Part shown: positions 1 to 64,000 of the stretch, piece by piece
Layout of the letters: every line of letters begins with the position of its first letter
Numbering within the stretch: position 1 is the first letter of the stretch
Assembly: GCF_001021555.1 (NCBI RefSeq)
Contig: NZ_LDCP01000002.1
Span: forward strand, 434,001-498,000
Reading direction: 5' to 3'
DNA: 64,000 nt
Source of the DNA: Aurantiacibacter marinus
Lineage (GTDB): Bacteria; Pseudomonadota; Alphaproteobacteria; Sphingomonadales; Sphingomonadaceae
The notes under the pieces: generated by a model
What the model was told of the DNA's origin: nothing
What the model saw: the letters and a program-made list of their open reading frames with translations, nothing else
Database searches by the model: none
Made by a program: the position numbers and the translations under genes

Positions 1-313
1 CGCTGATACCTTCAAAAGATGTGCCATTCAGCCGGCAGTCGGTTTCGCCTTCAACTGCGTCAAAGGTTCCCGTGCTTGCACCGACCACATTGGCCAAAGT
101 CGCTTCGGTCGGAGCGCGCATTGAGCCGAATGGCACGTCAAGTTGCTCAAAACCGTTCTGCGCAGGGATTGTGATCCCTGTCGCCTGCAAATCCAATGTC
201 GCATCTTCCAGCGGCGCGGTCGCTTCCATACCAGCGGCATCGCCCTCAGCTGCAGGCTCCTGAGAACAGGCGGCGAGCGCAAAAAGCGGGAGAGCAAGGT
301 AGGCAAGACGCAT
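1..313 (-). CDS. Putative lipoprotein, partial (cut by window edge)
   Basis: The frame opens at 313 and runs off the left edge with no stop, giving 104 visible codons. The N-terminus MRLAYLALPLFALAACS is a lipoprotein signal with lipobox LAAC, so Cys16 is the likely lipidated residue. The following residues are Ala/Glu/Gly-rich, then a more ordered stretch begins around residue 35. Five bases separate it from the asd stop codon, so it is probably the distal gene of an asd operon. The mature part resembles no family I can name. The lipoprotein call is firm from the signal; the function is unknown. Confidence 0.75.
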   Translation of the reverse strand, partial: MRLAYLALPLFALAACSQEPAAEGDAAGMEATAPLEDATLDLQATGITIPAQNGFEQLDVPFGSMRAPTEATLANVVGASTGTFDAVEGETDCRLNGTSFEGIS

Positions 314-318
314 GGATT

Positions 319-1344
319 TTATCCCTTTTGCAAGTGTCGGCGGCCAAGCAGTTCTGCGATCTGCACCGCGTTGAGTGCTGCACCTTTACGCAAGTTGTCC
401 GATACGCACCACAGGGTGATGCCGTTTTCAACGGTCGGGTCCTCGCGCACGCGGCTGATGTATGTCGCGCTGTCGCCAGCAGCCTCTGTCGGGGTGACGT
501 AGCCGCCATCTTCACGCTTATCGACCAGCATGATGCCAGGGGCTTCGCGCAGGATATCCTGCGCCTGCTTGGCAGTGATTTCGTTTTCGAATTCGATATT
601 GACCGCTTCGGAATGACCGACAAATACCGGCACCCGTACGCAAGTCGCGTTCATCTTGATCTTCGGGTCGAGGATCTTTTTCGTCTCGACCATCATCTTC
701 CACTCTTCCTTGGTGGAGCCGTCATCCATGAATTCGTCGATATGCGGAATGACGTTGAAAGCGATCTGCTTGGTGAATTTGCGCGGCTCCACACGGTCGC
801 CCACAAAGATGGCGCGGCTCTGCTCGAACAGTTCATCCATCCCCTCTTTCCCGGCACCGGAAACAGATTGATAGGTGGAGACGATGACGCGCTTGATCTT
901 GGCGAAATCATGCAGCGGCTTCAGCGCCACCACCAACTGTGCGGTCGAGCAATTGGGATTGGCGATGATGTTGCGCTTTTTGTATCCGTCGATAGCGTCC
1001 GGGTTCACTTCCGGCACGATCAGCGGCACATCCGGGTCCATGCGGTAGAGCGAGCTGTTGTCGATCACTACGCAACCAGCGGCCGCAGCCTTGGGCGCGT
1101 ATTCCTTGGTCGGGCCGGAGCCTGCCGCAAACAGCGCGATATCCCAGCCGGTGAAGTCGAAATGTTCAAGGCTTTTGCACTTCACCATCTTGCCGGAATC
1201 GCCGACTTCAAGCTCCATGCCGATGGATCGCGAACTGGCAACTGCAGCAACTTCGTCCATCGGAAATTCGCGCTCTGCCAGAATGGCGAGCATTTCGCGG
1301 CCGACATTCCCGGTCGCTCCGACCACTGCAACTCGGTAACCCAT
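319..1344 (-). CDS. asd: Aspartate-semialdehyde dehydrogenase
   Basis: This enzyme reduces aspartyl-4-phosphate to aspartate semialdehyde with NADPH, in the cytosol, on the route to lysine/diaminopimelate, threonine and methionine. The protein starts MGYRVAVVGATGNVG, a Rossmann nucleotide-binding loop (residues 4-15). The catalytic cysteine lies in NPNCSTAQ (Cys132), and an SVSGAGKEG segment matches the family. Length is 341 residues, normal for the family. An in-frame ATG 20 codons upstream exists, but those residues look unstructured. The chosen ATG at 1344 has GGAG about 10 nt upstream and puts the Rossmann fold at the N-terminus. The gene is followed closely by the lipoprotein gene. Confidence 0.95.
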   Translation of the reverse strand: MGYRVAVVGATGNVGREMLAILAEREFPMDEVAAVASSRSIGMELEVGDSGKMVKCKSLEHFDFTGWDIALFAAGSGPTKEYAPKAAAAGCVVIDNSSLYRMDPDVPLIVPEVNPDAIDGYKKRNIIANPNCSTAQLVVALKPLHDFAKIKRVIVSTYQSVSGAGKEGMDELFEQSRAIFVGDRVEPRKFTKQIAFNVIPHIDEFMDDGSTKEEWKMMVETKKILDPKIKMNATCVRVPVFVGHSEAVNIEFENEITAKQAQDILREAPGIMLVDKREDGGYVTPTEAAGDSATYISRVREDPTVENGITLWCVSDNLRKGAALNAVQIAELLGRRHLQKG

Positions 1345-1449
1345 TTCAGTCTTGCTCCATTCCATCCGGTTGGGGCTGCCTAGCGCGCCTGTACACCGGT
1401 GCAACCGGAAATCCGGTTGCCATTGTAACGTAATTTATGCTGCAATCAG

Positions 1450-1484
1450 AAAGGGCGGCCTCCCGATACGGGAAGCCGCCCTTT
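1450..1484 (-). terminator. Intrinsic terminator after rplS
   Basis: AAGGGCGGC (1451-1459) pairs with GCCGCCCTT (1475-1483), with a further inner pairing TCCCG/CGGGA. On the minus strand the stem is followed by TTTCT. It lies about 26 bp after the rplS stop and closes the translation operon. On the plus strand the stem is followed by TTAATTG, so weak bidirectional action is possible. Confidence 0.8.
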
Positions 1485-1509
1485 AATTGTCTCGGTTGCG
1501 AGTGTCGCC

Positions 1510-1875
1510 TTACTTGGAAACGTTATCGCGGCGCTCTGCAATACGGGCGCGCTTGCCAGTGAGGCCGCGCAGGTAATACAGCTTGGCGCGGCGCACGATA
1601 CCGCGGCGAACCACGGTGATGCTGTCCACGATCGGCGAATACAGCGGAAACACACGTTCCACGCCTTCGCTGAAGCTGATTTTGCGCACTGTGAAGTTGC
1701 TGCCCATGCCGCGATTAGAGCGGGCGATGCACACACCTTCGAAATTCTGGATACGCTCACGCGTACCTTCAACGACCTTCACGCCGACACGTACGGTGTC
1801 GCCGGGACGGAAATCGGGAATATCTTTCCCGAGGGCTTCGATGGCTTCCGCCTCGAGAGTCTGGAGCAGGTTCAT
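1510..1875 (-). CDS. rplS: 50S ribosomal protein L19
   Basis: L19 sits at the 30S-50S interface of the large subunit. The 121-residue protein contains the family signatures [16 protein letters not shown] (about residues 22-37), [10 protein letters not shown] and [17 protein letters not shown]. The length fits L19 (about 115-130). It is the last gene of the ffh-rpsP-rimM-trmD-rplS operon, 12 bp after trmD, and is followed by an intrinsic terminator. The start [15 protein letters not shown] is the only plausible one. Confidence 0.97.
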
Positions 1876-1887
1876 GGCCTGTAAGTC

Positions 1888-2622
1888 CTACTTTTTACGC
1901 TGCACATCAGAGGCAGACTGACCCGGATCGCCACCATGACGTTCCCAAAGATCTGGCCTGCGTGACCGAGTATCATCTTCCGAGCGGGCTTTCCTCCACG
2001 CGGCTATCTTCGCATGATCCCCCGATCGCAGCACTTCAGGGATCGTGCGCCCTTCCCATTCCTGAGGTCGGGTATACTGCGGGTATTCCAAAAGGCCGTC
2101 CTCGAACGACTCTTCGGTCCCACTAGAAGCCGCGCCCATTACGCGGGGAAGCAGCCGAATGCAAGCATCGAGTATGGCAAGCGCAGCAGGTTCTCCGCCC
2201 GAAAGCACGATATCGGCAAGGCTGACCTGCTCGATTTCGGGATGAGCGTCGAAAACGCGCTCGTCAAAGCCTTCGAACCGGCCGCACAGGATGATAACTC
2301 CGGGTCCGCTGGCGATCTCCCGAATACGCTCCTGCGTGATCGGCTTCCCGCGCGGCGTCATGGCGAGAATGGGCGTTTTGGGCTGGCGCTGGATCGCATG
2401 ATCGACCGCCGCGCCCAGCACATCGGCCCGAAGCACCATGCCCGCCCCGCCGCCTGCCGGCGTATCATCGACATTGCGGTGCTTGCCGGCGGCGAAATCG
2501 CGGATCTGGATCGTTTCACACGACCACTTCTGCTCCTCCAAAGCGCGGCCCGCGAGCGATACGCGCAAGGGACCGGGGAACATCTCCGGGTAGAGTGTGA
2601 GGATGGTGGCGGTGAAGGTCAT
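1888..2622 (-). CDS. trmD: tRNA (guanine37-N1)-methyltransferase
   Basis: TrmD transfers methyl from S-adenosylmethionine to N1 of G37 in tRNAs, which prevents +1 frameshifting. Visible signatures are the N-terminal [30 protein letters not shown], the trefoil-knot SAM-binding segment [12 protein letters not shown] (about residues 113-124), and [16 protein letters not shown]. The 244-residue length matches the family. It precedes rplS as in most bacteria. Upstream, however, the expected rimM is about 3.2 kb away, with several unrelated genes in between. Its start overlaps the stop of the upstream hypothetical gene in an ATGA arrangement, so the two are probably translationally coupled. Confidence 0.96.
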
Positions 2623-2987
2623 GGATCAACCCATTCGCCGCGTTCGAGCACAAAAGCAATGTGGCCGAGGGTAAGTCGCTGCTTGTTGCTGGGATAGCTG
2701 AACCGGCCTCGAAACGGCCAACTAGCAAGCTGCCATACAAGCATGAATGGGAACAGGAGTGACAAACCCTCATTGAGATCCGCAAATCGCTGCCAAGGCC
2801 AATCGGCAACCTGATCGCCGTACCTCTCGGCCAATCTCAGCGCGAAATCGTCAACGTCCTCTCCGCCAATACCCAGATCCTGCATGACAGCAGAAAGTTC
2901 AGTCGCATTTGTGCAGCCTTGCCATTCGCGCGCCACCCAAAGCACGTAAGCTAGCGCGCCGTCGCTTTTCGGCGGTGGGTCAATCAT
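2619..2987 (-). CDS. Hypothetical protein, 122 aa
   Basis: I do not recognise a family. The protein is acidic in its first half ([21 protein letters not shown]). Tryptophan-rich segments follow, around [17 protein letters not shown] and [12 protein letters not shown], of which [16 protein letters not shown] could be membrane-associated. It is coupled at both ends: its start overlaps the nitrilase stop by 8 bp and its stop overlaps the trmD start by 4 bp. That supports real translation. Base composition is somewhat less GC-rich than in the flanking ribosomal genes, so it may belong to the block inserted between rimM and trmD. Confidence 0.7.
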
Positions 2988-3936
2988 GGACCCAATTCAC
3001 CCCATCCTTCGCCCGCGTATCGACGCTAAGCTCAAACACATCGGGACGCGAGTAGTGGCCGTCGGTATCGAGGCTTGCCAAGCCCTCGTCGCGCGCTGAC
3101 AGGTCGAGTATCGCGGTGAGGGTTTCCTTGCCCTCGCCCGCTTGCGCAATCACGCCAGCGTCCGGCGCGGCGATTAGCGAGCCGCCTGCATTCAGCACAT
3201 CGCCCGGTATCGCTTCGAGCAAGTCTTGCGCCTCGGCAGAACCACCGCACCGCTCCAGCCCGTCCAGCACATCATCCTTCGTCTGCACCAGCCCCGCCGC
3301 CAGCACGAAGCAGCGGCCTTCCATCGCGTAGTGGCGGCTCGCAATCGCGTAGCTTTCGCGCACGGTCGGCCAAGCGGCCACGTGCACGCTTTCGCCCAGA
3401 TTGTGCATCGCCGCGCGCGCCAGAGGCATCCAGTGCTCCCAGCAGATGAGCGAGCCGACATTGCCCCACTCGGCCTGATGCACACCCAACGTCGAGCCAT
3501 CGCCGCGCATCCACACCAGCCGCTCCCCATGTGTGGGCACCAGCTTGCGGTGATCGAGCACCGGCAGGCCGGGGCGGAAGGTCATCTGGTTGTTGTAGAG
3601 GCTTTGGCGAACCCGCTCATGCGCGCCGATGGAAATCACCGCTCCGCTTTCATCGCACAGTTCCTGCAACGGCAGCAGCCGCTCATCCCCCGGCACCACG
3701 GCCTGCTCCATCAGGATACGGTGCAGCGCCTTGCTGCCCGGATGGTCCCACAGCGCAGCTCCAGGAGCCTCATCCAGCCAAACGGGATATCCGCCCAGAA
3801 ACGTCTCGCCAAAGGCCACGACTTGCGCGCCGCCCTCCACAGCTTCACGCGCCAGCCGCACGGCCTTGTCGATACCATCGGAAATGGCGAGCGGGACAGG
3901 CGCGGCCTGACAGATTGCGACGTTTAGCTTGGTCAT
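2980..3936 (-). CDS. Nitrilase / aliphatic nitrilase-type carbon-nitrogen hydrolase
   Basis: This nitrilase-superfamily enzyme is predicted to hydrolyse a nitrile to the carboxylic acid and ammonia in the cytosol. The catalytic triad is visible: Glu in FGETFLGGYP, Lys in DHRKLVPTHGERLVW, and the nucleophilic Cys in LICWEHWMPLAR. The CWEHWMPLAR context is typical of true nitrilases rather than amidases. Length is 318 residues from the ATG at 3936; a GTG nine bases upstream is an alternative. It is the fourth gene of the block inserted in the rimM-trmD operon. The physiological substrate cannot be read from sequence. A second, unrelated nitrilase-fold protein occurs at 61462-63066. Confidence 0.88.
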   Translation of the reverse strand: MTKLNVAICQAAPVPLAISDGIDKAVRLAREAVEGGAQVVAFGETFLGGYPVWLDEAPGAALWDHPGSKALHRILMEQAVVPGDERLLPLQELCDESGAVISIGAHERVRQSLYNNQMTFRPGLPVLDHRKLVPTHGERLVWMRGDGSTLGVHQAEWGNVGSLICWEHWMPLARAAMHNLGESVHVAAWPTVRESYAIASRHYAMEGRCFVLAAGLVQTKDDVLDGLERCGGSAEAQDLLEAIPGDVLNAGGSLIAAPDAGVIAQAGEGKETLTAILDLSARDEGLASLDTDGHYSRPDVFELSVDTRAKDGVNWVHD

Positions 3937-3958
3937 GCCAGCCACTTACGCCGAGAGG

Positions 3959-4819
3959 TCATCCCCCGCAACCGCCGCAGCCTCCGCCACCGCAGCCCGA
4001 TCCGCCGCCATCGCTGCCGCCGCCATCTCCAGAATCGCCGCCATCCCCGGCATAGCCGCCAACGCCGTTCGCCCCGGCAGCCGCTTTCATTGCGTGCAAT
4101 TCCGAAAAAGGCGTGCCGACCAGAATGGCCGTACCGAACAGGGCAACGCCCATGCCCATTTCGCTGCCCCGGGGAGCAGCGCGCAGCCGCGACTGCTCTT
4201 CATATCGCTGATCAAGCAAGTTCTCGCCTGCTACAGTAAGCGGTGACATTCTGGCGACCCGCACGATCATGACGACGACCGTGACTACCATAAGCGCGAC
4301 GAGGAAGCCGACGGGCGCACCTTGCAATACGCCGCCCAGCAGACGCCACATGCCAACTGCCAGGATCAGCAGAAACGGGATTGCCGCCATCATCCGCAGG
4401 CGGAACCGCTCGCTGTCGTCCATCAACAGACCCTTGCGCACCAGATCAGCATTGATCTTCCGGGCATGGGGTATGATGGCCTTATGCGCCGCCTTCAGAC
4501 CGAAATCGCCGGTGATGCGTGACACGGCCTTTTCCGGAGCAGTCTCGCCAGCACCTGCCTGCACAGACCACAACTTGCGGTCTGCGGTTACCTTTACTGC
4601 ATCCGCAGCGATCAGGCTGGCCAGCGTTGCTTCGGTCAGCCGCCGTTCTCCGCCCGCAAGATAGGCGAGTTCTGCTGCATCGTGCGTGGTGGAGGTGCGA
4701 CCATCAGGCCGAACACGGATCGTAATAAAAATGCTGGCCCCTGCGGATGCTGCAAACAGCAGGACGTAGAACAGCAGGAATTGCCCACCGGAATACCCTG
4801 AGAAACTGGTTTCGATCAT
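3959..4819 (-). CDS. TIGR04222 (near_uncomplex) family membrane protein with Gly/Cys-rich tail
   Basis: The 286-residue protein begins MIETSFSGYSGGQF. It has one membrane segment near residues 16-35, a soluble domain (ELAYLAGGERRLTEATLASL, with DAVKVTADRKLW) and two closely spaced membrane segments near 150-195. The C-terminus is a low-complexity Gly/Ser/Asp tail ending GSGCGGGGCGGCGG, with three cysteines. This architecture matches my recollection of the TIGR04222 family. The ATG at 4819 overlaps the upstream stop (ATGA); an ATG at 4885 would add an unlikely 22-residue leader. The partner gene upstream is GRDP-like, a recurrent pairing for this family. Function is unknown. Confidence 0.8.
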   Translation of the reverse strand: MIETSFSGYSGGQFLLFYVLLFAASAGASIFITIRVRPDGRTSTTHDAAELAYLAGGERRLTEATLASLIAADAVKVTADRKLWSVQAGAGETAPEKAVSRITGDFGLKAAHKAIIPHARKINADLVRKGLLMDDSERFRLRMMAAIPFLLILAVGMWRLLGGVLQGAPVGFLVALMVVTVVVMIVRVARMSPLTVAGENLLDQRYEEQSRLRAAPRGSEMGMGVALFGTAILVGTPFSELHAMKAAAGANGVGGYAGDGGDSGDGGGSDGGGSGCGGGGCGGCGG

Positions 4820-5352
4820 GCGAAATATGCCCCCAATACTGCAGCCAGTGCCAGCATCGCCATCGCTGCTGATATCGATGGCCACAGCCAGCGCCTATCC
4901 ATCACGATAGCATCTGCCGGGTTAACGCGAAATGCCAGCGGATCGACATTGAAACGTCTTGCAGCCGGTGGCCAAATGTCTAGCGGCGGAGACTCTCCGA
5001 ATGTGTCCTCATACGCCTTCAGTGTTTCAGCATATTGATCATAATAGCGGCTGCGCTCGGCTTTTCCGCCAGCAGTCGGGCCGTGGTGCAAATCGCAGCC
5101 GAGAATATCCGGGCAAAATCGCTGCCAGTAATCGCGGCTGTAAGTGAGGTGCAGGTGCCATGCCTGATCTACAGCGTCGGAGGGTGTGACCTGCCGCCCG
5201 GCCATTACGGCCAGAAAACAGAAGCGCTTGTATTCGCTGATGACCCGCGCGGCAAAATCGGGTGGCCAGCGGTTCTCGCGGGCAAGGCGGTGCTCGAAGG
5301 AGAATGTCGCGGTGGCCGGGCCGATGGCGTAGCTGGAAAGCCGCTCGCGCAT
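4816..5352 (-). CDS. GRDP-like (glycine-rich domain protein-like) membrane-anchored protein
   Basis: The 178-residue protein carries the core LARENRWPPDFAARVISEYKRF and VDQAWHLHLTYSRDYW, which I recognise from the GRDP-like family (DUF1399 type). It ends with a C-terminal membrane segment (about residues 155-177). Its stop overlaps the start of the TIGR04222 gene, so the two form a module. The ATG at 5352 lacks a clear Shine-Dalgarno sequence. Directly upstream (5367-5377) is an A11 tract on the coding strand. If that tract were A12, an ATG at 5402 would read in frame through it and add about 17 residues. Homologues as I remember them begin only shortly before the IGPA segment, so 5352 is acceptable. 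Confidence 0.75.
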   Translation of the reverse strand: MRERLSSYAIGPATATFSFEHRLARENRWPPDFAARVISEYKRFCFLAVMAGRQVTPSDAVDQAWHLHLTYSRDYWQRFCPDILGCDLHHGPTAGGKAERSRYYDQYAETLKAYEDTFGESPPLDIWPPAARRFNVDPLAFRVNPADAIVMDRRWLWPSISAAMAMLALAAVLGAYFA

Positions 5353-5455
5353 TTCCAGAAGAGCTCTTTTTTTTTTTCTGCTGCGGAATTCTGGTCGATC
5401 ATCGGGAAAGGTTAGGCAAGCGCTGGTCCTGGCGCAATCGCGGCGATTCTCCCGG

Positions 5456-5794
5456 TCAGGAGAAGACTTCCGGATTCACGCGGCCGTCATCACCGATCTT
5501 GCGGGAAAGAATATAGGCGCCGGGCAAGGAAACAAGCGTGCCGAAGGCGAAGCATATTGCCAGAACAAATGCCCCTATGGCGACGCCTTCCCCAAGGTCT
5601 CCAAGATTGGTCACACTGCCGGACAACATCGCCAGGCAAGCCAATCCCGTGCTCAGCGCCCCGGTGAACGCGCGTTTCATCACACCTTGGGAGTTTCGCC
5701 AGAAATACACCGCCGCGACGACCCCTGCTGCAAAACCGTTCAATATCACAATGAACACCGCAACCGCGATCAGCCCAACGAGCATGCTACTCAT
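5456..5794 (-). CDS. Small hypothetical membrane protein
   Basis: The roughly 112-residue protein has three to four hydrophobic segments: near the N-terminus (LVGLIAVAVFIVILNGFAAG), around residues 40-60, and two towards the end. It has a short polar C-terminus, so it is an integral inner-membrane protein. I recognise no family. The chosen ATG at 5794 overlaps the end of rimM by 8 bp; ATGs at 5785 and 5809 are alternatives. It is the first gene of the block separating rimM from trmD and is followed by a 103-bp gap before the GRDP-like gene. Confidence 0.65.
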   Translation of the reverse strand: MSSMLVGLIAVAVFIVILNGFAAGVVAAVYFWRNSQGVMKRAFTGALSTGLACLAMLSGSVTNLGDLGEGVAIGAFVLAICFAFGTLVSLPGAYILSRKIGDDGRVNPEVFS

Positions 5795-6293
5795 CGACAA
5801 AATCCGCATTCACGACGATGTGCGTGGCATCCCACTTCGGCACGGCATCAGCGCGCATGGGGACCATGAAGGTCTTGGCCTTCTGCCCTTCCACGGCGGG
5901 TCGCTTGATTTCGATTACGTCGCCGGCGCCGAAATCATCCACCGCGATCACTTCGCCCAGCACTTCGCCTGTGCTCGACACAGCGGCAAGGCCCAGCAGA
6001 TCGGCGTGGTAATACTCACCCTCAGCCAGTGGCGGGAGCGCGGAGCGGGGGACGGTGAGCACAGTGCCGCGCAGTTTTTCAGCCGCGGTGCGATCAGGGA
6101 TTTCTTCAAAGCGGGCAACTGCACCGCCCTTGTTGTCGTCCCGCACCTTTTTCAAATTGAAAGCGCCGTTATTGAAGCTTTTGTGCGGTTTGAAGGTCGC
6201 CAGACCCTCTCCGAACAGCTTCAGACGGACTTCGCCCGCCACGCCATGCGCACCAGCGATGGCGGCCAGCGTGACGGGCTTGTCCTGTTCCAA
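5787..6293 (-). CDS. rimM: Ribosome maturation factor RimM
   Basis: RimM binds S19 in the 30S head and assists 16S rRNA processing and late 30S assembly. The 168-residue protein has the N-terminal beta-barrel signature LAAIAGAHGVAGEVRLKLF (residues 8-26). A PRC-barrel half follows (YYHADLLGLAAVSSTGEVLGEV), ending in a MVPMRADAVPKWD-type strand. Both domains and the length are normal. It follows rpsP by 5 bp, the conserved order. The next conserved partner, trmD, is displaced by roughly 3.2 kb. Confidence 0.95.
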   Translation of the reverse strand: MEQDKPVTLAAIAGAHGVAGEVRLKLFGEGLATFKPHKSFNNGAFNLKKVRDDNKGGAVARFEEIPDRTAAEKLRGTVLTVPRSALPPLAEGEYYHADLLGLAAVSSTGEVLGEVIAVDDFGAGDVIEIKRPAVEGQKAKTFMVPMRADAVPKWDATHIVVNADFVDE

Positions 6294-6298
6294 GGGGA

Positions 6299-6844
6299 TC
6301 AGCCCTCGGTCTTATCTTCGGCAGGAGCTTCCTCGGCGGGAGCTTCTTCCTTGGCTTCTTCGGCTGGGGCTTCTGCAGCGGCAGCTTCCTCAGCAGGAGC
6401 GGCTTCCTCAGTTGCAGCTTCTTCAGCCGGAGCTTCTTCCATGGGAGCAGGAGCGGCAGCAGCGGCCTTCGCTTCTTCTTCAGCAGCCTTCTTGGCTTCC
6501 TCGGCTTCAGCGGCCTTCGTCGCCTTTTCTTCAGCACGTTCCGTGGCGGCTTCGCCCGGCTTTGCCTTGTTGGGGTTATTGCGTGCAGGACGTTCCATGA
6601 TGCCGGCAGCGTCGAGGAAACGCAGTACACGGTCGCTTGGCTGTGCGCCAACGCCCAGCCAGTAACGGATGCGGTCTTCGATCAGCGTAACGCGCTTTTC
6701 ATCGTCCTTGGCGAGCAGCGGGTTATATGTGCCCAGCTGTTCCAGATACTTGCCGTCACGTGCACGGCGGCTGTCAGCAGCCACGATGCGATAGTATGGG
6801 CGCTTCTTTGCGCCGCCACGGGAGAGGCGAATTGCAATTGCCAT
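6299..6844 (-). CDS. rpsP: 30S ribosomal protein S16 with long Ala/Glu-rich C-terminal extension
   Basis: The first 88 residues are canonical S16: [33 protein letters not shown] and [16 protein letters not shown]. About 93 further residues follow, built almost wholly from Ala, Glu, Pro and Lys, with repeated APAEEA-like units. S16 is often near 80-90 residues, though alphaproteobacteria commonly carry a tail; this one doubles the protein. The tail is probably disordered and strongly acidic. The gene lies between ffh and rimM in the conserved operon. The 42-bp upstream gap contains an AT-rich TATATATAATTG stretch. Confidence 0.96.
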
Positions 6845-6886
6845 TTTAGATTACCTTTCGAGTATATATAATTGAATTAAATCGGA

Positions 6887-8365
6887 TTATTTCTTGTTCA
6901 ACAAATTCTGAATGTCCTGCGGCATGCCGCCCATTCCGCCGCCCATGCCGCCTCCGGGCAGCCCTGGCATTCCGCCGCCACCGCCGCCCGGCATTCCGGG
7001 CATCCCGCCACCGCCGCCGAACATGGCAGCAAGGCCTTTAATGCCGCCCATCTTCTTGATCTGCTTCATCGCGCGGCCCATTTCCTGATGCATCTTGAGG
7101 ATCTTGTTGACCTCCTGCACCGATGTGCCGCTGCCCGCTGCAACGCGCTTTTTCCGCTTGGCATTGAGCAATTGCGGATGCGTACGCTCTTTCTTCGTCA
7201 TGGAGCCGATGATGGCGTCCATATGCGTCAGCACCTTGTCGTCCATATCGGCATTGGCCATCGCAGCCTTCGCCTTCTTCATGCCCGGCATCATGCCAGC
7301 CAACATGCCCAGTCCGCCCATATTCTGCATCTGCTGAAGCTGTTTGCGCAGGTCGTTCATGTCGAACTTGCCCGCCATCATCTTCTGGGCGAGCTCTTCC
7401 GCGTCCTCCGCGTTGATCGTTTCGGCGGCCTTTTCGACCAGCGATACGACATCACCCATGCCCAGGATGCGGTCGGCAACGCGTGCCGGATGGAACAGCT
7501 CTATCGCGTCAAGCTTTTCGCCGGTACCGGCAAACTTGATAGGCTTGCCCGTAACCGCACGCATCGAAAGCGCCGCACCGCCGCGTGCATCACCGTCCAT
7601 ACGGGTAAGCACAACACCGGTCAGCGGGACTTCGTTGCTGAAATTCTGTGCGACATTGACCGCATCCTGACCTGTCAGGCTGTCCACGACCAGAAGGACC
7701 TCAGCGGGGTCTGAAACGCCCGCAACGGCCTTCATCTCGGCCATCAAGGCTTCATCTACATGCAGGCGGCCAGCGGTATCGAGCAACAGCACATCGACAT
7801 TCTGGAGCTTCGCAGCTTCCAGCGCGCGGCGGGCAATATCAACAGGCTGCTGGCCCTGAACGATGGGCAGCGTTGCAACACCGGCCTGCTCACCCAGAAT
7901 GGCGAGCTGTTCCTGCGCTGCCGGACGGTTCACATCGAGCGAAGCCATCAACGGTTTCTTGCCCTGCTTGTCTTTCAGGAGCTTTGCGATCTTGGCCGTG
8001 CTGGTGGTCTTACCCGAACCCTGCAGGCCGACCATCATGATGACGGCGGGCGGCTTTACATCGAGATTAAGCGGCGTTGCGTCACCGGCCCCCTCGTGCT
8101 CGCCGCCAAGCATGGTAATCAGTTCGTCATTGACGATCTTGATGACCTGCTGGCCCGGCGTCACCGATTTGAGCACTTCCTGCCCAATGGCGCGCTCCGT
8201 CACGCGTTCGATAAAGTCGCGGGCGACCTGCAGCGCCACATCGGCTTCGAGCAACGCGACACGCACTTCGCGCATGGCATCGCGCACATCCTGTTCGCCC
8301 AGCGCCCCGCGGCCGCGCAGGCGGCTGAAGACATTGTTCAAACGATCAGACAGCGTATCAAACAT
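6887..8365 (-). CDS. ffh: Signal recognition particle protein
   Basis: Ffh is the GTPase of the bacterial signal recognition particle. It binds 4.5S RNA and signal sequences and docks on FtsY for co-translational membrane targeting. The 492-residue protein shows an N-domain (MFDTLSDRLNNVFSRLRG), G1 (GLQGSGKTTS, about residue 110), G3 (DTAGRLHVD), G4 (TRMDGDARGG) and the methionine-rich M-domain. It ends in a Gly/Met/Pro-rich tail. The start was set at MFDTLSDRL; an upstream in-frame ATG adds only six atypical residues. It is the first gene of the translation operon. Confidence 0.97.
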   Translation of the reverse strand: MFDTLSDRLNNVFSRLRGRGALGEQDVRDAMREVRVALLEADVALQVARDFIERVTERAIGQEVLKSVTPGQQVIKIVNDELITMLGGEHEGAGDATPLNLDVKPPAVIMMVGLQGSGKTTSTAKIAKLLKDKQGKKPLMASLDVNRPAAQEQLAILGEQAGVATLPIVQGQQPVDIARRALEAAKLQNVDVLLLDTAGRLHVDEALMAEMKAVAGVSDPAEVLLVVDSLTGQDAVNVAQNFSNEVPLTGVVLTRMDGDARGGAALSMRAVTGKPIKFAGTGEKLDAIELFHPARVADRILGMGDVVSLVEKAAETINAEDAEELAQKMMAGKFDMNDLRKQLQQMQNMGGLGMLAGMMPGMKKAKAAMANADMDDKVLTHMDAIIGSMTKKERTHPQLLNAKRKKRVAAGSGTSVQEVNKILKMHQEMGRAMKQIKKMGGIKGLAAMFGGGGGMPGMPGGGGGGMPGLPGGGMGGGMGGMPQDIQNLLNKK

Positions 8366-8435
8366 GCGCGTCTCACTCCTCAATCTGACATCCCGCTACC
8401 CGATATGGGTGCGCCTACGCCATTTGTCAGGTCGC

Positions 8436-8475
8436 ATCCCGAACCGAAAAAGTGGTGCCCACCTTATTCTGGGAT
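8436..8475. repeat. REP-like imperfect palindrome
   Basis: In the ffh-tRNA gap, ATCCCGAA (8436-8443) is mirrored by TTCTGGGAT (8467-8475), with a GTGG-containing centre. This resembles the dispersed REP-like palindromes of alphaproteobacteria that begin ATCCCGAAAAGTGG. Only one copy was noticed in this window, so the call rests on resemblance alone. Confidence 0.35.
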
Positions 8476-8598
8476 ACTCCCAAATGCCAAAAACGCCGGC
8501 GGACGAAACCTCGTCAGCCAGCGGGAGCCACCAATTGTCAGGGGCCCGGTCAAAAATGTTGTCCTGCAGGGGTGCAGAACAGAAATCCTGTATTTCGA

Positions 8599-8674
8599 TG
8601 GTGGAGCCTAGCGGGATCGAACCGCTGACCTCAACACTGCCAGTGTTGCGCTCTCCCAGCTGAGCTAAGGCCCC
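8599..8674 (-). tRNA. tRNA-Ala (anticodon GGC)
   Basis: The 76-nt gene reads GGGGCCTTAGCTCAG at its 5' end on the minus strand and ends with encoded CCA. The anticodon stem CAACA/TGTTG encloses the loop CTGGCAG, giving anticodon GGC for GCC codons. The T-arm contains GGTTCGATCC. The acceptor stem GGGGCCT/AGGCTCC has a G3-U70 wobble pair, the alanine identity element, which confirms the assignment. Confidence 0.97.
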
Positions 8675-8728
8675 GTATCCATCGATTTCGCCATCATACC
8701 GGATGGCTATCCGACTGCAAAGCAATCG

Positions 8729-8759
8729 GGAGGCAGCCCTTTATTAAGGGGCTGCCTCC
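8729..8759 (-). terminator. Stem-loop after the FYDLN gene
   Basis: GGAGGCAGCCCTT (from 8729) pairs with AAGGGGCTGCCTCC (to 8759) around a short AT loop. It lies 15 bp downstream of the zinc-protein stop. No clear T-run follows on either strand, so it may be a weak terminator or an mRNA-stabilising hairpin. Confidence 0.5.
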
Positions 8760-8774
8760 AACGCAAGTGCTAAA

Positions 8775-9116
8775 TCAACTCTCGACTTCGTCACCGTCGT
8801 TCTTGGTCGCGTCGACGCCAAGGTCGTCGTCAGTGTCCAGATCGACGTCAGCATCAGGCGAAACATTGTCATCATCGACGTCAATATCGTCCAGATCATC
8901 ATCGCCGAGATCGGAATCGCTATCCTTGTCCTTATCGTCTTTCTTCTTGTCGCCCTGCTCATCGAACGGGATCGGCTGCTTGGACTTGAGAACAGGCTCA
9001 GGCGTCCATTCGTTGCCGCATTCGATGCAGGTGACCGGGTCTTCCTGACCAAGATCGTAAAAGCGGATACCGCATTTGGGGCAAGTACGCTTGGTGCCCC
9101 ATTCTGGCTTGACCAT
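8775..9116 (-). CDS. TIGR02300 family (FYDLN acid) zinc-ribbon protein
   Basis: The 113-residue protein starts MVKPEWGTKRTCPKCG and has a four-cysteine zinc ribbon (CPKCG then CIECG) around a RFYDLG motif. A C-terminal half almost entirely of Asp with Ser, Leu and Val follows. This two-part design is that of the alphaproteobacterial TIGR02300 family; its role is not established. The chosen start is the second Met of a MetMet pair. The ORF can be extended upstream by 28 codons, but those residues lack family similarity. It is divergent from aroA, with 186 bp between, in which I saw no further gene. Confidence 0.85.
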   Translation of the reverse strand: MVKPEWGTKRTCPKCGIRFYDLGQEDPVTCIECGNEWTPEPVLKSKQPIPFDEQGDKKKDDKDKDSDSDLGDDDLDDIDVDDDNVSPDADVDLDTDDDLGVDATKNDGDEVES

Positions 9117-9302
9117 CATGTATGTCCTTAAACTCGTCCCGGCCATGCAGAAGGCGTGGCCGGGGAAATTCGTATGCGTTCCGCCAAGGAGCGGAATCAC
9201 AAGCGGGCGCGCCTTGCCATAGGGCTATCGCGCTGTCAAAGCCGCGCCTGTTATTCATAGCACTGAACGTCATAGCCCAGATTGCCATAACTAGGTAGCC
9301 GC

Positions 9303-10655
9303 GTGAACCATTCCAACCCGCCCTCGCCCAAACGCTTTGCCTCCGCAGGACCGCTGACTGGCCAAATCGCTGTCCCTGGTGACAAATCAATCAGCCATCG
9401 CTCGCTGATGCTCGGCGCGCTGGCTGTCGGGGAAACGCGCGTCACAGGTCTGCTGGAAGGCGAGGACGTGCTGGCCACGGCCGCCGCGATGCGGGCGATG
9501 GGCGCGACTATTGCACGCGAGAATGACGGCACGTGGAGCATTCACGGCGTCGGTGTCGGCTCTTTGCTCCAGCCGAACCAGGCTCTCGCCATGGGCAATA
9601 GCGGCACCAGCACACGATTGCTTATGGGACTTGTGGCAAGCCACCCCATCAGTGCAATGTTTACCGGCGATGCCAGCCTGTCAGGGCGCCCGATGGGCCG
9701 TGTGATCACTCCGCTGAGCGAAATGGGTGCGAGCTTCGAGGCATCGCAGGGCGGCACGCTTCCCTTGATGCTGCGCGGCATTTCTCCTGCGGTGCCGATC
9801 ACCTACCGCCTGCCTGTCGCCAGCGCGCAGGTAAAAAGCGCTGTGCTGCTCGCCGGATTGAACACAGCAGGCATATCGACCGTAATCGAGCCTGTACCAA
9901 CGCGCGACCATTCCGAACGAATGCTGCGCGGGTTCGGCGCAAAGCTGGAAGTGGGCGAGGAAAAAGGAGCCAACGGACTTGAACGCGTGATCCGCATTCA
10001 CGGTGAGGCGGACTTGCAACCCCAAACCATTACCGTGCCGGGCGATCCCTCCAGCGCCGCCTTCTTCACCGTGGCCGCGCTGCTGGTGCCCGGCAGCGAC
10101 CTCATTATCCAGAACGTCGGGCTCAACCCCACTCGCGCCGCGCTGTTCGATGTGCTGCGCGATATGGGCGGGAGCATTGAGGAACTGGACCGGCGCGAAG
10201 TCGGCGGAGAGCCGGTGGCAGATCTGCGCGTGCAGCATTCGGCACTGACAGGCATCGAAGTAGATCCAGCCGTCGTTCCGGCGATGGTCGATGAATTTCC
10301 CATCCTGTTCGTCGCCGCCAGTCTTGCGCAAGGGACTACGGTAACGCGCGGACTGGAAGAATTGCGGGTGAAGGAAAGTGATCGGTTGGCCGCAATGGCC
10401 AGTGCACTGATCCTCGCAGGCGCCAAGGTCGAAGAATATGGCGACGGCTTGGTGATACAGGGCACCGGCGGTGACCCCCTGCCGGGCACCGCGGACGGCA
10501 CTGCCATTGCCACGCACCTGGACCACCGTATCGCAATGAGCATGGCCGTCGCAGGGCTTGCCAGCGAAAACGGGGTGAAAATTGATGATACCGCGCCGAT
10601 TGCAACAAGCTTTCCAACGTTTGAGGCACTGCTCGACAGCGCGAGCGCACAGTGA
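9303..10655 (+). CDS. aroA: 3-phosphoshikimate 1-carboxyvinyltransferase (EPSP synthase), class II-like
   Basis: AroA joins phosphoenolpyruvate and shikimate-3-phosphate in the aromatic amino-acid pathway. Visible motifs are PGDKSISHRSLMLGALA, TGLLEGEDVL, GDASLSGRPMGRV, PITYRLPVASAQVKSA, GLEELRVKESDRL and ATHLDHRIAMS. They closely parallel the class II (Agrobacterium CP4-type) enzymes. At the position where the CP4 enzyme has NAATG with the glyphosate-insensitivity Ala, this protein has NSGTS with Gly. The start codon is GTG at 9303. Length is 450 residues. The DUF411 gene follows after 37 bp. Confidence 0.96.
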   Translation: MNHSNPPSPKRFASAGPLTGQIAVPGDKSISHRSLMLGALAVGETRVTGLLEGEDVLATAAAMRAMGATIARENDGTWSIHGVGVGSLLQPNQALAMGNSGTSTRLLMGLVASHPISAMFTGDASLSGRPMGRVITPLSEMGASFEASQGGTLPLMLRGISPAVPITYRLPVASAQVKSAVLLAGLNTAGISTVIEPVPTRDHSERMLRGFGAKLEVGEEKGANGLERVIRIHGEADLQPQTITVPGDPSSAAFFTVAALLVPGSDLIIQNVGLNPTRAALFDVLRDMGGSIEELDRREVGGEPVADLRVQHSALTGIEVDPAVVPAMVDEFPILFVAASLAQGTTVTRGLEELRVKESDRLAAMASALILAGAKVEEYGDGLVIQGTGGDPLPGTADGTAIATHLDHRIAMSMAVAGLASENGVKIDDTAPIATSFPTFEALLDSASAQ

Positions 10656-10692
10656 CAAAAGACTTGCGAGCCAAATGCCCGGAGACAATTCG

Positions 10693-11145
10693 ATGACCCT
10701 TCGCTCTATCCGCAGCTCTCTTGCACCTGCCCTGCTGATGCTGGCTGCCTGTTCAAGTGCCGTGCAAGCGGCAACATATCAGATGTTCCGCGATCCCAAT
10801 TGCGGCTGCTGCGAGCTGTGGGCAGACCACGTTCGCACAGAGGCGGCTACCGAAATCGTCGAAACCGTCACCAGCGATATGGCCCTGGTCAAGACATCGA
10901 ACGGCGTACCGCCGGATCTGTGGAGCTGCCACACGATGATCGTCGATGGCTATGTGATCGAAGGCCACGTGCCCGCCGCCGATATCGAGCGGCTGCTTGC
11001 GGAACGCCCGGAAGGCGTGCGCGGGCTTGCCGTGCCGGGAATGCCGGTTGGATCACCGGGGATGGAAATGGGGGATCGCACGCAGCCCTATCAGGTCATT
11101 GCGTTTGGTGATGCGGGCCTCAGCGTCTTTGCGACTTACGAATAG
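10693..11145 (+). CDS. DUF411 metal-binding lipoprotein
   Basis: The 150-residue exported protein has a signal MTLRSIRSSLAPALLMLAACSS with lipobox LAAC, though cleavage at AQAA-like residues downstream is possible. The mature protein begins with a thioredoxin-like strand containing the metal-binding motif DPNCGCCELWADHV. HTMIVDGYVIEGHVPAADIERLL and GLAVPGMPVGSPGME follow, which are DUF411 hallmarks. DUF411 proteins are associated with copper handling. The ATG at 10693 is preceded by GGAGA at 7-8 nt. It sits between aroA and a small membrane protein with almost no spacing. Confidence 0.85.
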   Translation: MTLRSIRSSLAPALLMLAACSSAVQAATYQMFRDPNCGCCELWADHVRTEAATEIVETVTSDMALVKTSNGVPPDLWSCHTMIVDGYVIEGHVPAADIERLLAERPEGVRGLAVPGMPVGSPGMEMGDRTQPYQVIAFGDAGLSVFATYE

Positions 11146-11148
11146 CGC

Positions 11149-11427
11149 GTGAATACTCCGCTCGACCTGTATTCGATCATCGGATTTTTCGGTACGGCCT
11201 GCATCATCGGCGCGTATTTCTACCTGACTGCGGTGGAGAAGCCGAACCCCTGGGTTCTGCACGGCACCAATCTGGCAGGCGCTGGATTGCTGACTGTATC
11301 GCTTCTCGTCCACACCAATTGGCCCAGCCTTGTGCTGGAAGGATTCTGGGCAGCGATTGCTGTGTGGGGCCTCAGCAAGGCGCTGCTCAAGAAAAGGCGA
11401 ACAGAGCCGGAGGAAAGCGAAGCATGA
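11149..11427 (+). CDS. CBU_0592-like small membrane protein
   Basis: The 92-residue protein starts at a GTG three bases after the DUF411 stop. It has three hydrophobic segments: IIGFFGTACIIGAYFYL, NLAGAGLLTVSLLV and VLEGFWAAIAVWGL. The IGFxGxxxxxxAY start and the N-x-x-GA and E-x-x-W pattern match the CBU_0592-type membrane proteins. Their function is unknown. Its stop overlaps the cmk start (ATGA). Confidence 0.7.
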   Translation: MNTPLDLYSIIGFFGTACIIGAYFYLTAVEKPNPWVLHGTNLAGAGLLTVSLLVHTNWPSLVLEGFWAAIAVWGLSKALLKKRRTEPEESEA

Positions 11428-12059
11428 TTATCGCCGTCGATGGACCCACCGCCAGCGGGAAAGGCACCATTGCGAAGGCGCTTGCGGCGCACTTCGGACT
11501 GCCGCATCTCGACACCGGGCTGCTGTACCGCGCCGTGGGGAAGCAGGTCGTACAGGCCGGGGGCGATCCGGATTCGCCCGCGGATGCCCTCGCGGCCACC
11601 GAATTTCCCGACAGCCTACTGGACGATCCCGACTTGCGCAATGAAGTGACTGGCAGCCTTGCCAGCCGTGTTTCGATACACCCGGCAGTGCGTCAGGCCT
11701 TGTTTGCCCGCCAGCGCAGCTTCGCCACACAGGCAGGCGGTGCAGTTCTGGATGGGCGCGATATAGGCACGGTGATCGCACCTGAAGCTCAAGTGAAGCT
11801 TTATGTGACGGCCAGCGTGGAAGTCCGCGCGCAGCGGCGCTGTGCCGAAATGCGGGATGCGGGCCGCGAAGTTTCTCTTGATGAAATGATGGCCGATCTC
11901 GCTGCCCGCGATGAACGTGACACCAACCGCAACGATGCTCCGCTGATGGTCGCGCCCGATGCACTGCTGATTGATACGACTTCGCTTGGCAAGGATGCTG
12001 CTATTGCCGCCGCAGTTGACGCGGTTAACAGTGCAACAGGGCAGCAGCCCTGCCCTTAA
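11424..12059 (+). CDS. cmk: Cytidylate kinase
   Basis: Cmk phosphorylates CMP and dCMP with ATP. The 211-residue protein begins MIIAVDGPTASGKGTIAKAL, a P-loop, and has LDTGLLYRAVG, VLDGRDIGTVIAPEA (the CMP-binding RDIGT) and RDERDTNR (the lid). The length is normal. The ATG at 11424 overlaps the previous stop; the ORF is open further upstream but without similarity. cmk upstream of rpsA is the usual bacterial order. Here a convergent DUF962 gene and a 392-bp spacer sit between them. Confidence 0.95.
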   Translation: MIIAVDGPTASGKGTIAKALAAHFGLPHLDTGLLYRAVGKQVVQAGGDPDSPADALAATEFPDSLLDDPDLRNEVTGSLASRVSIHPAVRQALFARQRSFATQAGGAVLDGRDIGTVIAPEAQVKLYVTASVEVRAQRRCAEMRDAGREVSLDEMMADLAARDERDTNRNDAPLMVAPDALLIDTTSLGKDAAIAAAVDAVNSATGQQPCP

Positions 12060-12062
12060 CGG

Positions 12063-12560
12063 TCAGCTGGCAGCCAGCCCCTCGACTTCGCGTTTGAGAT
12101 CCCTGAACATGCCCAGCGCGAACAAAGCCTCGGCTACTACGAAAATCGGACCCACCAAAAGCCCGCGCAAATCGTCCACGAATGCAGGCTTGCGGCCTTC
12201 ATAATGGTGGCCGAGGAACTGGAATGCCCAGCCCACCACGAACAGGCCGATACCGCCGCCAAGCCATGCCATGACCGAAATGCCGGCGATTAACTTGCCC
12301 AGTGAAATGAACACGGCGAGCAGCATGGTCATCAGCAGGCCGAACTTGAAATCGAGCTGGATGTACCAGAACGCCGCGAAGGCGCTGGCGACCATGGCGG
12401 GGGTTAACGCTACGCCAAGCAGCGGGATGTCGAAAATGGGCCTCGACAGCAACACCATCATCGCCAACACAATCATCGGAACACCAACCGCATGGGTCAA
12501 CACATTGCGGTGATCGCGGTGGTATTCGCCGTATTTGGCAAGGTGCTGGGCAAGGGTCAT
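12063..12560 (-). CDS. Mpo1-like / DUF962 membrane protein
   Basis: The 165-residue protein begins MTLAQHLAKYGEYHRDHRNVLTHAVGVPMI. It has conserved His residues (YHRDHRN, THAVG) and a later GHHYEGRKPAF segment, with four membrane helices between and around them. This is the DUF962 family, which includes yeast Mpo1, an iron-dependent 2-hydroxy-fatty-acid dioxygenase of the alpha-oxidation route. The bacterial role is inferred only. The ATG at 12560 has AAGGAG upstream; the longer ORF reading is rejected. It converges on cmk with a 3-bp gap. Confidence 0.85.
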   Translation of the reverse strand: MTLAQHLAKYGEYHRDHRNVLTHAVGVPMIVLAMMVLLSRPIFDIPLLGVALTPAMVASAFAAFWYIQLDFKFGLLMTMLLAVFISLGKLIAGISVMAWLGGGIGLFVVGWAFQFLGHHYEGRKPAFVDDLRGLLVGPIFVVAEALFALGMFRDLKREVEGLAAS

Positions 12561-12952
12561 CAAACTTCTCCTTAATCCCATTGTCGGACAAACAAGCGGG
12601 CGGTTCAAGGGGGCACTCCCGCGTTGACTGCCCTTACGCCGTGCTCGCCTTGCCCCAATTCGCTTGCCTTTCGCAGGCATTTCGCCTAGCCGCACGCCCG
12701 TTCGACGGACAGAATACATGTTCGCAAATGACAAACCAGCATGGCCGGGTTTCCTCCCCGGGCGCAACGCCGCCCTAACCTGCTGTTTTTGTTCTTCGCG
12801 TGATGGCCTGTTCCAAGGGCGCCTTTGCGGCATGAGGCCGCTTTGGCAGTTCGGCCTTTTGGCCCATCTTCCGCAATCCCGCGAAAGGTGGAGACAAGAC
12901 CCCCAGATACACTGGGTGGCCGGTCAAAACGTGAAGTAGGACTATTAACCAC
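12561..12952 (+). promoter_or_regulatory. Long spacer and probable rpsA leader with two hairpins
   Basis: I see no convincing gene in these 392 bp. The last 130 bp carry two short stem-loops, GCGGC-ATGA-GGCCGC (12827-12841) and GGCC-TTTT-GGCC (12853-12864), then an AT-richer run into the rpsA start. In E. coli, S1 represses its own translation through a structured leader. A similar role here is possible but unproven. No -35/-10 pair was clear enough to call. Confidence 0.35.
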
Positions 12953-14686
12953 ATGGCAACTAGCGCCAATCCGACCCGCGACGATTTCGCGGCAATGCTT
13001 GATGAACAACTTGGTGGGGCCGATGGCGGCTTCGAAGGCCGGGTTGTAAAGGGCACCGTCACTGCCATAGAAAATGGCATGGCAATCATCGATGTCGGCC
13101 TCAAATCCGAAGGCCGCGTCAATCTCAAAGAATTCGAACGTGGCGAAGGCGACCAGGATCTGGCCGTCGGCAGCGAAGTTGAAGTGTTTGTCGACCGTGT
13201 CGAAAACGCCGACGGCGAAGCCATGCTCAGCCGTGACCGCGCCCGCCGCGAAGCCGCTTGGGACAAGCTGGAAAGCGAATTTGGCGAAAGCGCCCGCGTT
13301 GAAGGCCGCATCTTCGGCCGCGTCAAAGGCGGCTTCACTGTCGATCTTGACGGCGCCGTGGCCTTCCTGCCCGGATCGCAGGTTGATATCCGCCCTGTGC
13401 GCGATGTCACCCCGCTGATGGACATGCCGCAGCCTTTCCAGATCTTGAAAATGGACCGTCGCCGCGGCAACATCGTTGTATCGCGCCGCGCCGTGCTGGA
13501 AGAAACCCGCGCAGAACAGCGCAGCGAATTGATCGACAAGCTGGCCGAAAACCAGATCACCGAAGGCGTGGTCAAGAACATCACCGATTACGGTGCGTTC
13601 GTGGATCTCGGCGGTATCGACGGCCTGCTGCATGTCACCGACATGAGCTACAAGCGCGTCAATCACCCCAGCGAAGTGATCGAAATCGGCCAGACCGTGA
13701 CCGTACAGATCATCCGCATCAATGCCGAAACACAGCGTATTTCGCTCGGCATGAAGCAGCTGGAAAGCGATCCGTGGGAAGGCGTCGGCGCCAAGTATCC
13801 GGTTGGCATCAAGGTCAGCGGCCAGGTCACGAACATCACCGAATATGGTGCATTCGTAGAATTGGAAGCTGGCATCGAAGGCCTCGTCCACGTTTCCGAA
13901 ATGAGCTGGACCAAGAAGAACGTCCACCCGGGCAAGATCGTTTCGACGAGCCAGGAAGTGGAAGTCATGGTTCTGGAAGTGGATGCCGAAAAGCGTCGCA
14001 TCAGCCTTGGCCTCAAGCAGGCCCAGCGCAATCCATGGGAAGAATTCGTCGAAGGTCACCCAATCGGCTCGACCGTCACCGGCGAAGTCAAGAACGCGAC
14101 CGAATTCGGTCTGTTCATCGGCCTGCCAGGCGATGTGGACGGCATGGTTCACATGTCCGACATCGCATGGGGCATTTCGGGTGAAGACGCGCTGGCACTG
14201 CACCGTAAGGGTGAAGAAGTGCAGGCCGTGGTTCTCGATATCGACGTCGACAAGGAACGCATCAGCCTGGGCATGAAGCAGCTTGAAAAGGGTGCTCCTG
14301 CAGAAGGCGGCGTAGAGGGCAGCCTGAAGCGCGGCGAAGTCGTTACCGTTACCGTCCTCGAAGTTCGCGATGGCGGCCTCGAAGTGCAGGTTGGCGAAGA
14401 TGGCGCAACCGGCTTCATCAAGCGTTCCGACCTTGGCCGTGACCGTGACGAACAGCGTCCCGATCGCTTCCAGGCCGGTCAGAAGATCGATGCCATGGTT
14501 ACCGGTTTCGACCGTTCGAAGAAGCCTAACTTCTCCATCAAGGCGCATCAGATCGCTGAAGAGAAGGAAGCTGTGGCACAGTTCGGCTCGGCCGACAGCG
14601 GCGCATCGCTCGGGGACATCCTCGGCGCAGCGCTGAAGAAGGACGAAAAGGCTGCCAAGGCTGATAAGGACGCCGACAAGGAGTAA
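12953..14686 (+). CDS. rpsA: 30S ribosomal protein S1
   Basis: S1 binds mRNA on the 30S platform and assists initiation on structured messages. The 577-residue protein contains six S1 (OB-fold) repeats, recognisable by VEGRIFGRVKGGFTVDL, ITDYGAFVDLGGIDGLLHVTDMSYKR, ITEYGAFVELEAGIEGLVHVSEMSW and NATEFGLFIGLPGDVDGMVHMSDIAW. It has a Lys/Asp-rich C-terminus. Length and architecture are normal. A strong intrinsic terminator follows at 14713. The start is ATG 12953. Confidence 0.97.
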   Translation: MATSANPTRDDFAAMLDEQLGGADGGFEGRVVKGTVTAIENGMAIIDVGLKSEGRVNLKEFERGEGDQDLAVGSEVEVFVDRVENADGEAMLSRDRARREAAWDKLESEFGESARVEGRIFGRVKGGFTVDLDGAVAFLPGSQVDIRPVRDVTPLMDMPQPFQILKMDRRRGNIVVSRRAVLEETRAEQRSELIDKLAENQITEGVVKNITDYGAFVDLGGIDGLLHVTDMSYKRVNHPSEVIEIGQTVTVQIIRINAETQRISLGMKQLESDPWEGVGAKYPVGIKVSGQVTNITEYGAFVELEAGIEGLVHVSEMSWTKKNVHPGKIVSTSQEVEVMVLEVDAEKRRISLGLKQAQRNPWEEFVEGHPIGSTVTGEVKNATEFGLFIGLPGDVDGMVHMSDIAWGISGEDALALHRKGEEVQAVVLDIDVDKERISLGMKQLEKGAPAEGGVEGSLKRGEVVTVTVLEVRDGGLEVQVGEDGATGFIKRSDLGRDRDEQRPDRFQAGQKIDAMVTGFDRSKKPNFSIKAHQIAEEKEAVAQFGSADSGASLGDILGAALKKDEKAAKADKDADKE

Positions 14687-14712
14687 TCCTCCTTTAGTCC
14701 TAATCTAAGAAC

Positions 14713-14750
14713 AAAGGCCCGCTTGCCACTCCGGCAGGCGGGCCTTTCTT
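14713..14750 (+). terminator. Intrinsic terminator after rpsA
   Basis: AAAGGCCCGCTTGCC pairs with GGCAGGCGGGCCTTT around ACTCC, followed by CTTGT. It is a long GC-rich stem with A/T flanks, 27 bp after the rpsA stop. Confidence 0.9.
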
Positions 14751-14798
14751 GTAACTGCAGGGCTTTTCTGGATTGGCTGAACGTGTAGTCTATCGCCC

Positions 14799-15563
14799 AT
14801 GACCATTTCCGTTCACCAATTTCCGTGTCTGCAGGACAATTACGGTTTTCTGCTGCATGACAGTGAAAGCGGTGAGACCGCCTGTATCGACACGCCCGAT
14901 GGCGAGGAATATCTGAAACAGGCGCAGGCCAAGCGCTGGCAGATTACGGCGATCTGGAACACCCACTGGCACCCCGATCATGCGGGCGGGAATGAAGTGA
15001 TCAAGGCGGCCACGGGCTGCAAGATCATTGCACCACAGGAAGTGGAACGAATTTCACCTATCGATCGAATCGTCGGCCACGGTGACGTGGTATTGCTCGG
15101 CGCGCACAAGGCTGATGTGATTGATGTCGGCGGGCACACGACCGGCCACATCGCCTATCATCTTGCAGACCAGTCACTCGCGTTCGTTGGTGATGCTGTC
15201 TTCGCGCTAGGTTGTGGCCGCATGTTTGAAGGCACAGCCGAACAGTTCTGGGCCAGCCTGGAACGGATCAGAGAGCTACCAGCCGAAACGCTGCTGTATT
15301 GCGCGCATGAATACACCAGCGCGAATGCAGGTTTTGCGGTCCATGCCGACCCGGACAATTCCGCCTTGCAAGCCTATGCCGCCTGGGTGGATGAGAAGCG
15401 CGCGCACGGAGAAGCGACCGTGCCCACAACGCTGGCGCGCGAGCTGGAGAGCAATCCCTTCCTGCGCGCGGACGATCCCGCGATGATCGCGCGCTGGGGC
15501 GGAAGTCAGCCGCATGAAACCTTCGCCGCGCTGCGTGCCGCAAAGGATTCGTTCAGGGCCTAA
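14799..15563 (+). CDS. gloB: Hydroxyacylglutathione hydrolase (glyoxalase II)
   Basis: GloB hydrolyses S-D-lactoylglutathione to D-lactate and glutathione in methylglyoxal detoxification. The 254-residue metallo-beta-lactamase-fold protein has the binuclear metal motif THWHPDHAGG (residues 55-64), a GHTTGHIAYHL His, the bridging Asp in FVGDAVFALGCGRMFEG, and CAHEYTSANAGFA. All ligands are intact. The stop codon overlaps the stop of the convergent PepSY gene by 4 bp. Confidence 0.95.
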   Translation: MTISVHQFPCLQDNYGFLLHDSESGETACIDTPDGEEYLKQAQAKRWQITAIWNTHWHPDHAGGNEVIKAATGCKIIAPQEVERISPIDRIVGHGDVVLLGAHKADVIDVGGHTTGHIAYHLADQSLAFVGDAVFALGCGRMFEGTAEQFWASLERIRELPAETLLYCAHEYTSANAGFAVHADPDNSALQAYAAWVDEKRAHGEATVPTTLARELESNPFLRADDPAMIARWGGSQPHETFAALRAAKDSFRA

Positions 15564-16120
15564 CCCGCCAGCACGAAGCCTACGAATGCCACTGCGCCAA
15601 CTGCGCTGCTGGCAACAGTGATGCGGCGCAATGCCTTCACCTGAAGGCCCATAACCACACCGCTAGCGACCAGCAGGAACAGGACAGCGGCAAGCATGGT
15701 CGCGTAAATCTTGAACCAGACGCTTCCCTTGGCCTTATGCAATTGCACCAGCCAGCGGTGCAGTGTGGCTTCTTTCACGGCAACTTCGGCAACCATCGGA
15801 TCATCAGCGGCGCTGACGGTGGCTTCGCTGCGCGCTCCGGTCCAGCTTAGGGCCTGATCCGCACCTTCTCCGTCTACGCTGAGCGATCCACTCGGTTCAG
15901 GCAGGTCCGCCGCAGCAAGACCCGCCAGAGCAGCAGCGCGAAGACCGGCCTCGTCCTGTGCTTCATAAGGCTGCTGGAGCGAAACCAGTTGCGTGCTTTC
16001 ACGCCATTCGCCTTTGTTGCCCCACGTATAAAGACCCCCGGTGATGAGGAACATCAACACGGCTGGGAACATGAAGGCAGCAGCAACCAAATGGAGCTTT
16101 GTAAGCAGAGCGCGGTTCAT
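15560..16120 (-). CDS. PepSY-associated membrane protein
   Basis: The 186-residue protein starts MNRALLTKLHLVAAAFMFPAVLMF, a membrane helix with the K-x-H-x-x-A pattern of PepSY_TM proteins. A periplasmic stretch of about 90 residues follows, then LHRWLVQLHKAKGSVWFK and two C-terminal helices. PepSY_TM proteins are linked to iron-siderophore reduction and similar membrane redox roles; here the assignment is structural only. AAGGA lies 7 nt before the ATG. It is downstream of the F0 operon on the same strand but separated from it by a strong terminator. Confidence 0.7.
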   Translation of the reverse strand: MNRALLTKLHLVAAAFMFPAVLMFLITGGLYTWGNKGEWRESTQLVSLQQPYEAQDEAGLRAAALAGLAAADLPEPSGSLSVDGEGADQALSWTGARSEATVSAADDPMVAEVAVKEATLHRWLVQLHKAKGSVWFKIYATMLAAVLFLLVASGVVMGLQVKALRRITVASSAVGAVAFVGFVLAG

Positions 16121-16174
16121 TTGTAATCCTTATTGCGATTTAATCGCATTAGCATTCGCGGTGGGAATGCCAAC

Positions 16175-16215
16175 AAAAAAGCGCACCGCATCTATCTGAA
16201 TGCGGTGCGCTTTTT
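16175..16215 (-). terminator. Intrinsic terminator of the F0 ATP-synthase operon
   Basis: AAAAAGCGCACCGCAT pairs perfectly with ATGCGGTGCGCTTTTT around an 8-nt loop, giving a U-run on either strand. It lies 28 bp after the subunit b stop. Confidence 0.92.
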
Positions 16216-16243
16216 GGATGTTGGTTTTTAAGTCGTTCCGCGA

Positions 16244-16843
16244 TCAGATCTGACCGATCACCTCGTCTGCTAGCGCGCGGTCAGCGGCGGCATCGTGATT
16301 GACAGCGATCAGCTTTGCAGCCGCAGCGGTGGAGGCGTCGGCAGCGCGGGCGCGAAGCTCGTCAACGGCCTGACGTTCTGCCGCAGAGATTTTGTCCTGC
16401 GCCATGCGTTCACGCCGGGCGATCATTGCGGTGGTATCGTCCTTTGCCTTTGCGACAATGCCGTCAGCTTCGCGCTGGGCATTTTCCAGCATTGCTTCGG
16501 CGTCTTTTTCGGCACCGGCGATCTTGGCAGCGTACTCTGCACGAAGGGTCTCAGCTTCGGCGCGCAACGCCTTCGCTTCGTCCAGATTGTCGCGAATGGC
16601 CTTGATCTTGTTGTCGAGTCCGCCAGCAATGGTCTTGTGGACCTTGGCACCAGCAAACGCGATGATCAACAGGACCAGCATCGCGATGGACACCCACTGA
16701 TATGGCTCCATGCCCATCAAAGTCGGTTCAAGATGCTCGCCTGCCTGACCATCCTCGATCGTAACGGCGAGATTTTCCTGCGCCGCATCGGTCGCAATAA
16801 CTTCGGGTAGTCCGTTGCCGGACATGCTTTGAGGATTAGCCAC
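16244..16843 (-). CDS. atpF: ATP synthase F0 subunit b
   Basis: Subunit b forms half of the peripheral stalk of the F1F0 ATP synthase. The 199-residue protein has a short N-terminal region and one membrane helix (WVSIAMLVLLIIAFAGA). A long charged coiled coil with many Ala, Glu, Lys and Arg residues follows. The GTG at 16843 was chosen because GGAGG lies 9 nt upstream; it overlaps the b' stop by 8 bp. An ATG at 16825 lacks a Shine-Dalgarno sequence. Two different b-type genes in tandem, b' then b, are usual in alphaproteobacteria. Confidence 0.92.
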   Translation of the reverse strand: MANPQSMSGNGLPEVIATDAAQENLAVTIEDGQAGEHLEPTLMGMEPYQWVSIAMLVLLIIAFAGAKVHKTIAGGLDNKIKAIRDNLDEAKALRAEAETLRAEYAAKIAGAEKDAEAMLENAQREADGIVAKAKDDTTAMIARRERMAQDKISAAERQAVDELRARAADASTAAAAKLIAVNHDAAADRALADEVIGQI

Positions 16844-17330
16844 GGCGCATAGCCTCCTTGACGGCGGACTTGGCAGCGGTCTTGGTGACGCTGACATTGG
16901 CTAGGCGAGCAGCAATATCCTGAGCGGCTTCGGCTGCTACTGTTTCGATTTCCGCAGCGGCCTCGGCGCGGCTTGCATTGATGCGCGCTTCTGCCTCTTC
17001 CAACTGCGTATCAATCACGGCCTGAACCTTTGCCAGCTTGGTTTCAGTGGACTTTTGCGCCTTGGCCTTGGCCTTGCCCACAAGATCCTGCGCTGCTTCA
17101 CGGTTGGCGTTTTCACGCATCCGCCAGGCTTCCTCTGCCTGATCCGCCGCATCGCGGGCAGACTGGGCAGCAGCAAGGTCGCTGGCGATCTGCGCATCAC
17201 GCATGCCGACAGTATCCATCACCCGGGGCAGCATGCCCTTACCGATGACGAAAAACACGAAGCCGAACGTGATCAGCAGCCAGAACAGCTGGCTGGACCA
17301 AATCTCGGCAATTTGAGCTATCTGAGGCAT
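16836..17330 (-). CDS. atpG: ATP synthase F0 subunit b'
   Basis: This is the second peripheral-stalk subunit. The 164-residue protein starts MPQIAQIAEIWSSQLFWLLI, with the membrane helix at about residues 13-30, then GKGMLPRVMDTVGMRDAQI. That segment is typical of the b' version that heterodimerises with b. A long Ala/Glu-rich coiled coil makes up the rest. It lies between subunit c and subunit b in the operon. The symbol follows the alphaproteobacterial use of atpG (also atpX) for b'. Confidence 0.92.
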   Translation of the reverse strand: MPQIAQIAEIWSSQLFWLLITFGFVFFVIGKGMLPRVMDTVGMRDAQIASDLAAAQSARDAADQAEEAWRMRENANREAAQDLVGKAKAKAQKSTETKLAKVQAVIDTQLEEAEARINASRAEAAAEIETVAAEAAQDIAARLANVSVTKTAAKSAVKEAMRRG

Positions 17331-17406
17331 GGACGGATTCCGCCTATTGGCAACAAGTCAGGTCATGGACCGGCCAGACGCGAACCGCCTGGCCGATCAA
17401 TGTCGA

Positions 17407-17631
17407 TTAAACGAAGAGGATGATCATCGCCACAACGAACGCCAGCAGGCCGAGAAGCTCGGCAGCGGCGAAGCCGATGAACAGACGGCCCTGCTGGCTG
17501 TCTGCAGCGCCGGGGTTGCGCAATGCGCTTTCGAGGAACGAACCGAACACGTTACCCACGCCCAGTGCGGCCATGCCAGCACCGATTGCAGCGAGACCGG
17601 CACCAACCATCTTGGCAGCTTCGAGATCCAT
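17407..17631 (-). CDS. atpE: ATP synthase F0 subunit c
   Basis: Subunit c forms the proton-driven rotor ring. The 74-residue protein is a helical hairpin: a Gly/Ala-rich first helix (GAGLAAIGAGMAALGVG), a polar loop RNPGAADSQQG, and a second helix with the proton-carrying carboxylate Glu58 in FAAAELLGLLAF. The residues around Glu58 do not show the Gln/Ser set of sodium-dependent rings, so proton coupling is expected. It lies between subunits a and b'. Confidence 0.97.
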   Translation of the reverse strand: MDLEAAKMVGAGLAAIGAGMAALGVGNVFGSFLESALRNPGAADSQQGRLFIGFAAAELLGLLAFVVAMIILFV

Positions 17632-17690
17632 GAGATAATCCTTTCAAGTGAACTTAAAAAATTGGAAGAAAATTGAGGAAGTAAAACGAC

Positions 17691-18494
17691 TTAGTGCAGG
17701 TTCTCGGCATCGTTGATGTACAGCGAAGCAAGAAGCGCGAAAACATAGGCCTGAATGCCCGCGACCAGGATTTCCAGTGCGGAAATGCCGACCATCAGGA
17801 TGAAGCTTGGTACGCCGACCAGCAGACCGTAACCCGCCCCAGCGTTCCAGCCGTTGATGACGAAGCCCGAAAGCACCTTCAGCAAAACGTGGCCCGCCAT
17901 CATGGCGACGAACAACCGCAGCGCGAGGCTGAACGGGCGCACCATGAAGGAAATCAGTTCGATCGGGAACAGGATCGGGATCATGGGCAGCGGCGTGCCG
18001 TGCGGCACGAACAGGCTGAAGAAGTGCAGCCCGTGCTTCCAGAAGCCCACGATCAGAACGATGGAGAAGCTCATGATTGCCAGCACGCCGGTAACGGTGA
18101 AGTGGCTGGTGAATGTGAACGGATGCACGCCGATCAGGCCGACCGGCAGCAGGCCGAGGAGGTTGGCGAACAGGATGAACATGAACAGGCTGAAGATATA
18201 AGGCACATATTTGCGCCCTTCCTTGCCAACGTTAGCTTCCAGCATATCGTCGATAAAGCCGGTGAAGGTTTCCACCGTCATCTGCCAGCGGCCGGGCACC
18301 AGCTCGCGCTTCATCCCGCCCAGCATGAAGATGAACAACGCCACAGCGGTGATCGTCATCCACAAAGCGGAATTGGTGAAAGCAATATTGTAGCCCGCAA
18401 TGTTCCAGGTCTCGCCGAGCAAAGGCTCAACGGTGAACTGGTACATCGGGTCAACTTTGCCCGACGCCTGGGCCATTTCGGCTTCGCCTGCCAC
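17691..18494 (-). CDS. atpB: ATP synthase F0 subunit a
   Basis: Subunit a forms the proton half-channels. The 267-residue protein has five to six membrane helices. The stator arginine sits in the conserved helix RPFSLALRLFVAMMAGH, and the C-terminal helix contains LEILVAGIQAYVFALLASLYI with the family Glu and Gln. The length is normal. The ATG at 18494 gives a short polar N-terminus before PMYQFTVEPLL. It lies 22 bp after atpI. Confidence 0.96.
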   Translation of the reverse strand: MAGEAEMAQASGKVDPMYQFTVEPLLGETWNIAGYNIAFTNSALWMTITAVALFIFMLGGMKRELVPGRWQMTVETFTGFIDDMLEANVGKEGRKYVPYIFSLFMFILFANLLGLLPVGLIGVHPFTFTSHFTVTGVLAIMSFSIVLIVGFWKHGLHFFSLFVPHGTPLPMIPILFPIELISFMVRPFSLALRLFVAMMAGHVLLKVLSGFVINGWNAGAGYGLLVGVPSFILMVGISALEILVAGIQAYVFALLASLYINDAENLH

Positions 18495-18516
18495 GTGCTT
18501 TGCTTCCCTGTCGCTA

Positions 18517-18849
18517 CTAGCTGTCAGAGCCCTTGTCGGAGCTGCTGCTTGAATTCCGAATGATATTCCTGAAGGCCACCACTATTCCAAGGAACAGGCC
18601 GACCAACAGTGCCCCGGGATTGAGATCGAAGAACCATCCGATGGTCCAGCCGACAACAACACCGCCGATAAGCCCACCAAGCAGATCGGCAAGAGCGCGG
18701 CTGCCAGCTTTGTCGCTGGAACCTGCTCCGCTGACCCGCGGCTTGTTGCGCTGCTCTTCACGCTCTCGTGCAGCCCTAAGCCGCTCTTCGAGCGCATCAA
18801 TTCGCGCATCTTCGCCGATGGGTTCCCGTTCGGGCTCTTTATCGCTCAT
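18517..18849 (-). CDS. atpI: AtpI-type accessory protein of the F1F0 operon
   Basis: The 110-residue protein has a highly charged, coiled-coil-prone N-terminal half (EDARIDALEERLRAAREREEQ). Two membrane helices follow, LLGGLIGGVVVGWTIGWFF and GALLVGLFLGIVVAF, as in the AtpI/AtpZ family that helps assemble the c-ring or transports Mg. AAAGG precedes the ATG by about 9 nt. It is the first gene of the F0 operon, the standard position. Confidence 0.88.
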   Translation of the reverse strand: MSDKEPEREPIGEDARIDALEERLRAAREREEQRNKPRVSGAGSSDKAGSRALADLLGGLIGGVVVGWTIGWFFDLNPGALLVGLFLGIVVAFRNIIRNSSSSSDKGSDS

Positions 18850-19084
18850 GCTTGAAGCCTTTAGGCAAAGGATTTCGCAAGCGCAACAAAGTGCCCGCTA
18901 AGGGCGCCGCCCCCTTAGAAGGGGGGTGTTGGCGAGTCAACCGGTGTGGGGGTGGAAAAGGGCACTCCATCGATCTCCGGCTTTGAGTCCTGAAGGCAAA
19001 AACCAAACAACGGGCTTCGGATGATATTTGGGCCATCTGATTTTGATCTTAGCGCCACACAATCTCTTTGCGACCGGATTCGTC
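18850..19084. other. Intergenic region between atpI and orphan gene
   Basis: About 235 bp separate the divergent atpI and orphan genes. The atpI-proximal part is G/C-rich with a CCCCCTT-AGA-AGGGGGG hairpin near 18909-18926. The orphan-proximal part is clearly more AT-rich. Promoters for both genes must lie here, but none is clear enough to call. Confidence 0.4.
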
Positions 19085-19480
19085 ATGTGCAATCAAAGAC
19101 GTATGAAGATTCACGGCCAACGGTGGCGCTACCAACTCGCAAATACAGAGCTTTACGTCGACAATGCATTCAGTTGGTTCGGATGGGCACAGGAACGCGC
19201 GCTCGTGAACGGCAAAATGGTCCAGTCCGCTGGCGGGTGGCTGATCTTCCGAAGGTCATTCAAAGAGTCCTGGCTCACACCCACTGGCGATGGTGAACTG
19301 ACAATTGCAATGCACTCAGCCGCTTCAGGAATCGTTGTCGAAGTCAAACTTGGCGGGGCAGTGATCGAGCACGAGGAATTGTTTGAAGCGACTTGGCATG
19401 GGCGAGGTGGCTGGCCCAGTGAATTAGATTGGAACAGGACCGAGCAATTCACAATTTTCAATTTTCTCAAAAGAGATTGA
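19085..19480 (+). CDS. Orphan hypothetical protein, about 131 aa
   Basis: The frame reads as a sensible folded protein: GQRWRYQLANTELYVDNAF, WFGWAQERALVNGKMV, SAGGWLIF and a strand-rich C-terminal half, without membrane segments. ATGs at 19028, 19085 and 19103 are possible; 19085 has GGA upstream and 19103 begins MKIHGQRW. I recall similar VDNA(F/W)SWxGWxQERLxVNG proteins of unknown function. The gene is the only plus-strand unit between two minus-strand operons, and its composition is visibly less GC-rich than its neighbours, suggesting separate acquisition. Confidence 0.6.
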   Translation: MCNQRRMKIHGQRWRYQLANTELYVDNAFSWFGWAQERALVNGKMVQSAGGWLIFRRSFKESWLTPTGDGELTIAMHSAASGIVVEVKLGGAVIEHEELFEATWHGRGGWPSELDWNRTEQFTIFNFLKRD

Positions 19481-19547
19481 AAATTCGCACGTTATGTCGG
19501 AGCAAAAGAGGCGAAATGATAGCAAATGCGCCGTCAGAACAATTGAT

Positions 19548-19934
19548 CTAAGGACAACGCGGATCGCGCTGCGCCGGGCCGGTACCGCGCTGAACCCAGC
19601 TACCGCTCGGGGCCTGATACATTTCACCCGGCGACGTGCGGGCAATCGCCAGGCAACCGGAGGTGAAGGCATATTCTTCCAGCGTCGCGTTCTCGGCCTG
19701 CGCGCGTTCCGCATAAACGGCGCGGCGGCGGATGTTGATGTCGTTCACGACGCGCTGCAATTCCGGTGTCGAGGCGCCGACAATGCCGATGTAGCCATCC
19801 ATCTTTTCACCAATCTGTCCAGCGGCGCGGGCGGCGGCATAGGCGGGATCGCGCTGCGCCATTGCGGGCGCGGCAACAAGGCCAAGGGCCAGCACGGCGC
19901 CGGCAGCGGTCAGCAGGGTTTTGCGCATTGTCAT
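19548..19934 (-). CDS. ydbL: YdbL-family (DUF1318) periplasmic protein
   Basis: The 128-residue protein has a cleavable signal peptide (MTMRKTLLTAAGAVLALGLV then AAPAMAQ). The mature domain has AAGQIGEKMDGYIGIVG and INIRRRAVYAERAQ, the DUF1318 pattern of E. coli YdbL. A C-terminal Cys pair (GCLAIA, RCP) may form a disulphide. It is the last gene of the ydbH-ynbE-ydbL unit. In E. coli the YdbH-YnbE pair forms an envelope-spanning lipid-transport structure and YdbL modulates it. The order here is the same, so a conserved role is likely. Confidence 0.85.
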   Translation of the reverse strand: MTMRKTLLTAAGAVLALGLVAAPAMAQRDPAYAAARAAGQIGEKMDGYIGIVGASTPELQRVVNDINIRRRAVYAERAQAENATLEEYAFTSGCLAIARTSPGEMYQAPSGSWVQRGTGPAQRDPRCP

Positions 19935-19957
19935 TCGTTCAAGCTCCGGGTTGCCGC

Positions 19958-20191
19958 TCAGAAAATGTCGGCATTCTCATCAATCGTGTTCTCGGCATCT
20001 TCTGCCAGTCGGTAAATCACTTCCTGCGTGATGTTGATGTTAAGCTCGATCACAATCGGTTTGTCGGGCGCTTCCAGATTGATGCACCCGGCAAGTGGGA
20101 TCGCGCCCAACATCGCCGTCACTGCCATCGTGCGCCCTGCCCCTGTCATAATGGCAGTATGCGCGCGTGAGGCACTTTTCGTCAATTTCAT
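19958..20191 (-). CDS. ynbE: YnbE-family lipoprotein
   Basis: The 77-residue protein has a lipoprotein signal ending LAGC, followed by a short mature part: INLEAPDKPIVIELNINITQEVIYRL and an acidic end. This short IELNINI strand segment is the YnbE hallmark; in E. coli, YnbE assembles with the C-terminus of YdbH in the outer membrane. An ATG three codons upstream (20200) is an alternative start. It lies 11 bp after ydbH and 23 bp before ydbL. Confidence 0.85.
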   Translation of the reverse strand: MKLTKSASRAHTAIMTGAGRTMAVTAMLGAIPLAGCINLEAPDKPIVIELNINITQEVIYRLAEDAENTIDENADIF

Positions 20192-20202
20192 ATGGCTCAT
20201 AG

Positions 20203-23200
20203 CTACGGTTCGCTTTCCTGCTGCTGAATAGCGGGTTCATTAATGTCGAGGGATTCGAGAAGTTCGCGCGTCGCCTGCTCTGCGGCGGCTTCGTCCTGTT
20301 CGTCGACAGTTTGCTGGTCAACGGTCTGACGCAGTCGCACCCCGTCACGCGTCACAAGGCCAAGATCGCGTGGATCGCGAAGCGCAGCGGGATCGTACAT
20401 GGCGCGCAGCGAAGTCATCAGTTGATAGAAGGGGGCACGGATATTGATGCGCAGATCAATCGGAATTCTGGCAATAGCACGGGTGACGAAATTGCTGTCC
20501 GCCGTCTCCCCCTGTCCGATCCCGGTGAAGCGCACCCGCGTGACCAGTTCGCCCGTTAGCGGACCGTCCATGTCGATGTCCATCGTATCGAACCGCAAAT
20601 CGCGCAGCGCCGCAAACGCATAATTGGCGAAGAAAGACATATCCTCATAAGTCAGATCCCCTACGTAGGAGAGGTTGCCGCCCGGCGCGCGCGCGACCAG
20701 TGACCCGCCGACAAGTTGGCCATTGCCGCCTTCATCGAATACAATGGGGATCGTGCCGTCAAACGTGCCATTGGCGGCAAGATTGCCCATCTCCATGCTC
20801 TCGACAAATTGCGCGGCTTCCAGCCCGACTATATCCATGATGTAGGCGCGGCTTTCCGCCACGCCGATGTTGATTTCTACCGGCCGCATGGTCAGCGTAC
20901 CGCCCATGAAGGGCCAGCTCGCGCCAGTTACAGTCAGTTGCTCCCCGTTCAGAAGCTGGAAGCCGATGTCGCCGTCAGTCACCTCGATACCGGGATTGAT
21001 AGAGCCAACAGCGATCCGCTGATCGGGGGCAGTGGTCAGACCTAACAGATCGGTGAACACAACCGTGCCGCGGGCACCTTTTACCGGACCGAACGCAGCA
21101 GCAAGGTCCAACCCGTCACTGGAAAATTCACCACGTGATGTAACGGTGTCTGAATTCCATTCGATGCGTCCACTGCCGGTGACCGTGCCTTTGACATTGG
21201 CGACCACGCCGAGCGCGAGGCGGGTAAGATCGAGCGGCTGGAAGCCTTCGCCGAACGTCAACCGGTCAATCGCGAGATCGGCCCTGCCTGTACTGGTGGC
21301 CAGATCATGCGTCATGCTTACGCCCGAAATGACAGTACCTGTCTCTGGATAACGAAGCAGCGCCTCTGCAGTGATAATATTGTCGGCAAGCGCAAGAGCG
21401 GCGCCCTGTGCGGACAGCGGTTCAAACCGGCGCGCTCCACCGCGGTCCTGAAGTGTGAACCCGGCATCGCTGATAAGGAATTGCCCATCCTCATAACGCC
21501 AGTTGCCATTTGCGCCGAGAATGTCGAGAGGGACCGAGGCGAGGAACACGTCCGCCCCCGCAAATTCTCCGCCAATCCCCGCCGCCGAAACGTCGGCGCG
21601 CAAATCTGTGATGGTGAAGCGTTGGGCATTGTCTGCCGGGCCAAGCACGATATCGAGATCACGGGCAGCCACAGCGCCGGGATAGGCAAAACCTACCGCT
21701 CCGCTGCGCAGCCCCAATGGAGTGCCGGCCAGTTCGCCTGACAAATCAAGCGAATTCACGCCTGCCGCCAATCGCAGACCGCTGTTGTCGTAACGCAGGA
21801 TCGGGCGACCGGATGGCGGGCATACAGTAAGCGACTGGCGGCCCAAAATGAGGTTGGACACTTCCAACCGGTCAAAGCGGATATCACGGCACCCGCTCCA
21901 CAGCGCAATTGCGCCGTTGGCGCCGATAGTACCATCAATCGGCAAAACCAGGCCTTGTGCGGATCCTCCCGGCAGCGGACCGCTTGCGAGCGCCCTACCT
22001 TCCAGCGCAAGACTGCCATCCCGGCCTTGAAGAACAATCAGCTGCGGGATCGCAAGCCGTGCATCACCGGCGGAATATTCCCGCATCGCCAGCCGCAATT
22101 CCAGCGCGCCGTTGCCGCCCTGCTCCATACGTCCGGTGATCTGCGGCAGGCCATCACCGCCAGTCGCCAGATTGCCGGAGAAGCGCGGCAGACCCTGCCC
22201 GCCCAGCGCCACCTGCGCGCGTGATAGCGAAAGCAAGGTCGCGCCACTGGCCTCGCGCAGGCGCGCTTCCGGGACGATAACGCTGGTCAAATCACCGAAC
22301 ATGCGCGCATCGAATGTTGCCGAAAGCGTGGCACCGCGCATTGCGCGCGGCAAATTGCTGCGCAGCTTGACCAGCAAGGGTGCTGCCAAAGTGCCCTCGG
22401 CTGCGGTAATGGCAGATGCCAGTTGCGCATCGAGATCTGCACCCAGAGCAACACCGTTGGCCGCAATATCGCCTTCCACATCGAGCCGCGCAAAATCTTC
22501 GAGTGTTCGCAGGCGGCCTTCCAGCGCCAGTTCACTGGCAGCCGCCGCAGGTGTTTGCAGCCCGCTGGCGGTCACATCATACAGAACATTCAGATCACCA
22601 TCACGCCATGTGAAGCGACCGTCTCCGGCGAGGCTTGCCATGCGCGAGGTCGACAGCGATCCGCGCCCTGTGGCTATGCTGTAGGTTCCCTCGAAATCGG
22701 TCAGGTTGCGTTCGGCCTGACCTGCAATCTGCAATGCGCCGTTGTTCAGGGCGAAGTCCTGTTCGGGGCAATTAAGCCCGGCGAACCGCAGCGGTCCGGC
22801 AAAAGCTGGTCGTTCAGCGTCGATCGACAGTTCGCCGTAAAGGGTTGGTGATCGCACTGTACAGCCGGGGAAGGTCAGCGCCTCTGCAGTCGCGGCAAGC
22901 TCTGCCCGGAAACCACCGCGCAAATGGCCGCCACCCGCCAGTTTCAGCCCGACGCGGCCATAATCCGTTTCCAGCAGTCCGCGGCCATCGTCGATTACCA
23001 ATCGCGCATCGGGAAAGGAAAAAGGTTCCGCATCATCTTCGCCAAACAGCAACGGATCAAGCTCGCCAAAACTCAGATGGCCTTCGCGGTAACTGCCGTA
23101 GATGCGAGGACGCACTACGGTAATACCAGCGAGATCAGGCAGGCCGAAGCGCGGGATAATTCCGATTTCAAGCCGCTCTATGGTCAAATCAGGCCGCGCA

Positions 23201-23451
23201 GGATCGCCGATCACCAGATCGGTCAGCACTTGCAATTGCGGAGAGATCGTCTCGACAGTGTAAGTGGCGCGGATGTTGTTTTCGGCCAAGGTATCGGCGA
23301 TCAGCGTATCGGCGATTTCCTTGCGTTGGAGCCACGTAACCAGCAGCGCAAGCACCAGAACTATGGCAAAAATGCACAGCGCATTTCGCAGCGGGCGGCG
23401 CTTCCTGCCTTGGGGACCAGGTTCCCCTTTCTTCACGGCTTCTTGCACCAT
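20203..23451 (-). CDS. ydbH: YdbH-type AsmA-like intermembrane lipid-transport protein
   Basis: The 1082-residue protein starts MVQEAVKKGEPGPQGRKRR, with one membrane helix (ALCIFAIVLVLALLVTWL, about residues 26-43). A very long periplasmic region rich in beta-strands follows, with recurring TIERLEIG, VARDLDIVL and ITGRMEQGG-type units typical of AsmA-like bridges. A charged C-terminus (RELLESLDINEPAIQQQESEP region) ends the protein. In E. coli, YdbH, TamB and YhdP redundantly move phospholipid to the outer membrane. The open frame continues 308 codons further upstream, but that part is antisense to radC and was discarded. The start at 23451 lies 69 bp from the divergent radC. Confidence 0.88.
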   Translation of the reverse strand: MVQEAVKKGEPGPQGRKRRPLRNALCIFAIVLVLALLVTWLQRKEIADTLIADTLAENNIRATYTVETISPQLQVLTDLVIGDPARPDLTIERLEIGIIPRFGLPDLAGITVVRPRIYGSYREGHLSFGELDPLLFGEDDAEPFSFPDARLVIDDGRGLLETDYGRVGLKLAGGGHLRGGFRAELAATAEALTFPGCTVRSPTLYGELSIDAERPAFAGPLRFAGLNCPEQDFALNNGALQIAGQAERNLTDFEGTYSIATGRGSLSTSRMASLAGDGRFTWRDGDLNVLYDVTASGLQTPAAAASELALEGRLRTLEDFARLDVEGDIAANGVALGADLDAQLASAITAAEGTLAAPLLVKLRSNLPRAMRGATLSATFDARMFGDLTSVIVPEARLREASGATLLSLSRAQVALGGQGLPRFSGNLATGGDGLPQITGRMEQGGNGALELRLAMREYSAGDARLAIPQLIVLQGRDGSLALEGRALASGPLPGGSAQGLVLPIDGTIGANGAIALWSGCRDIRFDRLEVSNLILGRQSLTVCPPSGRPILRYDNSGLRLAAGVNSLDLSGELAGTPLGLRSGAVGFAYPGAVAARDLDIVLGPADNAQRFTITDLRADVSAAGIGGEFAGADVFLASVPLDILGANGNWRYEDGQFLISDAGFTLQDRGGARRFEPLSAQGAALALADNIITAEALLRYPETGTVISGVSMTHDLATSTGRADLAIDRLTFGEGFQPLDLTRLALGVVANVKGTVTGSGRIEWNSDTVTSRGEFSSDGLDLAAAFGPVKGARGTVVFTDLLGLTTAPDQRIAVGSINPGIEVTDGDIGFQLLNGEQLTVTGASWPFMGGTLTMRPVEINIGVAESRAYIMDIVGLEAAQFVESMEMGNLAANGTFDGTIPIVFDEGGNGQLVGGSLVARAPGGNLSYVGDLTYEDMSFFANYAFAALRDLRFDTMDIDMDGPLTGELVTRVRFTGIGQGETADSNFVTRAIARIPIDLRINIRAPFYQLMTSLRAMYDPAALRDPRDLGLVTRDGVRLRQTVDQQTVDEQDEAAAEQATRELLESLDINEPAIQQQESEP

Positions 23452-23520
23452 TTCATACCGAGCCTTGCGCGAGCCGCGCAGCAAAGGCAATGCAATCTGT
23501 GCAAAAGGGGCGAGGCCAAT

Positions 23521-24228
23521 ATGGCGCAAGGTACAGAAAATCCTCCGAAATCCACGCCGAACGGGGCATCGGGTCACCGTGCCCGCCTGCGTGAAAGGCT
23601 GCTCTGCGGCGGGGCGGAGGCGCTGGCGGATTACGAAGTGCTGGAATATCTCCTGTTCGGCGCACTCGCGCGCGGCGACACGAAACCTGCCGCAAAAGCA
23701 CTGTTGGCGCGATTCGGCACTTTGGCGGGCGTATTGAATGCCGATCCAGGCGCGCTTAAACAAATCAAGGGCGTGTCCGATGCCAGCGTCGGCCAGCTCA
23801 AGATTGCAGCGCTCGTAGCCCGGCGGATGGCTCGCAGCGAGGTTTCGAACAAGCCCGTACTCGGCAGTTGGCAGGCGCTGATGGATTATCTCGCCATTGA
23901 TATGGCCCACCTTACGATAGAGCGCGTTCGGGTGCTGTATCTCAATGCAAAGAACCGGCTGCTGCTCGATCACCACGTGGGTGACGGCACGATTGACGAA
24001 GCCGCGATCCACCCGCGTGAAGTCATCAAGCGCGGGCTTGACTGCGGCGCATCGGCGCTGATCCTTGTGCACAACCACCCCAGCGGCAATCCCGAACCCA
24101 GCCGCGCCGATATCCGCATCACGCAGGCGATTGCAGAAGCCGGAAGGCCGCTTGGCATCACGGTCCACGACCATGTCATCATCGGGCGCGAGGGCCATGT
24201 TTCGCTGCGCGCAAAAGGCGTAATCTAG
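23521..24228 (+). CDS. radC: RadC family JAB-domain protein
   Basis: The 235-residue protein has an N-terminal helix-hairpin-helix-like part (LKQIKGVSDASVGQLK) and a C-terminal JAMM metalloprotease fold. The zinc motif is ALILVHNHPSGNPEPSRAD, with His-x-His and Asp ligands intact. RadC's biochemical role is unresolved; the name comes from a mis-assigned repair phenotype. The ATG at 23521 was chosen over an upstream open frame that is only antisense to ydbH. It is transcribed divergently from ydbH. Confidence 0.93.
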   Translation: MAQGTENPPKSTPNGASGHRARLRERLLCGGAEALADYEVLEYLLFGALARGDTKPAAKALLARFGTLAGVLNADPGALKQIKGVSDASVGQLKIAALVARRMARSEVSNKPVLGSWQALMDYLAIDMAHLTIERVRVLYLNAKNRLLLDHHVGDGTIDEAAIHPREVIKRGLDCGASALILVHNHPSGNPEPSRADIRITQAIAEAGRPLGITVHDHVIIGREGHVSLRAKGVI

Positions 24229-24406
24229 CGGCGCGTCAGCTTCGCAGCGCGATCCCGCGCCGAACATAATGGCAGCGATTACGAAACGAAACCGATCGCC
24301 TATCACCAACGCTGTTACCTTCGCATGTGCTACCCCCCTTGCAATGCGTCGATGAAGGCAATAGCCGCCCTGCAAATCCTTCCCATTGCCAAATCCGGAG
24401 TTTCTG

Positions 24407-25720
24407 ATGGTCCCCCGCTATGCCCGCCCTGCCATGACAGCGATCTGGGAGCCGGAATCCAAATATGAAATCTGGTTCCTGATTGAAGCGCACGCTACCC
24501 AGAAGCTGGCCGAACTGGGCGTGGTTCCGCAAAGCGGCGCTAAGGCGCTGTGGGATTGGTGGAAGACCGATCCGGGCATCGACGTTGCTGCTATCGACGC
24601 CAAGGAAGCTGTGCTGAAGCACGATGTAATCGCGTTTCTTGACTGGGTGGCAGAACAAGTCGGGCCCGAAGCGCGCTTCATGCATCAGGGCATGACCAGT
24701 TCGGACGTGCTGGACACGACGCTGGCTGTCCAGCTCACCCGCGCCACGGACCTGCTGCTGGAGGATATGGATGCCCTGCTCTCCGCGATCAAACGCCGTG
24801 CACTGGAACACAAATACACCGCCACCATCGGTCGCAGCCACGGCATTCATGCCGAACCCATGACATTCGGGCTGAAGCTGGCTCAGGCCTATGCCGAATT
24901 CGACCGCAGCCGTGCGCGGCTGGTGACGGCCCGCGCCGAAATCGCGACCTGCGCCATTTCCGGCGCGGTGGGCACTTTTGCAAATATCGACCCCAGCGTT
25001 GAGGAATATGTGGCGCAGCAGCTTGGCCTGTCGGTGGAGCCGGTCAGCACACAGGTAATCCCGCGCGATCGCCACGCCGCCTATTTCGCCGCCCTTGCCG
25101 TTGTCGCCAGTTCTATCGAGCGTCTCGCGGTCGAAGTGCGCCACCTTCAGCGGACCGAAGTTCTGGAAGCGGAGGAGTATTTCTCCCCGGGCCAGAAGGG
25201 TTCATCCGCCATGCCGCACAAGCGCAACCCGATCCTGACCGAGAACCTGACCGGGCAGGCCCGCATGATCCGTTCCTACGCCCTGCCCGCCATGGAAAAC
25301 GTGGCGCTGTGGCATGAACGGGATATCTCGCATTCCTCCGTCGAACGCTTCATCGGGCCGGACGCGACGATCACGCTCGACTTCGCGCTCGCCCGCCTCA
25401 CCAGCGTGGTCGACAAATTGCTGGTTTACCCTGATCGGATGCAGAAAAACCTCGATAAGATGGGCGGTCTTGTCCATTCACAGCGTGTGCTGCTGGCGCT
25501 GACGCAAGCGGGCATCACCCGCGACAATGCCTACCGGCTGGTACAGCGCAATGCGATGAAGGTGTGGGAATCGGACGGGCGGATGTCGCTGCTCGAATTG
25601 CTCAAGGCAGACGAGGAAGTTGCCGCGGCAATGTCCGCGGCGGAACTGGAGGACAAGTTCAACCTCGACTATCATTTCAAGCATGTAGACACGATTTTCG
25701 CGCGGGTTTTCGGGGAATAG
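24407..25720 (+). CDS. purB: Adenylosuccinate lyase
   Basis: PurB cleaves SAICAR and adenylosuccinate, both releasing fumarate, in purine synthesis. The 437-residue protein starts MVPRYARPAMTAIWEPESKY and shows the superfamily regions RSHGIHAEPMTFGLK (catalytic His), MTSSDVLDT and the signature GQKGSSAMPHKRNPI containing the catalytic Ser loop. The length is normal. The ATG at 24407 has GGAG about 7 nt upstream. The 178 bp before it showed no further gene. Confidence 0.96.
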   Translation: MVPRYARPAMTAIWEPESKYEIWFLIEAHATQKLAELGVVPQSGAKALWDWWKTDPGIDVAAIDAKEAVLKHDVIAFLDWVAEQVGPEARFMHQGMTSSDVLDTTLAVQLTRATDLLLEDMDALLSAIKRRALEHKYTATIGRSHGIHAEPMTFGLKLAQAYAEFDRSRARLVTARAEIATCAISGAVGTFANIDPSVEEYVAQQLGLSVEPVSTQVIPRDRHAAYFAALAVVASSIERLAVEVRHLQRTEVLEAEEYFSPGQKGSSAMPHKRNPILTENLTGQARMIRSYALPAMENVALWHERDISHSSVERFIGPDATITLDFALARLTSVVDKLLVYPDRMQKNLDKMGGLVHSQRVLLALTQAGITRDNAYRLVQRNAMKVWESDGRMSLLELLKADEEVAAAMSAAELEDKFNLDYHFKHVDTIFARVFGE

Positions 25721-25791
25721 CCCTCGCCCTTCCCAATTCACTGTCTTCAGCCTAGCATTACCGCAATCACAGTCCTCACAGGGAATCCCGT

Positions 25792-26187
25792 ATGTCCATC
25801 GTCCGCACTGTAATCTGGGTTCTGCTACTGGTCGGCCTGTTGCTGTTCTCGATCGCCAATTGGGACCCCACGGTCACCGTGCGCATCTGGGAAGGGATTG
25901 TAGTCGACACCAAGATCCCGGCCATCGTCATTGTATCATTCGCCATCGGTTTCCTGCCGATGTGGCTTTACCACAGGGCCAGCAAATGGGGTATGCAGCG
26001 GAAGATCGCCAGCCTCGAAAATGCTGCGCGCACTGCGGCTGCAACGCCAGTTGCCCCTCCCCAGCCTGAAGTGGAACGGGACACCGTTGTGCAAACATCA
26101 GCGCCCGAACCTGCAAGCAATGATACCGTACTGGAAGCCGATCCTGACATGACGACAGGCTCTACCCATCGTCCCGTTTCGGAGTAG
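25792..26187 (+). CDS. LapA/DUF1049-type membrane protein
   Basis: The 131-residue protein has two membrane helices, IVRTVIWVLLLVGLLLFSIAN (residues 3-23) and IPAIVIVSFAIGFLPMWLYH (residues 43-62). A short basic/coiled segment and a Pro/Ala/Thr-rich acidic tail follow. The N-W-D-P-T loop and two-helix layout fit the LapA (DUF1049) family linked in E. coli to LPS-assembly regulation. The role here is inferred. It precedes pyrF by 9 bp, so co-transcription is likely. Confidence 0.75.
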   Translation: MSIVRTVIWVLLLVGLLLFSIANWDPTVTVRIWEGIVVDTKIPAIVIVSFAIGFLPMWLYHRASKWGMQRKIASLENAARTAAATPVAPPQPEVERDTVVQTSAPEPASNDTVLEADPDMTTGSTHRPVSE

Positions 26188-26196
26188 ATTTCCCCG

Positions 26197-26871
26197 ATGA
26201 GCAATCCCGTCTTCCTCGCGCTCGATCTGCCCCAACTCGACGCGGCAAAGGCTCTTTGCGCGAAGGTTAAAGGCCATATCGGCGGGGTGAAGCTGGGCAT
26301 GGAATTCTTCTATGCCCATGGCCATCACGGCGTGCATGAGATTGCGCATCTTGGACTGCCGATCTTCCTCGATCTGAAACTGCACGACATTCCCAATACC
26401 GTAGCGGGCGCGATGCAATCCATTCATGTGCTGGAACCTGCCATCGTCACGGTCCACGCGGCCGGGGGGCGCGCCATGATGGAGGATGCGAAAGCTGCGG
26501 CAGGGGAAGACTGCAAAGTGGTCGCCGTGACCGTGCTGACCAGTCTTGATGACACAGCCTTGCAAAACACCGGCGTTGGCAGCTCCGCGCATGATCAGGT
26601 CATGCGCCTTGCCGAATTGGCAGAGGCCAGCGGGCTGGACGGGATTGTCTGCTCCGGCCACGAGGTGAAGGCTGTCCATGACCAATGGAAAAAGGGTTTC
26701 TTCGTCGTCCCCGGCCTGCGCCCCGGCGGCAAGGCAACTGGCGACCAGAAGCGGGTCGTCACCCCGCGCCAGGCCCGCGACGACGGCGCAAGCTGCCTTG
26801 TAATAGGCCGCCCGATCAGCCGCGCGGATGATCCGCTGATGGCAGCGCGGGAGATTGAAGGGACCTTGTGA
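26197..26871 (+). CDS. pyrF: Orotidine 5'-phosphate decarboxylase
   Basis: PyrF decarboxylates OMP to UMP, the last step of UMP synthesis. The 224-residue TIM-barrel protein begins VFLALDLPQLDAA and carries the catalytic LDLKLHDIPNTV (Asp-Lys-Asp array), TVHAAGGRAMM and VVPGLRPGG, with a C-terminal VIGRPISRADDP phosphate loop. All key residues are present. The next gene starts within its last codons. Confidence 0.96.
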   Translation: MSNPVFLALDLPQLDAAKALCAKVKGHIGGVKLGMEFFYAHGHHGVHEIAHLGLPIFLDLKLHDIPNTVAGAMQSIHVLEPAIVTVHAAGGRAMMEDAKAAAGEDCKVVAVTVLTSLDDTALQNTGVGSSAHDQVMRLAELAEASGLDGIVCSGHEVKAVHDQWKKGFFVVPGLRPGGKATGDQKRVVTPRQARDDGASCLVIGRPISRADDPLMAAREIEGTL

Positions 26872-27383
26872 ATAAATTCATGACACTCTCATTCGCTGCC
26901 GCACTATTATCGGCTTGTGCCAGCATCACAGCTATCCCGGCAGAGGGCATTGATTTGATGAACCCGGAACACGGCGCAGCTACGCTTGCAACGTGTTCAA
27001 GAAATGCGCCGATGGCGACCGGCGGATTTTTTACGCCCTCGCCTGCAGACATCACCAAATTGGAAAGCGATCTCGCAACCCTGCTATCGATCTCAACCGA
27101 AAATGCGGGGCAATCAGCATCCTTCGCAGTCGATCTGTCTTCTTATCGCCGGGAATATATTGGATATCAGCGTGACGGCGCTCGCATGATATACGGCAAT
27201 TTCCTGCCAGTGCTCAGGCGTTCGAATCCGGTGCGGATGCGTTCGAATGGTCTTCCTACGATCGCATGCGATGGGGGGGCGGCATTTTTCGGGGTCGAGT
27301 ATGCGATTGCAGATGGTAAAGTGGAGGCCGTTCGTTTCAATGGGTCGCTTGGCGGGCGCGCGCAAGAAGATATCCTGCGCTAG
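26868..27383 (+). CDS. Putative lipoprotein, 171 aa
   Basis: A GTG start overlaps the pyrF stop (GTGA). The N-terminus MNKFMTLSFAAALLSACAS is a lipoprotein signal with lipobox LSAC. The mature part has LATCSRNAPMATGGFFTPSPADI, a tyrosine-rich central segment (RREYIGYQRDGARMIYGNFLP) and CDGGAAFFGVEYAI. I recognise no family. Base composition is less GC-rich than pyrF and trpF on either side. It is placed in a housekeeping operon but probably serves an envelope role. Confidence 0.7.
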   Translation: MNKFMTLSFAAALLSACASITAIPAEGIDLMNPEHGAATLATCSRNAPMATGGFFTPSPADITKLESDLATLLSISTENAGQSASFAVDLSSYRREYIGYQRDGARMIYGNFLPVLRRSNPVRMRSNGLPTIACDGGAAFFGVEYAIADGKVEAVRFNGSLGGRAQEDILR

Positions 27384-27432
27384 GCCGTCATTTTTCTGGC
27401 AATCGCGCGCACCACTATTTAGGTGACTGGCC

Positions 27433-28080
27433 ATGCCGGAAACACTTATCAAGATTTGCGGGCTGACCACGCCCGATGCCGTGGACGCTGCCGTGGATGC
27501 AGGCGCGACTCACATCGGGCTGGTGCATTTTGAGCCTAGCCCGCGTCACCTTTCGATTGGCGATGCGGCAAAGCTGCGGGCACGCGCTCCGGCAGAGGTC
27601 AAGGTCGTGCTGCTGACTGTGAATATGCAGCCGCAGGAGACCGCGATCGCTCTTCAGGATGTCCAGCCAGATGTGCTGCAATTGCACGGCGCGGAAACGC
27701 CCGAATGGCTTGGCCTGCTGAAAGACAAGACAAAGATGGAAATCTGGAAAGCCGTCGGCGTGAAAGACCGGACGGCGTTGGAAAAGGCGCAAAGGTTCAA
27801 AGGCAGCGCCCACCGCCTGCTGTATGATGCTGCGCAAGGCGCACTGCCGGGCGGAAACGGCCTGTTGCTCGATTGGCGGCTGCTGATGAATTACCACCAC
27901 ACAATGCCGTGGGGACTGGCAGGCGGATTGAATGCCGAGAACGTAGCCGATGCGATCCGCTACACCGGCGCGCCGCTGGTCGATGCGTCTTCAGGACTGG
28001 AAAGCGCGCCCGGCGTGAAGGATACCGCCAAAATCCGGGCTTTCTGCAAGGCCGCACTTGCTGCAAAGGCTGCTGCATGA
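27433..28080 (+). CDS. trpF: Phosphoribosylanthranilate isomerase
   Basis: TrpF isomerises N-(5'-phosphoribosyl)anthranilate to CdRP in tryptophan synthesis. The 215-residue TIM-barrel protein begins [18 protein letters not shown] (catalytic Cys in KICG) and has [26 protein letters not shown] and the phosphate-binding [12 protein letters not shown] with the catalytic Asp in LVDASSGLE. It is the first of the trpF-trpB-trpA genes and overlaps trpB by 4 bp (ATGA). Confidence 0.96.
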
Positions 28081-29315
28081 CCGAAAATACACCCAACTCT
28101 TTCCGCAACCAGCCCGACGATCGCGGCCATTTCGGCCAGTTCGGCGGGAGGTATGTGGCTGAAACGCTGATGCCGCTCGTGCTGGATCTGGAAAAGGAAT
28201 ACCGCAAGGCGCAAGGCGACTCCGCCTTCAAGGCCGAGTTCGACGATCTGCTTGAACATTACGTTGGCCGCCCGAGCCCGCTCTATTTCGCGCCCCGGAT
28301 CACCGAGGAATTGGCCAAAACTGCCCCGCAGGGAATGGGCGCGCAGGTCTGGTTCAAGCGGGACGAGCTGAACCACACAGGCGCGCACAAGATCAACAAT
28401 TGCATCGGGCAAATCCTGCTCGCGATGCGCATGGGCAAGACGCGCATTATCGCGGAAACCGGCGCGGGCCAGCACGGCGTTGCGACCGCGACCGTATGCG
28501 CTCGCTTCGGCTTGCCATGCGTCGTCTACATGGGTCAGGAAGACGTGCGGCGGCAATCGCCCAATGTGTTCCGCATGAAGCTGCTCGGCGCAGAAATCGT
28601 GCCGGTAACGGCAGGGCGCGGCACGCTAAAAGATGCCATGAACGAGGCGCTGCGCGACTGGGTCGCGAATGTGCATGACACGTTCTACATCATCGGCACC
28701 GCCGCTGGCCCGCATCCCTACCCTGAGCTCGTCCGCGATTTCCAGAGCGTGATCGGCAAGGAAGCCCGCGCACAAATGTTGGAACGCACCGGCAAGCTGC
28801 CTGATCTGGCGGTGGCCTGCATCGGCGGCGGATCGAACGCCATCGGCCTGTTCCACCCCTTCCTCGACGATCCCGAAGTCAAGCTGCTCGGCGTGGAAGC
28901 GGCAGGCAAAGGCCTTCACGGAGACGAACACGCCGCCAGCCTTGCGGGCGGTTTTCCCGGCGTTCTCCACGGCAACAAGACCTATCTGCTGCAGGACGAA
29001 GACGGCCAGATCACCGAAGGCCACTCGATCAGCGCAGGTCTGGACTATCCCGGCATCGGCCCCGAACACGCATGGCTGAAGGAAACAGGCCGCGTGGAGT
29101 ACACCTCCAGCACCGATGACGAGGCGCTGGAAGCTTTCCAACTGCTCTGCCGCACCGAAGGCATCATCCCGGCACTGGAACCGTCACACGCAATTGCAGC
29201 CGTGGCGAAAGTCGCACCAACGATGCGGAAAGATCAGACGATCCTGATGAATTTGTGTGGTCGCGGGGACAAAGACATCTTTACGGTGGCTGAGGCTTTG
29301 GGGGTGGAGATTTGA
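28077..29315 (+). CDS. trpB: Tryptophan synthase beta chain
   Basis: TrpB condenses indole with serine using PLP. The 412-residue protein starts [20 protein letters not shown] and has [15 protein letters not shown], the PLP lysine in [11 protein letters not shown] (Lys105), [30 protein letters not shown] and the PLP-phosphate loop GGGSNAIG. The ATG at 28077 overlaps the trpF stop; the longer open frame lies within trpF in another frame and is rejected. Two small genes separate it from trpA, which is unusual. Confidence 0.97.
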
Positions 29316-29497
29316 CCTTCTCTCCTGCCCGCGCGGGTATTTTCTTCCTCTTCGGCCTGCCGATTGGCTTCATTCTTTCCGCACTTGGCTTTGCCATTGG
29401 CGGACTGGAGATCACCGCTCCGGCAATTGCCCCATTCGCAGGCGGGATCGCAGTATTGATCGCCATTGCGGCGGGACTATGGAAGCCCGCGAAATGA
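29312..29497 (+). CDS. Small two-helix membrane protein between trpB and trpA
   Basis: A TTG at 29312 overlaps the trpB stop (TTGA) and opens a 61-residue frame. It has two hydrophobic segments, [22 protein letters not shown] and [18 protein letters not shown], and ends WKPAK. A GGGGG run 8 nt before the TTG could serve as ribosome-binding site. The clean helical-hairpin pattern favours a real gene, but the length and the weak start codon leave doubt. Function is unknown. Confidence 0.5.
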
Positions 29498-29513
29498 TCC
29501 GCCTCTGCACCAT

Positions 29514-29593
29514 CGTTACCCGGGAGAAGGCGGGAGTCCGTCTATTCGGCAGCGCCTGCGGAGGAATGGTTTCTGGCCTTCGCCGGAATGACG
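29514..29593. repeat. REP-like palindromic element inside the trp operon
   Basis: The arm CGTTACCCGGGAGAAGGC (starting 29514) is mirrored by GGCCTTCGCCGGAATGACG (ending 29593). Read as inverted repeats the two 26-nt arms agree at about 17 positions around a 30-nt centre. Arms of the type CGTCATTCCGGCGAAGGC are characteristic of dispersed REP-like repeats in many proteobacterial genomes. The element would form a long hairpin in the trpB-trpA mRNA. Confidence 0.55.
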
Positions 29594-29605
29594 AAGAGCC
29601 GGTTG

Positions 29606-29911
29606 ATGCACTGGAGTGAAGATTTGAAGCCCAACAAAACGGGCAAACAGAAAATCTTGCCGATGGAGGGCTACGAGGAGAGGTTTTTCTCCCGCACCAT
29701 TGGTCGATTCATCAGGAATTGGAGCGTACGCCGAGCCAAGTTGGCTTTCGTTATCTCCACGCCGATTTATGCCGGGTTTGCAGCATTCGCGCATTTCTTT
29801 GACGAACCGGTTACTTTCGTAGAGGCGGCAACTTTCACGACAACCGCATCTTCCCTGACCACAGTGATAGCGTTCTTCTCAAAACACGTACCGGACATTG
29901 ATTTTGACTAA
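29606..29911 (+). CDS. Small hypothetical membrane protein upstream of trpA
   Basis: The frame gives about 101 residues: a basic start (LKPNKTGKQKILPMEGYEERFFSRT), a helix AKLAFVISTPIYAGFAAF and a second, weaker hydrophobic segment TFTTTASSLTTVIAFF. The end is HVPDIDFD. The ATG at 29606 is one choice. A TTG at 29624 has GGAG seven bases upstream and may be the true start. The ATG at 29588 lies in the REP-like arm and is less likely. The end overlaps trpA, so translation may be coupled. I recognise no family. Confidence 0.6.
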   Translation: MHWSEDLKPNKTGKQKILPMEGYEERFFSRTIGRFIRNWSVRRAKLAFVISTPIYAGFAAFAHFFDEPVTFVEAATFTTTASSLTTVIAFFSKHVPDIDFD

Positions 29912-30683
29912 CCGCCTCTCCACCGCCTTCTCCAACGGCCCCGCTCTCGTCGCCTTCATCACCGCTGGCGACGGCGACACCGACGCCAATCTTGATGCGC
30001 TCGTGGCAGGCGGTGCGAATGTTATCGAGCTCGGCATGCCGTTCACTGATCCGATGGCGGATGGGCCCGCCATTCAGGCAGCGAATATTCGCGCGCTCGG
30101 CAATGGCACCAAGACTGCCGATGTGCTCACAATCGCGACCGATTTCCGCACCCGCCACCCGGAGGTGCCGCTGGTTCTGATGGGCTATGCCAATCCGATG
30201 ATCCGGCGCGGGCCGGAATGGTTTGCCGACGCGCTGGAGGCTGCTGGCGTAGACGGCGTTATCTGCGTCGATCTTGCGCCGGAGGAGGACGAGGATCTCG
30301 GCCCTGCCTTGCGCGCCAAGGGCATCGCTCCCATCCGCCTTTCCACTCCCACCACGGACGATGCGCGCCTGCCGCAAGTGCTCGATGGCTCAGCCGGGTT
30401 CCTGTATTATGTCAGCGTGGCGGGCATCACAGGCAAGCAAAGCGCGGCGATCGACTCGATCGAGGCCAATGTGCGCCGCATCAAGCAACACACCGATCTG
30501 CCCGTTGCGGTCGGCTTTGGTGTGCGAGAACCAGACCAGGCGCGGGAAATCGCCCGCATTGCGGACGGCGTTGTCGTAGGCTCTGCCTTTATCGATCTAG
30601 TCGAAAAATACGGCAGCGATGCGCCGCAGCATTTGCAGGCCCTCACCGCAAAGCTTGCAGACGCGGTCCATAATGCGCGATAG
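29904..30683 (+). CDS. trpA: Tryptophan synthase alpha chain
   Basis: TrpA cleaves indole-3-glycerol phosphate and passes indole to TrpB. The protein of about 259 residues begins TNRLSTAFSNGPALVAFITAGDGD. It carries the active-site region NVIELGMPFTDPMADGPAIQAA (catalytic Glu and Asp), DLAPEEDEDL, GFLYYVSVAGITG and GFGVREPDQA. No ATG is available near the start; TTG at 29904 fits the family and TTG 29898 is an alternative. It overlaps the preceding small gene and precedes accD by 24 bp. Confidence 0.94.
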   Translation: MTNRLSTAFSNGPALVAFITAGDGDTDANLDALVAGGANVIELGMPFTDPMADGPAIQAANIRALGNGTKTADVLTIATDFRTRHPEVPLVLMGYANPMIRRGPEWFADALEAAGVDGVICVDLAPEEDEDLGPALRAKGIAPIRLSTPTTDDARLPQVLDGSAGFLYYVSVAGITGKQSAAIDSIEANVRRIKQHTDLPVAVGFGVREPDQAREIARIADGVVVGSAFIDLVEKYGSDAPQHLQALTAKLADAVHNAR

Positions 30684-30707
30684 GCGCTGGCTAAGGAGAC
30701 AGAAGCA

Positions 30708-31556
30708 ATGAGCTGGCTAACCCGCGTCCGTGAACGTCTGCCGTTCGGCACAAAGCGCGAAACGCCTGACAATCTGTGGGTCAAATGCCCGCGCTGTCAG
30801 GAAATGGTGTTCCTCCAGGAATATGAGGCGAACCTCAGCGTTTGCACCAAATGCGATCACCATGGCCGCATCGGCGCCGATGCACGACTGGCGCAATTGC
30901 TGGACGAGGGATACTCGCTTCTCCCCGCGCCGCGGGTTACTGAAGACCCGCTGAAGTTCAAGGATTCCAAGCGTTACAAGGACCGGCTGAAGGCCGCGCG
31001 CGATGCTAATCCTCACCCCGATGCCTTCACCGCTGCTTATGGCGCGATCGAGGGCCGCGCGGCAGTGGTTGGCGTGCAGGACTTTACTTTCATGGGCGGC
31101 AGCATGGGCATGGCCGTGGGCGATGCCTTTATCGCCGCCGCGCAAAAGGCGCTGGACGAGAAGTGCGGCTTTATCTGCGTAACCGCCGCTGGTGGGGCGC
31201 GGATGCAGGAGGGCATCCTGAGCCTGATGCAAATGCCGCGCGCAACGGTGATGACCCGGCGGCTGCGCGAGGCCGGCCTGCCCTATATCGTCGTACTGGC
31301 GGACCCGACCACGGGCGGGGTTACGGCCAGCTATGCGATGCTGGGCGATGTGCATGTTGCGGAACCCGGCGCATTGATCGGCTTTGCTGGCCAGCGGGTG
31401 ATCCAGGAAACCATCCGCGAACAATTGCCCGAAGGTTTCCAGCGCGCAGAATATCTGCACAAGCACGGCATGGTCGATATGGTGGTCCACCGGAATGAGA
31501 TGCGCGGGACACTGGCAGAATTGCTCGGGTATTTGAGCCCCGCAAAGGCGGCTTAG
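30708..31556 (+). CDS. accD: Acetyl-CoA carboxylase carboxyltransferase subunit beta
   Basis: AccD pairs with AccA to transfer the carboxyl group from biotin to acetyl-CoA, starting fatty-acid synthesis. The 282-residue protein has the N-terminal zinc ribbon ([10 protein letters not shown] then [11 protein letters not shown]). The carboxyltransferase core includes [41 protein letters not shown] and [13 protein letters not shown]. The ATG at 30708 has a GGAGAC stretch upstream. The trpA-accD-folC order is typical of alphaproteobacteria. Confidence 0.97.
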
Positions 31557-31571
31557 GTCGCGCATACGCCG

Positions 31572-32912
31572 GTGAAAGACTTCGCCATATCCGATGATCC
31601 GGCGGTACAGCGGCAACTGGACCGGCTGGGCTCTCTGCCTTTGCCCGGCAAAGGAGCCATAGGGCTTGATACGATCCGCACTCTGCTGGACCGGCTCGGC
31701 AATCCGCAGAACGATTTACCGCCGGTTTTCCACGTTGCAGGCACCAATGGAAAAGGCTCCACCTGCGCATTCCTGCGCGCCATGCTGGAGGCCGACGGCA
31801 AGCTTGTTCACGTCCACACAAAGCCGCATCTGGTGCGTTACAATGAACGTATCCGGGTTGGCGGAGAGCTGATTTCCGACGCGATGCTCGCTAGCCTGCT
31901 GGAAGAGGTGTTCGACGCCTCCGAAGGTCTGCCCGCCAGCTTTTTCGAAATCACCACTGCGGCCATGTTCCTCGCCTTTCACCGCGAGCCCGCCGATGCC
32001 TGCGTGATCGAAGTCGGGCTTGGCGGGCGCTTCGATGCGACCAATGTGCTTAGGCGGCCCGCCGCCTGCGGGATTGCCGCGCTTGGCGTAGACCATGCGG
32101 ACTGGTTGCTGCAGAAGGACCCAAGCGCCCCTTCACCCGATCAGCCATTGGTGCGGATCGCCTTCGAGAAGGCCGGTATAGCACGCAACGGCTCTCCACT
32201 GGTGACACAGAATTACCCTTCCGAAGTCGAATATCGCATCGCCCAAAGCGCCCATGCGGCTGGCTCGCCTTTGGTAATGCGCGGGCGTGATTGGCAAGCG
32301 GTTCGCTCCGAGCAGGGTATCGCCTACCGCGACGAAAAGGGTGAGCTGGCCCTACCTCTGCCCGCTATGCCCGGGGCACATCAGGCGGACAATGCCGCGC
32401 TTGCCGTGGCGATGCTGCGGCATCAGGATGCGGTAACGGTTTCAGCGGACGCTATGGCAAGCGGCATCCGCGCCGCGCGCTGGCCTGCGCGGCTGCATTG
32501 GCTGGCGGCGGGGCCAGTGACGGAAGCTGCAAATGGTCGCTCCGTCTTGCTCGATGGCGGTCACAATCCTGATGCGGCGGAGGCCATCGCGCGTTATCTG
32601 GCGCAGGTCGAAAAACCCGTCGATGCACTAGTAGGGATGATGGCCGCGAAGGACGCGCGACAGTTCCTCAGCACCCTCGCCCCGCATCTGAACAGCGTGA
32701 CCGCGCTGCCGATTGCAGGCCATGACCACGCGCCGCTGGAGGAATTGCAGCAGATTGCAAAGGATGCTGGTGTTGCTGAAACGTCCACCGCGCCGGGCCT
32801 GCTCGCCGCGCTGGATACCCTGCCTTCACGGGACGGTGGCACAGTGCTTATTGCCGGATCACTCTACCTTGCGGGCAAGGTACTAGCTGCAAATCGGGAA
32901 TTTCCGGACTAA
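31572..32912 (+). CDS. folC: Bifunctional folylpolyglutamate / dihydrofolate synthase
   Basis: FolC adds glutamate to dihydropteroate and to folates. The 446-residue Mur-ligase-fold protein has PVFHVAGTNGKGSTCAFL (ATP-binding P-loop), HTKPHLVRYNERIRVGGELI, FEITTAAMFLAF, VIEVGLGGRFDATNV and a C-terminal domain with LLDGGHNPDAAEA. It starts at a GTG at 31572, 15 bp after accD. Its stop lies 3 bp from the stop of the convergent AmpG-like gene. Confidence 0.95.
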   Translation: MKDFAISDDPAVQRQLDRLGSLPLPGKGAIGLDTIRTLLDRLGNPQNDLPPVFHVAGTNGKGSTCAFLRAMLEADGKLVHVHTKPHLVRYNERIRVGGELISDAMLASLLEEVFDASEGLPASFFEITTAAMFLAFHREPADACVIEVGLGGRFDATNVLRRPAACGIAALGVDHADWLLQKDPSAPSPDQPLVRIAFEKAGIARNGSPLVTQNYPSEVEYRIAQSAHAAGSPLVMRGRDWQAVRSEQGIAYRDEKGELALPLPAMPGAHQADNAALAVAMLRHQDAVTVSADAMASGIRAARWPARLHWLAAGPVTEAANGRSVLLDGGHNPDAAEAIARYLAQVEKPVDALVGMMAAKDARQFLSTLAPHLNSVTALPIAGHDHAPLEELQQIAKDAGVAETSTAPGLLAALDTLPSRDGGTVLIAGSLYLAGKVLAANREFPD

Positions 32913-32915
32913 AGC

Positions 32916-34676
32916 TTACTCTGCGGGTACGACCTTGGGATCTGGCGTCACCACACCGGCCGCGCGGCCAGAGCTTTTTTCGCGAATCCATTCCATGATG
33001 CACAGCACAACCGCCACGCCGCCAATCGCCGTGGTGAAAATGAAGACCCAGTAATAGCCGCGATCTTCGATCATCTCGCCAAGCGCGCCGCGCCCGAGCG
33101 TACCGACAAGCAGGGTAAGCGAGGACAGCAGTGCATATTGCACGGCGGAATATTTCTTCGACACGATGGAACTGAGCCACGCGACATAGGCCGCGCCCGC
33201 GATGCCGATGGCAAGGTTCTCCCACATGACTGTGAAGGTCAGCCGCGGCAATGCATCGGACCCGAAGGGTGCCATGAAGTTGATCAGCGCGGAGAAGCCG
33301 ATCGCATCGCTGGCCGCCTGCATCAACGCCCCGCCCCGGGCCATATCGGCATACAGCAGGTTCGTCAGAGCCGCGAGAATTGCGCCCAGCGTAAGCGTGG
33401 CCATACGGCCAATCACGGTGATCAAATAACCACCGATGGCCAGTCCGGCGATGATCGCGCCGACGCCGAAGAATTTGGAGGCGAAGGCCACCTCGTCATT
33501 CGTATATTGCAGCTCACCCAGATAGAACGGATAGGCAAAGGTGCCCCAGATCGCGTCACAAATACGGTAGGTGAGCACGAGCGAGAGAATCAGCACGAGC
33601 GACCAGCCCATGCGGCCCACGAATTCCACCAGCGGCATCACCAGCGCGCGATAAAGGTGATCGGCAGCGTAGGAATTGCTCGCGCGCGGCGGGAGGTCTT
33701 CGGTCAGCAGATTCACGCCCTGCTTCTTCTGTGAAGCCAGCCAGCCTGCGATCAAGGCAGGGATCACAACCGTCGCGACGATGATCCACGGCCCCCAGGT
33801 GATCGTGAAATCGGTCGGGTTCGGGCGCTCTTCGGGCGCATAGGTCAGCGACATGAACATGAAGGTCAGCACACCGCCGATGGACACCGCCCACAGCAGA
33901 CCGACAGCCATCAGCGCGCGGGCGCGAATCGCGGGCTCCAGTTCGCCCTTACGGCGCAGGCTCAGCAGCAATTCGTCTTCCGCTTCGCCCTCGATCGGAT
34001 CGCCGACCTTGGCATCGGGCGCCCAAAGGCCCGCAATGCCGATCACCAGCAAGATCGCACCCATTACCAGGTAGGTTTGCGGCCAGCCAATTCGGGCGGC
34101 GATAATCAGGCCCAACGCCCCGCCAACCAGCGCCGCCAACCGGTAACCCATTTGATAGACAGTGGAGAGAATATCGAGCGTCGCGTCCTCATCGGCCACG
34201 TCGATACGCCATGCGTTGATGGCAATGTCCTGCGTCGCGCTGGCCAGAGCGCCGATGCCTGCCAGCAGGCTGAACCAGCCCATATTGCTATCAGTCGGAT
34301 TGCTCAGGCTGAGCGAAATCAGGATGATGCCGAGCAGTATCTGCGCCGGCACAATCCATTGTTTACGCCTGCCAAGCTTCGAAAAGCCGGGGATCGTCAC
34401 CTTGTCGATCAGCGGTGACCACAGGAACTGGAAGGCATAGGCCAGACCGATCAGGGAAAAGACTCCCATCGTCTCCAGCTCGACTTCAGCCTCGCTCAGC
34501 CACGCATACAGCGTGCCCAAAAACAGCGCGAATGGCAGGCCGCTGGCAAAGCCAAATAGCGCCATATACCCGCTCTTGGGATTGCGCAGAGAACGAAACA
34601 GCGTGCCCCAGCCGGGCTTTTTCTTCGGTGTTTCTGCAGCAGTTTCGCCAGCAGTTTCAGGGGCGGCTTCGGCCAT
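32916..34676 (-). CDS. AmpG-like MFS permease
   Basis: This inner-membrane transporter of the AmpG type probably imports GlcNAc-anhydromuropeptides for cell-wall recycling. The 586-residue protein has a charged Ala/Glu/Lys start, then KSGYMALFGFASGLPFALFLGTLYAWL, WSPLIDKVTIPGFSKLGRRKQW and the signature ALASATQDIAINAWRID. At least 12 membrane helices are visible, and a cytosolic loop with DPIEGEAEDELLL. It is longer than E. coli AmpG (about 490 residues) because of this loop and both ends. No ampC or ampR neighbours are in the window. Substrate specificity is inferred from family. Confidence 0.88.
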   Translation of the reverse strand: MAEAAPETAGETAAETPKKKPGWGTLFRSLRNPKSGYMALFGFASGLPFALFLGTLYAWLSEAEVELETMGVFSLIGLAYAFQFLWSPLIDKVTIPGFSKLGRRKQWIVPAQILLGIILISLSLSNPTDSNMGWFSLLAGIGALASATQDIAINAWRIDVADEDATLDILSTVYQMGYRLAALVGGALGLIIAARIGWPQTYLVMGAILLVIGIAGLWAPDAKVGDPIEGEAEDELLLSLRRKGELEPAIRARALMAVGLLWAVSIGGVLTFMFMSLTYAPEERPNPTDFTITWGPWIIVATVVIPALIAGWLASQKKQGVNLLTEDLPPRASNSYAADHLYRALVMPLVEFVGRMGWSLVLILSLVLTYRICDAIWGTFAYPFYLGELQYTNDEVAFASKFFGVGAIIAGLAIGGYLITVIGRMATLTLGAILAALTNLLYADMARGGALMQAASDAIGFSALINFMAPFGSDALPRLTFTVMWENLAIGIAGAAYVAWLSSIVSKKYSAVQYALLSSLTLLVGTLGRGALGEMIEDRGYYWVFIFTTAIGGVAVVLCIMEWIREKSSGRAAGVVTPDPKVVPAE

Positions 34677-34772
34677 GCGGCGTGCTCCAATTGGTCAGTT
34701 GGTTTCCGTCTAGCTGTAATTCATCGCAATGGAAGGCTGGATGAACGGGTCTTCAACGCCTAAGGGCAGGCA

Positions 34773-35549
34773 ATGTCCGAAAATGATCGCTCAGCAGATC
34801 GCCCCGAAGGTGATCGTATCGCAAAATTGCTCGCCCGCGCCGGTGTCGCCAGCCGCCGGGAGGTGGAGCGCATGATCGAAGACCGCCGGGTCAAGATAGA
34901 TGACGAGGTGGTGAAAACGCCTGCAACCTTCCTCACCAGCCTGAAAGGCGTGAGTGTTGACGGCAAGCTGGTCGGCAAGCCGGAGCGCACGCGCCTGTTC
35001 GCCTTCCACAAACCATCGGGGCTGTTGACGGCGGAGCGGGACTTTACCGGCCGCGCGACAATATATGATGCTTTGCGCAATGCCCTGCCCAAGGATACGC
35101 CGCGCGTTATGCCGGTGGGCAGGCTCGATCTGAATACCGAAGGCCTGTTGCTGCTGACCAATGATGGTGAGCTGAAGCGGCAGATGGAACTGCCCTCATC
35201 TGAAATCCCCCGCACTTACCGCGCCCGCACCTATGGCGACGTATCCCAGCAACAGCTTGAAACGCTGATTGAAGGGGTCGAAATCGAAGGCATGAGATAC
35301 GGCCCGATCGATGCCAATCTGGAACGCCGCACGGGCAGTAACCAGTGGATTGAAATGACGCTGACCGAAGGCAAGAACCGCGAAGTGCGCCGCGTGCTGG
35401 AATACCTCGGTCTCGAAGTCAGCCGCCTTCTTCGCGTCGCCTACGGACCCTTCTATCTGGACGATCTGCCGCGCGGCGGTGCCGTGGAAATTCGCAAGGA
35501 AGACCTCGAACGCTTCCGCTCCACGCTCAAACCGGCGAAGGGCAAATGA
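34773..35549 (+). CDS. Pseudouridine synthase, RsuA/RluB family
   Basis: The 258-residue protein has an N-terminal S4 RNA-binding domain (RIAKLLARAGVASRREVERMIEDRRVKIDD). The catalytic domain with the motif VGRLDLNTEGLLLLTNDGEL follows, containing the catalytic Asp, and then EGKNREVRRVLEYLGLEVSRLLRVAYGPF. By length and motif it is closest to RluB, which modifies 23S rRNA at U2605. RsuA/RluE-like alternatives cannot be excluded from sequence alone. It overlaps rsmD by 4 bp. Confidence 0.93.
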   Translation: MSENDRSADRPEGDRIAKLLARAGVASRREVERMIEDRRVKIDDEVVKTPATFLTSLKGVSVDGKLVGKPERTRLFAFHKPSGLLTAERDFTGRATIYDALRNALPKDTPRVMPVGRLDLNTEGLLLLTNDGELKRQMELPSSEIPRTYRARTYGDVSQQQLETLIEGVEIEGMRYGPIDANLERRTGSNQWIEMTLTEGKNREVRRVLEYLGLEVSRLLRVAYGPFYLDDLPRGGAVEIRKEDLERFRSTLKPAKGK

Positions 35550-36106
35550 GGATAATCGCGGGCGAATGGAAGCGGCGCAATGTGCGCGCGCCGGCCGGGG
35601 AAGGCACGCGACCGACAGCGGATCGGACGCGCGAGACGCTGTTCTCCATGCTCGCCAGCAGGCTCGGCACGTTCGAAGGCTTGCGCGTCGCAGACTTGTT
35701 CGCCGGATCGGGCGCCTTGGGGCTGGAGGCACTTTCCCGCGGAGCAGCGCATTGCGTTTTCGTGGAGCAGGATGCCGCCGCCATCCGCACCATCAGGGAC
35801 AACATCGCCGCCTTCCGCGCCCAGCAGAAATGCGCAGTGACAGCCGGATCTGTGATGACACTCGGCGCGGCGAAAGCCCCCTTTGATCTCGTCCTGCTCG
35901 ATCCGCCCTATGGCACCGGTGCGGGCGCTGTGGCGATTGAACGGCTGATACGACTGGGCTGGATCGGTGAAGCGACATGGGTCGCATTGGAAGTCGGCGC
36001 GAAGGAAGACGCCAAGGTCCGCGTGCTGGAAGTGGACAGTGAACGCAAGGTCGGATCTGCCAAACTGGTTCTGCTTAGGCACCCGGGTCCAACTTCAGCC
36101 GAATAA
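35546..36106 (+). CDS. rsmD: 16S rRNA (guanine966-N2)-methyltransferase
   Basis: RsmD methylates G966 of 16S rRNA in assembled 30S subunits. The 186-residue protein starts MRIIAGEWKRRNVRAPAGEGTRPTADRTRETLF, a typical RsmD opening. It has the SAM motif VADLFAGSGALGLEALSRGA, FVEQDAAAIR and the catalytic motif LVLLDPPYGTG. It is translationally coupled to the pseudouridine synthase gene, making a small rRNA-modification operon. Confidence 0.94.
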   Translation: MRIIAGEWKRRNVRAPAGEGTRPTADRTRETLFSMLASRLGTFEGLRVADLFAGSGALGLEALSRGAAHCVFVEQDAAAIRTIRDNIAAFRAQQKCAVTAGSVMTLGAAKAPFDLVLLDPPYGTGAGAVAIERLIRLGWIGEATWVALEVGAKEDAKVRVLEVDSERKVGSAKLVLLRHPGPTSAE

Positions 36107-36156
36107 CCCGCGCCGCGCCCTTGCGCCGCACCCTCCCGTTCCCTAGTTGTTCACGT

Positions 36157-38475
36157 GTGACTGACGCCCTTATCCCTGCCGAAAATGCCGGCGAAGACAC
36201 CGGCCTGCAAAACGTGCCCGAATGGCTCGCCCGGCTGAACCAGCCGCAGTGCGATGCTGTGATGACGACCGAGGGCCCGGTGCTGATGCTGGCCGGCGCA
36301 GGCACCGGCAAAACCTCCGCGCTCACCCACCGCCTCGCCCATATCGTGCGCGAAAGGCGCGCATGGCCAAGCGAGATCTTGTGCGTCACGTTCACCAACA
36401 AGGCCGCACGCGAAATGCGTGAGCGAGTGGGCAAACTCAGCGGCGGAGCGCTGGAGGGGATGCCATGGCTTGGCACGTTCCATTCCATCGGCGCAAAGAT
36501 GCTGCGCCGCCATGCTGAACTGGTGAACCTGAAAAGCAATTACACCATTATCGATACGGACGATCAGCTGCGCTTGCTCAAGACATTGGTGCGCGAGAAC
36601 GAGATCGACGAGAAGCGCTGGCCGCCACGCCAACTGGCCGGATTGCTCGACAACTGGAAGAACCGGGGTCTGAACCCAGATGATCTGACCGCCGTGGACA
36701 AGGAAAGTTACGCGAACGGCAAGGGGCAGGAAATGTACCGTCTCTACCAGGCGCGGCTGATCAGCCTGAACGCATGTGATTTTGGCGATCTGCTGCTCCA
36801 CATGCTCAATATCTTCCGCAAGCACCGCGATGTGCTGGAGCAATATCAGCAGCGCTTCAAATATGTGCTGGTGGACGAGTATCAGGATACCAATGCTGTC
36901 CAGTACCTGTGGCTGCGGCTGATCGCGCAAAAGCGCAAGAACATCTGCGTGGTGGGCGATGATGACCAGTCGATTTATTCATGGCGCGGCGCAGAAGTCG
37001 CCAATATCCTGCGGTTTGAAAAAGATTTTCCCGGCGCGAAAGTGGTCAAGCTGGAGCAAAACTATCGCTCCACTCCGCAAATTCTCGCCGCTGCCAGCGG
37101 GCTGATCCAGTCCAATAGCCAGCGCCTCGGCAAGACACTGTGGACCGATCTTCCTGCAGGCGACAAGGTGCGCATTGTCGGCGTGTGGGACGGGCCGGAA
37201 GAAGCACGCCGCGTGGGTGAGGATATTGAGCGACTGGAAAGCGAAGGCGCACCTTTGGAACAGGTGGCCATACTAGTGCGCGCGCAATACCAGACACGAG
37301 AATTCGAGGACCGCTTCATCCAGATCGGCCTCTCCTACCGCATCGTTGGCGGTTTCCGCTTCTACGAACGTTCTGAAATCCGCGATGCGATGGCATATTT
37401 GCGCGTGATTGCGCAGCCTGCGGACGATCTGGCGTTTGAGCGAATTTACAACCAGCCAAAGCGCGGGCTTGGCGCAAAGACGCTGGAGAAAATGTACCAG
37501 CACGCGCGCCGTCAGCGCCTCCCCCTCGCCGCCGCTGCGCTGGATCTTGCCGATACCGATGAACTGCCAGCCCGCGCTCGCAACACCACGGCAGATCTCA
37601 TGCGATTGTTCGTGCAGTGGCGCGAAATGGCGGAGGCGGTCACACCGTCGGACCTGCTGCGCGCTGTGCTGGAGGATTCCGGCTATGACGCGATGCTGAA
37701 GGCGGATCGTTCGCCCGAAGCGGCTGGCCGCGCGGAAAACCTCGTCGAATTGCAGCGCGCGATGGAGGATTACGAAACGCTCGGTGATTTTCTTGAGCAT
37801 GTCGCGCTGGTGATGGACAATGACGCTGCCTCTGATGAGGAAAAGGTCACCATCATGACGATGCATGCAGCGAAGGGACTGGAATTCGACAATGTCTTCC
37901 TCCCCGGCTGGGAAGAAGGCGTTTTCCCCTCGCAGCGATCACTCGATGAAGGCGGCTTGGCCAGCCTTGAGGAAGAACGCCGCCTCGCCTATGTCGCCAT
38001 CACCCGTGCCCGGCGGCGCTGCACCATATTGCACGCAGCAAACCGGCGGATCTACGGACAGTGGACCAGTTCCATCCCCAGCCGCTTCGTGGAAGAATTG
38101 CCCGAAGAGTTCATCGCCAGCGAAACCACCATGACCGGTGGCCGCTCCCTGTGGCAGGCCAACTGGAGCGAAAGCGAAGACCCTTTCGCCCATGTCAGCC
38201 AGTCGCGCCCCGACCGATCGCAGCAACGCGGCCCGGGCTGGCAACGGGCACTGGCCACCGGCTACGAAACGAAGCAGACACGGGTGAAGGAAAATAGCCG
38301 TAGCGCCGCCAGCTTCGCCGCCAATCCGCGGGTCGATATCGCGCTGGGCGACCGGGTCTTCCATGAAAAATTCGGTTACGGCGAAGTGATCAGCCAGGAA
38401 GGCAACAAGCTGGAGATCGAATTCGAGAAGGCCGGGACGAAGCGGGTAATCGATAGCTTTGTTACCTTGGCCTGA
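36157..38475 (+). CDS. uvrD: UvrD/PcrA-type DNA helicase II
   Basis: This superfamily 1 3'-5' helicase acts in nucleotide-excision and mismatch repair. The protein of about 772 residues has the Q-motif LNQPQCDAV, Walker A (AGAGTGKTSALTHR), VTFTNKAAREMRERV, GTFHSIGAKMLRRH, Walker B (LVDEYQDTNAVQ), DDDQSIYSWRGAE, QNYRSTPQIL and VTIMTMHAAKGLEFDNVFL. The C-terminus has a Tudor-like RNA-polymerase-binding module (RVFHEKFGYGEVISQEGNKLEIEF). GTG 36157 is preferred; TTG 36121 is possible. Confidence 0.95.
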   Translation: MTDALIPAENAGEDTGLQNVPEWLARLNQPQCDAVMTTEGPVLMLAGAGTGKTSALTHRLAHIVRERRAWPSEILCVTFTNKAAREMRERVGKLSGGALEGMPWLGTFHSIGAKMLRRHAELVNLKSNYTIIDTDDQLRLLKTLVRENEIDEKRWPPRQLAGLLDNWKNRGLNPDDLTAVDKESYANGKGQEMYRLYQARLISLNACDFGDLLLHMLNIFRKHRDVLEQYQQRFKYVLVDEYQDTNAVQYLWLRLIAQKRKNICVVGDDDQSIYSWRGAEVANILRFEKDFPGAKVVKLEQNYRSTPQILAAASGLIQSNSQRLGKTLWTDLPAGDKVRIVGVWDGPEEARRVGEDIERLESEGAPLEQVAILVRAQYQTREFEDRFIQIGLSYRIVGGFRFYERSEIRDAMAYLRVIAQPADDLAFERIYNQPKRGLGAKTLEKMYQHARRQRLPLAAAALDLADTDELPARARNTTADLMRLFVQWREMAEAVTPSDLLRAVLEDSGYDAMLKADRSPEAAGRAENLVELQRAMEDYETLGDFLEHVALVMDNDAASDEEKVTIMTMHAAKGLEFDNVFLPGWEEGVFPSQRSLDEGGLASLEEERRLAYVAITRARRRCTILHAANRRIYGQWTSSIPSRFVEELPEEFIASETTMTGGRSLWQANWSESEDPFAHVSQSRPDRSQQRGPGWQRALATGYETKQTRVKENSRSAASFAANPRVDIALGDRVFHEKFGYGEVISQEGNKLEIEFEKAGTKRVIDSFVTLA

Positions 38476-38546
38476 CACTTACCGATTGATGGGCGCGCAG
38501 CCACGTGCTTAAGAACGTCTGGGTCGCATAATCGAGGGGGATTAGC

Positions 38547-39764
38547 TTGACCAAGCAGGCATCATTGATCGCGCCATCACCGGCTGCGGATCGTTTCACG
38601 GAAATCGATGCTCTGCGCGGCTTCGCGCTTTTCGGCATTTTGCTGGCAAATTTGCCCAACTGGATGGGCATCGGCGTCGTCCCGCCCGATCAAATGGCCG
38701 TTCTTATGCGCGGTATCGGGCTCGAAAACTTCACCGCATTCTACAACGGCGTGCTCGACGGCAAATTCTATACGATCTTCTCGCTACTTTTTGGCCTCGG
38801 CTTCTCCCTACAACTTGAGCGGCTGGAAAAACGCGGCGCAGACGGGCGAGCTGTCTTTATGCGCCGGATGGCAGTGCTCCTGTTCTTCGGACTATTTCAC
38901 CTCTCCTTCATCTGGGGCGGCGACATTTTAACTCTCTATGCCCTGCTCGGGTTTACGCTGCCGTTATTCCGCGGCTTGTCGGACAAGGCGCTGCTGGCAA
39001 CAGCTGCGTTTGCAATCTTCGTCGTGCCCTTTGCCGGTGTGGCTTTGTTGAACACGCGCAATCCGGAATGGATTGCCCCCCTATTCGGTCAGGCAGACGC
39101 ACTGTGGGTTGCCGCAGGTGGCAACGCAGACGATGATTATTTTGATGTGCTGAAGTACGGCGGGTTTTCGGAAGCGATGACACGCGCCGGGAGCTTGTGG
39201 GCATACAATATGGTCGAAAAGATCGAAAACTGGCGGATTTTCAAGGTGCTCGGCACCATGCTGGTGGGTATGTGGGCGGGACGGATGCTGCTGCGCGGGC
39301 AGCTTCTGGAAAACCGCCGCCTCCTGTGGAGCGTATTTCTGGGCGGTCTTGTTATCGCCCTTCCCACCTTGTGGATTTATGCCCAGCAACCACCGCATTC
39401 GCAAACGCATTGGGCGTCGCTACTGGGCACTGCACCTGCCGGGTTCGCCTATGCGGCGGGCTTCGTCTTGTTGCTTGACCGCCTACCGGCGCTGTCTCGA
39501 ATATTGTCACCAGTCGGGCGAATGGCGCTTACAAACTATATAGCCACCAGCGTCGTGATGGGTTTCGTGTTCTACGGACTTGGACTGGGATTGATAGGCG
39601 ATGTGCCGACAGGCACCGTTTACGGCATGGGTTTGCTTTTCTTCGGTGTTATGATCGGCTGGAGCCATTGGTGGTTGGCGCGTTACAAGCAGGGTCCGTT
39701 GGAAGCGTTATGGCGCCGGCTCACCTATCCCAAAAACAGTGCGGCGGTGCCAGCGGCGGCTTGA
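38547..39764 (+). CDS. DUF418-family membrane protein
   Basis: The 405-residue protein starts at a TTG preceded by GAGGGGG. It begins with a polar leader, then RFTEIDALRGFALFGILLANLPNWM, the typical opening of the DUF418/YeiB family. About 8-10 membrane helices follow, with GRMALTNYIATSVVMGFVFYGLGLGL and the C-terminal WWLARYKQGPLEALWRRLTY characteristic of DUF418. Function is unknown, possibly transport or acyl transfer. It is separated from uvrD by about 70 bp. Confidence 0.88.
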   Translation: MTKQASLIAPSPAADRFTEIDALRGFALFGILLANLPNWMGIGVVPPDQMAVLMRGIGLENFTAFYNGVLDGKFYTIFSLLFGLGFSLQLERLEKRGADGRAVFMRRMAVLLFFGLFHLSFIWGGDILTLYALLGFTLPLFRGLSDKALLATAAFAIFVVPFAGVALLNTRNPEWIAPLFGQADALWVAAGGNADDDYFDVLKYGGFSEAMTRAGSLWAYNMVEKIENWRIFKVLGTMLVGMWAGRMLLRGQLLENRRLLWSVFLGGLVIALPTLWIYAQQPPHSQTHWASLLGTAPAGFAYAAGFVLLLDRLPALSRILSPVGRMALTNYIATSVVMGFVFYGLGLGLIGDVPTGTVYGMGLLFFGVMIGWSHWWLARYKQGPLEALWRRLTYPKNSAAVPAAA

Positions 39765-39918
39765 GCGACTTCAGAATTTGTTTGGGTTCGGCCCTGGTTT
39801 CAGACGTTCGAACTTCAGTTTGACGAACTGCTATTGGCATTGCGCCACGCATCGAATTTGCGCGGCCGGACCGGACATGCTTTTCTGTCCGAGCTGGATA
39901 TGCCTTGGGGGGACCATA

Positions 39919-40848
39919 ATGAAGCAAGTTCTTATCGCTGCCGCACTCGCCCTGGCGCTATCGGCGTGTTCCCCCGCACCTTCTCAAAGCGATCAGCCGC
40001 AAGCAAACACACTCGAGCTTGAGGTCCAGGGAATGTCGTTTGCCGGGCCGGATACAATCAGGTCGGGTTGGACCACCATTCGTGTCGTCAATAATGGCGG
40101 GATGACACATCATGCGCTGGTTTATCGCCTGCCCGAAGGGGTCACAGCGGAAATGGTCGACGAGCAGATTGTGGGCCCCATCCAGAGGAGCCTGACTGCG
40201 GCGATCGCTGGCGACACGGAGATGGCGGCACAACTCGCAGCAACAATGCCAGCATGGGTAGGTGACCTGACATGGCTGGGCGGACCAGGCATGATGTCTG
40301 ACGGAGTGACCGGCGAAGCGACGATGTATCTGGAACCGGGCAACTATCTTGTCGAATGTTACGTCAAGACGAATGGAGTTCAGCACAATTTCAACCCGGA
40401 ACCAGGCGAATTCGGCATGGTCTTTCCGCTGACGGTGGTTGCTGATGAGGGAGGAATGGCAGAGCCGGATGCCAATGTGACGCTGAGACTAACCAATGGC
40501 GGGTACCAAATTTCGGACGGCGCTTTCGTGTCAGGTGACAACTCCGTGCGGGTCAGGTTCGAGGAACAACGCCTCTATAACAACTTCGTCGGACACGACG
40601 CGCATATGTTCCGCATCGAGAGCGATACCGATGTCGATGCTGCGGCAAACTGGCCGGATTTCTTCCCGATCGACGGACAGCAAACACCGGCTCCAGCACA
40701 CTTTGTGGGAGGTATCCATGACATGCCACAGGGAGCCACGGGCTATTTCACAGTGAGGCTCGAACCAGGTGATTACGGCATTACGGCAGAAATACCCGGT
40801 GCGAAGCAAAACGGGTTCTTTTTGCGATTCAGCCTGGACAATGATTAG
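39919..40848 (+). CDS. Putative lipoprotein with two cupredoxin-like halves
   Basis: The 309-residue exported lipoprotein has signal MKQVLIAAALALALSACSP with lipobox LSAC. It is built from two similar halves. Half one has SGWTTIRVVNNGGMTHHALVYRLPEG and PGNYLVECYVKTNGVQHNFN then GMVFPLTVV; half two has NSVRVRFEEQRLYNNFVGHDAHMFRIE and PGDYGITAEIPG. Half one offers His, Cys, His and Met in cupredoxin-like order, although the spacing is looser than in classic blue copper proteins. Half two lacks the Cys. The ATG at 39919 follows a GGGG stretch. Copper binding is a hypothesis only. Confidence 0.7.
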   Translation: MKQVLIAAALALALSACSPAPSQSDQPQANTLELEVQGMSFAGPDTIRSGWTTIRVVNNGGMTHHALVYRLPEGVTAEMVDEQIVGPIQRSLTAAIAGDTEMAAQLAATMPAWVGDLTWLGGPGMMSDGVTGEATMYLEPGNYLVECYVKTNGVQHNFNPEPGEFGMVFPLTVVADEGGMAEPDANVTLRLTNGGYQISDGAFVSGDNSVRVRFEEQRLYNNFVGHDAHMFRIESDTDVDAAANWPDFFPIDGQQTPAPAHFVGGIHDMPQGATGYFTVRLEPGDYGITAEIPGAKQNGFFLRFSLDND

Positions 40849-41102
40849 ACAAATTGCAGGCTGCTGATCAGTCAGGGTTAGATATAAGTCTTTCCTAAGC
40901 CGGGCGTCCTATGCAACCACTCGCCATGCTTTTTGACCATGCCTGATCTTGGCATTCGAATAAATAACCAGGCGCGGATATTTCGAATATTCACTCATGA
41001 TCAAATTTTTGACGACACAAGTGTCACCCTATCCCTTTGACCTTTAATATATTGATTTCTTGATTTATTTTTGCAGTTTCGAAAGGTGACACCCTGTAAC
41101 CA
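40849..41102. promoter_or_regulatory. AT-rich intergenic region with repeated short motifs
   Basis: This stretch contains TTCGAA three times (40955-40960, 40982-40987, 41078-41083). It also has GTGTCACC at 41021-41028, its inverse GGTGACAC at 41085-41092, and TTGTCACCC just beyond at 41103-41111. The repeated, partly palindromic motifs in an AT-rich gap upstream of the FkbM gene look like operator or promoter sequence. A 33-codon frame at 40939-41040 is the only small ORF noticed and is unsupported. Confidence 0.4.
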
Positions 41103-42083
41103 TTGTCACCCAATACGACCGGACCATACGCAGATGCGTCTGCTCCAGATATCCAGAAAACGCCTTTCATTGATCGCTTTGTGACATCACCCACTTCGTA
41201 TAGTGCAAGCGCAAATGCCGGTTGCCGGCCAAGCCTTGAAAGACTTGATTTGAACCCGATTTTCATCCGCCAGACTGGCCCGCTGAACTGGGCACGCCGC
41301 ACTTTTGTCAGGCAGCTTTACAAGCGCGTGTTGAAGCGTGAACAGGTCATCACTCTTCCCAGCGGCCGCCCGATGACGCTGCCGTTGGGCAGTAGCTTTG
41401 CTTCAGAGATCTACATAACCGGCTGTAATGTCGATTGGGGCGCCGAACGGCTGTTTTACGACATGCTGACAGGCAAGGGCGCGTTTCTCGATATTGGGGC
41501 GAACATCGGTTATTTCGCGCTCTACATGGCGCCGCGCGCTACACGTACCTTTGCTTTCGAGCCTGATCCGCGCTCCATTGCACGGCTCGAAAGCAATTTA
41601 ACCGGGCAAGGCGATATCGAACTGGTGCCCATGGCGGTCGGCCGAGAAGCCGGAACGGCGCAGTTTACTCTTGCAGGCGCGCCGGAGCTTTCCAGCTTGA
41701 GCGCTGCGGGCAGTTCGGGCAGTTCGGGCAACGCCGATACCGTCTCGGTCCCGGTCGTGACAATTGATGGCTTCGTGAAAGAGCGCGGCCTTCAGGTCGA
41801 GGCGATCAAGACCGACATCGAAGGCTTCGATCTTGATGCCTTGCTGGCCGCAACCGAAACGCTGAAAGGCCAGCGGCCGCTGGTTCTGACCGAAGCGCCG
41901 ATGAACGCGGAAATCGCGGCGCTGGCCGAAGGGGTCGACTATGCCATCTGGTGCTATGCCCTGAACCGCGAAACAGGCACGAAACGGTTTATCGAAGGCA
42001 AGAACCTGAAAAGCGCAGAAAGCGCCAAGATGTTGTTTATGGTGCCTTCGGAGCGAGTTGGGGAACTGCGCTCCAAAGCTTGA
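41103..42083 (+). CDS. FkbM family SAM-dependent methyltransferase
   Basis: The frame codes for up to 326 residues with an FkbM methyltransferase domain: GAFLDIGANIGYFALYMA (SAM motif I), TFAFEPDPRSIARLESNL, VPVVTIDGFV and EAIKTDIEGFDLDALLA, the family signature. FkbM proteins O-methylate sugars, polyketides or small metabolites. The start is uncertain: only TTG or GTG codons precede the conserved part. TTG 41103 is the longest and TTG 41250 the shortest sensible choice. Residues before 41250 look poorly conserved and overlap the motif-rich intergenic region. No glycosyltransferase neighbours are visible, so the substrate is unknown. Confidence 0.8.
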   Translation: MSPNTTGPYADASAPDIQKTPFIDRFVTSPTSYSASANAGCRPSLERLDLNPIFIRQTGPLNWARRTFVRQLYKRVLKREQVITLPSGRPMTLPLGSSFASEIYITGCNVDWGAERLFYDMLTGKGAFLDIGANIGYFALYMAPRATRTFAFEPDPRSIARLESNLTGQGDIELVPMAVGREAGTAQFTLAGAPELSSLSAAGSSGSSGNADTVSVPVVTIDGFVKERGLQVEAIKTDIEGFDLDALLAATETLKGQRPLVLTEAPMNAEIAALAEGVDYAIWCYALNRETGTKRFIEGKNLKSAESAKMLFMVPSERVGELRSKA

Positions 42084-42105
42084 ACATCATCACCAATCGA
42101 CAAGG

Positions 42106-43548
42106 TCAGCCTTTGAAACCGACCTCCAGGAAGCCGGGCTTGGGTCCGTTCCATTCACCAGCTTCCACCGGCCCATCGTCCTGATCACGGCGACGCGGCT
42201 TCCGTGCTTCCTTGCGCGGTTCTACATCGCGAGCTTCTTCGCGCTTGGGCCTGGTCTCTTGCTTGCGCTCTCGCGGCTTGCGTTCGGGCGCATCTTCACT
42301 CTCCGGCTTTTTGCCCCGTGACCGCGTCCGCTTATCGTCTGATTGCTGTTCCTCCGGAGCGTCCTCACGCTCCTCGCGCTTGGCCCTGGATTTCGGTTTT
42401 GCGGCAGCGTCGGGCAATTCGACCCGTACGTCTTTCTTGCCAAAAACATTGATCTTTGCACCGGTCAGCTTTTCGACATTGTCGATCGCCTCGGCATCTT
42501 CTGGCGTTACGAAGGTGAACGCGCGGCCCTTGTTTCCAGCGCGGCCGGTGCGGCCGATGCGATGGACATAATCGTCCGGGTGCCACGGCGTGTCGTAGTT
42601 GAACACATGCGACACGCCTTTGATGTCCAGCCCTCGCGCGGCGACATCGCTGGCGACCAGGATGTTGATTTCCCCATCCTTGAAACGCTGCAATTCCTGA
42701 TTGCGCGTCGCCTGATCGATATCACCGTGGATTTCGCCGGAGCGGAAACCGTCGCGCTGAAGGCTCTTGTTAAGATCGCGCACAGTGGTCTTGCGGTTGG
42801 AGAAAATAATCGCGGTGTCTACCAGATCGTTCCGCAGCAGCCAGGTCAGCGTGCTCTTCTTGTCACGTGCACCAACCGGCACTTTGAAAGCGGTGATATT
42901 TTCATTGGTCGATGCCGCGCGGCTTACTTCGATCCGCTTGGGATTGGTGAGAAATTTCTTGGCCAGCTTCGCAATCGGCGGCGGCATGGTCGCGCTGAAC
43001 AGCATGGTCTGGCGCGGTTCGGGCAGTTTTTCACAGATGAATTCGATATCGGGGATGAAGCCCATGTCGAGCATGCGGTCCGCTTCGTCGATCACCAGCA
43101 GTTCACAACCGTTCAGCAAGATTTTGCCGCGTTCGAACAGATCCATCAACCGCCCGGGGGTTGCGATCAGTACGTCGACGCCTTCATTAAGGGCCTTCAC
43201 CTGGTCACCCATCTGCACGCCGCCAATCAGCAGCGCCATTTTCAGATCGTGATTTTCGCCGTATTTTTCAAAATTCTCGGCAACCTGTGCCGCCAATTCG
43301 CGGGTTGGTTCCAGAATGAGGCTGCGCGGCATAAGTGCGCGGCGGCGGCCGCTGGCCAGAATATCGATCATCGGCAGCACGAAGCTGGCCGTCTTGCCGG
43401 TGCCGGTTTGCGCGATTCCAATGATGTCTTTCATCATCAGGACGGCGGGAATAGCCTCCGCCTGGATCGGCGTGGGTTCGGTGTAGCCGGCGTCATCAAC
43501 GGCCTTGAGCAATTCAGGAGAAAGGCCGAGATCGGCGAAAGTTGTCAA
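42106..43548 (-). CDS. DEAD-box ATP-dependent RNA helicase
   Basis: The 480-residue protein has the full DEAD-box set: Q motif (GYTEPTPIQAEAIP), AQTGTGKTASF, PTRELAAQV, ATPGRLMDL, DEADRMLDMGF, SATMP, IIFSNRKTTVRDL, VASDVAARGLDI and HRIGRTGRAG. A C-terminal tail of about 100 residues rich in Arg, Lys and Glu probably binds RNA. The family is RhlE/DbpA-like, with a role in rRNA assembly or RNA decay. A 128-bp gap separates it from the periplasmic-protein gene upstream on the same strand. Confidence 0.94.
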   Translation of the reverse strand: MTTFADLGLSPELLKAVDDAGYTEPTPIQAEAIPAVLMMKDIIGIAQTGTGKTASFVLPMIDILASGRRRALMPRSLILEPTRELAAQVAENFEKYGENHDLKMALLIGGVQMGDQVKALNEGVDVLIATPGRLMDLFERGKILLNGCELLVIDEADRMLDMGFIPDIEFICEKLPEPRQTMLFSATMPPPIAKLAKKFLTNPKRIEVSRAASTNENITAFKVPVGARDKKSTLTWLLRNDLVDTAIIFSNRKTTVRDLNKSLQRDGFRSGEIHGDIDQATRNQELQRFKDGEINILVASDVAARGLDIKGVSHVFNYDTPWHPDDYVHRIGRTGRAGNKGRAFTFVTPEDAEAIDNVEKLTGAKINVFGKKDVRVELPDAAAKPKSRAKREEREDAPEEQQSDDKRTRSRGKKPESEDAPERKPRERKQETRPKREEARDVEPRKEARKPRRRDQDDGPVEAGEWNGPKPGFLEVGFKG

Positions 43549-43676
43549 AATATAGGTTTCCGGAAAGTAAGGTAGCCATGCGAAGGTGCATTGGCATCGC
43601 GCCGCCTCTAGTTCGTATCAAGGCGAAAAGTCAAGATTTCCGCAAGGCGGCGTGGAGGATTGAGAACGGGGCGTTA

Positions 43677-44279
43677 CTAGTCGGCAACGGCCACAAGTCG
43701 CGTGAAATCGTCCACCTGGCAACTTGCGCCAGCCCGGGATTGCAGACGGTCCCGTGCAACACACAAGCGCCTGTCTTCGCTACGCTCAATGTAAAAGCCT
43801 GCATAAAAGGCCCGCGCGGAACAGCCATTTTCCAGTGAAGCTGCGAGAATTTGATCGCCGCCGGTGAAGAACAGCAACCGGTTATCGTTGGTGGGCTGTA
43901 CGCCAATCACGTCTTCTGCATCGATGCAATTGCCGTGATCGACCTCTTCATACCGCGTCCGCATGGGACGGCGTGGCAATTCCGACATCATTTGCCGACG
44001 GGCTTCCTGGGCTGCAGGACCGATGCGAATAACAACGCGGCGTTCGATCCGCACCTGATTCTGCAAAGCCGGCTGCCGCGCCCGCTCCAGCGTGTCGAAA
44101 GGCGCCTCTGCATCAGGATCGAAGCCAAGGACCGTGCCGGGCAGCGGGATCGATTGGCTCCATGTTTGTCCCGGCCGCGACGGCGCTGCATCCTGCGCCT
44201 CCACACGCGGTACCATCTGCCCCGCCAAAAGCGGAACGGTAATGGCGACAAGCGCGAGAAGGGCGAAAAGGCGTTTCAT
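43677..44279 (-). CDS. Hypothetical periplasmic protein
   Basis: The 200-residue protein has a Sec signal (MKRLFALLALVAITVPLLAG, cleavage near VEAQ). The mature part has RIERRVVIRIGPAAQEARRQMMSEL and RYEEVDHGNCIDAEDVIGVQP. A C-terminal region has paired cysteines (ENGCSARAFYAGFYIERSEDRRLCVARD and ASCQVDD), suggesting disulphides in the periplasm. I recognise no named family. The coding-quality signal and signal peptide make it a real gene. Confidence 0.75.
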   Translation of the reverse strand: MKRLFALLALVAITVPLLAGQMVPRVEAQDAAPSRPGQTWSQSIPLPGTVLGFDPDAEAPFDTLERARQPALQNQVRIERRVVIRIGPAAQEARRQMMSELPRRPMRTRYEEVDHGNCIDAEDVIGVQPTNDNRLLFFTGGDQILAASLENGCSARAFYAGFYIERSEDRRLCVARDRLQSRAGASCQVDDFTRLVAVAD

Positions 44280-44413
44280 GCAGGTTGTAGCTCCGCAAAA
44301 GCAAGTCGGCGCCCGCTTCTGAATGTCTGCGTTCTAGCGGCAGGTATTGAATGGCGGCTTAACTGGTCGATTGCCCTTTGCAAGCCTGCCCGTCCAATGG
44401 CATTTGCTAACGA

Positions 44414-45847
44414 ATGACCCAAACAGACGCATTTCTAGACGCAGCCCGGCACTTGCTGGGCGAACGCGGGATTACCACCGATGCTGAATTGGTGTCCCCG
44501 TGGCTGACCGATTGGCGCGGGCGGTACACCGGAAAGGCCCGCGCACTCGCATCACCGGCCTCGGTGCAGGAAGTCGCCGGTCTGGTGAATCTGTGTAGAA
44601 AATTCGGCGTGCCGATCGTTCCGCAAGGCGGCAACAGCGGCATGTCCGGCGGCGCCACACCTGATGACAGCGGCGATGCGATCGTCCTGTCTTTGCGGCG
44701 GATGAACTCAGTGCGCAAATTTGACAGTGAAGCGAAACAGATCACCTGCGATGCCGGGCTCATTTTGCAGGCTTTGCATGAGATGGCAGAGGCAAAAAAT
44801 CTGCGTTTCCCGCTAACCTTGGGTGGCAAGGGCTCTGCCACCATTGGCGGGCTGATATCGACCAATGCAGGCGGCACGCAGGTCCTGCGCCATGGTTCGA
44901 TGCGCGCGCAGGTGCTCGGCATAGAGGCAGTTATGGCGGATGGAACGGTTTTCGATTCGCTCACCCCGCTCAAGAAGGACAATCGCGGTTTTGACCTCAA
45001 GCAATTGCTGATCGGTTCCGAGGGAACCCTCGGCATCATAACAGGTGCGACCTTGCGGCTTGTACCTGCATTGGCACAGCGCGCCGTGTTGTGGGCCGGG
45101 CTTGGTGAACTGCGCGATGCGCGCAAGCTGCTCCTCCACGCGGAACAGATAGCGGGCGACGCGCTAGAAGGGTTCGAGGTGCTGCCACATCATACGCTTG
45201 CGTCGGTATTGGATCACAACCCGGCGGCGCGCTCGCCCTTGCAAGCGGACCATGCGTGGTACGCACTTGTCGAATTGGCAGCCGACACCTCTGCCGGCGG
45301 AAATCTTTCGGCGCTTGCCGAACACTTGCTGGAGGAGGCATTTTCAGCCGGCTTGCTGGAAGATGCGACCATCGCAGCAAACGAAACCCAGGCGGAACAA
45401 TTCTGGGCAATCCGCGACGGAGTGTCCGCTGCCGAACGCGCTCTTGGCCCGGCGATGCAGCATGACATCTCCGTACCCGTTGCCAGGATGGCCGATTTTG
45501 TCGTGGAGACCGTGCCCAAGGTAGAAGCGAAATTTCCCGGCACGAGGGCAGTCGCCTTCGGTCATCTAGGAGACGGCAACGTGCATTTTCACGTGCTTGC
45601 ACCAAAAGGCGCGCAGTCCGGGGTGTGGGAATTGGAAGAAGGCAAGGCCATCAGCGGGCTTGTGCATGATCAAGTGACGTCATGGGGCGGCTCCATCAGC
45701 GCTGAACACGGCATCGGGCAGATGAAACTTGATGAATTGGCGCGATTGGCAGACCCGGTGCATCTGGCGATCATGCGACGGGTGAAACAGGCGCTTGATC
45801 CTGATCACCTGCTTAATCCCGGCAAACTGGTGCCCGACCTGGATTAG
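44414..45847 (+). CDS. FAD-binding oxidoreductase, GlcD / D-2-hydroxyacid dehydrogenase type
   Basis: This flavoenzyme of the vanillyl-alcohol-oxidase fold probably oxidises a D-2-hydroxyacid such as D-lactate, glycolate or D-2-hydroxyglutarate. The 477-residue protein has the FAD-binding segment VPIVPQGGNSGMSGGATP, LGGKGSATIGGLISTNAGGTQVLRHGSMR and IGSEGTLGIITGATLRL. The C-terminal part has FGHLGDGNVHFHV and GSISAEHGIGQMK, conserved in D-2-hydroxyglutarate dehydrogenases. The exact substrate cannot be decided from sequence. Confidence 0.88.
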   Translation: MTQTDAFLDAARHLLGERGITTDAELVSPWLTDWRGRYTGKARALASPASVQEVAGLVNLCRKFGVPIVPQGGNSGMSGGATPDDSGDAIVLSLRRMNSVRKFDSEAKQITCDAGLILQALHEMAEAKNLRFPLTLGGKGSATIGGLISTNAGGTQVLRHGSMRAQVLGIEAVMADGTVFDSLTPLKKDNRGFDLKQLLIGSEGTLGIITGATLRLVPALAQRAVLWAGLGELRDARKLLLHAEQIAGDALEGFEVLPHHTLASVLDHNPAARSPLQADHAWYALVELAADTSAGGNLSALAEHLLEEAFSAGLLEDATIAANETQAEQFWAIRDGVSAAERALGPAMQHDISVPVARMADFVVETVPKVEAKFPGTRAVAFGHLGDGNVHFHVLAPKGAQSGVWELEEGKAISGLVHDQVTSWGGSISAEHGIGQMKLDELARLADPVHLAIMRRVKQALDPDHLLNPGKLVPDLD

Positions 45848-45975
45848 AAGCTGCACTGCGACTTGCATGGGACGCACGCACACATTAAGGCCCGCGCGCA
45901 ACATTACGGTATCTGTGGCAGCGGTGAATGCTGCGCGATGGCTACCTACCGACAATCCTGACCGGAGAGATAATC

Positions 45976-46785
45976 ATGGCCAGCGCGCCGAATTCCACCC
46001 TGCCCGTCCTTTACAAAGACCTCGTTCCCCTCAACAGCAATGACCACCTGACGTGGAAGGGCCGCACTACGGACAAGGCGCCGTGGATCGCCAGCCAGCA
46101 TGCGATTCCGCTTACTGTTGAAGAATTTCCGGTGGCGCAGCGCGACTATCCGATCGTATTTTCATCCGGCGAACGCCCTGTTCCACTGGCGCTGATGGGC
46201 CTGAACGAAGGCGTAAACGTGTTCTTCGAAGAAGACGGTACGCCGATCGGCACACCATATGTGCCGGCGTACGTTCGTCGCTATCCTTTCCTGCTCGCCA
46301 AGCTGCAGCAGGATTCGGATAATCTTTCGCTGTGCTTCGACCCGAGCAGCGGCCTTGTTGGTGATTTTGAAGAAGGTCAGCCACTTTTCGGAGAAGATAA
46401 GCAGCCGAGCGAACATTGTCAGGCATTGCTGCAATTTTGCGAAAAGTTCGAAGAAGCGGGCAACAAGACCCAGCTTTTCATGGACGAGTTGACCAAGGCC
46501 GACCTCCTGATGGACGGCGAAATTTCCATTCAACGCCGCGACAAGCCGGATCAGCCATTCACTTACCGCGGCTTCCGCATGGTAAATCAGGAAAAGCTGC
46601 GTGAACTGCGCGGTGACCAGTTGCGCAAATGGAATGAAAACGGCCTGTTGCCGCTTATTTTTGCCCACTTGTTCTCACTGGACCTGATGCGGATGATTTT
46701 CGCCAGGCAGACCGAACAGGGCAAGGGCCCGATTGCTGCGGAAATGGCCAATGTCGCCGCAGAAGCGGAGGCCCCGAAAGCCTAA
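45976..46785 (+). CDS. SapC-family protein
   Basis: The 269-residue cytosolic protein starts MASAPNSTLPVLYKDLVPLNSNDH. It has EFPVAQRDYPIVFSSGERPVPLALMGLNEGVNVFF, YVPAYVRRYPFLLA, LSLCFDPSSGLV and a C-terminal LPLIFAHLFSLDLMRMIF segment, all matching the SapC family. That family is named for a Campylobacter S-layer-linked gene and is unrelated to the peptide-transporter SapC. The ATG at 45976 has GGAGAG about 6 nt upstream; an open extension to 45928 is not similar. A strong terminator follows. Confidence 0.85.
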   Translation: MASAPNSTLPVLYKDLVPLNSNDHLTWKGRTTDKAPWIASQHAIPLTVEEFPVAQRDYPIVFSSGERPVPLALMGLNEGVNVFFEEDGTPIGTPYVPAYVRRYPFLLAKLQQDSDNLSLCFDPSSGLVGDFEEGQPLFGEDKQPSEHCQALLQFCEKFEEAGNKTQLFMDELTKADLLMDGEISIQRRDKPDQPFTYRGFRMVNQEKLRELRGDQLRKWNENGLLPLIFAHLFSLDLMRMIFARQTEQGKGPIAAEMANVAAEAEAPKA

Positions 46786-46922
46786 CGGCAACCTGCCTTG
46801 TAATTGCGATCGGGCGCGGCTTGGCAACAGGCGGCGCCCTTTTGCTGTGCACTTGAAATTTGGGCTCTCATTCCTAGATTTCAGAGGTCCGGTCGCCGCT
46901 CCCCTCATGGCGCGGCCGGATT

Positions 46923-46940
46923 GGCGCACCTTGGTGCGCC
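46923..46940 (+). repeat. Perfect short inverted repeat (8-bp arms, TT loop)
   Basis: GGCGCACC-TT-GGTGCGCC, flanked by T and A that also pair. It lies between sapC and its main terminator. It may protect the mRNA 3' end or mark a protein-binding site. Confidence 0.45.
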
Positions 46941-46957
46941 ACCTCCCTGAACCTTGG

Positions 46958-46990
46958 CCGCCTCGTGCATTATGCACGGGGCGGTTTTTT
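46958..46990 (+). terminator. Intrinsic terminator after the SapC gene
   Basis: CCGCCTCGTGCAT pairs with ATGCACGGGGCGG (one G-T wobble) and is followed directly by TTTTTT. The T-run abuts the stop codon of the convergent amidohydrolase gene at 46990. Confidence 0.92.
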
Positions 46991-47928
46991 CATTCAGCCG
47001 CTTCGGCAAATCCGCCTGATGCTTTGGCAAGTTCATCGGCCAGTCGGCGAACCAAACCTGCAACGATGCCCACGACATCGGGCAGCCCAGCACCCAGCTC
47101 CCGCAACTCACCATCCAGATAGGCTGAACGGCATATCTCCAGTTGCATCGCGCTGATCCCGCGCCCGGGCGCGCCGTGCCGATCAAGCACATATCCGCCA
47201 GCATAGGGCCGATTGTGTGCAGACAAGGCTCCGGCCGCCGCGAAGTGGTCAAACCCCGCCATGACGAGACGGCTGTCGCAGGAGCCACCGAACCGGTCCC
47301 CGATCACATAATCGACTGCGGGATCATCACCTGTTTTCGGGCCGAGCGGTGGCATAGAGTGCAAATCCACCAATAGCGCTGCTCCCCAGCGGTCGCGCAT
47401 CGCCTCCAGCGTGCGGGCAATCGCCGCATGGTAGGGTTGGTGGACCGTTTCGATTCGCTCAGCCAGATCGCTGCGGGATATTTGTGCGCTCCACAATTCG
47501 CCAAGCCCCGGCAAACGGCGCGGAACAAGGCCAAGCCCGCTGCGCGCGCGGCGGCCCGCGGCATGCCTTGGGCGTGTTGCAGCCGCCCTTCCCGCTACCA
47601 TTTCCCAATCAACGTCATCGGGCGACCGGTTCAGGTCAATCATCGCTCTCGGCGCGTGCGCCACCAGCAGAGCGGCCCCCGTTTCGCGCGCTACCGCGTC
47701 GCCGACAAGATCGACGTATCGGTCTTCCAGACGAAGCGGGGCAGTATCAGGATGGCGCAGTGCGCGCACCAGCGGGAGCGGATATTCACGCCCGGCATGC
47801 GGCACTGAAATCAGGATTGGAATGGGCCTGCGGCGGCAAAACGAAAAAGCGGGCTTGCCATCGCTTCCGGGTATCAGCCCGCCGCCGCGATTGCGCGAAT
47901 CGCCAGCCGATGTATCGCCAAGGTCCAT
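46990..47928 (-). CDS. N-formylglutamate amidohydrolase family protein
   Basis: This family hydrolyses N-formylglutamate to glutamate and formate in histidine degradation, or related N-acyl amino acids. The 312-residue protein has ILISVPHAGREYPLPL (metal-binding His), RLEDRYVDLVGD, LLVAHAPRAMIDLNRSPDDVDW, ALLVDLHSMPPLG and GISAMQLEICRSAYLDG. All are conserved in the N-formylglutamate amidohydrolase fold. The N-terminal 28 residues before the first motif are probably extra. No other hut genes are in the window, so the substrate is open. Confidence 0.85.
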   Translation of the reverse strand: MDLGDTSAGDSRNRGGGLIPGSDGKPAFSFCRRRPIPILISVPHAGREYPLPLVRALRHPDTAPLRLEDRYVDLVGDAVARETGAALLVAHAPRAMIDLNRSPDDVDWEMVAGRAAATRPRHAAGRRARSGLGLVPRRLPGLGELWSAQISRSDLAERIETVHQPYHAAIARTLEAMRDRWGAALLVDLHSMPPLGPKTGDDPAVDYVIGDRFGGSCDSRLVMAGFDHFAAAGALSAHNRPYAGGYVLDRHGAPGRGISAMQLEICRSAYLDGELRELGAGLPDVVGIVAGLVRRLADELAKASGGFAEAAE

Positions 47929-47949
47929 GGCCAGCGTTGCTGAAGGCGA

Positions 47950-47965
47950 TTGACGCCCTTGTCAA
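47950..47965. promoter_or_regulatory. TTGAC-N6-GTCAA dyad in the amidohydrolase-cpdR gap
   Basis: Perfect 5-bp arms with a 6-bp spacer lie between two divergent genes, 22 bp from the amidohydrolase start and 139 bp from cpdR. It may be an operator or part of a promoter (TTGAC resembles a -35 box). No -10 box at suitable spacing was clear. Confidence 0.3.
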
Positions 47966-48103
47966 AATTCGCGGGGGAAAGAACATATCGGCCTTGTCCT
48001 GTATCAAAGCAGGGCACCTGCGATCTGGCGCAAGACTTTTTTACAACATCGGCGCTAAGTGCAGCTTACAAATCACGAACACCATTACAAGAGGACGAAC
48101 CGC

Positions 48104-48478
48104 ATGATCCGGATCCTGCTGGCCGAAGACGACACGGCGATGCGCACATATCTGAAGCGCGCGCTCGAGCAGGCTGGTTATTCGGTAGCAGCAGTAGGTT
48201 CCGGAACAGAGGCTCTGCCGCTGATCCAGACCGAGATTTTCGATCTTTTGCTTTCCGACATTGTCATGCCGGAAATGGACGGAATCGAACTGGCGCAGCG
48301 TTGCAGCGATCTGAGCCCGTCGACCAAGGTGATGTTCATTACAGGCTTTGCCGCCGTGGCTCTTCGAGCGAACCGCGAAACGCCGCAAGCCAAGATGCTG
48401 TCCAAACCATTCCATTTGAAGGACCTTGTTCTGGAAGTGGAACGCATGTTTGAAGACGTCGCAGCCGCTTCACTTTGA
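48104..48478 (+). CDS. cpdR: CpdR-like single-domain response regulator
   Basis: CpdR is a receiver-only regulator. In Caulobacter its unphosphorylated form primes ClpXP to degrade cell-cycle substrates, and it is controlled by the CckA-ChpT phosphorelay. The 124-residue protein starts MIRILLAEDDTAMRTYLKRAL and has acidic pocket residues Asp9/Asp10, phospho-acceptor Asp52 in LLLSDIVMPEMDGIELA, Thr80 and Lys101 in MLSKPFHLKDLV. MFITGFAAVAL is close to Caulobacter CpdR. An AGAGGA site precedes ATG 48104. There is no output domain. Confidence 0.9.
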   Translation: MIRILLAEDDTAMRTYLKRALEQAGYSVAAVGSGTEALPLIQTEIFDLLLSDIVMPEMDGIELAQRCSDLSPSTKVMFITGFAAVALRANRETPQAKMLSKPFHLKDLVLEVERMFEDVAAASL

Positions 48479-48601
48479 CGGCTAAGCTTCGGCTGCGTGA
48501 TTTAGATTGAGCGGCAAGTTGGAAAGCCCCCTTGCAAGCAGGTCAAGGCAGCGCTAGATGGCCCGCCTGCCTTCCGACCGAAGGCACATCCCGAATGGTG
48601 C

Positions 48602-48676
48602 GGGCGTATAGCTCAGTGGTAGAGCACTATGTTGACATCGTAGGGGTCCCAAGTTCAATCCTTGGTACGCCCACCA
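48602..48676 (+). tRNA. tRNA-Val (anticodon GAC)
   Basis: This 75-nt gene starts GGGCGTATAGCTCAGTGGT and ends with encoded CCA. The anticodon stem CTATG/CGTAG encloses loop TTGACAT, giving anticodon GAC for GUC/GUU codons. The acceptor stem GGGCGTA/TACGCCC pairs fully. The T-arm is AAGTTCAATCC, a small departure from the usual GGTTCGA. Confidence 0.96.
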
Positions 48677-48714
48677 TTCGAAAAGCAGCCGTCTCTGTGG
48701 CGCCTCACTGAATA

Positions 48715-49134
48715 TCATTCGCCCTTGGCGGTCAGATGACCGCGCGATTGCTCTTCAATGCTTTCCAGTTCCGAAATCGTCTGATCGATGGCTTCGCGCT
48801 GTTGGCGAAGCTCTGCCAAACGGTGCTGCGTCGCATCGAGCATGCGCTGCGCCTGAACCTTCTGGTCCGGGTCTTCATCATAAAGCGCCAGAAATTCACC
48901 GATTTCACGGATACTGAAACCCAGCCGCTTGCCGCGCAGAATCAGCAGCATCCGGCCCATTTCGCGTTTGGAATAGGCGCGCATGGTCCCAACCCGCTGC
49001 GGCGATATAAGGCCTTTGTCCTCGTAAAACCGCAAAGTTCGCTGCGTCACGCCAAGTGCTTCAGCGGCCTCGGCAATGCTTTTCAGCGGCTCGTCACCCT
49101 GCGCTTCGTTCATGGTGGCAATGCTATCCGGCAT
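48715..49134 (-). CDS. MerR-family transcriptional regulator
   Basis: The 139-residue protein has the N-terminal MerR winged helix-turn-helix (LKSIAEAAEALGVTQRTLRFYEDKGLISPQRVGTMRAYSKREMGRM). A coiled-coil dimerisation helix with AQRMLDATQHRLAELRQQREAIDQTISEL follows. There is no metal-binding cysteine set, so a fatty-acid or acyl-CoA-type effector is more likely than a metal. ATG 49134 has GGAG six bases upstream and overlaps the acyl-CoA ligase stop by 11 bp. It is therefore co-transcribed with that gene and probably regulates it and the divergent beta-oxidation genes through the dyad at 50916. Confidence 0.85.
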   Translation of the reverse strand: MPDSIATMNEAQGDEPLKSIAEAAEALGVTQRTLRFYEDKGLISPQRVGTMRAYSKREMGRMLLILRGKRLGFSIREIGEFLALYDEDPDQKVQAQRMLDATQHRLAELRQQREAIDQTISELESIEEQSRGHLTAKGE

Positions 49135-50839
49135 CAGCGTCTCCATCGGCAGCGGCTTCGCGTTTTTCCTTCTCCTCGGCGACAAGCTGCTTTTTCTCCA
49201 GCTTGCCGACCAGTGTCTTGGGAAGCTCGTCCCGGAACTCGTAAGAATCTGGCATTTCGATCGGATTGAGGCGCATCTTCAGAAATGCATCGAGCTGACC
49301 TGCGTCCAGTTCCTCACCTTCGTGCAGCGCTATGAACAGCTTGGGCGCTTCGCCGCGATAATCATCGGGAACGCCAATCGCGACTGCTTCTTTCACAGCT
49401 GGATGTTCATAGGCCGCATCCTCGATCACGCGCGGATATACATTGTATCCGCTGCACAGGATCAAATCCTTGATGCGGTCGACGATGAACAGGTATCCGT
49501 CCTTGTCGAGATAGCCGATGTCGCCAGTTCGCAGCGCGCCATCGACAAAGGTCTTTTCCGTTGCGTCAGGCCGGTTCCAATAACCTTTCATGACCTGCGG
49601 ACCGCGCGCGCAAATTTCTCCCTTTATGCTTGGATCATCATGCAGTGCGCCTGTTTCCGGATCGCGGATTTCAATGACCGTGTGCGGGAACGCGGGCCCG
49701 GCGGAATTTTCCTTCACCGGCTGACGACCGAGCAACGGGTTGCTGGTGATGATGGGTGACGCTTCTGTCAGGCCGTAGCCTTCCGATACGGGAGAACCCG
49801 TGCGCTTTTCGAATTGGAGCCGCACATCAAGCGGCAGCGGCGCGCCGCCAGAACAGCTGGTGCGAACTGCGGAGAGATCGGGCACTTTGTCATCCGGCAG
49901 CGATCCCAAGGCATTGTAAATAGTTGGCACTCCGAACAATTGCGTCGGCGGCTTGCGCTTGATGGTCTTCAGCACCTCGTCCATTTCAAATTTGGGCAGC
50001 AGCACCAGTTCGGCGGCCGTATCGACGCCAAAATTGAGGACGCAAGTGAGCGCGAAAACGTGAAACAAGGGCAAGACGCCCAGCGTGCGTTCCTGCATGT
50101 CGCGCATTTCGCCCACGTGCAACATCATCTGCGCGCTGTTCGCGGCAAGATTTGCATGGGTGAGCATGGCACCCTTTGGCCGCCCGGTCGTTCCTCCTGT
50201 ATATTGCAGCACCGCCACATCGTGCGGATCCTGCGAAACTGCCACGGGAGAGGCATCATGCGCAGCGAGGCTGCGGTAATTGAGATAGGCCACGCCGGAT
50301 TGCCGCTTGGCAAGGGCCGACCGTTTGACCGTGCGCAGGCCAACCCCTTTCCAGAACGGCAATACATCCGCCATCGGGCACAGGACAATCTGCTCCAGCG
50401 CGCCATTGCCAAACGCGGCCGCCACTTTCCGGTGCAATATCTCAAGATCCGGAACCGCGACCATTTTGGCGCCCGAATCGGTCACCAGAAATTCAACCTC
50501 GCTGTCGGAATACAGCGGATTGATATTCACCACGACACCGCCAGCGCGCAGCACGGCGAAGTACATGATGACCGAGTAGGGCGTATTGGGCAGGCACAAG
50601 CCGAAGCGGTCCCCCTGCCCGAGGCCTGCCTTCTGAAGGCCGGTGGCAACACGGTCCACCAGTTTACCTATCTCTTCATAGGTCCATTCACGGCCCAGGA
50701 AATCCACGCATATGCGGTCCGGAAAATTGGCCACCGCGTGGTCCAGCAGTTCTGTCAAAAGCCGCGGGCGCAAATTGCCATCCGCATCAATAATGCGGCT
50801 GGTGTCGAGCGGTCGCGAGCTGGCGTCGGCAGGGCGCAT
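49124..50839 (-). CDS. Long-chain fatty-acid-CoA ligase (AMP-binding)
   Basis: The enzyme activates a fatty acid to acyl-CoA via acyl-AMP. The 571-residue protein has the AMP-binding P-loop YTGGTTGRPKGAMLTH (about residues 214-229), VLPLFHVFALTC, GYGLTEASP, RTGDIGYLDKDGYLFIVDRIKDLI and the C-terminal lysine region in KTLVGKLEKKQL. The size and motifs fit FadD-type ligases. GAGAGG precedes ATG 50839. It is divergent from the beta-oxidation operon across a 176-bp gap and heads a two-gene unit with the MerR gene. Confidence 0.93.
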   Translation of the reverse strand: MRPADASSRPLDTSRIIDADGNLRPRLLTELLDHAVANFPDRICVDFLGREWTYEEIGKLVDRVATGLQKAGLGQGDRFGLCLPNTPYSVIMYFAVLRAGGVVVNINPLYSDSEVEFLVTDSGAKMVAVPDLEILHRKVAAAFGNGALEQIVLCPMADVLPFWKGVGLRTVKRSALAKRQSGVAYLNYRSLAAHDASPVAVSQDPHDVAVLQYTGGTTGRPKGAMLTHANLAANSAQMMLHVGEMRDMQERTLGVLPLFHVFALTCVLNFGVDTAAELVLLPKFEMDEVLKTIKRKPPTQLFGVPTIYNALGSLPDDKVPDLSAVRTSCSGGAPLPLDVRLQFEKRTGSPVSEGYGLTEASPIITSNPLLGRQPVKENSAGPAFPHTVIEIRDPETGALHDDPSIKGEICARGPQVMKGYWNRPDATEKTFVDGALRTGDIGYLDKDGYLFIVDRIKDLILCSGYNVYPRVIEDAAYEHPAVKEAVAIGVPDDYRGEAPKLFIALHEGEELDAGQLDAFLKMRLNPIEMPDSYEFRDELPKTLVGKLEKKQLVAEEKEKREAAADGDADAG

Positions 50840-50915
50840 TTATATCCTCTCTTTCCCCGGTTTCTTTCGCATGAAATTGTCATGCGGGACGAAAGGCGGG
50901 GCTTGATTCCAATTT

Positions 50916-50935
50916 GCTTAACGTATACGTCAAGC
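50916..50935. promoter_or_regulatory. 20-bp dyad, probable MerR-type operator
   Basis: GCTTAACGTATACGTCAAGC is a near-perfect palindrome with one mismatched pair. It lies in the gap between the divergent acyl-CoA ligase/MerR unit and the beta-oxidation operon, 77 bp from one start codon and 81 bp from the other. The near-central position fits an operator that controls both. The ACGT-containing core recalls LiuR-type MerR sites, from general knowledge. Confidence 0.65.
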
Positions 50936-51015
50936 ATCAGACTTTATCGTAATCATTCGGCGCAAAAGGTCAATCGCGTCGAAAATGAGAATTTTTGAGG
51001 AAAGGCTTAGGCACT

Positions 51016-52152
51016 ATGGTTGATGTCGTCATCGCGGGATATGTCCGCTCCCCCTTCCACCCGGCTTATCGCGGCGCGTTTGCGCGTGTCCGTCCGGATG
51101 ATCTTGCAGCGAACACGATTCGCGGGCTGATTGATCGCACCGGCGTGAAGGCGGAAGATATCGAAGACATCGTGATGGGCTGCGCCTTCCCTGAAGGTGA
51201 ACAGGGCTTCAACATCGCGCGCCTCGTTGGCCTGCTGGCCGATTTGCCGCTGAGCGTTGGCGGGATCACAATGAACCGGTTCTGCGGTTCTTCCATGAGC
51301 AGCATTCACTACGCCGCCGGCCAGATCGCCATGGGCGCAGGCGATGTCTTCATCGCTGCCGGTGTCGAAGGCATGAGCCGCGTTCCGATGACGGGCTTCA
51401 ACCCGATGCCAAACCCTGCTCTCGCCGCCAAGAGCGCGGCCTATCTTGGCATGGGAGATACGGCAGAGAACGTCGCCAAGAAATACAGCCTGACCCGCGC
51501 GGAACAGGAAGCGTTTGCGGTGAAGAGCCAGAACAAGGCTGGCGAAGCGATGAAGAACGGCTCTTTCACTGACGAGATCGTCCCCTACACTCTTCCCGAT
51601 GGCACTGTTATCGATACCGACGGCACACCTCGCCCCGGCACAACGACGGAAGATCTTGCGGGCCTCAAGCTGGCATTTGACGCAGAAGGCACAGTGACTG
51701 CTGGCACATCTTCACCACTTACCGATGGCGCGGTTGCCGTGCTGGTTTGCAGCGCGGATTACGCAGCGAAGAATGGCCTGAAAGTGATGGCCAAGATCAA
51801 GAGCATGGCCATTTCCGGCTGCGCACCCGAAATCATGGGTATCGGTCCGGTCGAAGCCAGCAAGAAAGCGCTGAAGCGCGCTGGCCTGACGATGGACGAT
51901 ATCGACATTGTCGAACTGAACGAAGCTTTCGCCAGCCAGTCCTTGGCCTGTATTGCCGACCTCGGCATTCCGGAAGAGAAGATCAATCTGGACGGCGGCG
52001 CGATTGCCATTGGTCACCCACTTGGTGCGACCGGTGCACGCATCGTCGGCAAGGCTGCCAGCCTGTTGCAGCGTGAAGGCAAGACATACTCGCTTTCCAC
52101 GCAGTGCATCGGCGGCGGACAGGGCATCGCGACGATCCTGGAGAAGGCATAA
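51016..52152 (+). CDS. fadA: Thiolase (acetyl-CoA C-acyltransferase)
   Basis: This thiolase cleaves 3-ketoacyl-CoA to acetyl-CoA and a shortened acyl-CoA. The 378-residue protein has the nucleophile Cys90 in MNRFCGSSMSSIHYAAG, the conserved NEAFA segment, the catalytic His in GHPLGATGARI and the second Cys in CIGGGQG. ATG 51016 follows a GAGGAAAGG region. It overlaps the next gene by 1 bp. Family and context favour fatty-acid breakdown rather than acetoacetyl-CoA synthesis. Confidence 0.93.
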   Translation: MVDVVIAGYVRSPFHPAYRGAFARVRPDDLAANTIRGLIDRTGVKAEDIEDIVMGCAFPEGEQGFNIARLVGLLADLPLSVGGITMNRFCGSSMSSIHYAAGQIAMGAGDVFIAAGVEGMSRVPMTGFNPMPNPALAAKSAAYLGMGDTAENVAKKYSLTRAEQEAFAVKSQNKAGEAMKNGSFTDEIVPYTLPDGTVIDTDGTPRPGTTTEDLAGLKLAFDAEGTVTAGTSSPLTDGAVAVLVCSADYAAKNGLKVMAKIKSMAISGCAPEIMGIGPVEASKKALKRAGLTMDDIDIVELNEAFASQSLACIADLGIPEEKINLDGGAIAIGHPLGATGARIVGKAASLLQREGKTYSLSTQCIGGGQGIATILEKA

Positions 52153-54482
52153 TGGCTAACAATACCATCAAGAAGGTCTGCGTCATCGGCGCTGGCACGA
52201 TGGGTGCCGGTATCGCCGCACAGGTCGCCAATGCGGGGATTCCCGTGCTGCTGCTCGATATTCTTCCCAAGGAAGGCGACAATCGCAATGCAGTCGCCGA
52301 AGGCGCTGTTGCCAAGATGCTGAAGACAGAGCCTGCACCTTTCATGGGCAAGCGGGCTGCAAAGCTGGTCGAAACGGGCAATATCGAAGATCATCTTGGC
52401 AAGGTTGCCGAGTGTGACTGGGTGGTCGAAGCGATCATCGAACGGCTCGACATCAAGCAGGATCTGTATGCCAAGCTGGAAGCCGTGCGCACGCCCGGCA
52501 CGGCGGTGTCGTCCAACACCTCCACGATCCCCTTGGCGCAGCTGACTGATGGCCGCTCCGATGCGTTCAAGCAGGATTTCCTGATCACACACTTCTTCAA
52601 TCCGCCGCGCTACATGCGCCTGATTGAAATCGTGGCTGGCCCGCACAGCAATGCCGAAACCGTGGCCCGCGTGTCCGACTTTGTCGATCGCAAGCTTGGC
52701 AAGAGCGTTGTTGATGCCGAGGATTCTCCCGGCTTCATCGCCAACCGTGTCGGCACATTCTGGATCCAGGCATCGGTCAACGCTGCCTTTGATCTTGGTG
52801 TAACCGTGGAAGAAGCCGACGAGATCGGTGGCCGCCCGATGGGTGTTCCCAAGACTGGCATTTTCGGCCTGATCGACCTGATCGGCATCGACCTGATGCC
52901 GCATCTGATGAAGTCACTCACCAGCACTCTTCCCGCCGACGATCCCTACGTGAAGATCGCCCGCAGCGAGAAGCTGATCGAGGACATGATCGAAACTGGC
53001 TACACCGGCCGCAAAGGCCTCGGCGGTTTTTACCGGATCAACCGCGAAGGCGGCGGCAAGGTCATGGAATCCAAAGACCTGAAAAGCGGCGAATATCGCG
53101 CTGCTGCGCGCCCCGGCCTCGTCCGCGGGCCTGCTGCCAAGGGCGATCTGGGCGCATTGATCGAAGCACCGGGCAAAGTCGGCGCCTATGCGTGGGCGGT
53201 GCTTGGCCCGACCCTCGCCTATGCCGCCAGCATCGTGCCTGAAGCAACGAAGAGCGTTGTCGGCGTCGATGATGCCATGAAGCTCGGGTACAACTGGAAG
53301 ATGGGTCCGTTCGAGATGATCGACCGGATCGGCGCGGCAAAGCTGCGTGAAAAGCTGGAAGCCAGCGACATTCCGGTTCCCGCTATTCTCCAGCAAGTTG
53401 GCGACCAGACCTTCTACCGGATTGAGAACGGCAAACGCCAGTATTTCGGCACCGATGGCGCTTATCACGATGTCGAACGTGCTGAAGGCGTGCTGCTGCT
53501 GGAAGATATCAAGCTCGCTTCCGAGCCGCTTATGAAGAACAGCTCTGCCGCTTTGTGGGATGTGGGTGACGGCGTTGTCGCGCTGGAATTTACCGGCAAG
53601 ATGAACGCGCTCGACGGTGAGGTTATGAAGCTCATCCAGAAAGCCATTCCGCTGGTAAAGTCCGACTATAAGGCGCTGGTCGTTTATAACGAAGGCTCCA
53701 ACTTCTCTGCCGGAGCCAATCTCGGCCTCGCGTTGTTCGCATTGAACATTGCCGCATGGAGCGAAGTCGAAAAGTCGATCCGCGGCGGTCAGGATGCCTA
53801 CAAGGCGCTGAAATATGCGCCCTTCCCCGTCGTTTCCGCTCCGTTCGGCCTTGCGCTGGGCGGCGGTTGCGAAATCCTGCTGAACTCGGACGCCATTCAG
53901 GCGCATGCCGAAACGTACACCGGACTTGTAGAGACCGGCGTGGGTATCATTCCCGGCTGGGGTGGTTGCGGCGAAATGCTCAGCCGCTGGGCAGACAATC
54001 CGCGTCAGCCGAAAGGCCCGATGCCAGCCGTAAGCAAGGTGTTTGAAATCGTATCTACGGCCACGGTCGCCAAGTCCGCTGCCGAGGCGAAGGACGTTGG
54101 TTTCCTGCGTCATACCGATCAGATCACCATGAACCGTGACCGCTTGCTGCATGATGCCAAGCAGCGCGCCCTGGCAATGGTCGATGGGTATGAAGCGCCA
54201 GAAAAGCCCGAGTACCGCCTGCCCGGACCAACCGGCAAGGCCGCACTCGACCTGGCTGTCGACAGCTTCCACAAGCAAGGCAAGGCGACCGACCACGATG
54301 TGACCGTGGCTGGCGAACTTGCATACGTGCTGAGCGGCGGCGATACCGATATGATCGATACTGTAACAGAGGCCCAGATGCTGAAGCTTGAAGTCGAAGC
54401 CTTCATGCGTCTTGCCCGCAATCCGAAGTCGCAGGCCCGCGTCGAGCACATGCTCGAAACCGGCAAGCCGCTCCGCAATTAA
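52152..54482 (+). CDS. 3-hydroxyacyl-CoA dehydrogenase / enoyl-CoA hydratase fusion
   Basis: This bifunctional enzyme hydrates enoyl-CoA and oxidises the 3-hydroxyacyl-CoA with NAD. The 776-residue protein is in reverse order to E. coli FadB. The NAD-binding dehydrogenase comes first (VCVIGAGTMGAGIAAQVAN, SSNTSTIPLAQL, HFFNPPRYM, GFIANRVG), then its C-terminal domain, then a C-terminal crotonase domain. The crotonase domain has FSAGANLGL, GLALGGGCEIL and ETGVGIIPGWGG, so both family Glu residues are present. This layout recalls Bacillus FadN. The start ATG overlaps the thiolase stop. Confidence 0.93.
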   Translation: MANNTIKKVCVIGAGTMGAGIAAQVANAGIPVLLLDILPKEGDNRNAVAEGAVAKMLKTEPAPFMGKRAAKLVETGNIEDHLGKVAECDWVVEAIIERLDIKQDLYAKLEAVRTPGTAVSSNTSTIPLAQLTDGRSDAFKQDFLITHFFNPPRYMRLIEIVAGPHSNAETVARVSDFVDRKLGKSVVDAEDSPGFIANRVGTFWIQASVNAAFDLGVTVEEADEIGGRPMGVPKTGIFGLIDLIGIDLMPHLMKSLTSTLPADDPYVKIARSEKLIEDMIETGYTGRKGLGGFYRINREGGGKVMESKDLKSGEYRAAARPGLVRGPAAKGDLGALIEAPGKVGAYAWAVLGPTLAYAASIVPEATKSVVGVDDAMKLGYNWKMGPFEMIDRIGAAKLREKLEASDIPVPAILQQVGDQTFYRIENGKRQYFGTDGAYHDVERAEGVLLLEDIKLASEPLMKNSSAALWDVGDGVVALEFTGKMNALDGEVMKLIQKAIPLVKSDYKALVVYNEGSNFSAGANLGLALFALNIAAWSEVEKSIRGGQDAYKALKYAPFPVVSAPFGLALGGGCEILLNSDAIQAHAETYTGLVETGVGIIPGWGGCGEMLSRWADNPRQPKGPMPAVSKVFEIVSTATVAKSAAEAKDVGFLRHTDQITMNRDRLLHDAKQRALAMVDGYEAPEKPEYRLPGPTGKAALDLAVDSFHKQGKATDHDVTVAGELAYVLSGGDTDMIDTVTEAQMLKLEVEAFMRLARNPKSQARVEHMLETGKPLRN

Positions 54483-54502
54483 TCCACGAAAGGACCTGTC
54501 CA

Positions 54503-56293
54503 ATGCAAGTCTATGAAGCCCCCATCCGCGACATGCGGTTTACTCTTGAAGAGCTCCACACCGACGACGGTTTCGGAAACCTCGAAGGGTTCGAGGATTT
54601 CGACGAGGATATGACTGCGGCAATTTTGGAAGAAGCAAACAAGCTGTGCCGCGACGTGCTACTCCCGCTCAACTGGCCGGGTGATCAGCAGGGCTGCCGC
54701 ATCGAAAACGGCATTGTGCGCACGCCCGATGGCTTCCCCGAAGCTTACAAGCAGTTCTGCGAAGGCGGTTGGGCAGGTCTTGTGGTTCCCCAGAAGTGGG
54801 GCGGCCAGGGCGCGCCTCACTCGCTCGCCAAGATGGTCGAGGAAATGAGCTGTTCCACCAACCTGTCGTTCGGCCTGTATCCAGGCCTGACGGGCGGCGC
54901 GATGGTCAGCCTTGAAGCTTATGGCAGCGAAGATCAGAAGAACTTCTACATGCCCAAAATGGCCAATGGCGAATGGTCCGGCACCATGTGCCTGACAGAA
55001 CCGCATTGCGGCACCGATCTGGGCATGCTGCGTACCAAGGCAGAGCCGCAGGAAGACGGCAGTTTCCTTATCACCGGCAACAAGATCTTCATCAGCGCAG
55101 GCGATCATGACCTGACCGAGAACATCATCCATCTCGTGCTCGCACGCTTGCCCGATGCGCCCAAGGGCGTGAAGGGTATCTCGATGTTCCTGGTACCGAA
55201 GTACCTTCCGAAAGAAGACGGTTCGCTGGGCGACTTCAACAACATGAAGGCCACCGCGCTAGAGCACAAAATGGGCCTCAAGGCTTCGGCAACCTGCCAG
55301 ATGAGCTTTGACGGCTCCAAGGGCTGGCTCGTGGGTCCACTCAACCGCGGGCTTGAAGCGATGTTCGCGATGATGAACACCGAACGTGTTGCTGTGGGCA
55401 TCCAGGGCCTTGGCGTTGGCGAAATCGCCTATCAGTCCGCTGTCTGGTACGCGAAGGACCGTTTGCAGGGCCGCTCGCTTTCAGGCGTGAAGAACCCCGA
55501 TGGTCCAGCCGATCCGATCATCGTGCATCCAGATGTGCGCCGCATGCTGATGACCATGCGCGCCTACAATGAAGGTTGTCGCTCGGTGTCCGCATGGGTC
55601 AGCCGCGCGCTCGACGCAGAGCACGCGTCGCCCGAACCCGAAGCACGCGCACGTGCAAAAGACTTCGTCGCACTGATGACCCCGGTCGTGAAGGCGATGT
55701 TCACCGATCTGGGCCATGAAAATACGCATATGGCGATCCAGATTCACGGCGGTCACGGCTACATTCAGGAAACCGGGATTGAACAGTTCGCGCGTGATGC
55801 CCGGATTGCGCAGATCTATGAAGGCGCGAACGGTATTCAGGCGCTGGATCTGGTCGGCCGGAAACTGCCCGACCGCATGGGCCGCAATTTGCGCTCCTTC
55901 TTCCACCCGGTATCGCAATTCGTTGAAGACAATGCCGGCGATGAGAACATTGGCAAGCTGGTGGCATCGTTGCAGCAGAGCTTCGGCGCATTGCAGCTTT
56001 CCACCGGACACATTGCACAAAAGGGCATGAAGGACCCCGAAGAAGCAGCGGCCGCAGCTTATGATTACCTGCGTCTGCTTGGCTTCGTGGCAATGGGTTA
56101 CTGCTTCGCCAAGGCGGCCAAGGTCGCGCATCAGAAGCTGGCCGAAGGCGCTGAAGACGAACAGTTCTACAAGTCCAAGATCATCACCGCGCAGTTCTTC
56201 TTCGACCGTCTGCTGCCGCCCGCGACGGCGCAGTTCATGGCGATCAAGAGCGGCAAGGCGAGCATGATGGACATGCCGGCAGACGCGTTTTGA
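54503..56293 (+). CDS. Acyl-CoA dehydrogenase, long form
   Basis: The enzyme catalyses FAD-dependent alpha-beta dehydrogenation of acyl-CoA, the first oxidative step of beta-oxidation. The 596-residue protein has MCLTEPHCGTDLGMLRTKA (substrate/FAD region), LEHKMGLKASATCQMSFDG, QIHGGHGYIQETGIEQFARDARI and the catalytic base Glu440 in IYEGANGIQALDLVGRKL. It ends with an extra helical domain typical of the about 600-residue class, whose members include DmdC-like enzymes. It lies 20 bp after the fusion gene. Confidence 0.93.
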   Translation: MQVYEAPIRDMRFTLEELHTDDGFGNLEGFEDFDEDMTAAILEEANKLCRDVLLPLNWPGDQQGCRIENGIVRTPDGFPEAYKQFCEGGWAGLVVPQKWGGQGAPHSLAKMVEEMSCSTNLSFGLYPGLTGGAMVSLEAYGSEDQKNFYMPKMANGEWSGTMCLTEPHCGTDLGMLRTKAEPQEDGSFLITGNKIFISAGDHDLTENIIHLVLARLPDAPKGVKGISMFLVPKYLPKEDGSLGDFNNMKATALEHKMGLKASATCQMSFDGSKGWLVGPLNRGLEAMFAMMNTERVAVGIQGLGVGEIAYQSAVWYAKDRLQGRSLSGVKNPDGPADPIIVHPDVRRMLMTMRAYNEGCRSVSAWVSRALDAEHASPEPEARARAKDFVALMTPVVKAMFTDLGHENTHMAIQIHGGHGYIQETGIEQFARDARIAQIYEGANGIQALDLVGRKLPDRMGRNLRSFFHPVSQFVEDNAGDENIGKLVASLQQSFGALQLSTGHIAQKGMKDPEEAAAAAYDYLRLLGFVAMGYCFAKAAKVAHQKLAEGAEDEQFYKSKIITAQFFFDRLLPPATAQFMAIKSGKASMMDMPADAF

Positions 56294-57195
56294 CCGTCGA
56301 TGACTTCAAGGCGCGGCTGACGGTTCCGGCCATCGCCGCGCCAATGTTCCTCGTGTCAGGTCCCGACCTTGTGGTCGAGACTTGCAAGGCAGGCATGTGC
56401 GGCACTTTCCCTGCTCTCAACCAGCGCACCAGCGAGGGATTTGAGGACTGGCTGAAGGAAATCCAGGACCGGCTTGGCCCGGATGATGCGCCGTATGGTG
56501 TGAACCTGATTGTCCACCAGTCGAATCCGCGTGTGCAGGCCGATCTGGAATTGTGCGTAAAGTACAAGGTTCCGCTGATCATCACGTCGCTTGGCGCTGT
56601 GCCTGATCTGGTGAATGCAGTGCATTCCTACGGCGGTTTGGTATTCCACGATGTGATCAAGCGTCGCCATGCCGAAAAGGCCGTGGAAGCAGGCGTGGAC
56701 GGGATCATTGCAGTTGCAGCCGGTGCTGGCGGCCATGCAGGCACCTACAGCCCCTTCGCGCTCGTGTCCGAAATCCGCGATTTCTATGATGGCGCGATTA
56801 TCCTTTCAGGCAGCATGAGCCATGGCGGCCATATCTTGGCCGCAGAGGCGATGGGAGCTGACTTTGGCTATTTTGGCAGCCACTTTATCGCAGCTGCCGA
56901 AAGCATGGCGCCTGCCGGTCAGAAAGAAATGATGATTGGCGCGACCGCCAAGGATATCACTTATACCAACAAGGTGACCGGGGTGGGCGCAAACTTCCTC
57001 ACGCCCAGCCTTGACGCGGCAACCTTGCACGATGCTCCGGGCGAAATGTCTCTGAACGAAGAGGCAAAGGCGTGGAAGACGATCTGGTCAGCGGGCCACG
57101 GTGTCGGCGCGGTGCATGATGTGCGCCCGACACGCGAATTGTGCGAACAGCTGATTGCCGAATACCGCGCAGCAAAAGCGAAAATCTGCGGTTAA
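56290..57195 (+). CDS. NAD(P)H-dependent flavin oxidoreductase / nitronate monooxygenase family
   Basis: The 301-residue TIM-barrel protein has a TTG start overlapping the acyl-CoA dehydrogenase stop (TTGA). It has VPAIAAPMFLVSGPDLVVETCKAGMCG, YGVNLIVHQSNPRVQADL, VDGIIAVAAGAGGHAG and FGYFGSHFIAAAES. These fit the 2-nitropropane-dioxygenase/YrpB family and FMN binding. In this operon it may reduce or oxidise an acyl-derived intermediate; the true substrate is unknown. Thirty-three base pairs without a terminator separate it from the type III PKS gene. Confidence 0.85.
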   Translation: MTVDDFKARLTVPAIAAPMFLVSGPDLVVETCKAGMCGTFPALNQRTSEGFEDWLKEIQDRLGPDDAPYGVNLIVHQSNPRVQADLELCVKYKVPLIITSLGAVPDLVNAVHSYGGLVFHDVIKRRHAEKAVEAGVDGIIAVAAGAGGHAGTYSPFALVSEIRDFYDGAIILSGSMSHGGHILAAEAMGADFGYFGSHFIAAAESMAPAGQKEMMIGATAKDITYTNKVTGVGANFLTPSLDAATLHDAPGEMSLNEEAKAWKTIWSAGHGVGAVHDVRPTRELCEQLIAEYRAAKAKICG

Positions 57196-57228
57196 GCGGC
57201 ACTAAAGTGGCGGGCGCTCATTAAAGAT

Positions 57229-58296
57229 ATGATGAGTAGCAAGAAGCAACCAATTGTCCCGCGTATAAACGCTATCGTAACGGCCGTGCCGGAGTGCGAT
57301 GTTCATGCGCGCTATACCGATTGGGCGGAGCAACAATTGCCCGGGCGCAAGGCGGCAGTTTTCCGCCGGATGGAAGCGCGCGGCGGCATTGACCACCGTT
57401 TCTCAGTGCTTTCCGGCACCGATGCGGCGATGGATTTCGGCAGCTTTTACATGAGCGGTTCCCCGCCGGGGACGGCGCAGCGGATGCAGCGTTATGCAGA
57501 AGCCGCGCCGGATCTGGCGCTGAAGGCGATTGCGGGCCTGCCGTCCACCGACGGCGTGACGCATCTGGTGATTGCCAGTTGCACCGGCTTTATGGCCCCT
57601 GGCCTGGATCAGGTCATTGCCCGCCGTCTCGGACTTGCCACCAATGTGGAGCGTGTGAGCATTGGCTTCATGGGCTGTTATGCCGGAGTGACACTGCTGC
57701 GCACCGCTGCACATATCGTCCGCTCCCAGCCCAGTGCGCGGGTGCTGGCGGTTTCGGTCGAGCTTTGCACATTGCACTTGCAGGAAACTGACGACCTCGA
57801 AAGCCTGCTGGCGATGGGCCAGTTCGCCGATGGCGCGGCAGCAGTATTGGTCAGCGCGCAAAGCGAGGGGCTCGGCCTCGGGGAAGGTCTTTCCGCAACG
57901 CTTGAAGATAGCGAAGACTTGATCACCTGGACCGTCGGCGACACCGGCTTCGCCATGCACTTGTCCGGCGCTGTTCCAGGCAGGCTGGCAGAAGCGCTCG
58001 ATGATCCACAATTGCAGGCGACAATCGAAGGCGATCTGCGGCCAGAGGCATGGGCCATCCATCCTGGTGGGCGCTCCGTGCTAGATGCGGCTGAAAGGGG
58101 CCTGAAGTTGCCATCGGAGGCACTGAAATCCTCTCGCGCCGTGTTGAGCGAGTGCGGCAACATGTCATCCGCCACCGTGCTTTTCGTGCTTCAGCGATTG
58201 ATGGCAGCAAAGCCTGAGAATGGCATCGCGCTGGCCTTCGGGCCGGGTCTGGCGATGGAGGGCCTCCGTTTTGGGTGGGAGACCGGCAATGCTTGA
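57229..58296 (+). CDS. Type III polyketide synthase
   Basis: The chalcone-synthase-fold homodimer extends an acyl-CoA starter with malonyl-CoA without an acyl carrier protein, giving pyrones or resorcinols. The 355-residue protein has the triad Cys118 (VIASCTGFMAPGLD), His278 (AWAIHPGGRSVLD) and Asn311 (SECGNMSSATVL). The length fits bacterial type III PKSs. It is translationally coupled to the methyltransferase (overlap 8 bp) and co-directional with the beta-oxidation genes, which suggests a fatty acyl-CoA starter. The exact product cannot be read from the sequence. Confidence 0.93.
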   Translation: MMSSKKQPIVPRINAIVTAVPECDVHARYTDWAEQQLPGRKAAVFRRMEARGGIDHRFSVLSGTDAAMDFGSFYMSGSPPGTAQRMQRYAEAAPDLALKAIAGLPSTDGVTHLVIASCTGFMAPGLDQVIARRLGLATNVERVSIGFMGCYAGVTLLRTAAHIVRSQPSARVLAVSVELCTLHLQETDDLESLLAMGQFADGAAAVLVSAQSEGLGLGEGLSATLEDSEDLITWTVGDTGFAMHLSGAVPGRLAEALDDPQLQATIEGDLRPEAWAIHPGGRSVLDAAERGLKLPSEALKSSRAVLSECGNMSSATVLFVLQRLMAAKPENGIALAFGPGLAMEGLRFGWETGNA

Positions 58297-58975
58297 AGAA
58301 CGGCTCCAAACCGAAGAGCTGATGGACGATCCTTCGCTGCCGGAAGATATCTACCGCGAAGTTCTGGCAGATCTTTCCAAGGTCAATCGTGTCACCCTCG
58401 CCTATCGCCCCACACTGAAGTTCCTCGAGAATGCGCTTGCTGGCCGCAAGAGCTTCAAATTGCTCGATGTGGGTTTTGGCCAAGGCGACATGCTGCGCGA
58501 AATAGCCGACTGGGCCGAGGCCCGCGGCATCAAAGCGACGCTCGTCGGCGTAGACTTGAACCCTCGCAGCGAAGCCGCGGCCCGCCTTGCAACTCCTGCA
58601 GCAATGCCGATCACCTATCGCACCGGCGATTACGCTGATCTTATCGGCGATCGCTGGGATTTCGTGATATCCAGCCTTGTCGCCCATCATATGACGCGGG
58701 AGGAACTCGTGCTGTTCCTGCGCTTCATGGAGAGCGAGGCAAAAATTGGCTGGTTCATCAATGACCTGCACCGCCACGGGCTGAGCTATCTTGGTTATCC
58801 AGTCCTGGCAAAACTGGCGCGGTGGCATGAAATCGTGCGGCAGGATGGACAGACCTCCATCGCCCGGTCTTACCGGGCGGAGGAATGGCAGGCCATACTG
58901 GCCGAGGCCGGAGTCACCGGCGCCTGTATTGAACGCTTTTTCCCGTTTCGCCTGTGCGTATCTCAGACCCGTTAG
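58289..58975 (+). CDS. SAM-dependent methyltransferase of the PKS cluster
   Basis: The 228-residue class I methyltransferase has SAM motif I FKLLDVGFGQGDML (about residues 57-70), the acidic VGVDLNPRS, and RWDFVISSLVAHHMT. A C-terminal SYRAEEWQAILAEAGV helix follows. The start at 58289 overlaps the PKS stop. In type III PKS clusters such as Streptomyces srsABC, the equivalent enzyme methylates the phenolic product, so the same role is inferred. Whether O- or C-methylation occurs is not clear from sequence. Confidence 0.88.
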   Translation: MLEERLQTEELMDDPSLPEDIYREVLADLSKVNRVTLAYRPTLKFLENALAGRKSFKLLDVGFGQGDMLREIADWAEARGIKATLVGVDLNPRSEAAARLATPAAMPITYRTGDYADLIGDRWDFVISSLVAHHMTREELVLFLRFMESEAKIGWFINDLHRHGLSYLGYPVLAKLARWHEIVRQDGQTSIARSYRAEEWQAILAEAGVTGACIERFFPFRLCVSQTR

Positions 58976-60063
58976 ACCTCCCCATCGTCGGCGCTGGACC
59001 GGCGGGCTGCGCAGTGGCGATTGCACTGGCGCGCCGCGATGCCCATCCGCTGCTGATCGACCGGGACGAAGAGGTCGGCGATCCCCTGTGCGGAGGGTTT
59101 CTTAGCTGGCGCACCGCAGAGCAATTGCATTCCCTCGGCATCGACCCCGCCGCTCTTGGGGCGCATCGTGTCACGAAGCTGCGCTTGTTCGATGGAACGC
59201 GCAAAGCCGAACTTGATCTACCCCACGCAGCATGGGGCCTGTCGCGCCATGCAATGGACACGGCATTACGCGCCAAAGCATTGGCAGTAGGCGCGCGGAT
59301 TGCGTTCGACACTATCCGCGAAGTCCGGCCCGGCGTCGTCATAGGCAAGTCGCATGAGTGGAAATCACGCGACATCTTCCTCGCGAGCGGCAAGCATGAC
59401 ATTCGTGGCCGATCCCGCCCGCGCAAACGCAAGGACACGGCTTTGGGCCTGCGGTTACGCTTGCCACCGACGCCCGACCGGCAACGCTTGCTCGAAAAGG
59501 CGATTGAATTGCACCTATTCCCGGGCGGATATGCGGGCATAGTGCTGCAGGAAGGCGGTTCGGCGAATATCTGTCTGGCCTTACGCAAAAGCGCACTTCG
59601 CGATGCGAGCAGCTCTCCGGAAACACTGTTTGGGCAAGTCGCCGACAGCAACCCTGCCTTTGCCGCACGACTGGGAAGCGATTGGCGCGAAGGCCGCTTC
59701 GATACAATCGGCGCAGTTCCATACGGTTATATCGCCGACAGGACAGAAGCGGGCATCTGGCGGCTAGGCGATCAAGCCGCCGTCATTCCCTCGCTTGCAG
59801 GGGAGGGAATTTCCATCGCGCTGGCGAGCGGCATTATGGCTGCCGACTATTGGCACGAAGCAGCCGGTTCCTCGAGCTTCCAGTACGACTTCGCGCGAAA
59901 GGCCCGCAAACCGGTTCGCCTCGCCTCTGTGGCATGGCATCTGGCTGAAACTCGGATCGGCGCGCGCGCTGCCATTGCACTGGCCAGTCTTGCCCCCTCT
60001 TTAATTGCCAGTTTTGCCGACCTTGCGCGTATTGAAGCTGCGCCCTCCCTTGCGCCGCGATAA
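58954..60063 (+). CDS. FAD-dependent oxidoreductase of the PKS cluster
   Basis: The 369-residue flavoprotein starts at a GTG overlapping the methyltransferase by 22 bp. It has the dinucleotide motif PIVGAGPAGCAVAIALA (residues 10-26) and the second FAD region WRLGDQAAVIPSLAGEGISIALASG. The fold is that of p-hydroxybenzoate hydroxylase/geranylgeranyl-reductase-type enzymes. In srsC-type clusters this enzyme hydroxylates the phenol to a hydroquinone, so a similar role is likely; a reductase role is the main alternative. Confidence 0.87.
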   Translation: MRISDPLDLPIVGAGPAGCAVAIALARRDAHPLLIDRDEEVGDPLCGGFLSWRTAEQLHSLGIDPAALGAHRVTKLRLFDGTRKAELDLPHAAWGLSRHAMDTALRAKALAVGARIAFDTIREVRPGVVIGKSHEWKSRDIFLASGKHDIRGRSRPRKRKDTALGLRLRLPPTPDRQRLLEKAIELHLFPGGYAGIVLQEGGSANICLALRKSALRDASSSPETLFGQVADSNPAFAARLGSDWREGRFDTIGAVPYGYIADRTEAGIWRLGDQAAVIPSLAGEGISIALASGIMAADYWHEAAGSSSFQYDFARKARKPVRLASVAWHLAETRIGARAAIALASLAPSLIASFADLARIEAAPSLAPR

Positions 60064-60122
60064 GGCTCTGCTAGGACGCGGCCAAACCGCATCACTTCAG
60101 ACACAAAACAGGTAGGCCCAAC

Positions 60123-61352
60123 ATGGCGAAAATTCAGGTCAAGAACCCGGTCGTTGAACTCGACGGCGACGAAATGACAAAAATCATCTGGCAGTGGATC
60201 CGCGAACGGCTGATCCTGCCTTATCTCGATGTCGACCTGAAGTATTACGATCTTTCCATTGAGAAGCGTGACGAGACGGACGATCAGATCACCATCGACG
60301 CCGCAAATGCCATCAAGGAACACGGTGTTGGCGTGAAATGCGCCACCATTACTCCTGATGAAGCCCGCGTTGAAGAATTCGGCCTCAAGCAGATGTGGCG
60401 TTCGCCCAACGGCACGATCCGTAACATCCTTGGCGGCGTCGTATTCCGTGAGCCGATCGTGATCGACAATGTGCCGCGCCTTGTGCCCGGCTGGACCGAT
60501 CCCATCGTTGTGGGCCGCCACGCCTTTGGTGACCAGTACCGCGCCACCGACACGCTGATCCCGGGCGCAGGCAAGCTGCGCCTGGTATTCGAAGGCGCAG
60601 ACGGCAAGAATATCGACCTCGACGTGTTCGAATTCGAACAGCCCGGCGTTGCGATGGCGATGTATAATCTGGACGAGAGCATCCGTGATTTTGCTCGCGC
60701 CAGCTTCAACTATGGCCTCGACCGTGGCTGGCCGGTTTATCTCTCCACGAAGAACACCATCCTCAAGAAGTATGATGGGCGCTTCAAAGACCTGTTCCAG
60801 GAAATCTTCGACACCGAAGGCTTCAAGGAAAAGTTCGAAGAAGCCAACATCACTTACGAACACCGCCTGATCGACGACATGGTCGCAGCCGCTCTCAAGT
60901 GGAGCGGCAAGTTCGTATGGGCCTGCAAGAACTATGATGGTGACGTGCAGTCCGACATCGTGGCTCAGGGCTTCGGCTCGCTCGGACTGATGACTTCGGT
61001 TCTGATGACGCCAGATGGCAACACTGTGGAAGCAGAAGCGGCGCACGGCACCGTGACCCGCCACTTCCGCCAGCATGAGCAGGGCAAGGCGACTTCCACC
61101 AACCCCATCGCCAGCATCTTCGCATGGACGCGCGGCCTGATGTACCGTGGTCGCTTCGACAACACGCCCGACGTGGTAGCTTTTGCCGAAACGCTGGAGC
61201 GGGTCTGCATCGAGTGCGTTGAACAGGGCAAGATGACCAAGGATCTCGCGCTTCTTATCGGCCCGAGCCAGAGTTGGATGACCACCGAGCAGTTCTTCGA
61301 AGCCATCGTTGAAGGCCTTGAAGTGGAAATGAAGAAGCAGGGTCTGGCTTGA
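60123..61352 (+). CDS. icd: NADP-dependent isocitrate dehydrogenase
   Basis: Icd oxidatively decarboxylates isocitrate to 2-oxoglutarate in the TCA cycle. The 409-residue protein belongs to the homodimeric, eukaryote-like NADP form. It begins [20 protein letters not shown] and has [63 protein letters not shown] and [13 protein letters not shown]. The substrate Ser/Asn/Arg residues in SPNGTIRN are present. AGGTAGG precedes the ATG. Confidence 0.96.
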
Positions 61353-61384
61353 AGTCGACCTCAGTCAAACATTTGTAGTGAAAC

Positions 61385-61419
61385 GAGGCAATCCAGTGCG
61401 CTATGCGCTGGGTTGCCTC
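61385..61419 (+). terminator. Stem-loop terminator after icd
   Basis: GAGGCAATCCAG pairs with CTGGGTTGCCTC around a TGCGCTATGCG loop, followed by TTCGCTTTC. It lies 32 bp after the icd stop. Confidence 0.75.
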
Positions 61420-61461
61420 TTCGCTTTCAGAACAGTCAAATAGGAAAAGTGGCCGCCAGTC

Positions 61462-63066
61462 ATGAGCAGCAAAGCCCGCCTTGAAGTCCGTCAGGCCGAA
61501 ACTGGCGATATTCGCCGCATCGCCGCGCTGGCGAAGCGCGTCTATGATGATTTTGCGCCCTACACACAGGGTGAAATCCGCGGGCAACTGAACAACTATT
61601 CGGCGGGCTGTTTTGTTGCCATTCTGGATGACAAGCTCGTCGGCTATTGCGCCACCATGCGCATTGGCGGAGATAAGGCGCTGCGTCCGCATACGTGGGA
61701 TGAAATCACCGGCAATGGCTACGGCAGCCGGCATGATCCCAATGGCGATTGGCTGTACGGATATGAAATGGTCGTCGATCCCAAAGTGCGCGGCACCCGC
61801 ATTGGTCGGCGGCTGTATGAAGAGCGGCGCTCTTTGGCCGAACAGCTGGAACTGAAAGGCATCGCCTTTGGCGGGCGCATGCCAAACCTCAAGAAATCAT
61901 GGCGCAGGGTAGATAGCCCTGCCGATTATCTTGAAAAAGTCATCGCGGGCAAGATCCATGACCCTGTCCTGCGTTTTCAGCTGGCCAATGGCTTTGAACC
62001 AATAGGCGTGCTGGCCAAGTATCTGCCTGAAGACCGGAATAGCCGGGGCAACGCAGTCCACATGGTCTGGCGCAATCCCTGGGTCGATCAGGAAGCGAGC
62101 ACGCAGGCGCGTGTTCCACGCGGCGTGGAAAACGTGCGCGTCGCCACCTGTCAGTTGCAGGCACGGGCGGTGAAGGACTTTGACGAGTTTATCGGACAAA
62201 TCCGCTATTTCGTCGATGTTGCAGCGGATTACGAAGCAGATTTTATTCTGTTTCCCGAATTGTTCACGCTGATGCTCCTCAGCGCTGAAGCGGAAGAGCT
62301 TTCGCCATTGGAAAGCATTGAACGCCTGTCCGAATACACGCCGCGCATCCGCGAAGCGCTGAGCGAGATGGCGCTCAAATGCAATATCAACATTATCGGC
62401 GGCTCCCACCCGACGCGGATGGAAGACGGCGACATTCACAATGTTGCGATGGTGTGCCTGCGCGATGGATCAATCCACGAGCAGGAGAAGATCCATCCGA
62501 CGCCTAACGAGGCATATTGGTGGAACATTCGCGGCGGTGATGCTGTGGATGTAATCCAGACAGACTGCGGCCCCATCGGCGTGCTGATATGTTACGATTC
62601 GGAATTTCCGGAACTCGCACGCAGACTGGCCGATGAAGGCGCGCGGATCATCTTCGTGCCTTTCTGCACCGATAGCCGCCAAGGCTATATGCGCGTGCGT
62701 TACTGCTCCGCGGCCCGGGCGATTGAAAACCAGTGTTATGTGGTGATGAGCGGCAATGTCGGCAATTTGCCCAATGTCGCCAACATGGACATCCAATATG
62801 CGCAGAGCTGCATCCTGACGCCTTGCGACTTCCCCTTTGCACGTGACGGGATTGCGGCCGAAGCGACAGAGAATGTCGAAACGCTGACTATCAGTGATGT
62901 GAATTTGGCTGATCTTGCATGGGCCAGAGCTGAGGGTACCGTGCGAAATCTGGCTGACCGGCGTTTCGATCTCTACCGGATCGAGTGGGAACACCGGGAA
63001 GGTGCAACACAGGCCGAACCCAGCGGCCCGCCACCAACGCGCCAGCATGGACCGGGTGGCGGCTAG
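61462..63066 (+). CDS. GNAT acetyltransferase-nitrilase fusion protein
   Basis: The 534-residue fusion has an N-terminal GNAT domain (VRQAETGDIRRIAALAKRVYDD, YGYEMVVDPKVRGTRIGRRLYEERR with the acetyl-CoA loop). The nitrilase-superfamily domain starts near residue 220. It has the triad Glu in ILFPELFTL, Lys in QEKIHPTPNEAYWW and Cys in GVLICYDSEFPEL. This fusion is a known nitrilase branch; the nitrilase half probably acts on an amide or carbamoyl compound. A coupled acetylation-hydrolysis role is a guess. Confidence 0.9.
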   Translation: MSSKARLEVRQAETGDIRRIAALAKRVYDDFAPYTQGEIRGQLNNYSAGCFVAILDDKLVGYCATMRIGGDKALRPHTWDEITGNGYGSRHDPNGDWLYGYEMVVDPKVRGTRIGRRLYEERRSLAEQLELKGIAFGGRMPNLKKSWRRVDSPADYLEKVIAGKIHDPVLRFQLANGFEPIGVLAKYLPEDRNSRGNAVHMVWRNPWVDQEASTQARVPRGVENVRVATCQLQARAVKDFDEFIGQIRYFVDVAADYEADFILFPELFTLMLLSAEAEELSPLESIERLSEYTPRIREALSEMALKCNINIIGGSHPTRMEDGDIHNVAMVCLRDGSIHEQEKIHPTPNEAYWWNIRGGDAVDVIQTDCGPIGVLICYDSEFPELARRLADEGARIIFVPFCTDSRQGYMRVRYCSAARAIENQCYVVMSGNVGNLPNVANMDIQYAQSCILTPCDFPFARDGIAAEATENVETLTISDVNLADLAWARAEGTVRNLADRRFDLYRIEWEHREGATQAEPSGPPPTRQHGPGGG

Positions 63067-63087
63067 GCAGCTTGCCAGGCTCCCAGA

Positions 63088-63957
63088 TTATTTGCGGGCG
63101 GCGATGTCGAACAGTTTTTGTGCCGCGAGGACGGCGGCGGGCGCGTTAGGCGCAGTGGCATCTGCCCCGACTTCGGCGGCGAGGGCCGGATCAGCGGTAA
63201 ATATCGGCCCGCCCACCATTATACCGATGTTGCGGTTTTTCGAATCGCGGCGCACATCGACAATTACGGACTTCAGCCCTTCGACCTGCAAATCCGATCC
63301 GGCGGTCAGCCCGATAACGGCGAACCAGTTGTCGCGTACCGTACGCGCGATTTCGTCCGCGTCACCCGAATATTCGGTCGTGACTTGCCATCCTCCGGCA
63401 ACCAGCAGTTTTTCAATCATGGATGCCCCGAACACATGATGGTTGCCCGGCGTGGTGGCCATAATGACCTGACGCCGCGTCTCGAATTCCGGAAGTGCGT
63501 AGGTCTCGTTGAAAATCGATAGCAGCGTTTGCAGGCGTGCAACGCCGAATGTGACATCGATAAAGTCACATTCGTCATTTTCCCACATCGTACCCAAAAA
63601 GCGCGCGGTCGGTTCGAGTAGCTCCACATAGAGAGCTTCCATAGAAAGGCCGCGATCCCGCATGACTGTTACATAATCCGCTGCCGCATCAAGATCGTCA
63701 CCCAGCACGATATGGGCAAGCTCGTCAATTTCTGCGCCGTTTGGCCGTAAACTCTTGATGACATCGTCAATCGGCGGTGCATTTACGACGACTTCTGTAT
63801 GCAGACGCAAAAGGCGCGGAATGATTTCGCCGGACACGATACGGGCCAGACTTCCCTGGCGGTCAGCAGCGTCGGGGCGCTGATATATCTCCGGTGCAGC
63901 AAAACACTTTTCGAACTGCCGCAGGTCTCTGCGGCCCACCACGGGCGTGCTTGTCAT
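63088..63957 (-). CDS. Cobalamin-binding regulator, PpaA/AerR-like
   Basis: The protein of about 289 residues (from MTSTP; an ATG at 63975 adds six) has a helical B12-cap domain (EALYVELLEPTARFLGTMWENDECDFIDVTFG). A Rossmann B12 domain follows. The ligand motif is NxHxxG in TTPGNHHVFGASM (His180 of the long form; the usual DxHxxG Asp is Asn), with GLTAGSDLQ and MVGGPIF as the later family regions. PpaA/AerR proteins with this plan sense light and oxygen through B12 and control photosynthesis genes. The role here is inferred. Confidence 0.75.
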   Translation of the reverse strand: MTSTPVVGRRDLRQFEKCFAAPEIYQRPDAADRQGSLARIVSGEIIPRLLRLHTEVVVNAPPIDDVIKSLRPNGAEIDELAHIVLGDDLDAAADYVTVMRDRGLSMEALYVELLEPTARFLGTMWENDECDFIDVTFGVARLQTLLSIFNETYALPEFETRRQVIMATTPGNHHVFGASMIEKLLVAGGWQVTTEYSGDADEIARTVRDNWFAVIGLTAGSDLQVEGLKSVIVDVRRDSKNRNIGIMVGGPIFTADPALAAEVGADATAPNAPAAVLAAQKLFDIAARK

Positions 63958-64000
63958 ATTTGCCGATTGGCCCATCCCACACCTCTCATCGCGCGCCTTT

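Follow-up and report, generated by a model that had tools for sequence, protein, structure and literature searches.

A probable hid-type phenolic-lipid cassette beside the beta-oxidation genes of Aurantiacibacter marinus

A type III polyketide synthase (T3PKS) gene, a class I SAM methyltransferase (MT) gene and an FAD oxidoreductase gene stand behind a run of beta-oxidation (fad) genes in a 64,000-nucleotide stretch of the Aurantiacibacter marinus genome (contig NZ_LDCP01000002.1, positions 434,001 to 498,000; hereafter the window). The position raises the question of what such a block makes, and whether it belongs functionally to the fad operon or forms a unit of its own. We consider it probable, with moderate confidence, that the locus is a hid-type phenolic-lipid cassette whose product would be a methylated alkylresorcinol oxidized towards a hydroquinone or quinone, and which probably has its own ECF-sigma-type promoter.

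Gene content of the cassette

The cassette comprises three complete open reading frames, all on one strand (Table 1). Their coordinates give overlaps of 8 nt between PKS and MT and of 22 nt between MT and FAD genes, the latter with the GTG start of the FAD gene as called. Pfam searches assigned chalcone/stilbene synthase N- and C-terminal domains to the PKS (79.5 and 74.7 bits, cut-off 27), Methyltransf_25/11 to the MT and NAD_binding_8/FAD_binding_3 to the FAD protein, bearing out the three overlapping genes named in a preliminary description of this DNA. The ICMT families PF04140 and PF04191 had no Pfam match in the window MT, whose likeness to PRK06202 remained below the cut-off of that model (138.3 bits, cut-off 243). 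The FAD protein passed only generic Pfam cut-offs and reached no NCBIfam cut-off; the geranylgeranyl-reductase superfamily (TIGR02032) came first (84.1 bits, cut-off 158.8) and the QhpG monooxygenase second (66.4 bits, cut-off 240). Identity of the PKS with DpgA was rejected, as it scored 97.3 bits where the cut-off is 425.

The preliminary description placed the fad run 33 bp ahead of the PKS. The size of the gap is correct (stop at 57195, start at 57229), but the direct neighbor is a nitronate-monooxygenase-family gene (NMO) that had been omitted, and not the acyl-CoA dehydrogenase gene.

Table 1. Features of the cassette and its surroundings (window coordinates)
Feature	Position	Strand	Remarks
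Long-chain acyl-CoA ligase	49124..50839	-	Divergent from fad run
Thiolase	51019..52152	+	fad run
FadB-type hydroxyacyl-CoA dehydrogenase/enoyl-CoA hydratase	52149..54482	+	
Acyl-CoA dehydrogenase	54503..56293	+	fad run
NMO	56290..57195	+	PF03060; last gene of fad run
Spacer	57196..57228	.	33 bp, NMO stop to PKS start
Promoter-like footprint GGCAC-N16-CATT	57198..57222	+	8/9 to common form GGCAC-N16-CGTT; 6 nt before PKS ATG
T3PKS, 355 aa	57229..58296	+	Cys150/His278/Asn311; Trp234
MT, 228 aa	58289..58975	+	PRK06202-like; ATG at 58289 within PKS 3' end
FAD oxidoreductase, 369 aa	58954..60063	+	Geranylgeranyl-reductase superfamily nearest; GTG start as called
Isocitrate-dehydrogenase-like gene (icd)	60123..61352	+	Downstream neighbor of cassette; presumed icd from its sequence

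Active site and predicted chemistry

His278 and Asn311 are invariant in 26/26 aligned T3PKSs, as the preliminary description would have it, but its Cys118, the cysteine of SCTGF, is not the catalytic one. The nucleophile is Cys150 in GFMGCYAG, likewise invariant (26/26) and aligned with the NFMGC cysteine of PKS18 and 7cb3. The window protein therefore has both the Cys-His-Asn triad and the Chal_sti_synt domains of a T3PKS.

Its top matches among solved sequences are 7cb3 and PKS18 (148 bits each), and PKS18 is a pyrone synthase, which favors a PKS18-kind alkylpyrone synthase whose pyrone would be decorated by the MT and the FAD enzyme. Trp234 may be held against this, as it aligns, via Nitrobacter, with a tryptophan of PKS11 linked to resorcinol formation in PMC5916927, and PKS18 has no tryptophan at that site. 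As an argument for alkylresorcinol formation this is weak, because PKS11 itself is counted as a pyrone maker (so named in the PDB and classed in PMC8086630 and PMC10896814), and CylI, given as a resorcinol maker in PMC8086630, aligns without a tryptophan there. Planctomycetota operons of the same gene content are, however, described as yielding alkylresorcinols (PMC10896814), and we regard a decorated pyrone as unlikely. The third gene invites a different alternative, a geranylgeranyl-reductase-like saturase that would end the pathway with reduction of the ring or the side chain and yield no quinone. TIGR02032 is the top NCBIfam match for the FAD proteins of the window, Roseomonas, Paludisphaera and Psychrobacter, but all four score under its cut-off, and the QhpG monooxygenase, second for the window, is also second for Roseomonas and third for Paludisphaera and Psychrobacter. 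Moreover, the corresponding slot in Deinococcus is filled by an aromatic-hydroxylase-like protein (PF01494, 168.6 bits; itself below NCBIfam cut-offs), which hints at hydroxylation. A saturase thus appears rather improbable, and ring hydroxylation would be the most likely activity of the FAD enzyme.

Two T3PKS clades with different methyltransferase partners

The alphaproteobacterial T3PKS loci examined fall into two clades, that of the window (clade A) and one with an ICMT partner (clade B). All 20 clade B loci contained an ICMT gene, with no match to the MT or the FAD protein of the window at E 1e-4, whereas the 11 clade A loci assessed at class level had a class I MT in nine cases, an FAD gene in ten and an ICMT in none; L165 had no recognized partner and L167 the FAD gene alone. 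In the tree, clade B (21 rows) makes up one side of a 100/100 branch and the window lies outside it, SrsA being absent from the tree. The tree carries a long-branch warning for Paenibacillus, which lies beside clade B, and the deep branch joining Paludisphaera to the clade of the window is weak (85/46).

Assignment of the locus to the srsABC type, as originally proposed, is rejected on both methyltransferase class (class I, no ICMT match) and clade (outside clade B); SrsB is an ICMT according to PMC6669644, and partners of this kind accompany the other T3PKS clade. Homologous gene sets lend good support to the broader proposal of a phenolic-lipid pathway built from a T3PKS, an MT and an FAD enzyme. 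All three genes have homologues in Roseomonas, Microvirga (with a short annotation of the FAD homologue), Psychrobacter (where the PKS gene lies on the opposite strand), Paludisphaera (where a domain search showed the MT of L192 to be a class I enzyme) and Paenibacillus; Deinococcus and Microbacterium have homologues of the PKS and the MT. The clade and partner rule, class I MT versus ICMT, provides a sorting tool for alphaproteobacterial T3PKS clusters.

Conservation of the cassette and its link to beta-oxidation

A T3PKS with at least 50% identity to the window PKS was present in 80 of the 149 family genomes sampled (the named relatives). Both partners adjoin the PKS in 78/80 of these loci (MT 79/80, FAD 79/80), and the gene set is therefore not a chance neighborhood. 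For the relatives, a script assigned the start codons by a rule leaning to the window's own start, making gaps and upstream distances approximate; on this basis, the PKS-MT gap was -11 to +5 in 78/78 loci (overlap in 70), and the MT and FAD genes overlapped in 74/74, by 22 nt in 48 of them, three rows whose FAD start was clearly misplaced having been dropped from the latter count. A comparison of 16 seed loci with the 80 loci revealed no fourth conserved cassette gene. The icd-like gene is downstream in 31/80 named relatives; in the seed comparison it is the best-kept neighbor (30/80 loci), and the one after it reaches 22/80 loci (antisense ORFs inside the cassette excluded).

The preliminary description saw the cassette as extending the function of the beta-oxidation operon, with one transcript both making and consuming acyl-CoA starters. 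Consistent with this, NMO lies directly upstream of the PKS in 26/30 genus loci, the NMO-PKS spacer is 25-39 bp in 18/18 named loci (script-set starts), neither a sigma-70-like site nor a same-strand terminator-like site was found in 56300-60300 (the latter as originally stated), and no second full-length copy of the FadB-type gene was found in the genome. However, fad genes precede the cassette in only 18/80 named relatives, those closest to the window, and are missing upstream of the T3PKS in 62/80; they also precede it in one genome of a neighboring genus (L033). Within the genus, no T3PKS match was found in G163 and G166, although both carry fad-NMO-icd; in G165, which shares that arrangement, the T3PKS lies on a different contig. 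Cassette and fad genes are thus not conserved together, and synteny rules out their fusion as a conserved design. Beta-oxidation would also break down the very starters on which the PKS depends, and for this reason the benefit of shared induction is not obvious. Together with the conserved promoter-like footprint in the spacer, these observations make a functional extension improbable; one transcript is possible, but it would not be a conserved arrangement.

A promoter-like footprint in the spacer

Across 27 distinct spacers, the footprint GGCAC-N16-CGTT was exact in 19, matched at 8/9 or better in 21 and scored 7/9 or lower in six, and 300 rounds of mononucleotide shuffling produced no exact copy. 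The window footprint alone is insignificant (2 found versus 1.68 expected, CRTT form). Across the genome there is no enrichment of the pattern (22 sites versus 52 for the reversed control), and a footprint regulon is therefore not upheld. The 330 nt upstream of each of the four ECF-sized sigma genes found in the genome contain no GGCAC-N16-CGTT; a canonical GGAAC-N16-CGTT begins 288 nt upstream of a sigma gene that we take, from its sequence, to be EcfG-like. As a separate observation, the footprint was exact at a photolyase-related gene in 5/27 genus loci (at least 8/9 in 8/27) and at a GSDH gene in 8/30 (at least 8/9 in 20/30), the latter being ambiguous given its conserved linker. Compared with the EcfG-dependent form GGAAC-N16/17-CGTT, the window sequence GGCAC-N16-CATT misses the AAC triplet, in which one mismatch is reported for only 3/79 Sphingopyxis promoters (PMC7083833). 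The element may belong to ECF-type promoters more broadly.

Shared ancestry or a post-transcriptional element could also leave such a footprint, since the comparison rests on 27 short spacers that are related and homologous, and the column counts were taken on rows selected for matching it. This is doubtful in our view: the 16-bp linker varies widely among exact copies, the exact form also stands ahead of the PKS in four loci with no fad operon there (L043, L087, L093 and L094), and a near match at 16/17 spacing occurs in 16 of 62 loci without NMO (control mean 2.78, maximum 7). The preliminary description had taken a separate promoter and terminator at 57196-57228 as evidence against a joint transcript; the conserved ECF-type, promoter-like footprint in the spacer speaks for the first, and no terminator was found. 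The cassette is likely under its own control, with read-through from fad possible, and the footprint offers a direct handle on the timing of lipid production.

Proposed pathway

In the hid-type reading that we prefer, the T3PKS would load a presumably long-chain acyl thioester onto Cys150, add three malonyl units and close a ring, probably of the alkylresorcinol type. The MT would methylate this ring at carbon or oxygen and the FAD enzyme would oxidize it, most likely by hydroxylation, to a methylated alkylhydroquinone or alkylbenzoquinone residing in the membrane; the order of these tailoring steps is our presumption. The three genes form one compact unit, probably with translational coupling, whose members stay together while the genes around them change; in the window's genus it usually lies between the fad operon and icd. 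The spacer probably holds the promoter of the block, perhaps supplemented by fad read-through; its activity and any stress control are conjectural. A bolder scheme, which we judge fairly unlikely, would have a GGCAC -35 EcfG-like ECF promoter at the fad tail fire the PKS block, with photo-oxidative or general stress turning long-chain acyl-CoA from breakdown to a protective methylated alkylquinone membrane lipid common to many sphingomonads, a lipid of which we found no description in that group. Should the product be a quinone or phenolic lipid, a common membrane constituent would have been overlooked, in about half of the sampled family (80/149 genomes).

Comparison with known systems

The claim that no product has been named for this gene arrangement stands insofar as none was found for the sphingomonad copy in the open-access literature; the cluster type itself is in print, as Acetobacteraceae T3PKS, MT and FAD monooxygenase clusters whose product is given as unknown in PMC8776678. 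Roseomonas L190 has the gene order of the window at 48, 45 and 34% identity, but no fad operon in front. The srsABC genes of Streptomyces griseus also combine a T3PKS, an MT and an FAD enzyme for phenolic lipids, and differ in the ICMT-type SrsB noted above. EcfG promoters of sphingomonads (GGAAC-N16-CGTT) share the spacing and -10 box of the footprint, CATT being among the -10 boxes tested in PMC7083833, but their -35 element is GGAAC instead of GGCAC.

MT-FAD-T3PKS operons account for 58 of 96 T3PKS genes in Planctomycetota (PMC10896814). Their content is that of the window cassette and their order is different (MT-FAD-PKS); in Paludisphaera L192, each of the three genes is a homologue of its window counterpart. 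For Gimesia maris, the same source reports the addition of a single methyl group by MT and FAD enzyme together, probably at a carbon atom, and its authors left the role of the FAD enzyme open. Any sequence link to HidABC would run through the Paludisphaera homologues at 37, 29 and 28% identity and through the weak deep branch. The hierridin genes hidABC of picocyanobacteria are described as one T3PKS, one MT and one oxidoreductase, in the orders hidA-B-C and hidC-A-B (PMC8086630), of which the second is also the order of the window; the host differs, and presumably the product. With a T3PKS, an MT and an FAD oxidoreductase in one operon-like block, the content of the window cassette is that of hidABC and of the published planctomycete and Acetobacteraceae clusters.

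Gene content and active site of the cassette

Family searches matched the three enzyme classes originally assigned to the cassette, a type III polyketide synthase (T3PKS), a class I SAM methyltransferase and an FAD oxidoreductase, and the T3PKS is the single match of its kind in this genome. With the methyltransferase start placed inside the end of the PKS gene, the cassette overlaps are 8 nt (PKS/methyltransferase) and 22 nt (methyltransferase/FAD). The preliminary description took Cys118 as catalytic, but this residue belongs to 'SCTGF'; in alignments with PKS18/7cb3 and 26 T3PKSs the nucleophile is Cys150, in 'GFMGCYAG'. The fad operon reported upstream (thiolase, FadB, acyl-CoA dehydrogenase) is present, but a nitronate-monooxygenase-family gene (NMO) was overlooked, and it is this gene that adjoins the cassette across 33 bp.

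Features of the cassette and its surroundings in the window
Feature	Position	Strand	Remarks
NMO	56290-57195		upstream of PKS, after acyl-CoA dehydrogenase
Footprint GGCAC-N16-CATT	57198-57222		8/9 match
T3PKS	57229-58296	+	355 aa
Methyltransferase	58289-58975	+	228 aa; start ATG 58289, within PKS end
FAD oxidoreductase	58954-60063	+	369 aa
GNAT acetyltransferase and carbon-nitrogen hydrolase domains in one ORF	61462-63066	+	

Synteny with the fad operon

Among 80 named relatives, the methyltransferase and the FAD gene are each found in 79, the exceptions being L123 and L053 (a contig end) respectively, and both in 78. The fad genes and NMO lie upstream of the cassette in 18/80, and also in L033, from a family genome of another genus. 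An isocitrate-dehydrogenase-like gene (icd) lies 3' of the cassette in 31/80, 14 of these without preceding fad genes, so that in several relatives the cassette stands beside icd without fad.

Within the genus, a T3PKS is present in 32 of 40 genomes, with NMO immediately upstream in 26 of the 30 loci read. NMO follows acyl-CoA dehydrogenase in all 24 loci read, and is itself followed by PKS in 16, by icd in three and by neither within reach in five. Genomes G163 and G166 have the fad-NMO-icd arrangement and T3PKS matches are absent from both; G165 has such a locus with its T3PKS on a different contig. The latter gene (contig 4, 204629-205666) has just 58% identity, the fad-NMO-icd locus of that genome being empty, and may represent a replacement or a relocation. 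Taken with the fad-less loci, these three genomes show that the fad operon has been retained where the cassette is missing, and vice versa. The operon is a local neighbor of the cassette; any order of events is one that we infer.

A conserved footprint in the NMO-PKS spacer

From 45 loci, 27 distinct NMO-PKS spacers were obtained after dropping exact duplicates, one of them from L033. GGCAC-N16-CGTT is exact in 19/27 and matches at 8/9 or better in 21/27, compared with no exact and at most one 8/9 occurrence in 300 rounds of mononucleotide shuffling per spacer; scores are 7 or lower in L199, L200, L201, L212, L215 and L219. In the 23 spacers scoring at least 7/9, conservation is 96-100% in the columns of the element against 35-70% in the linker, a contrast partly built in by selecting rows on the element itself. 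The element is absent from the three NMO-icd spacers.

The exact footprint also precedes PKS in L043, L087, L093 and L094, all lacking the fad operon there, with a distant NMO-family match (25%) in L043 and L087. A looser form occurs in 21/98 loci, 15 of them with NMO (background 1.35%). Of the 62 named loci without NMO, 34 have CGTT between -60 and +15 (controls: mean 13.2, at most 21, n = 300), and 16 have a near match to GGAAC/GGCAC 16-17 bp ahead of CGTT (controls: mean 2.78, at most 7, n = 200); because these loci are related, the counts are not independent.

Four ECF-sized sigma genes were found in the genome, and the 330 nt upstream of each lack the GGCAC form. One of them, a 211-aa gene (L318, contig 1, ~923 kb) that we take to encode an EcfG-like sigma factor, has canonical GGAAC-N16-CGTT beginning 288 nt upstream. 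The footprint has the same form as EcfG promoters, described as GGAAC-N16-CGTT with CATT and TGTT as further -10 boxes (PMC7083833; cf. PMC6599016), but reads CAC in place of their almost invariant AAC triplet (PMC7083833). Given this substitution and the four sigma genes lacking upstream GGCAC, we call the spacer element a putative ECF-type promoter-like footprint.

Elsewhere in the genome, GGCAC-N16-CGTT lies 8 nt upstream of a photolyase-related gene (PF04244; L253, contig 3, ~198.5 kb) and the pattern 45 nt 5' of a redoxin-family gene (PF08534; L254, contig 3, ~390.6 kb). At the photolyase-related gene it is exact in 5/27 genus loci and at least 8/9 in 8/27; L275 and L278 have GGAAC-N17-CATT in its place.

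T3PKS clades and their partner genes

T3PKS matches were found in 96/149 family genomes and in 87/385 genomes of a class-wide sample. The family matches divide into 80 with at least 50% identity, two of them fragments, and 16 with 28-41%. Class-level loci were the best 30 of the 87 matching genomes, mostly extending just 1.5 kb per side; partners were surveyed (tblastn, E 1e-4) in the 28 new ones and three low-identity family loci. In the T3PKS tree (57 rows), a branch supported at 100/100 sets clade B (21 rows) apart from the remaining rows, with a tool warning of possible false attraction of the long Paenibacillus row to this clade. Each of the 20 clade B loci surveyed has, by tblastn (E 1e-4), an isoprenylcysteine carboxyl methyltransferase (ICMT)-like gene, confirmed by Pfam in Nitrobacter L196 (93.7 bits), and none matches the window's class I methyltransferase or its FAD protein. 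The 11 surveyed loci of clade A, which includes the window's T3PKS, have a class I methyltransferase in nine, FAD in ten and ICMT in none at that threshold; FAD is the sole partner found in L167, and L165 is without a recognized partner, other ORFs following its PKS. This partner rule, class I methyltransferase versus ICMT, is an addition of the present analysis. Because SrsB is described as an ICMT (PMC6669644), the srs type sorts with clade B by partner type.

Predicted product

Trp234 of the window PKS aligns, via Nitrobacter, with a PKS11 tryptophan tied to resorcinol formation (PMC5916927), and PKS18 lacks Trp at this position. Against this argument, PKS11 is named a pyrone synthase in its PDB title and classed as such (PMC8086630, PMC10896814), and CylI, a resorcinol maker (PMC8086630), lacks the Trp. 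The planctomycete experiments are stronger ground than Trp234 for an alkylresorcinol product. In the Gimesia experiment, PKS, methyltransferase and FAD together yielded one additional methyl, probably on carbon (PMC10896814). The most uncertain step is that of the FAD enzyme, whose role the Gimesia authors leave open (PMC10896814). The aromatic-hydroxylase-like protein in the Deinococcus FAD slot favors hydroxylation by the FAD enzyme. The fad genes are a plausible starter source for the PKS, although not a required one, as most named relatives lack the fad neighborhood.

Comparison with known cassettes

The Deinococcus and Microbacterium cassettes (L193 and L195) have the PKS and methyltransferase in common with the window and differ in the third gene, which the window's FAD protein does not match. 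In Deinococcus this gene encodes a hydroxylase-like protein (PF01494); in Microbacterium the PKS match is broken into two pieces. All three cassette genes have homologues in Roseomonas, Microvirga, Psychrobacter, Paludisphaera and Paenibacillus (plasmid records), with the PKS on the strand opposite to FAD and methyltransferase in Psychrobacter, the FAD gene annotated short (229 aa) in Microvirga, and the genes located by tblastn in the unannotated Paenibacillus record.

In the clade containing E. luteus, E. odishensis and E. zhengii, T3PKS clusters had been reported earlier from genome mining (PMC9723273). As described, hidABC (PMC8086630), 58/96 planctomycete T3PKS loci (PMC10896814) and Acetobacteraceae clusters (PMC8776678) equal the window cassette in gene content. 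The cassette belongs to an already known kind of gene set, to which our analysis adds the corrected active site and neighbor, the natural uncoupling of fad operon and cassette, and the spacer footprint.
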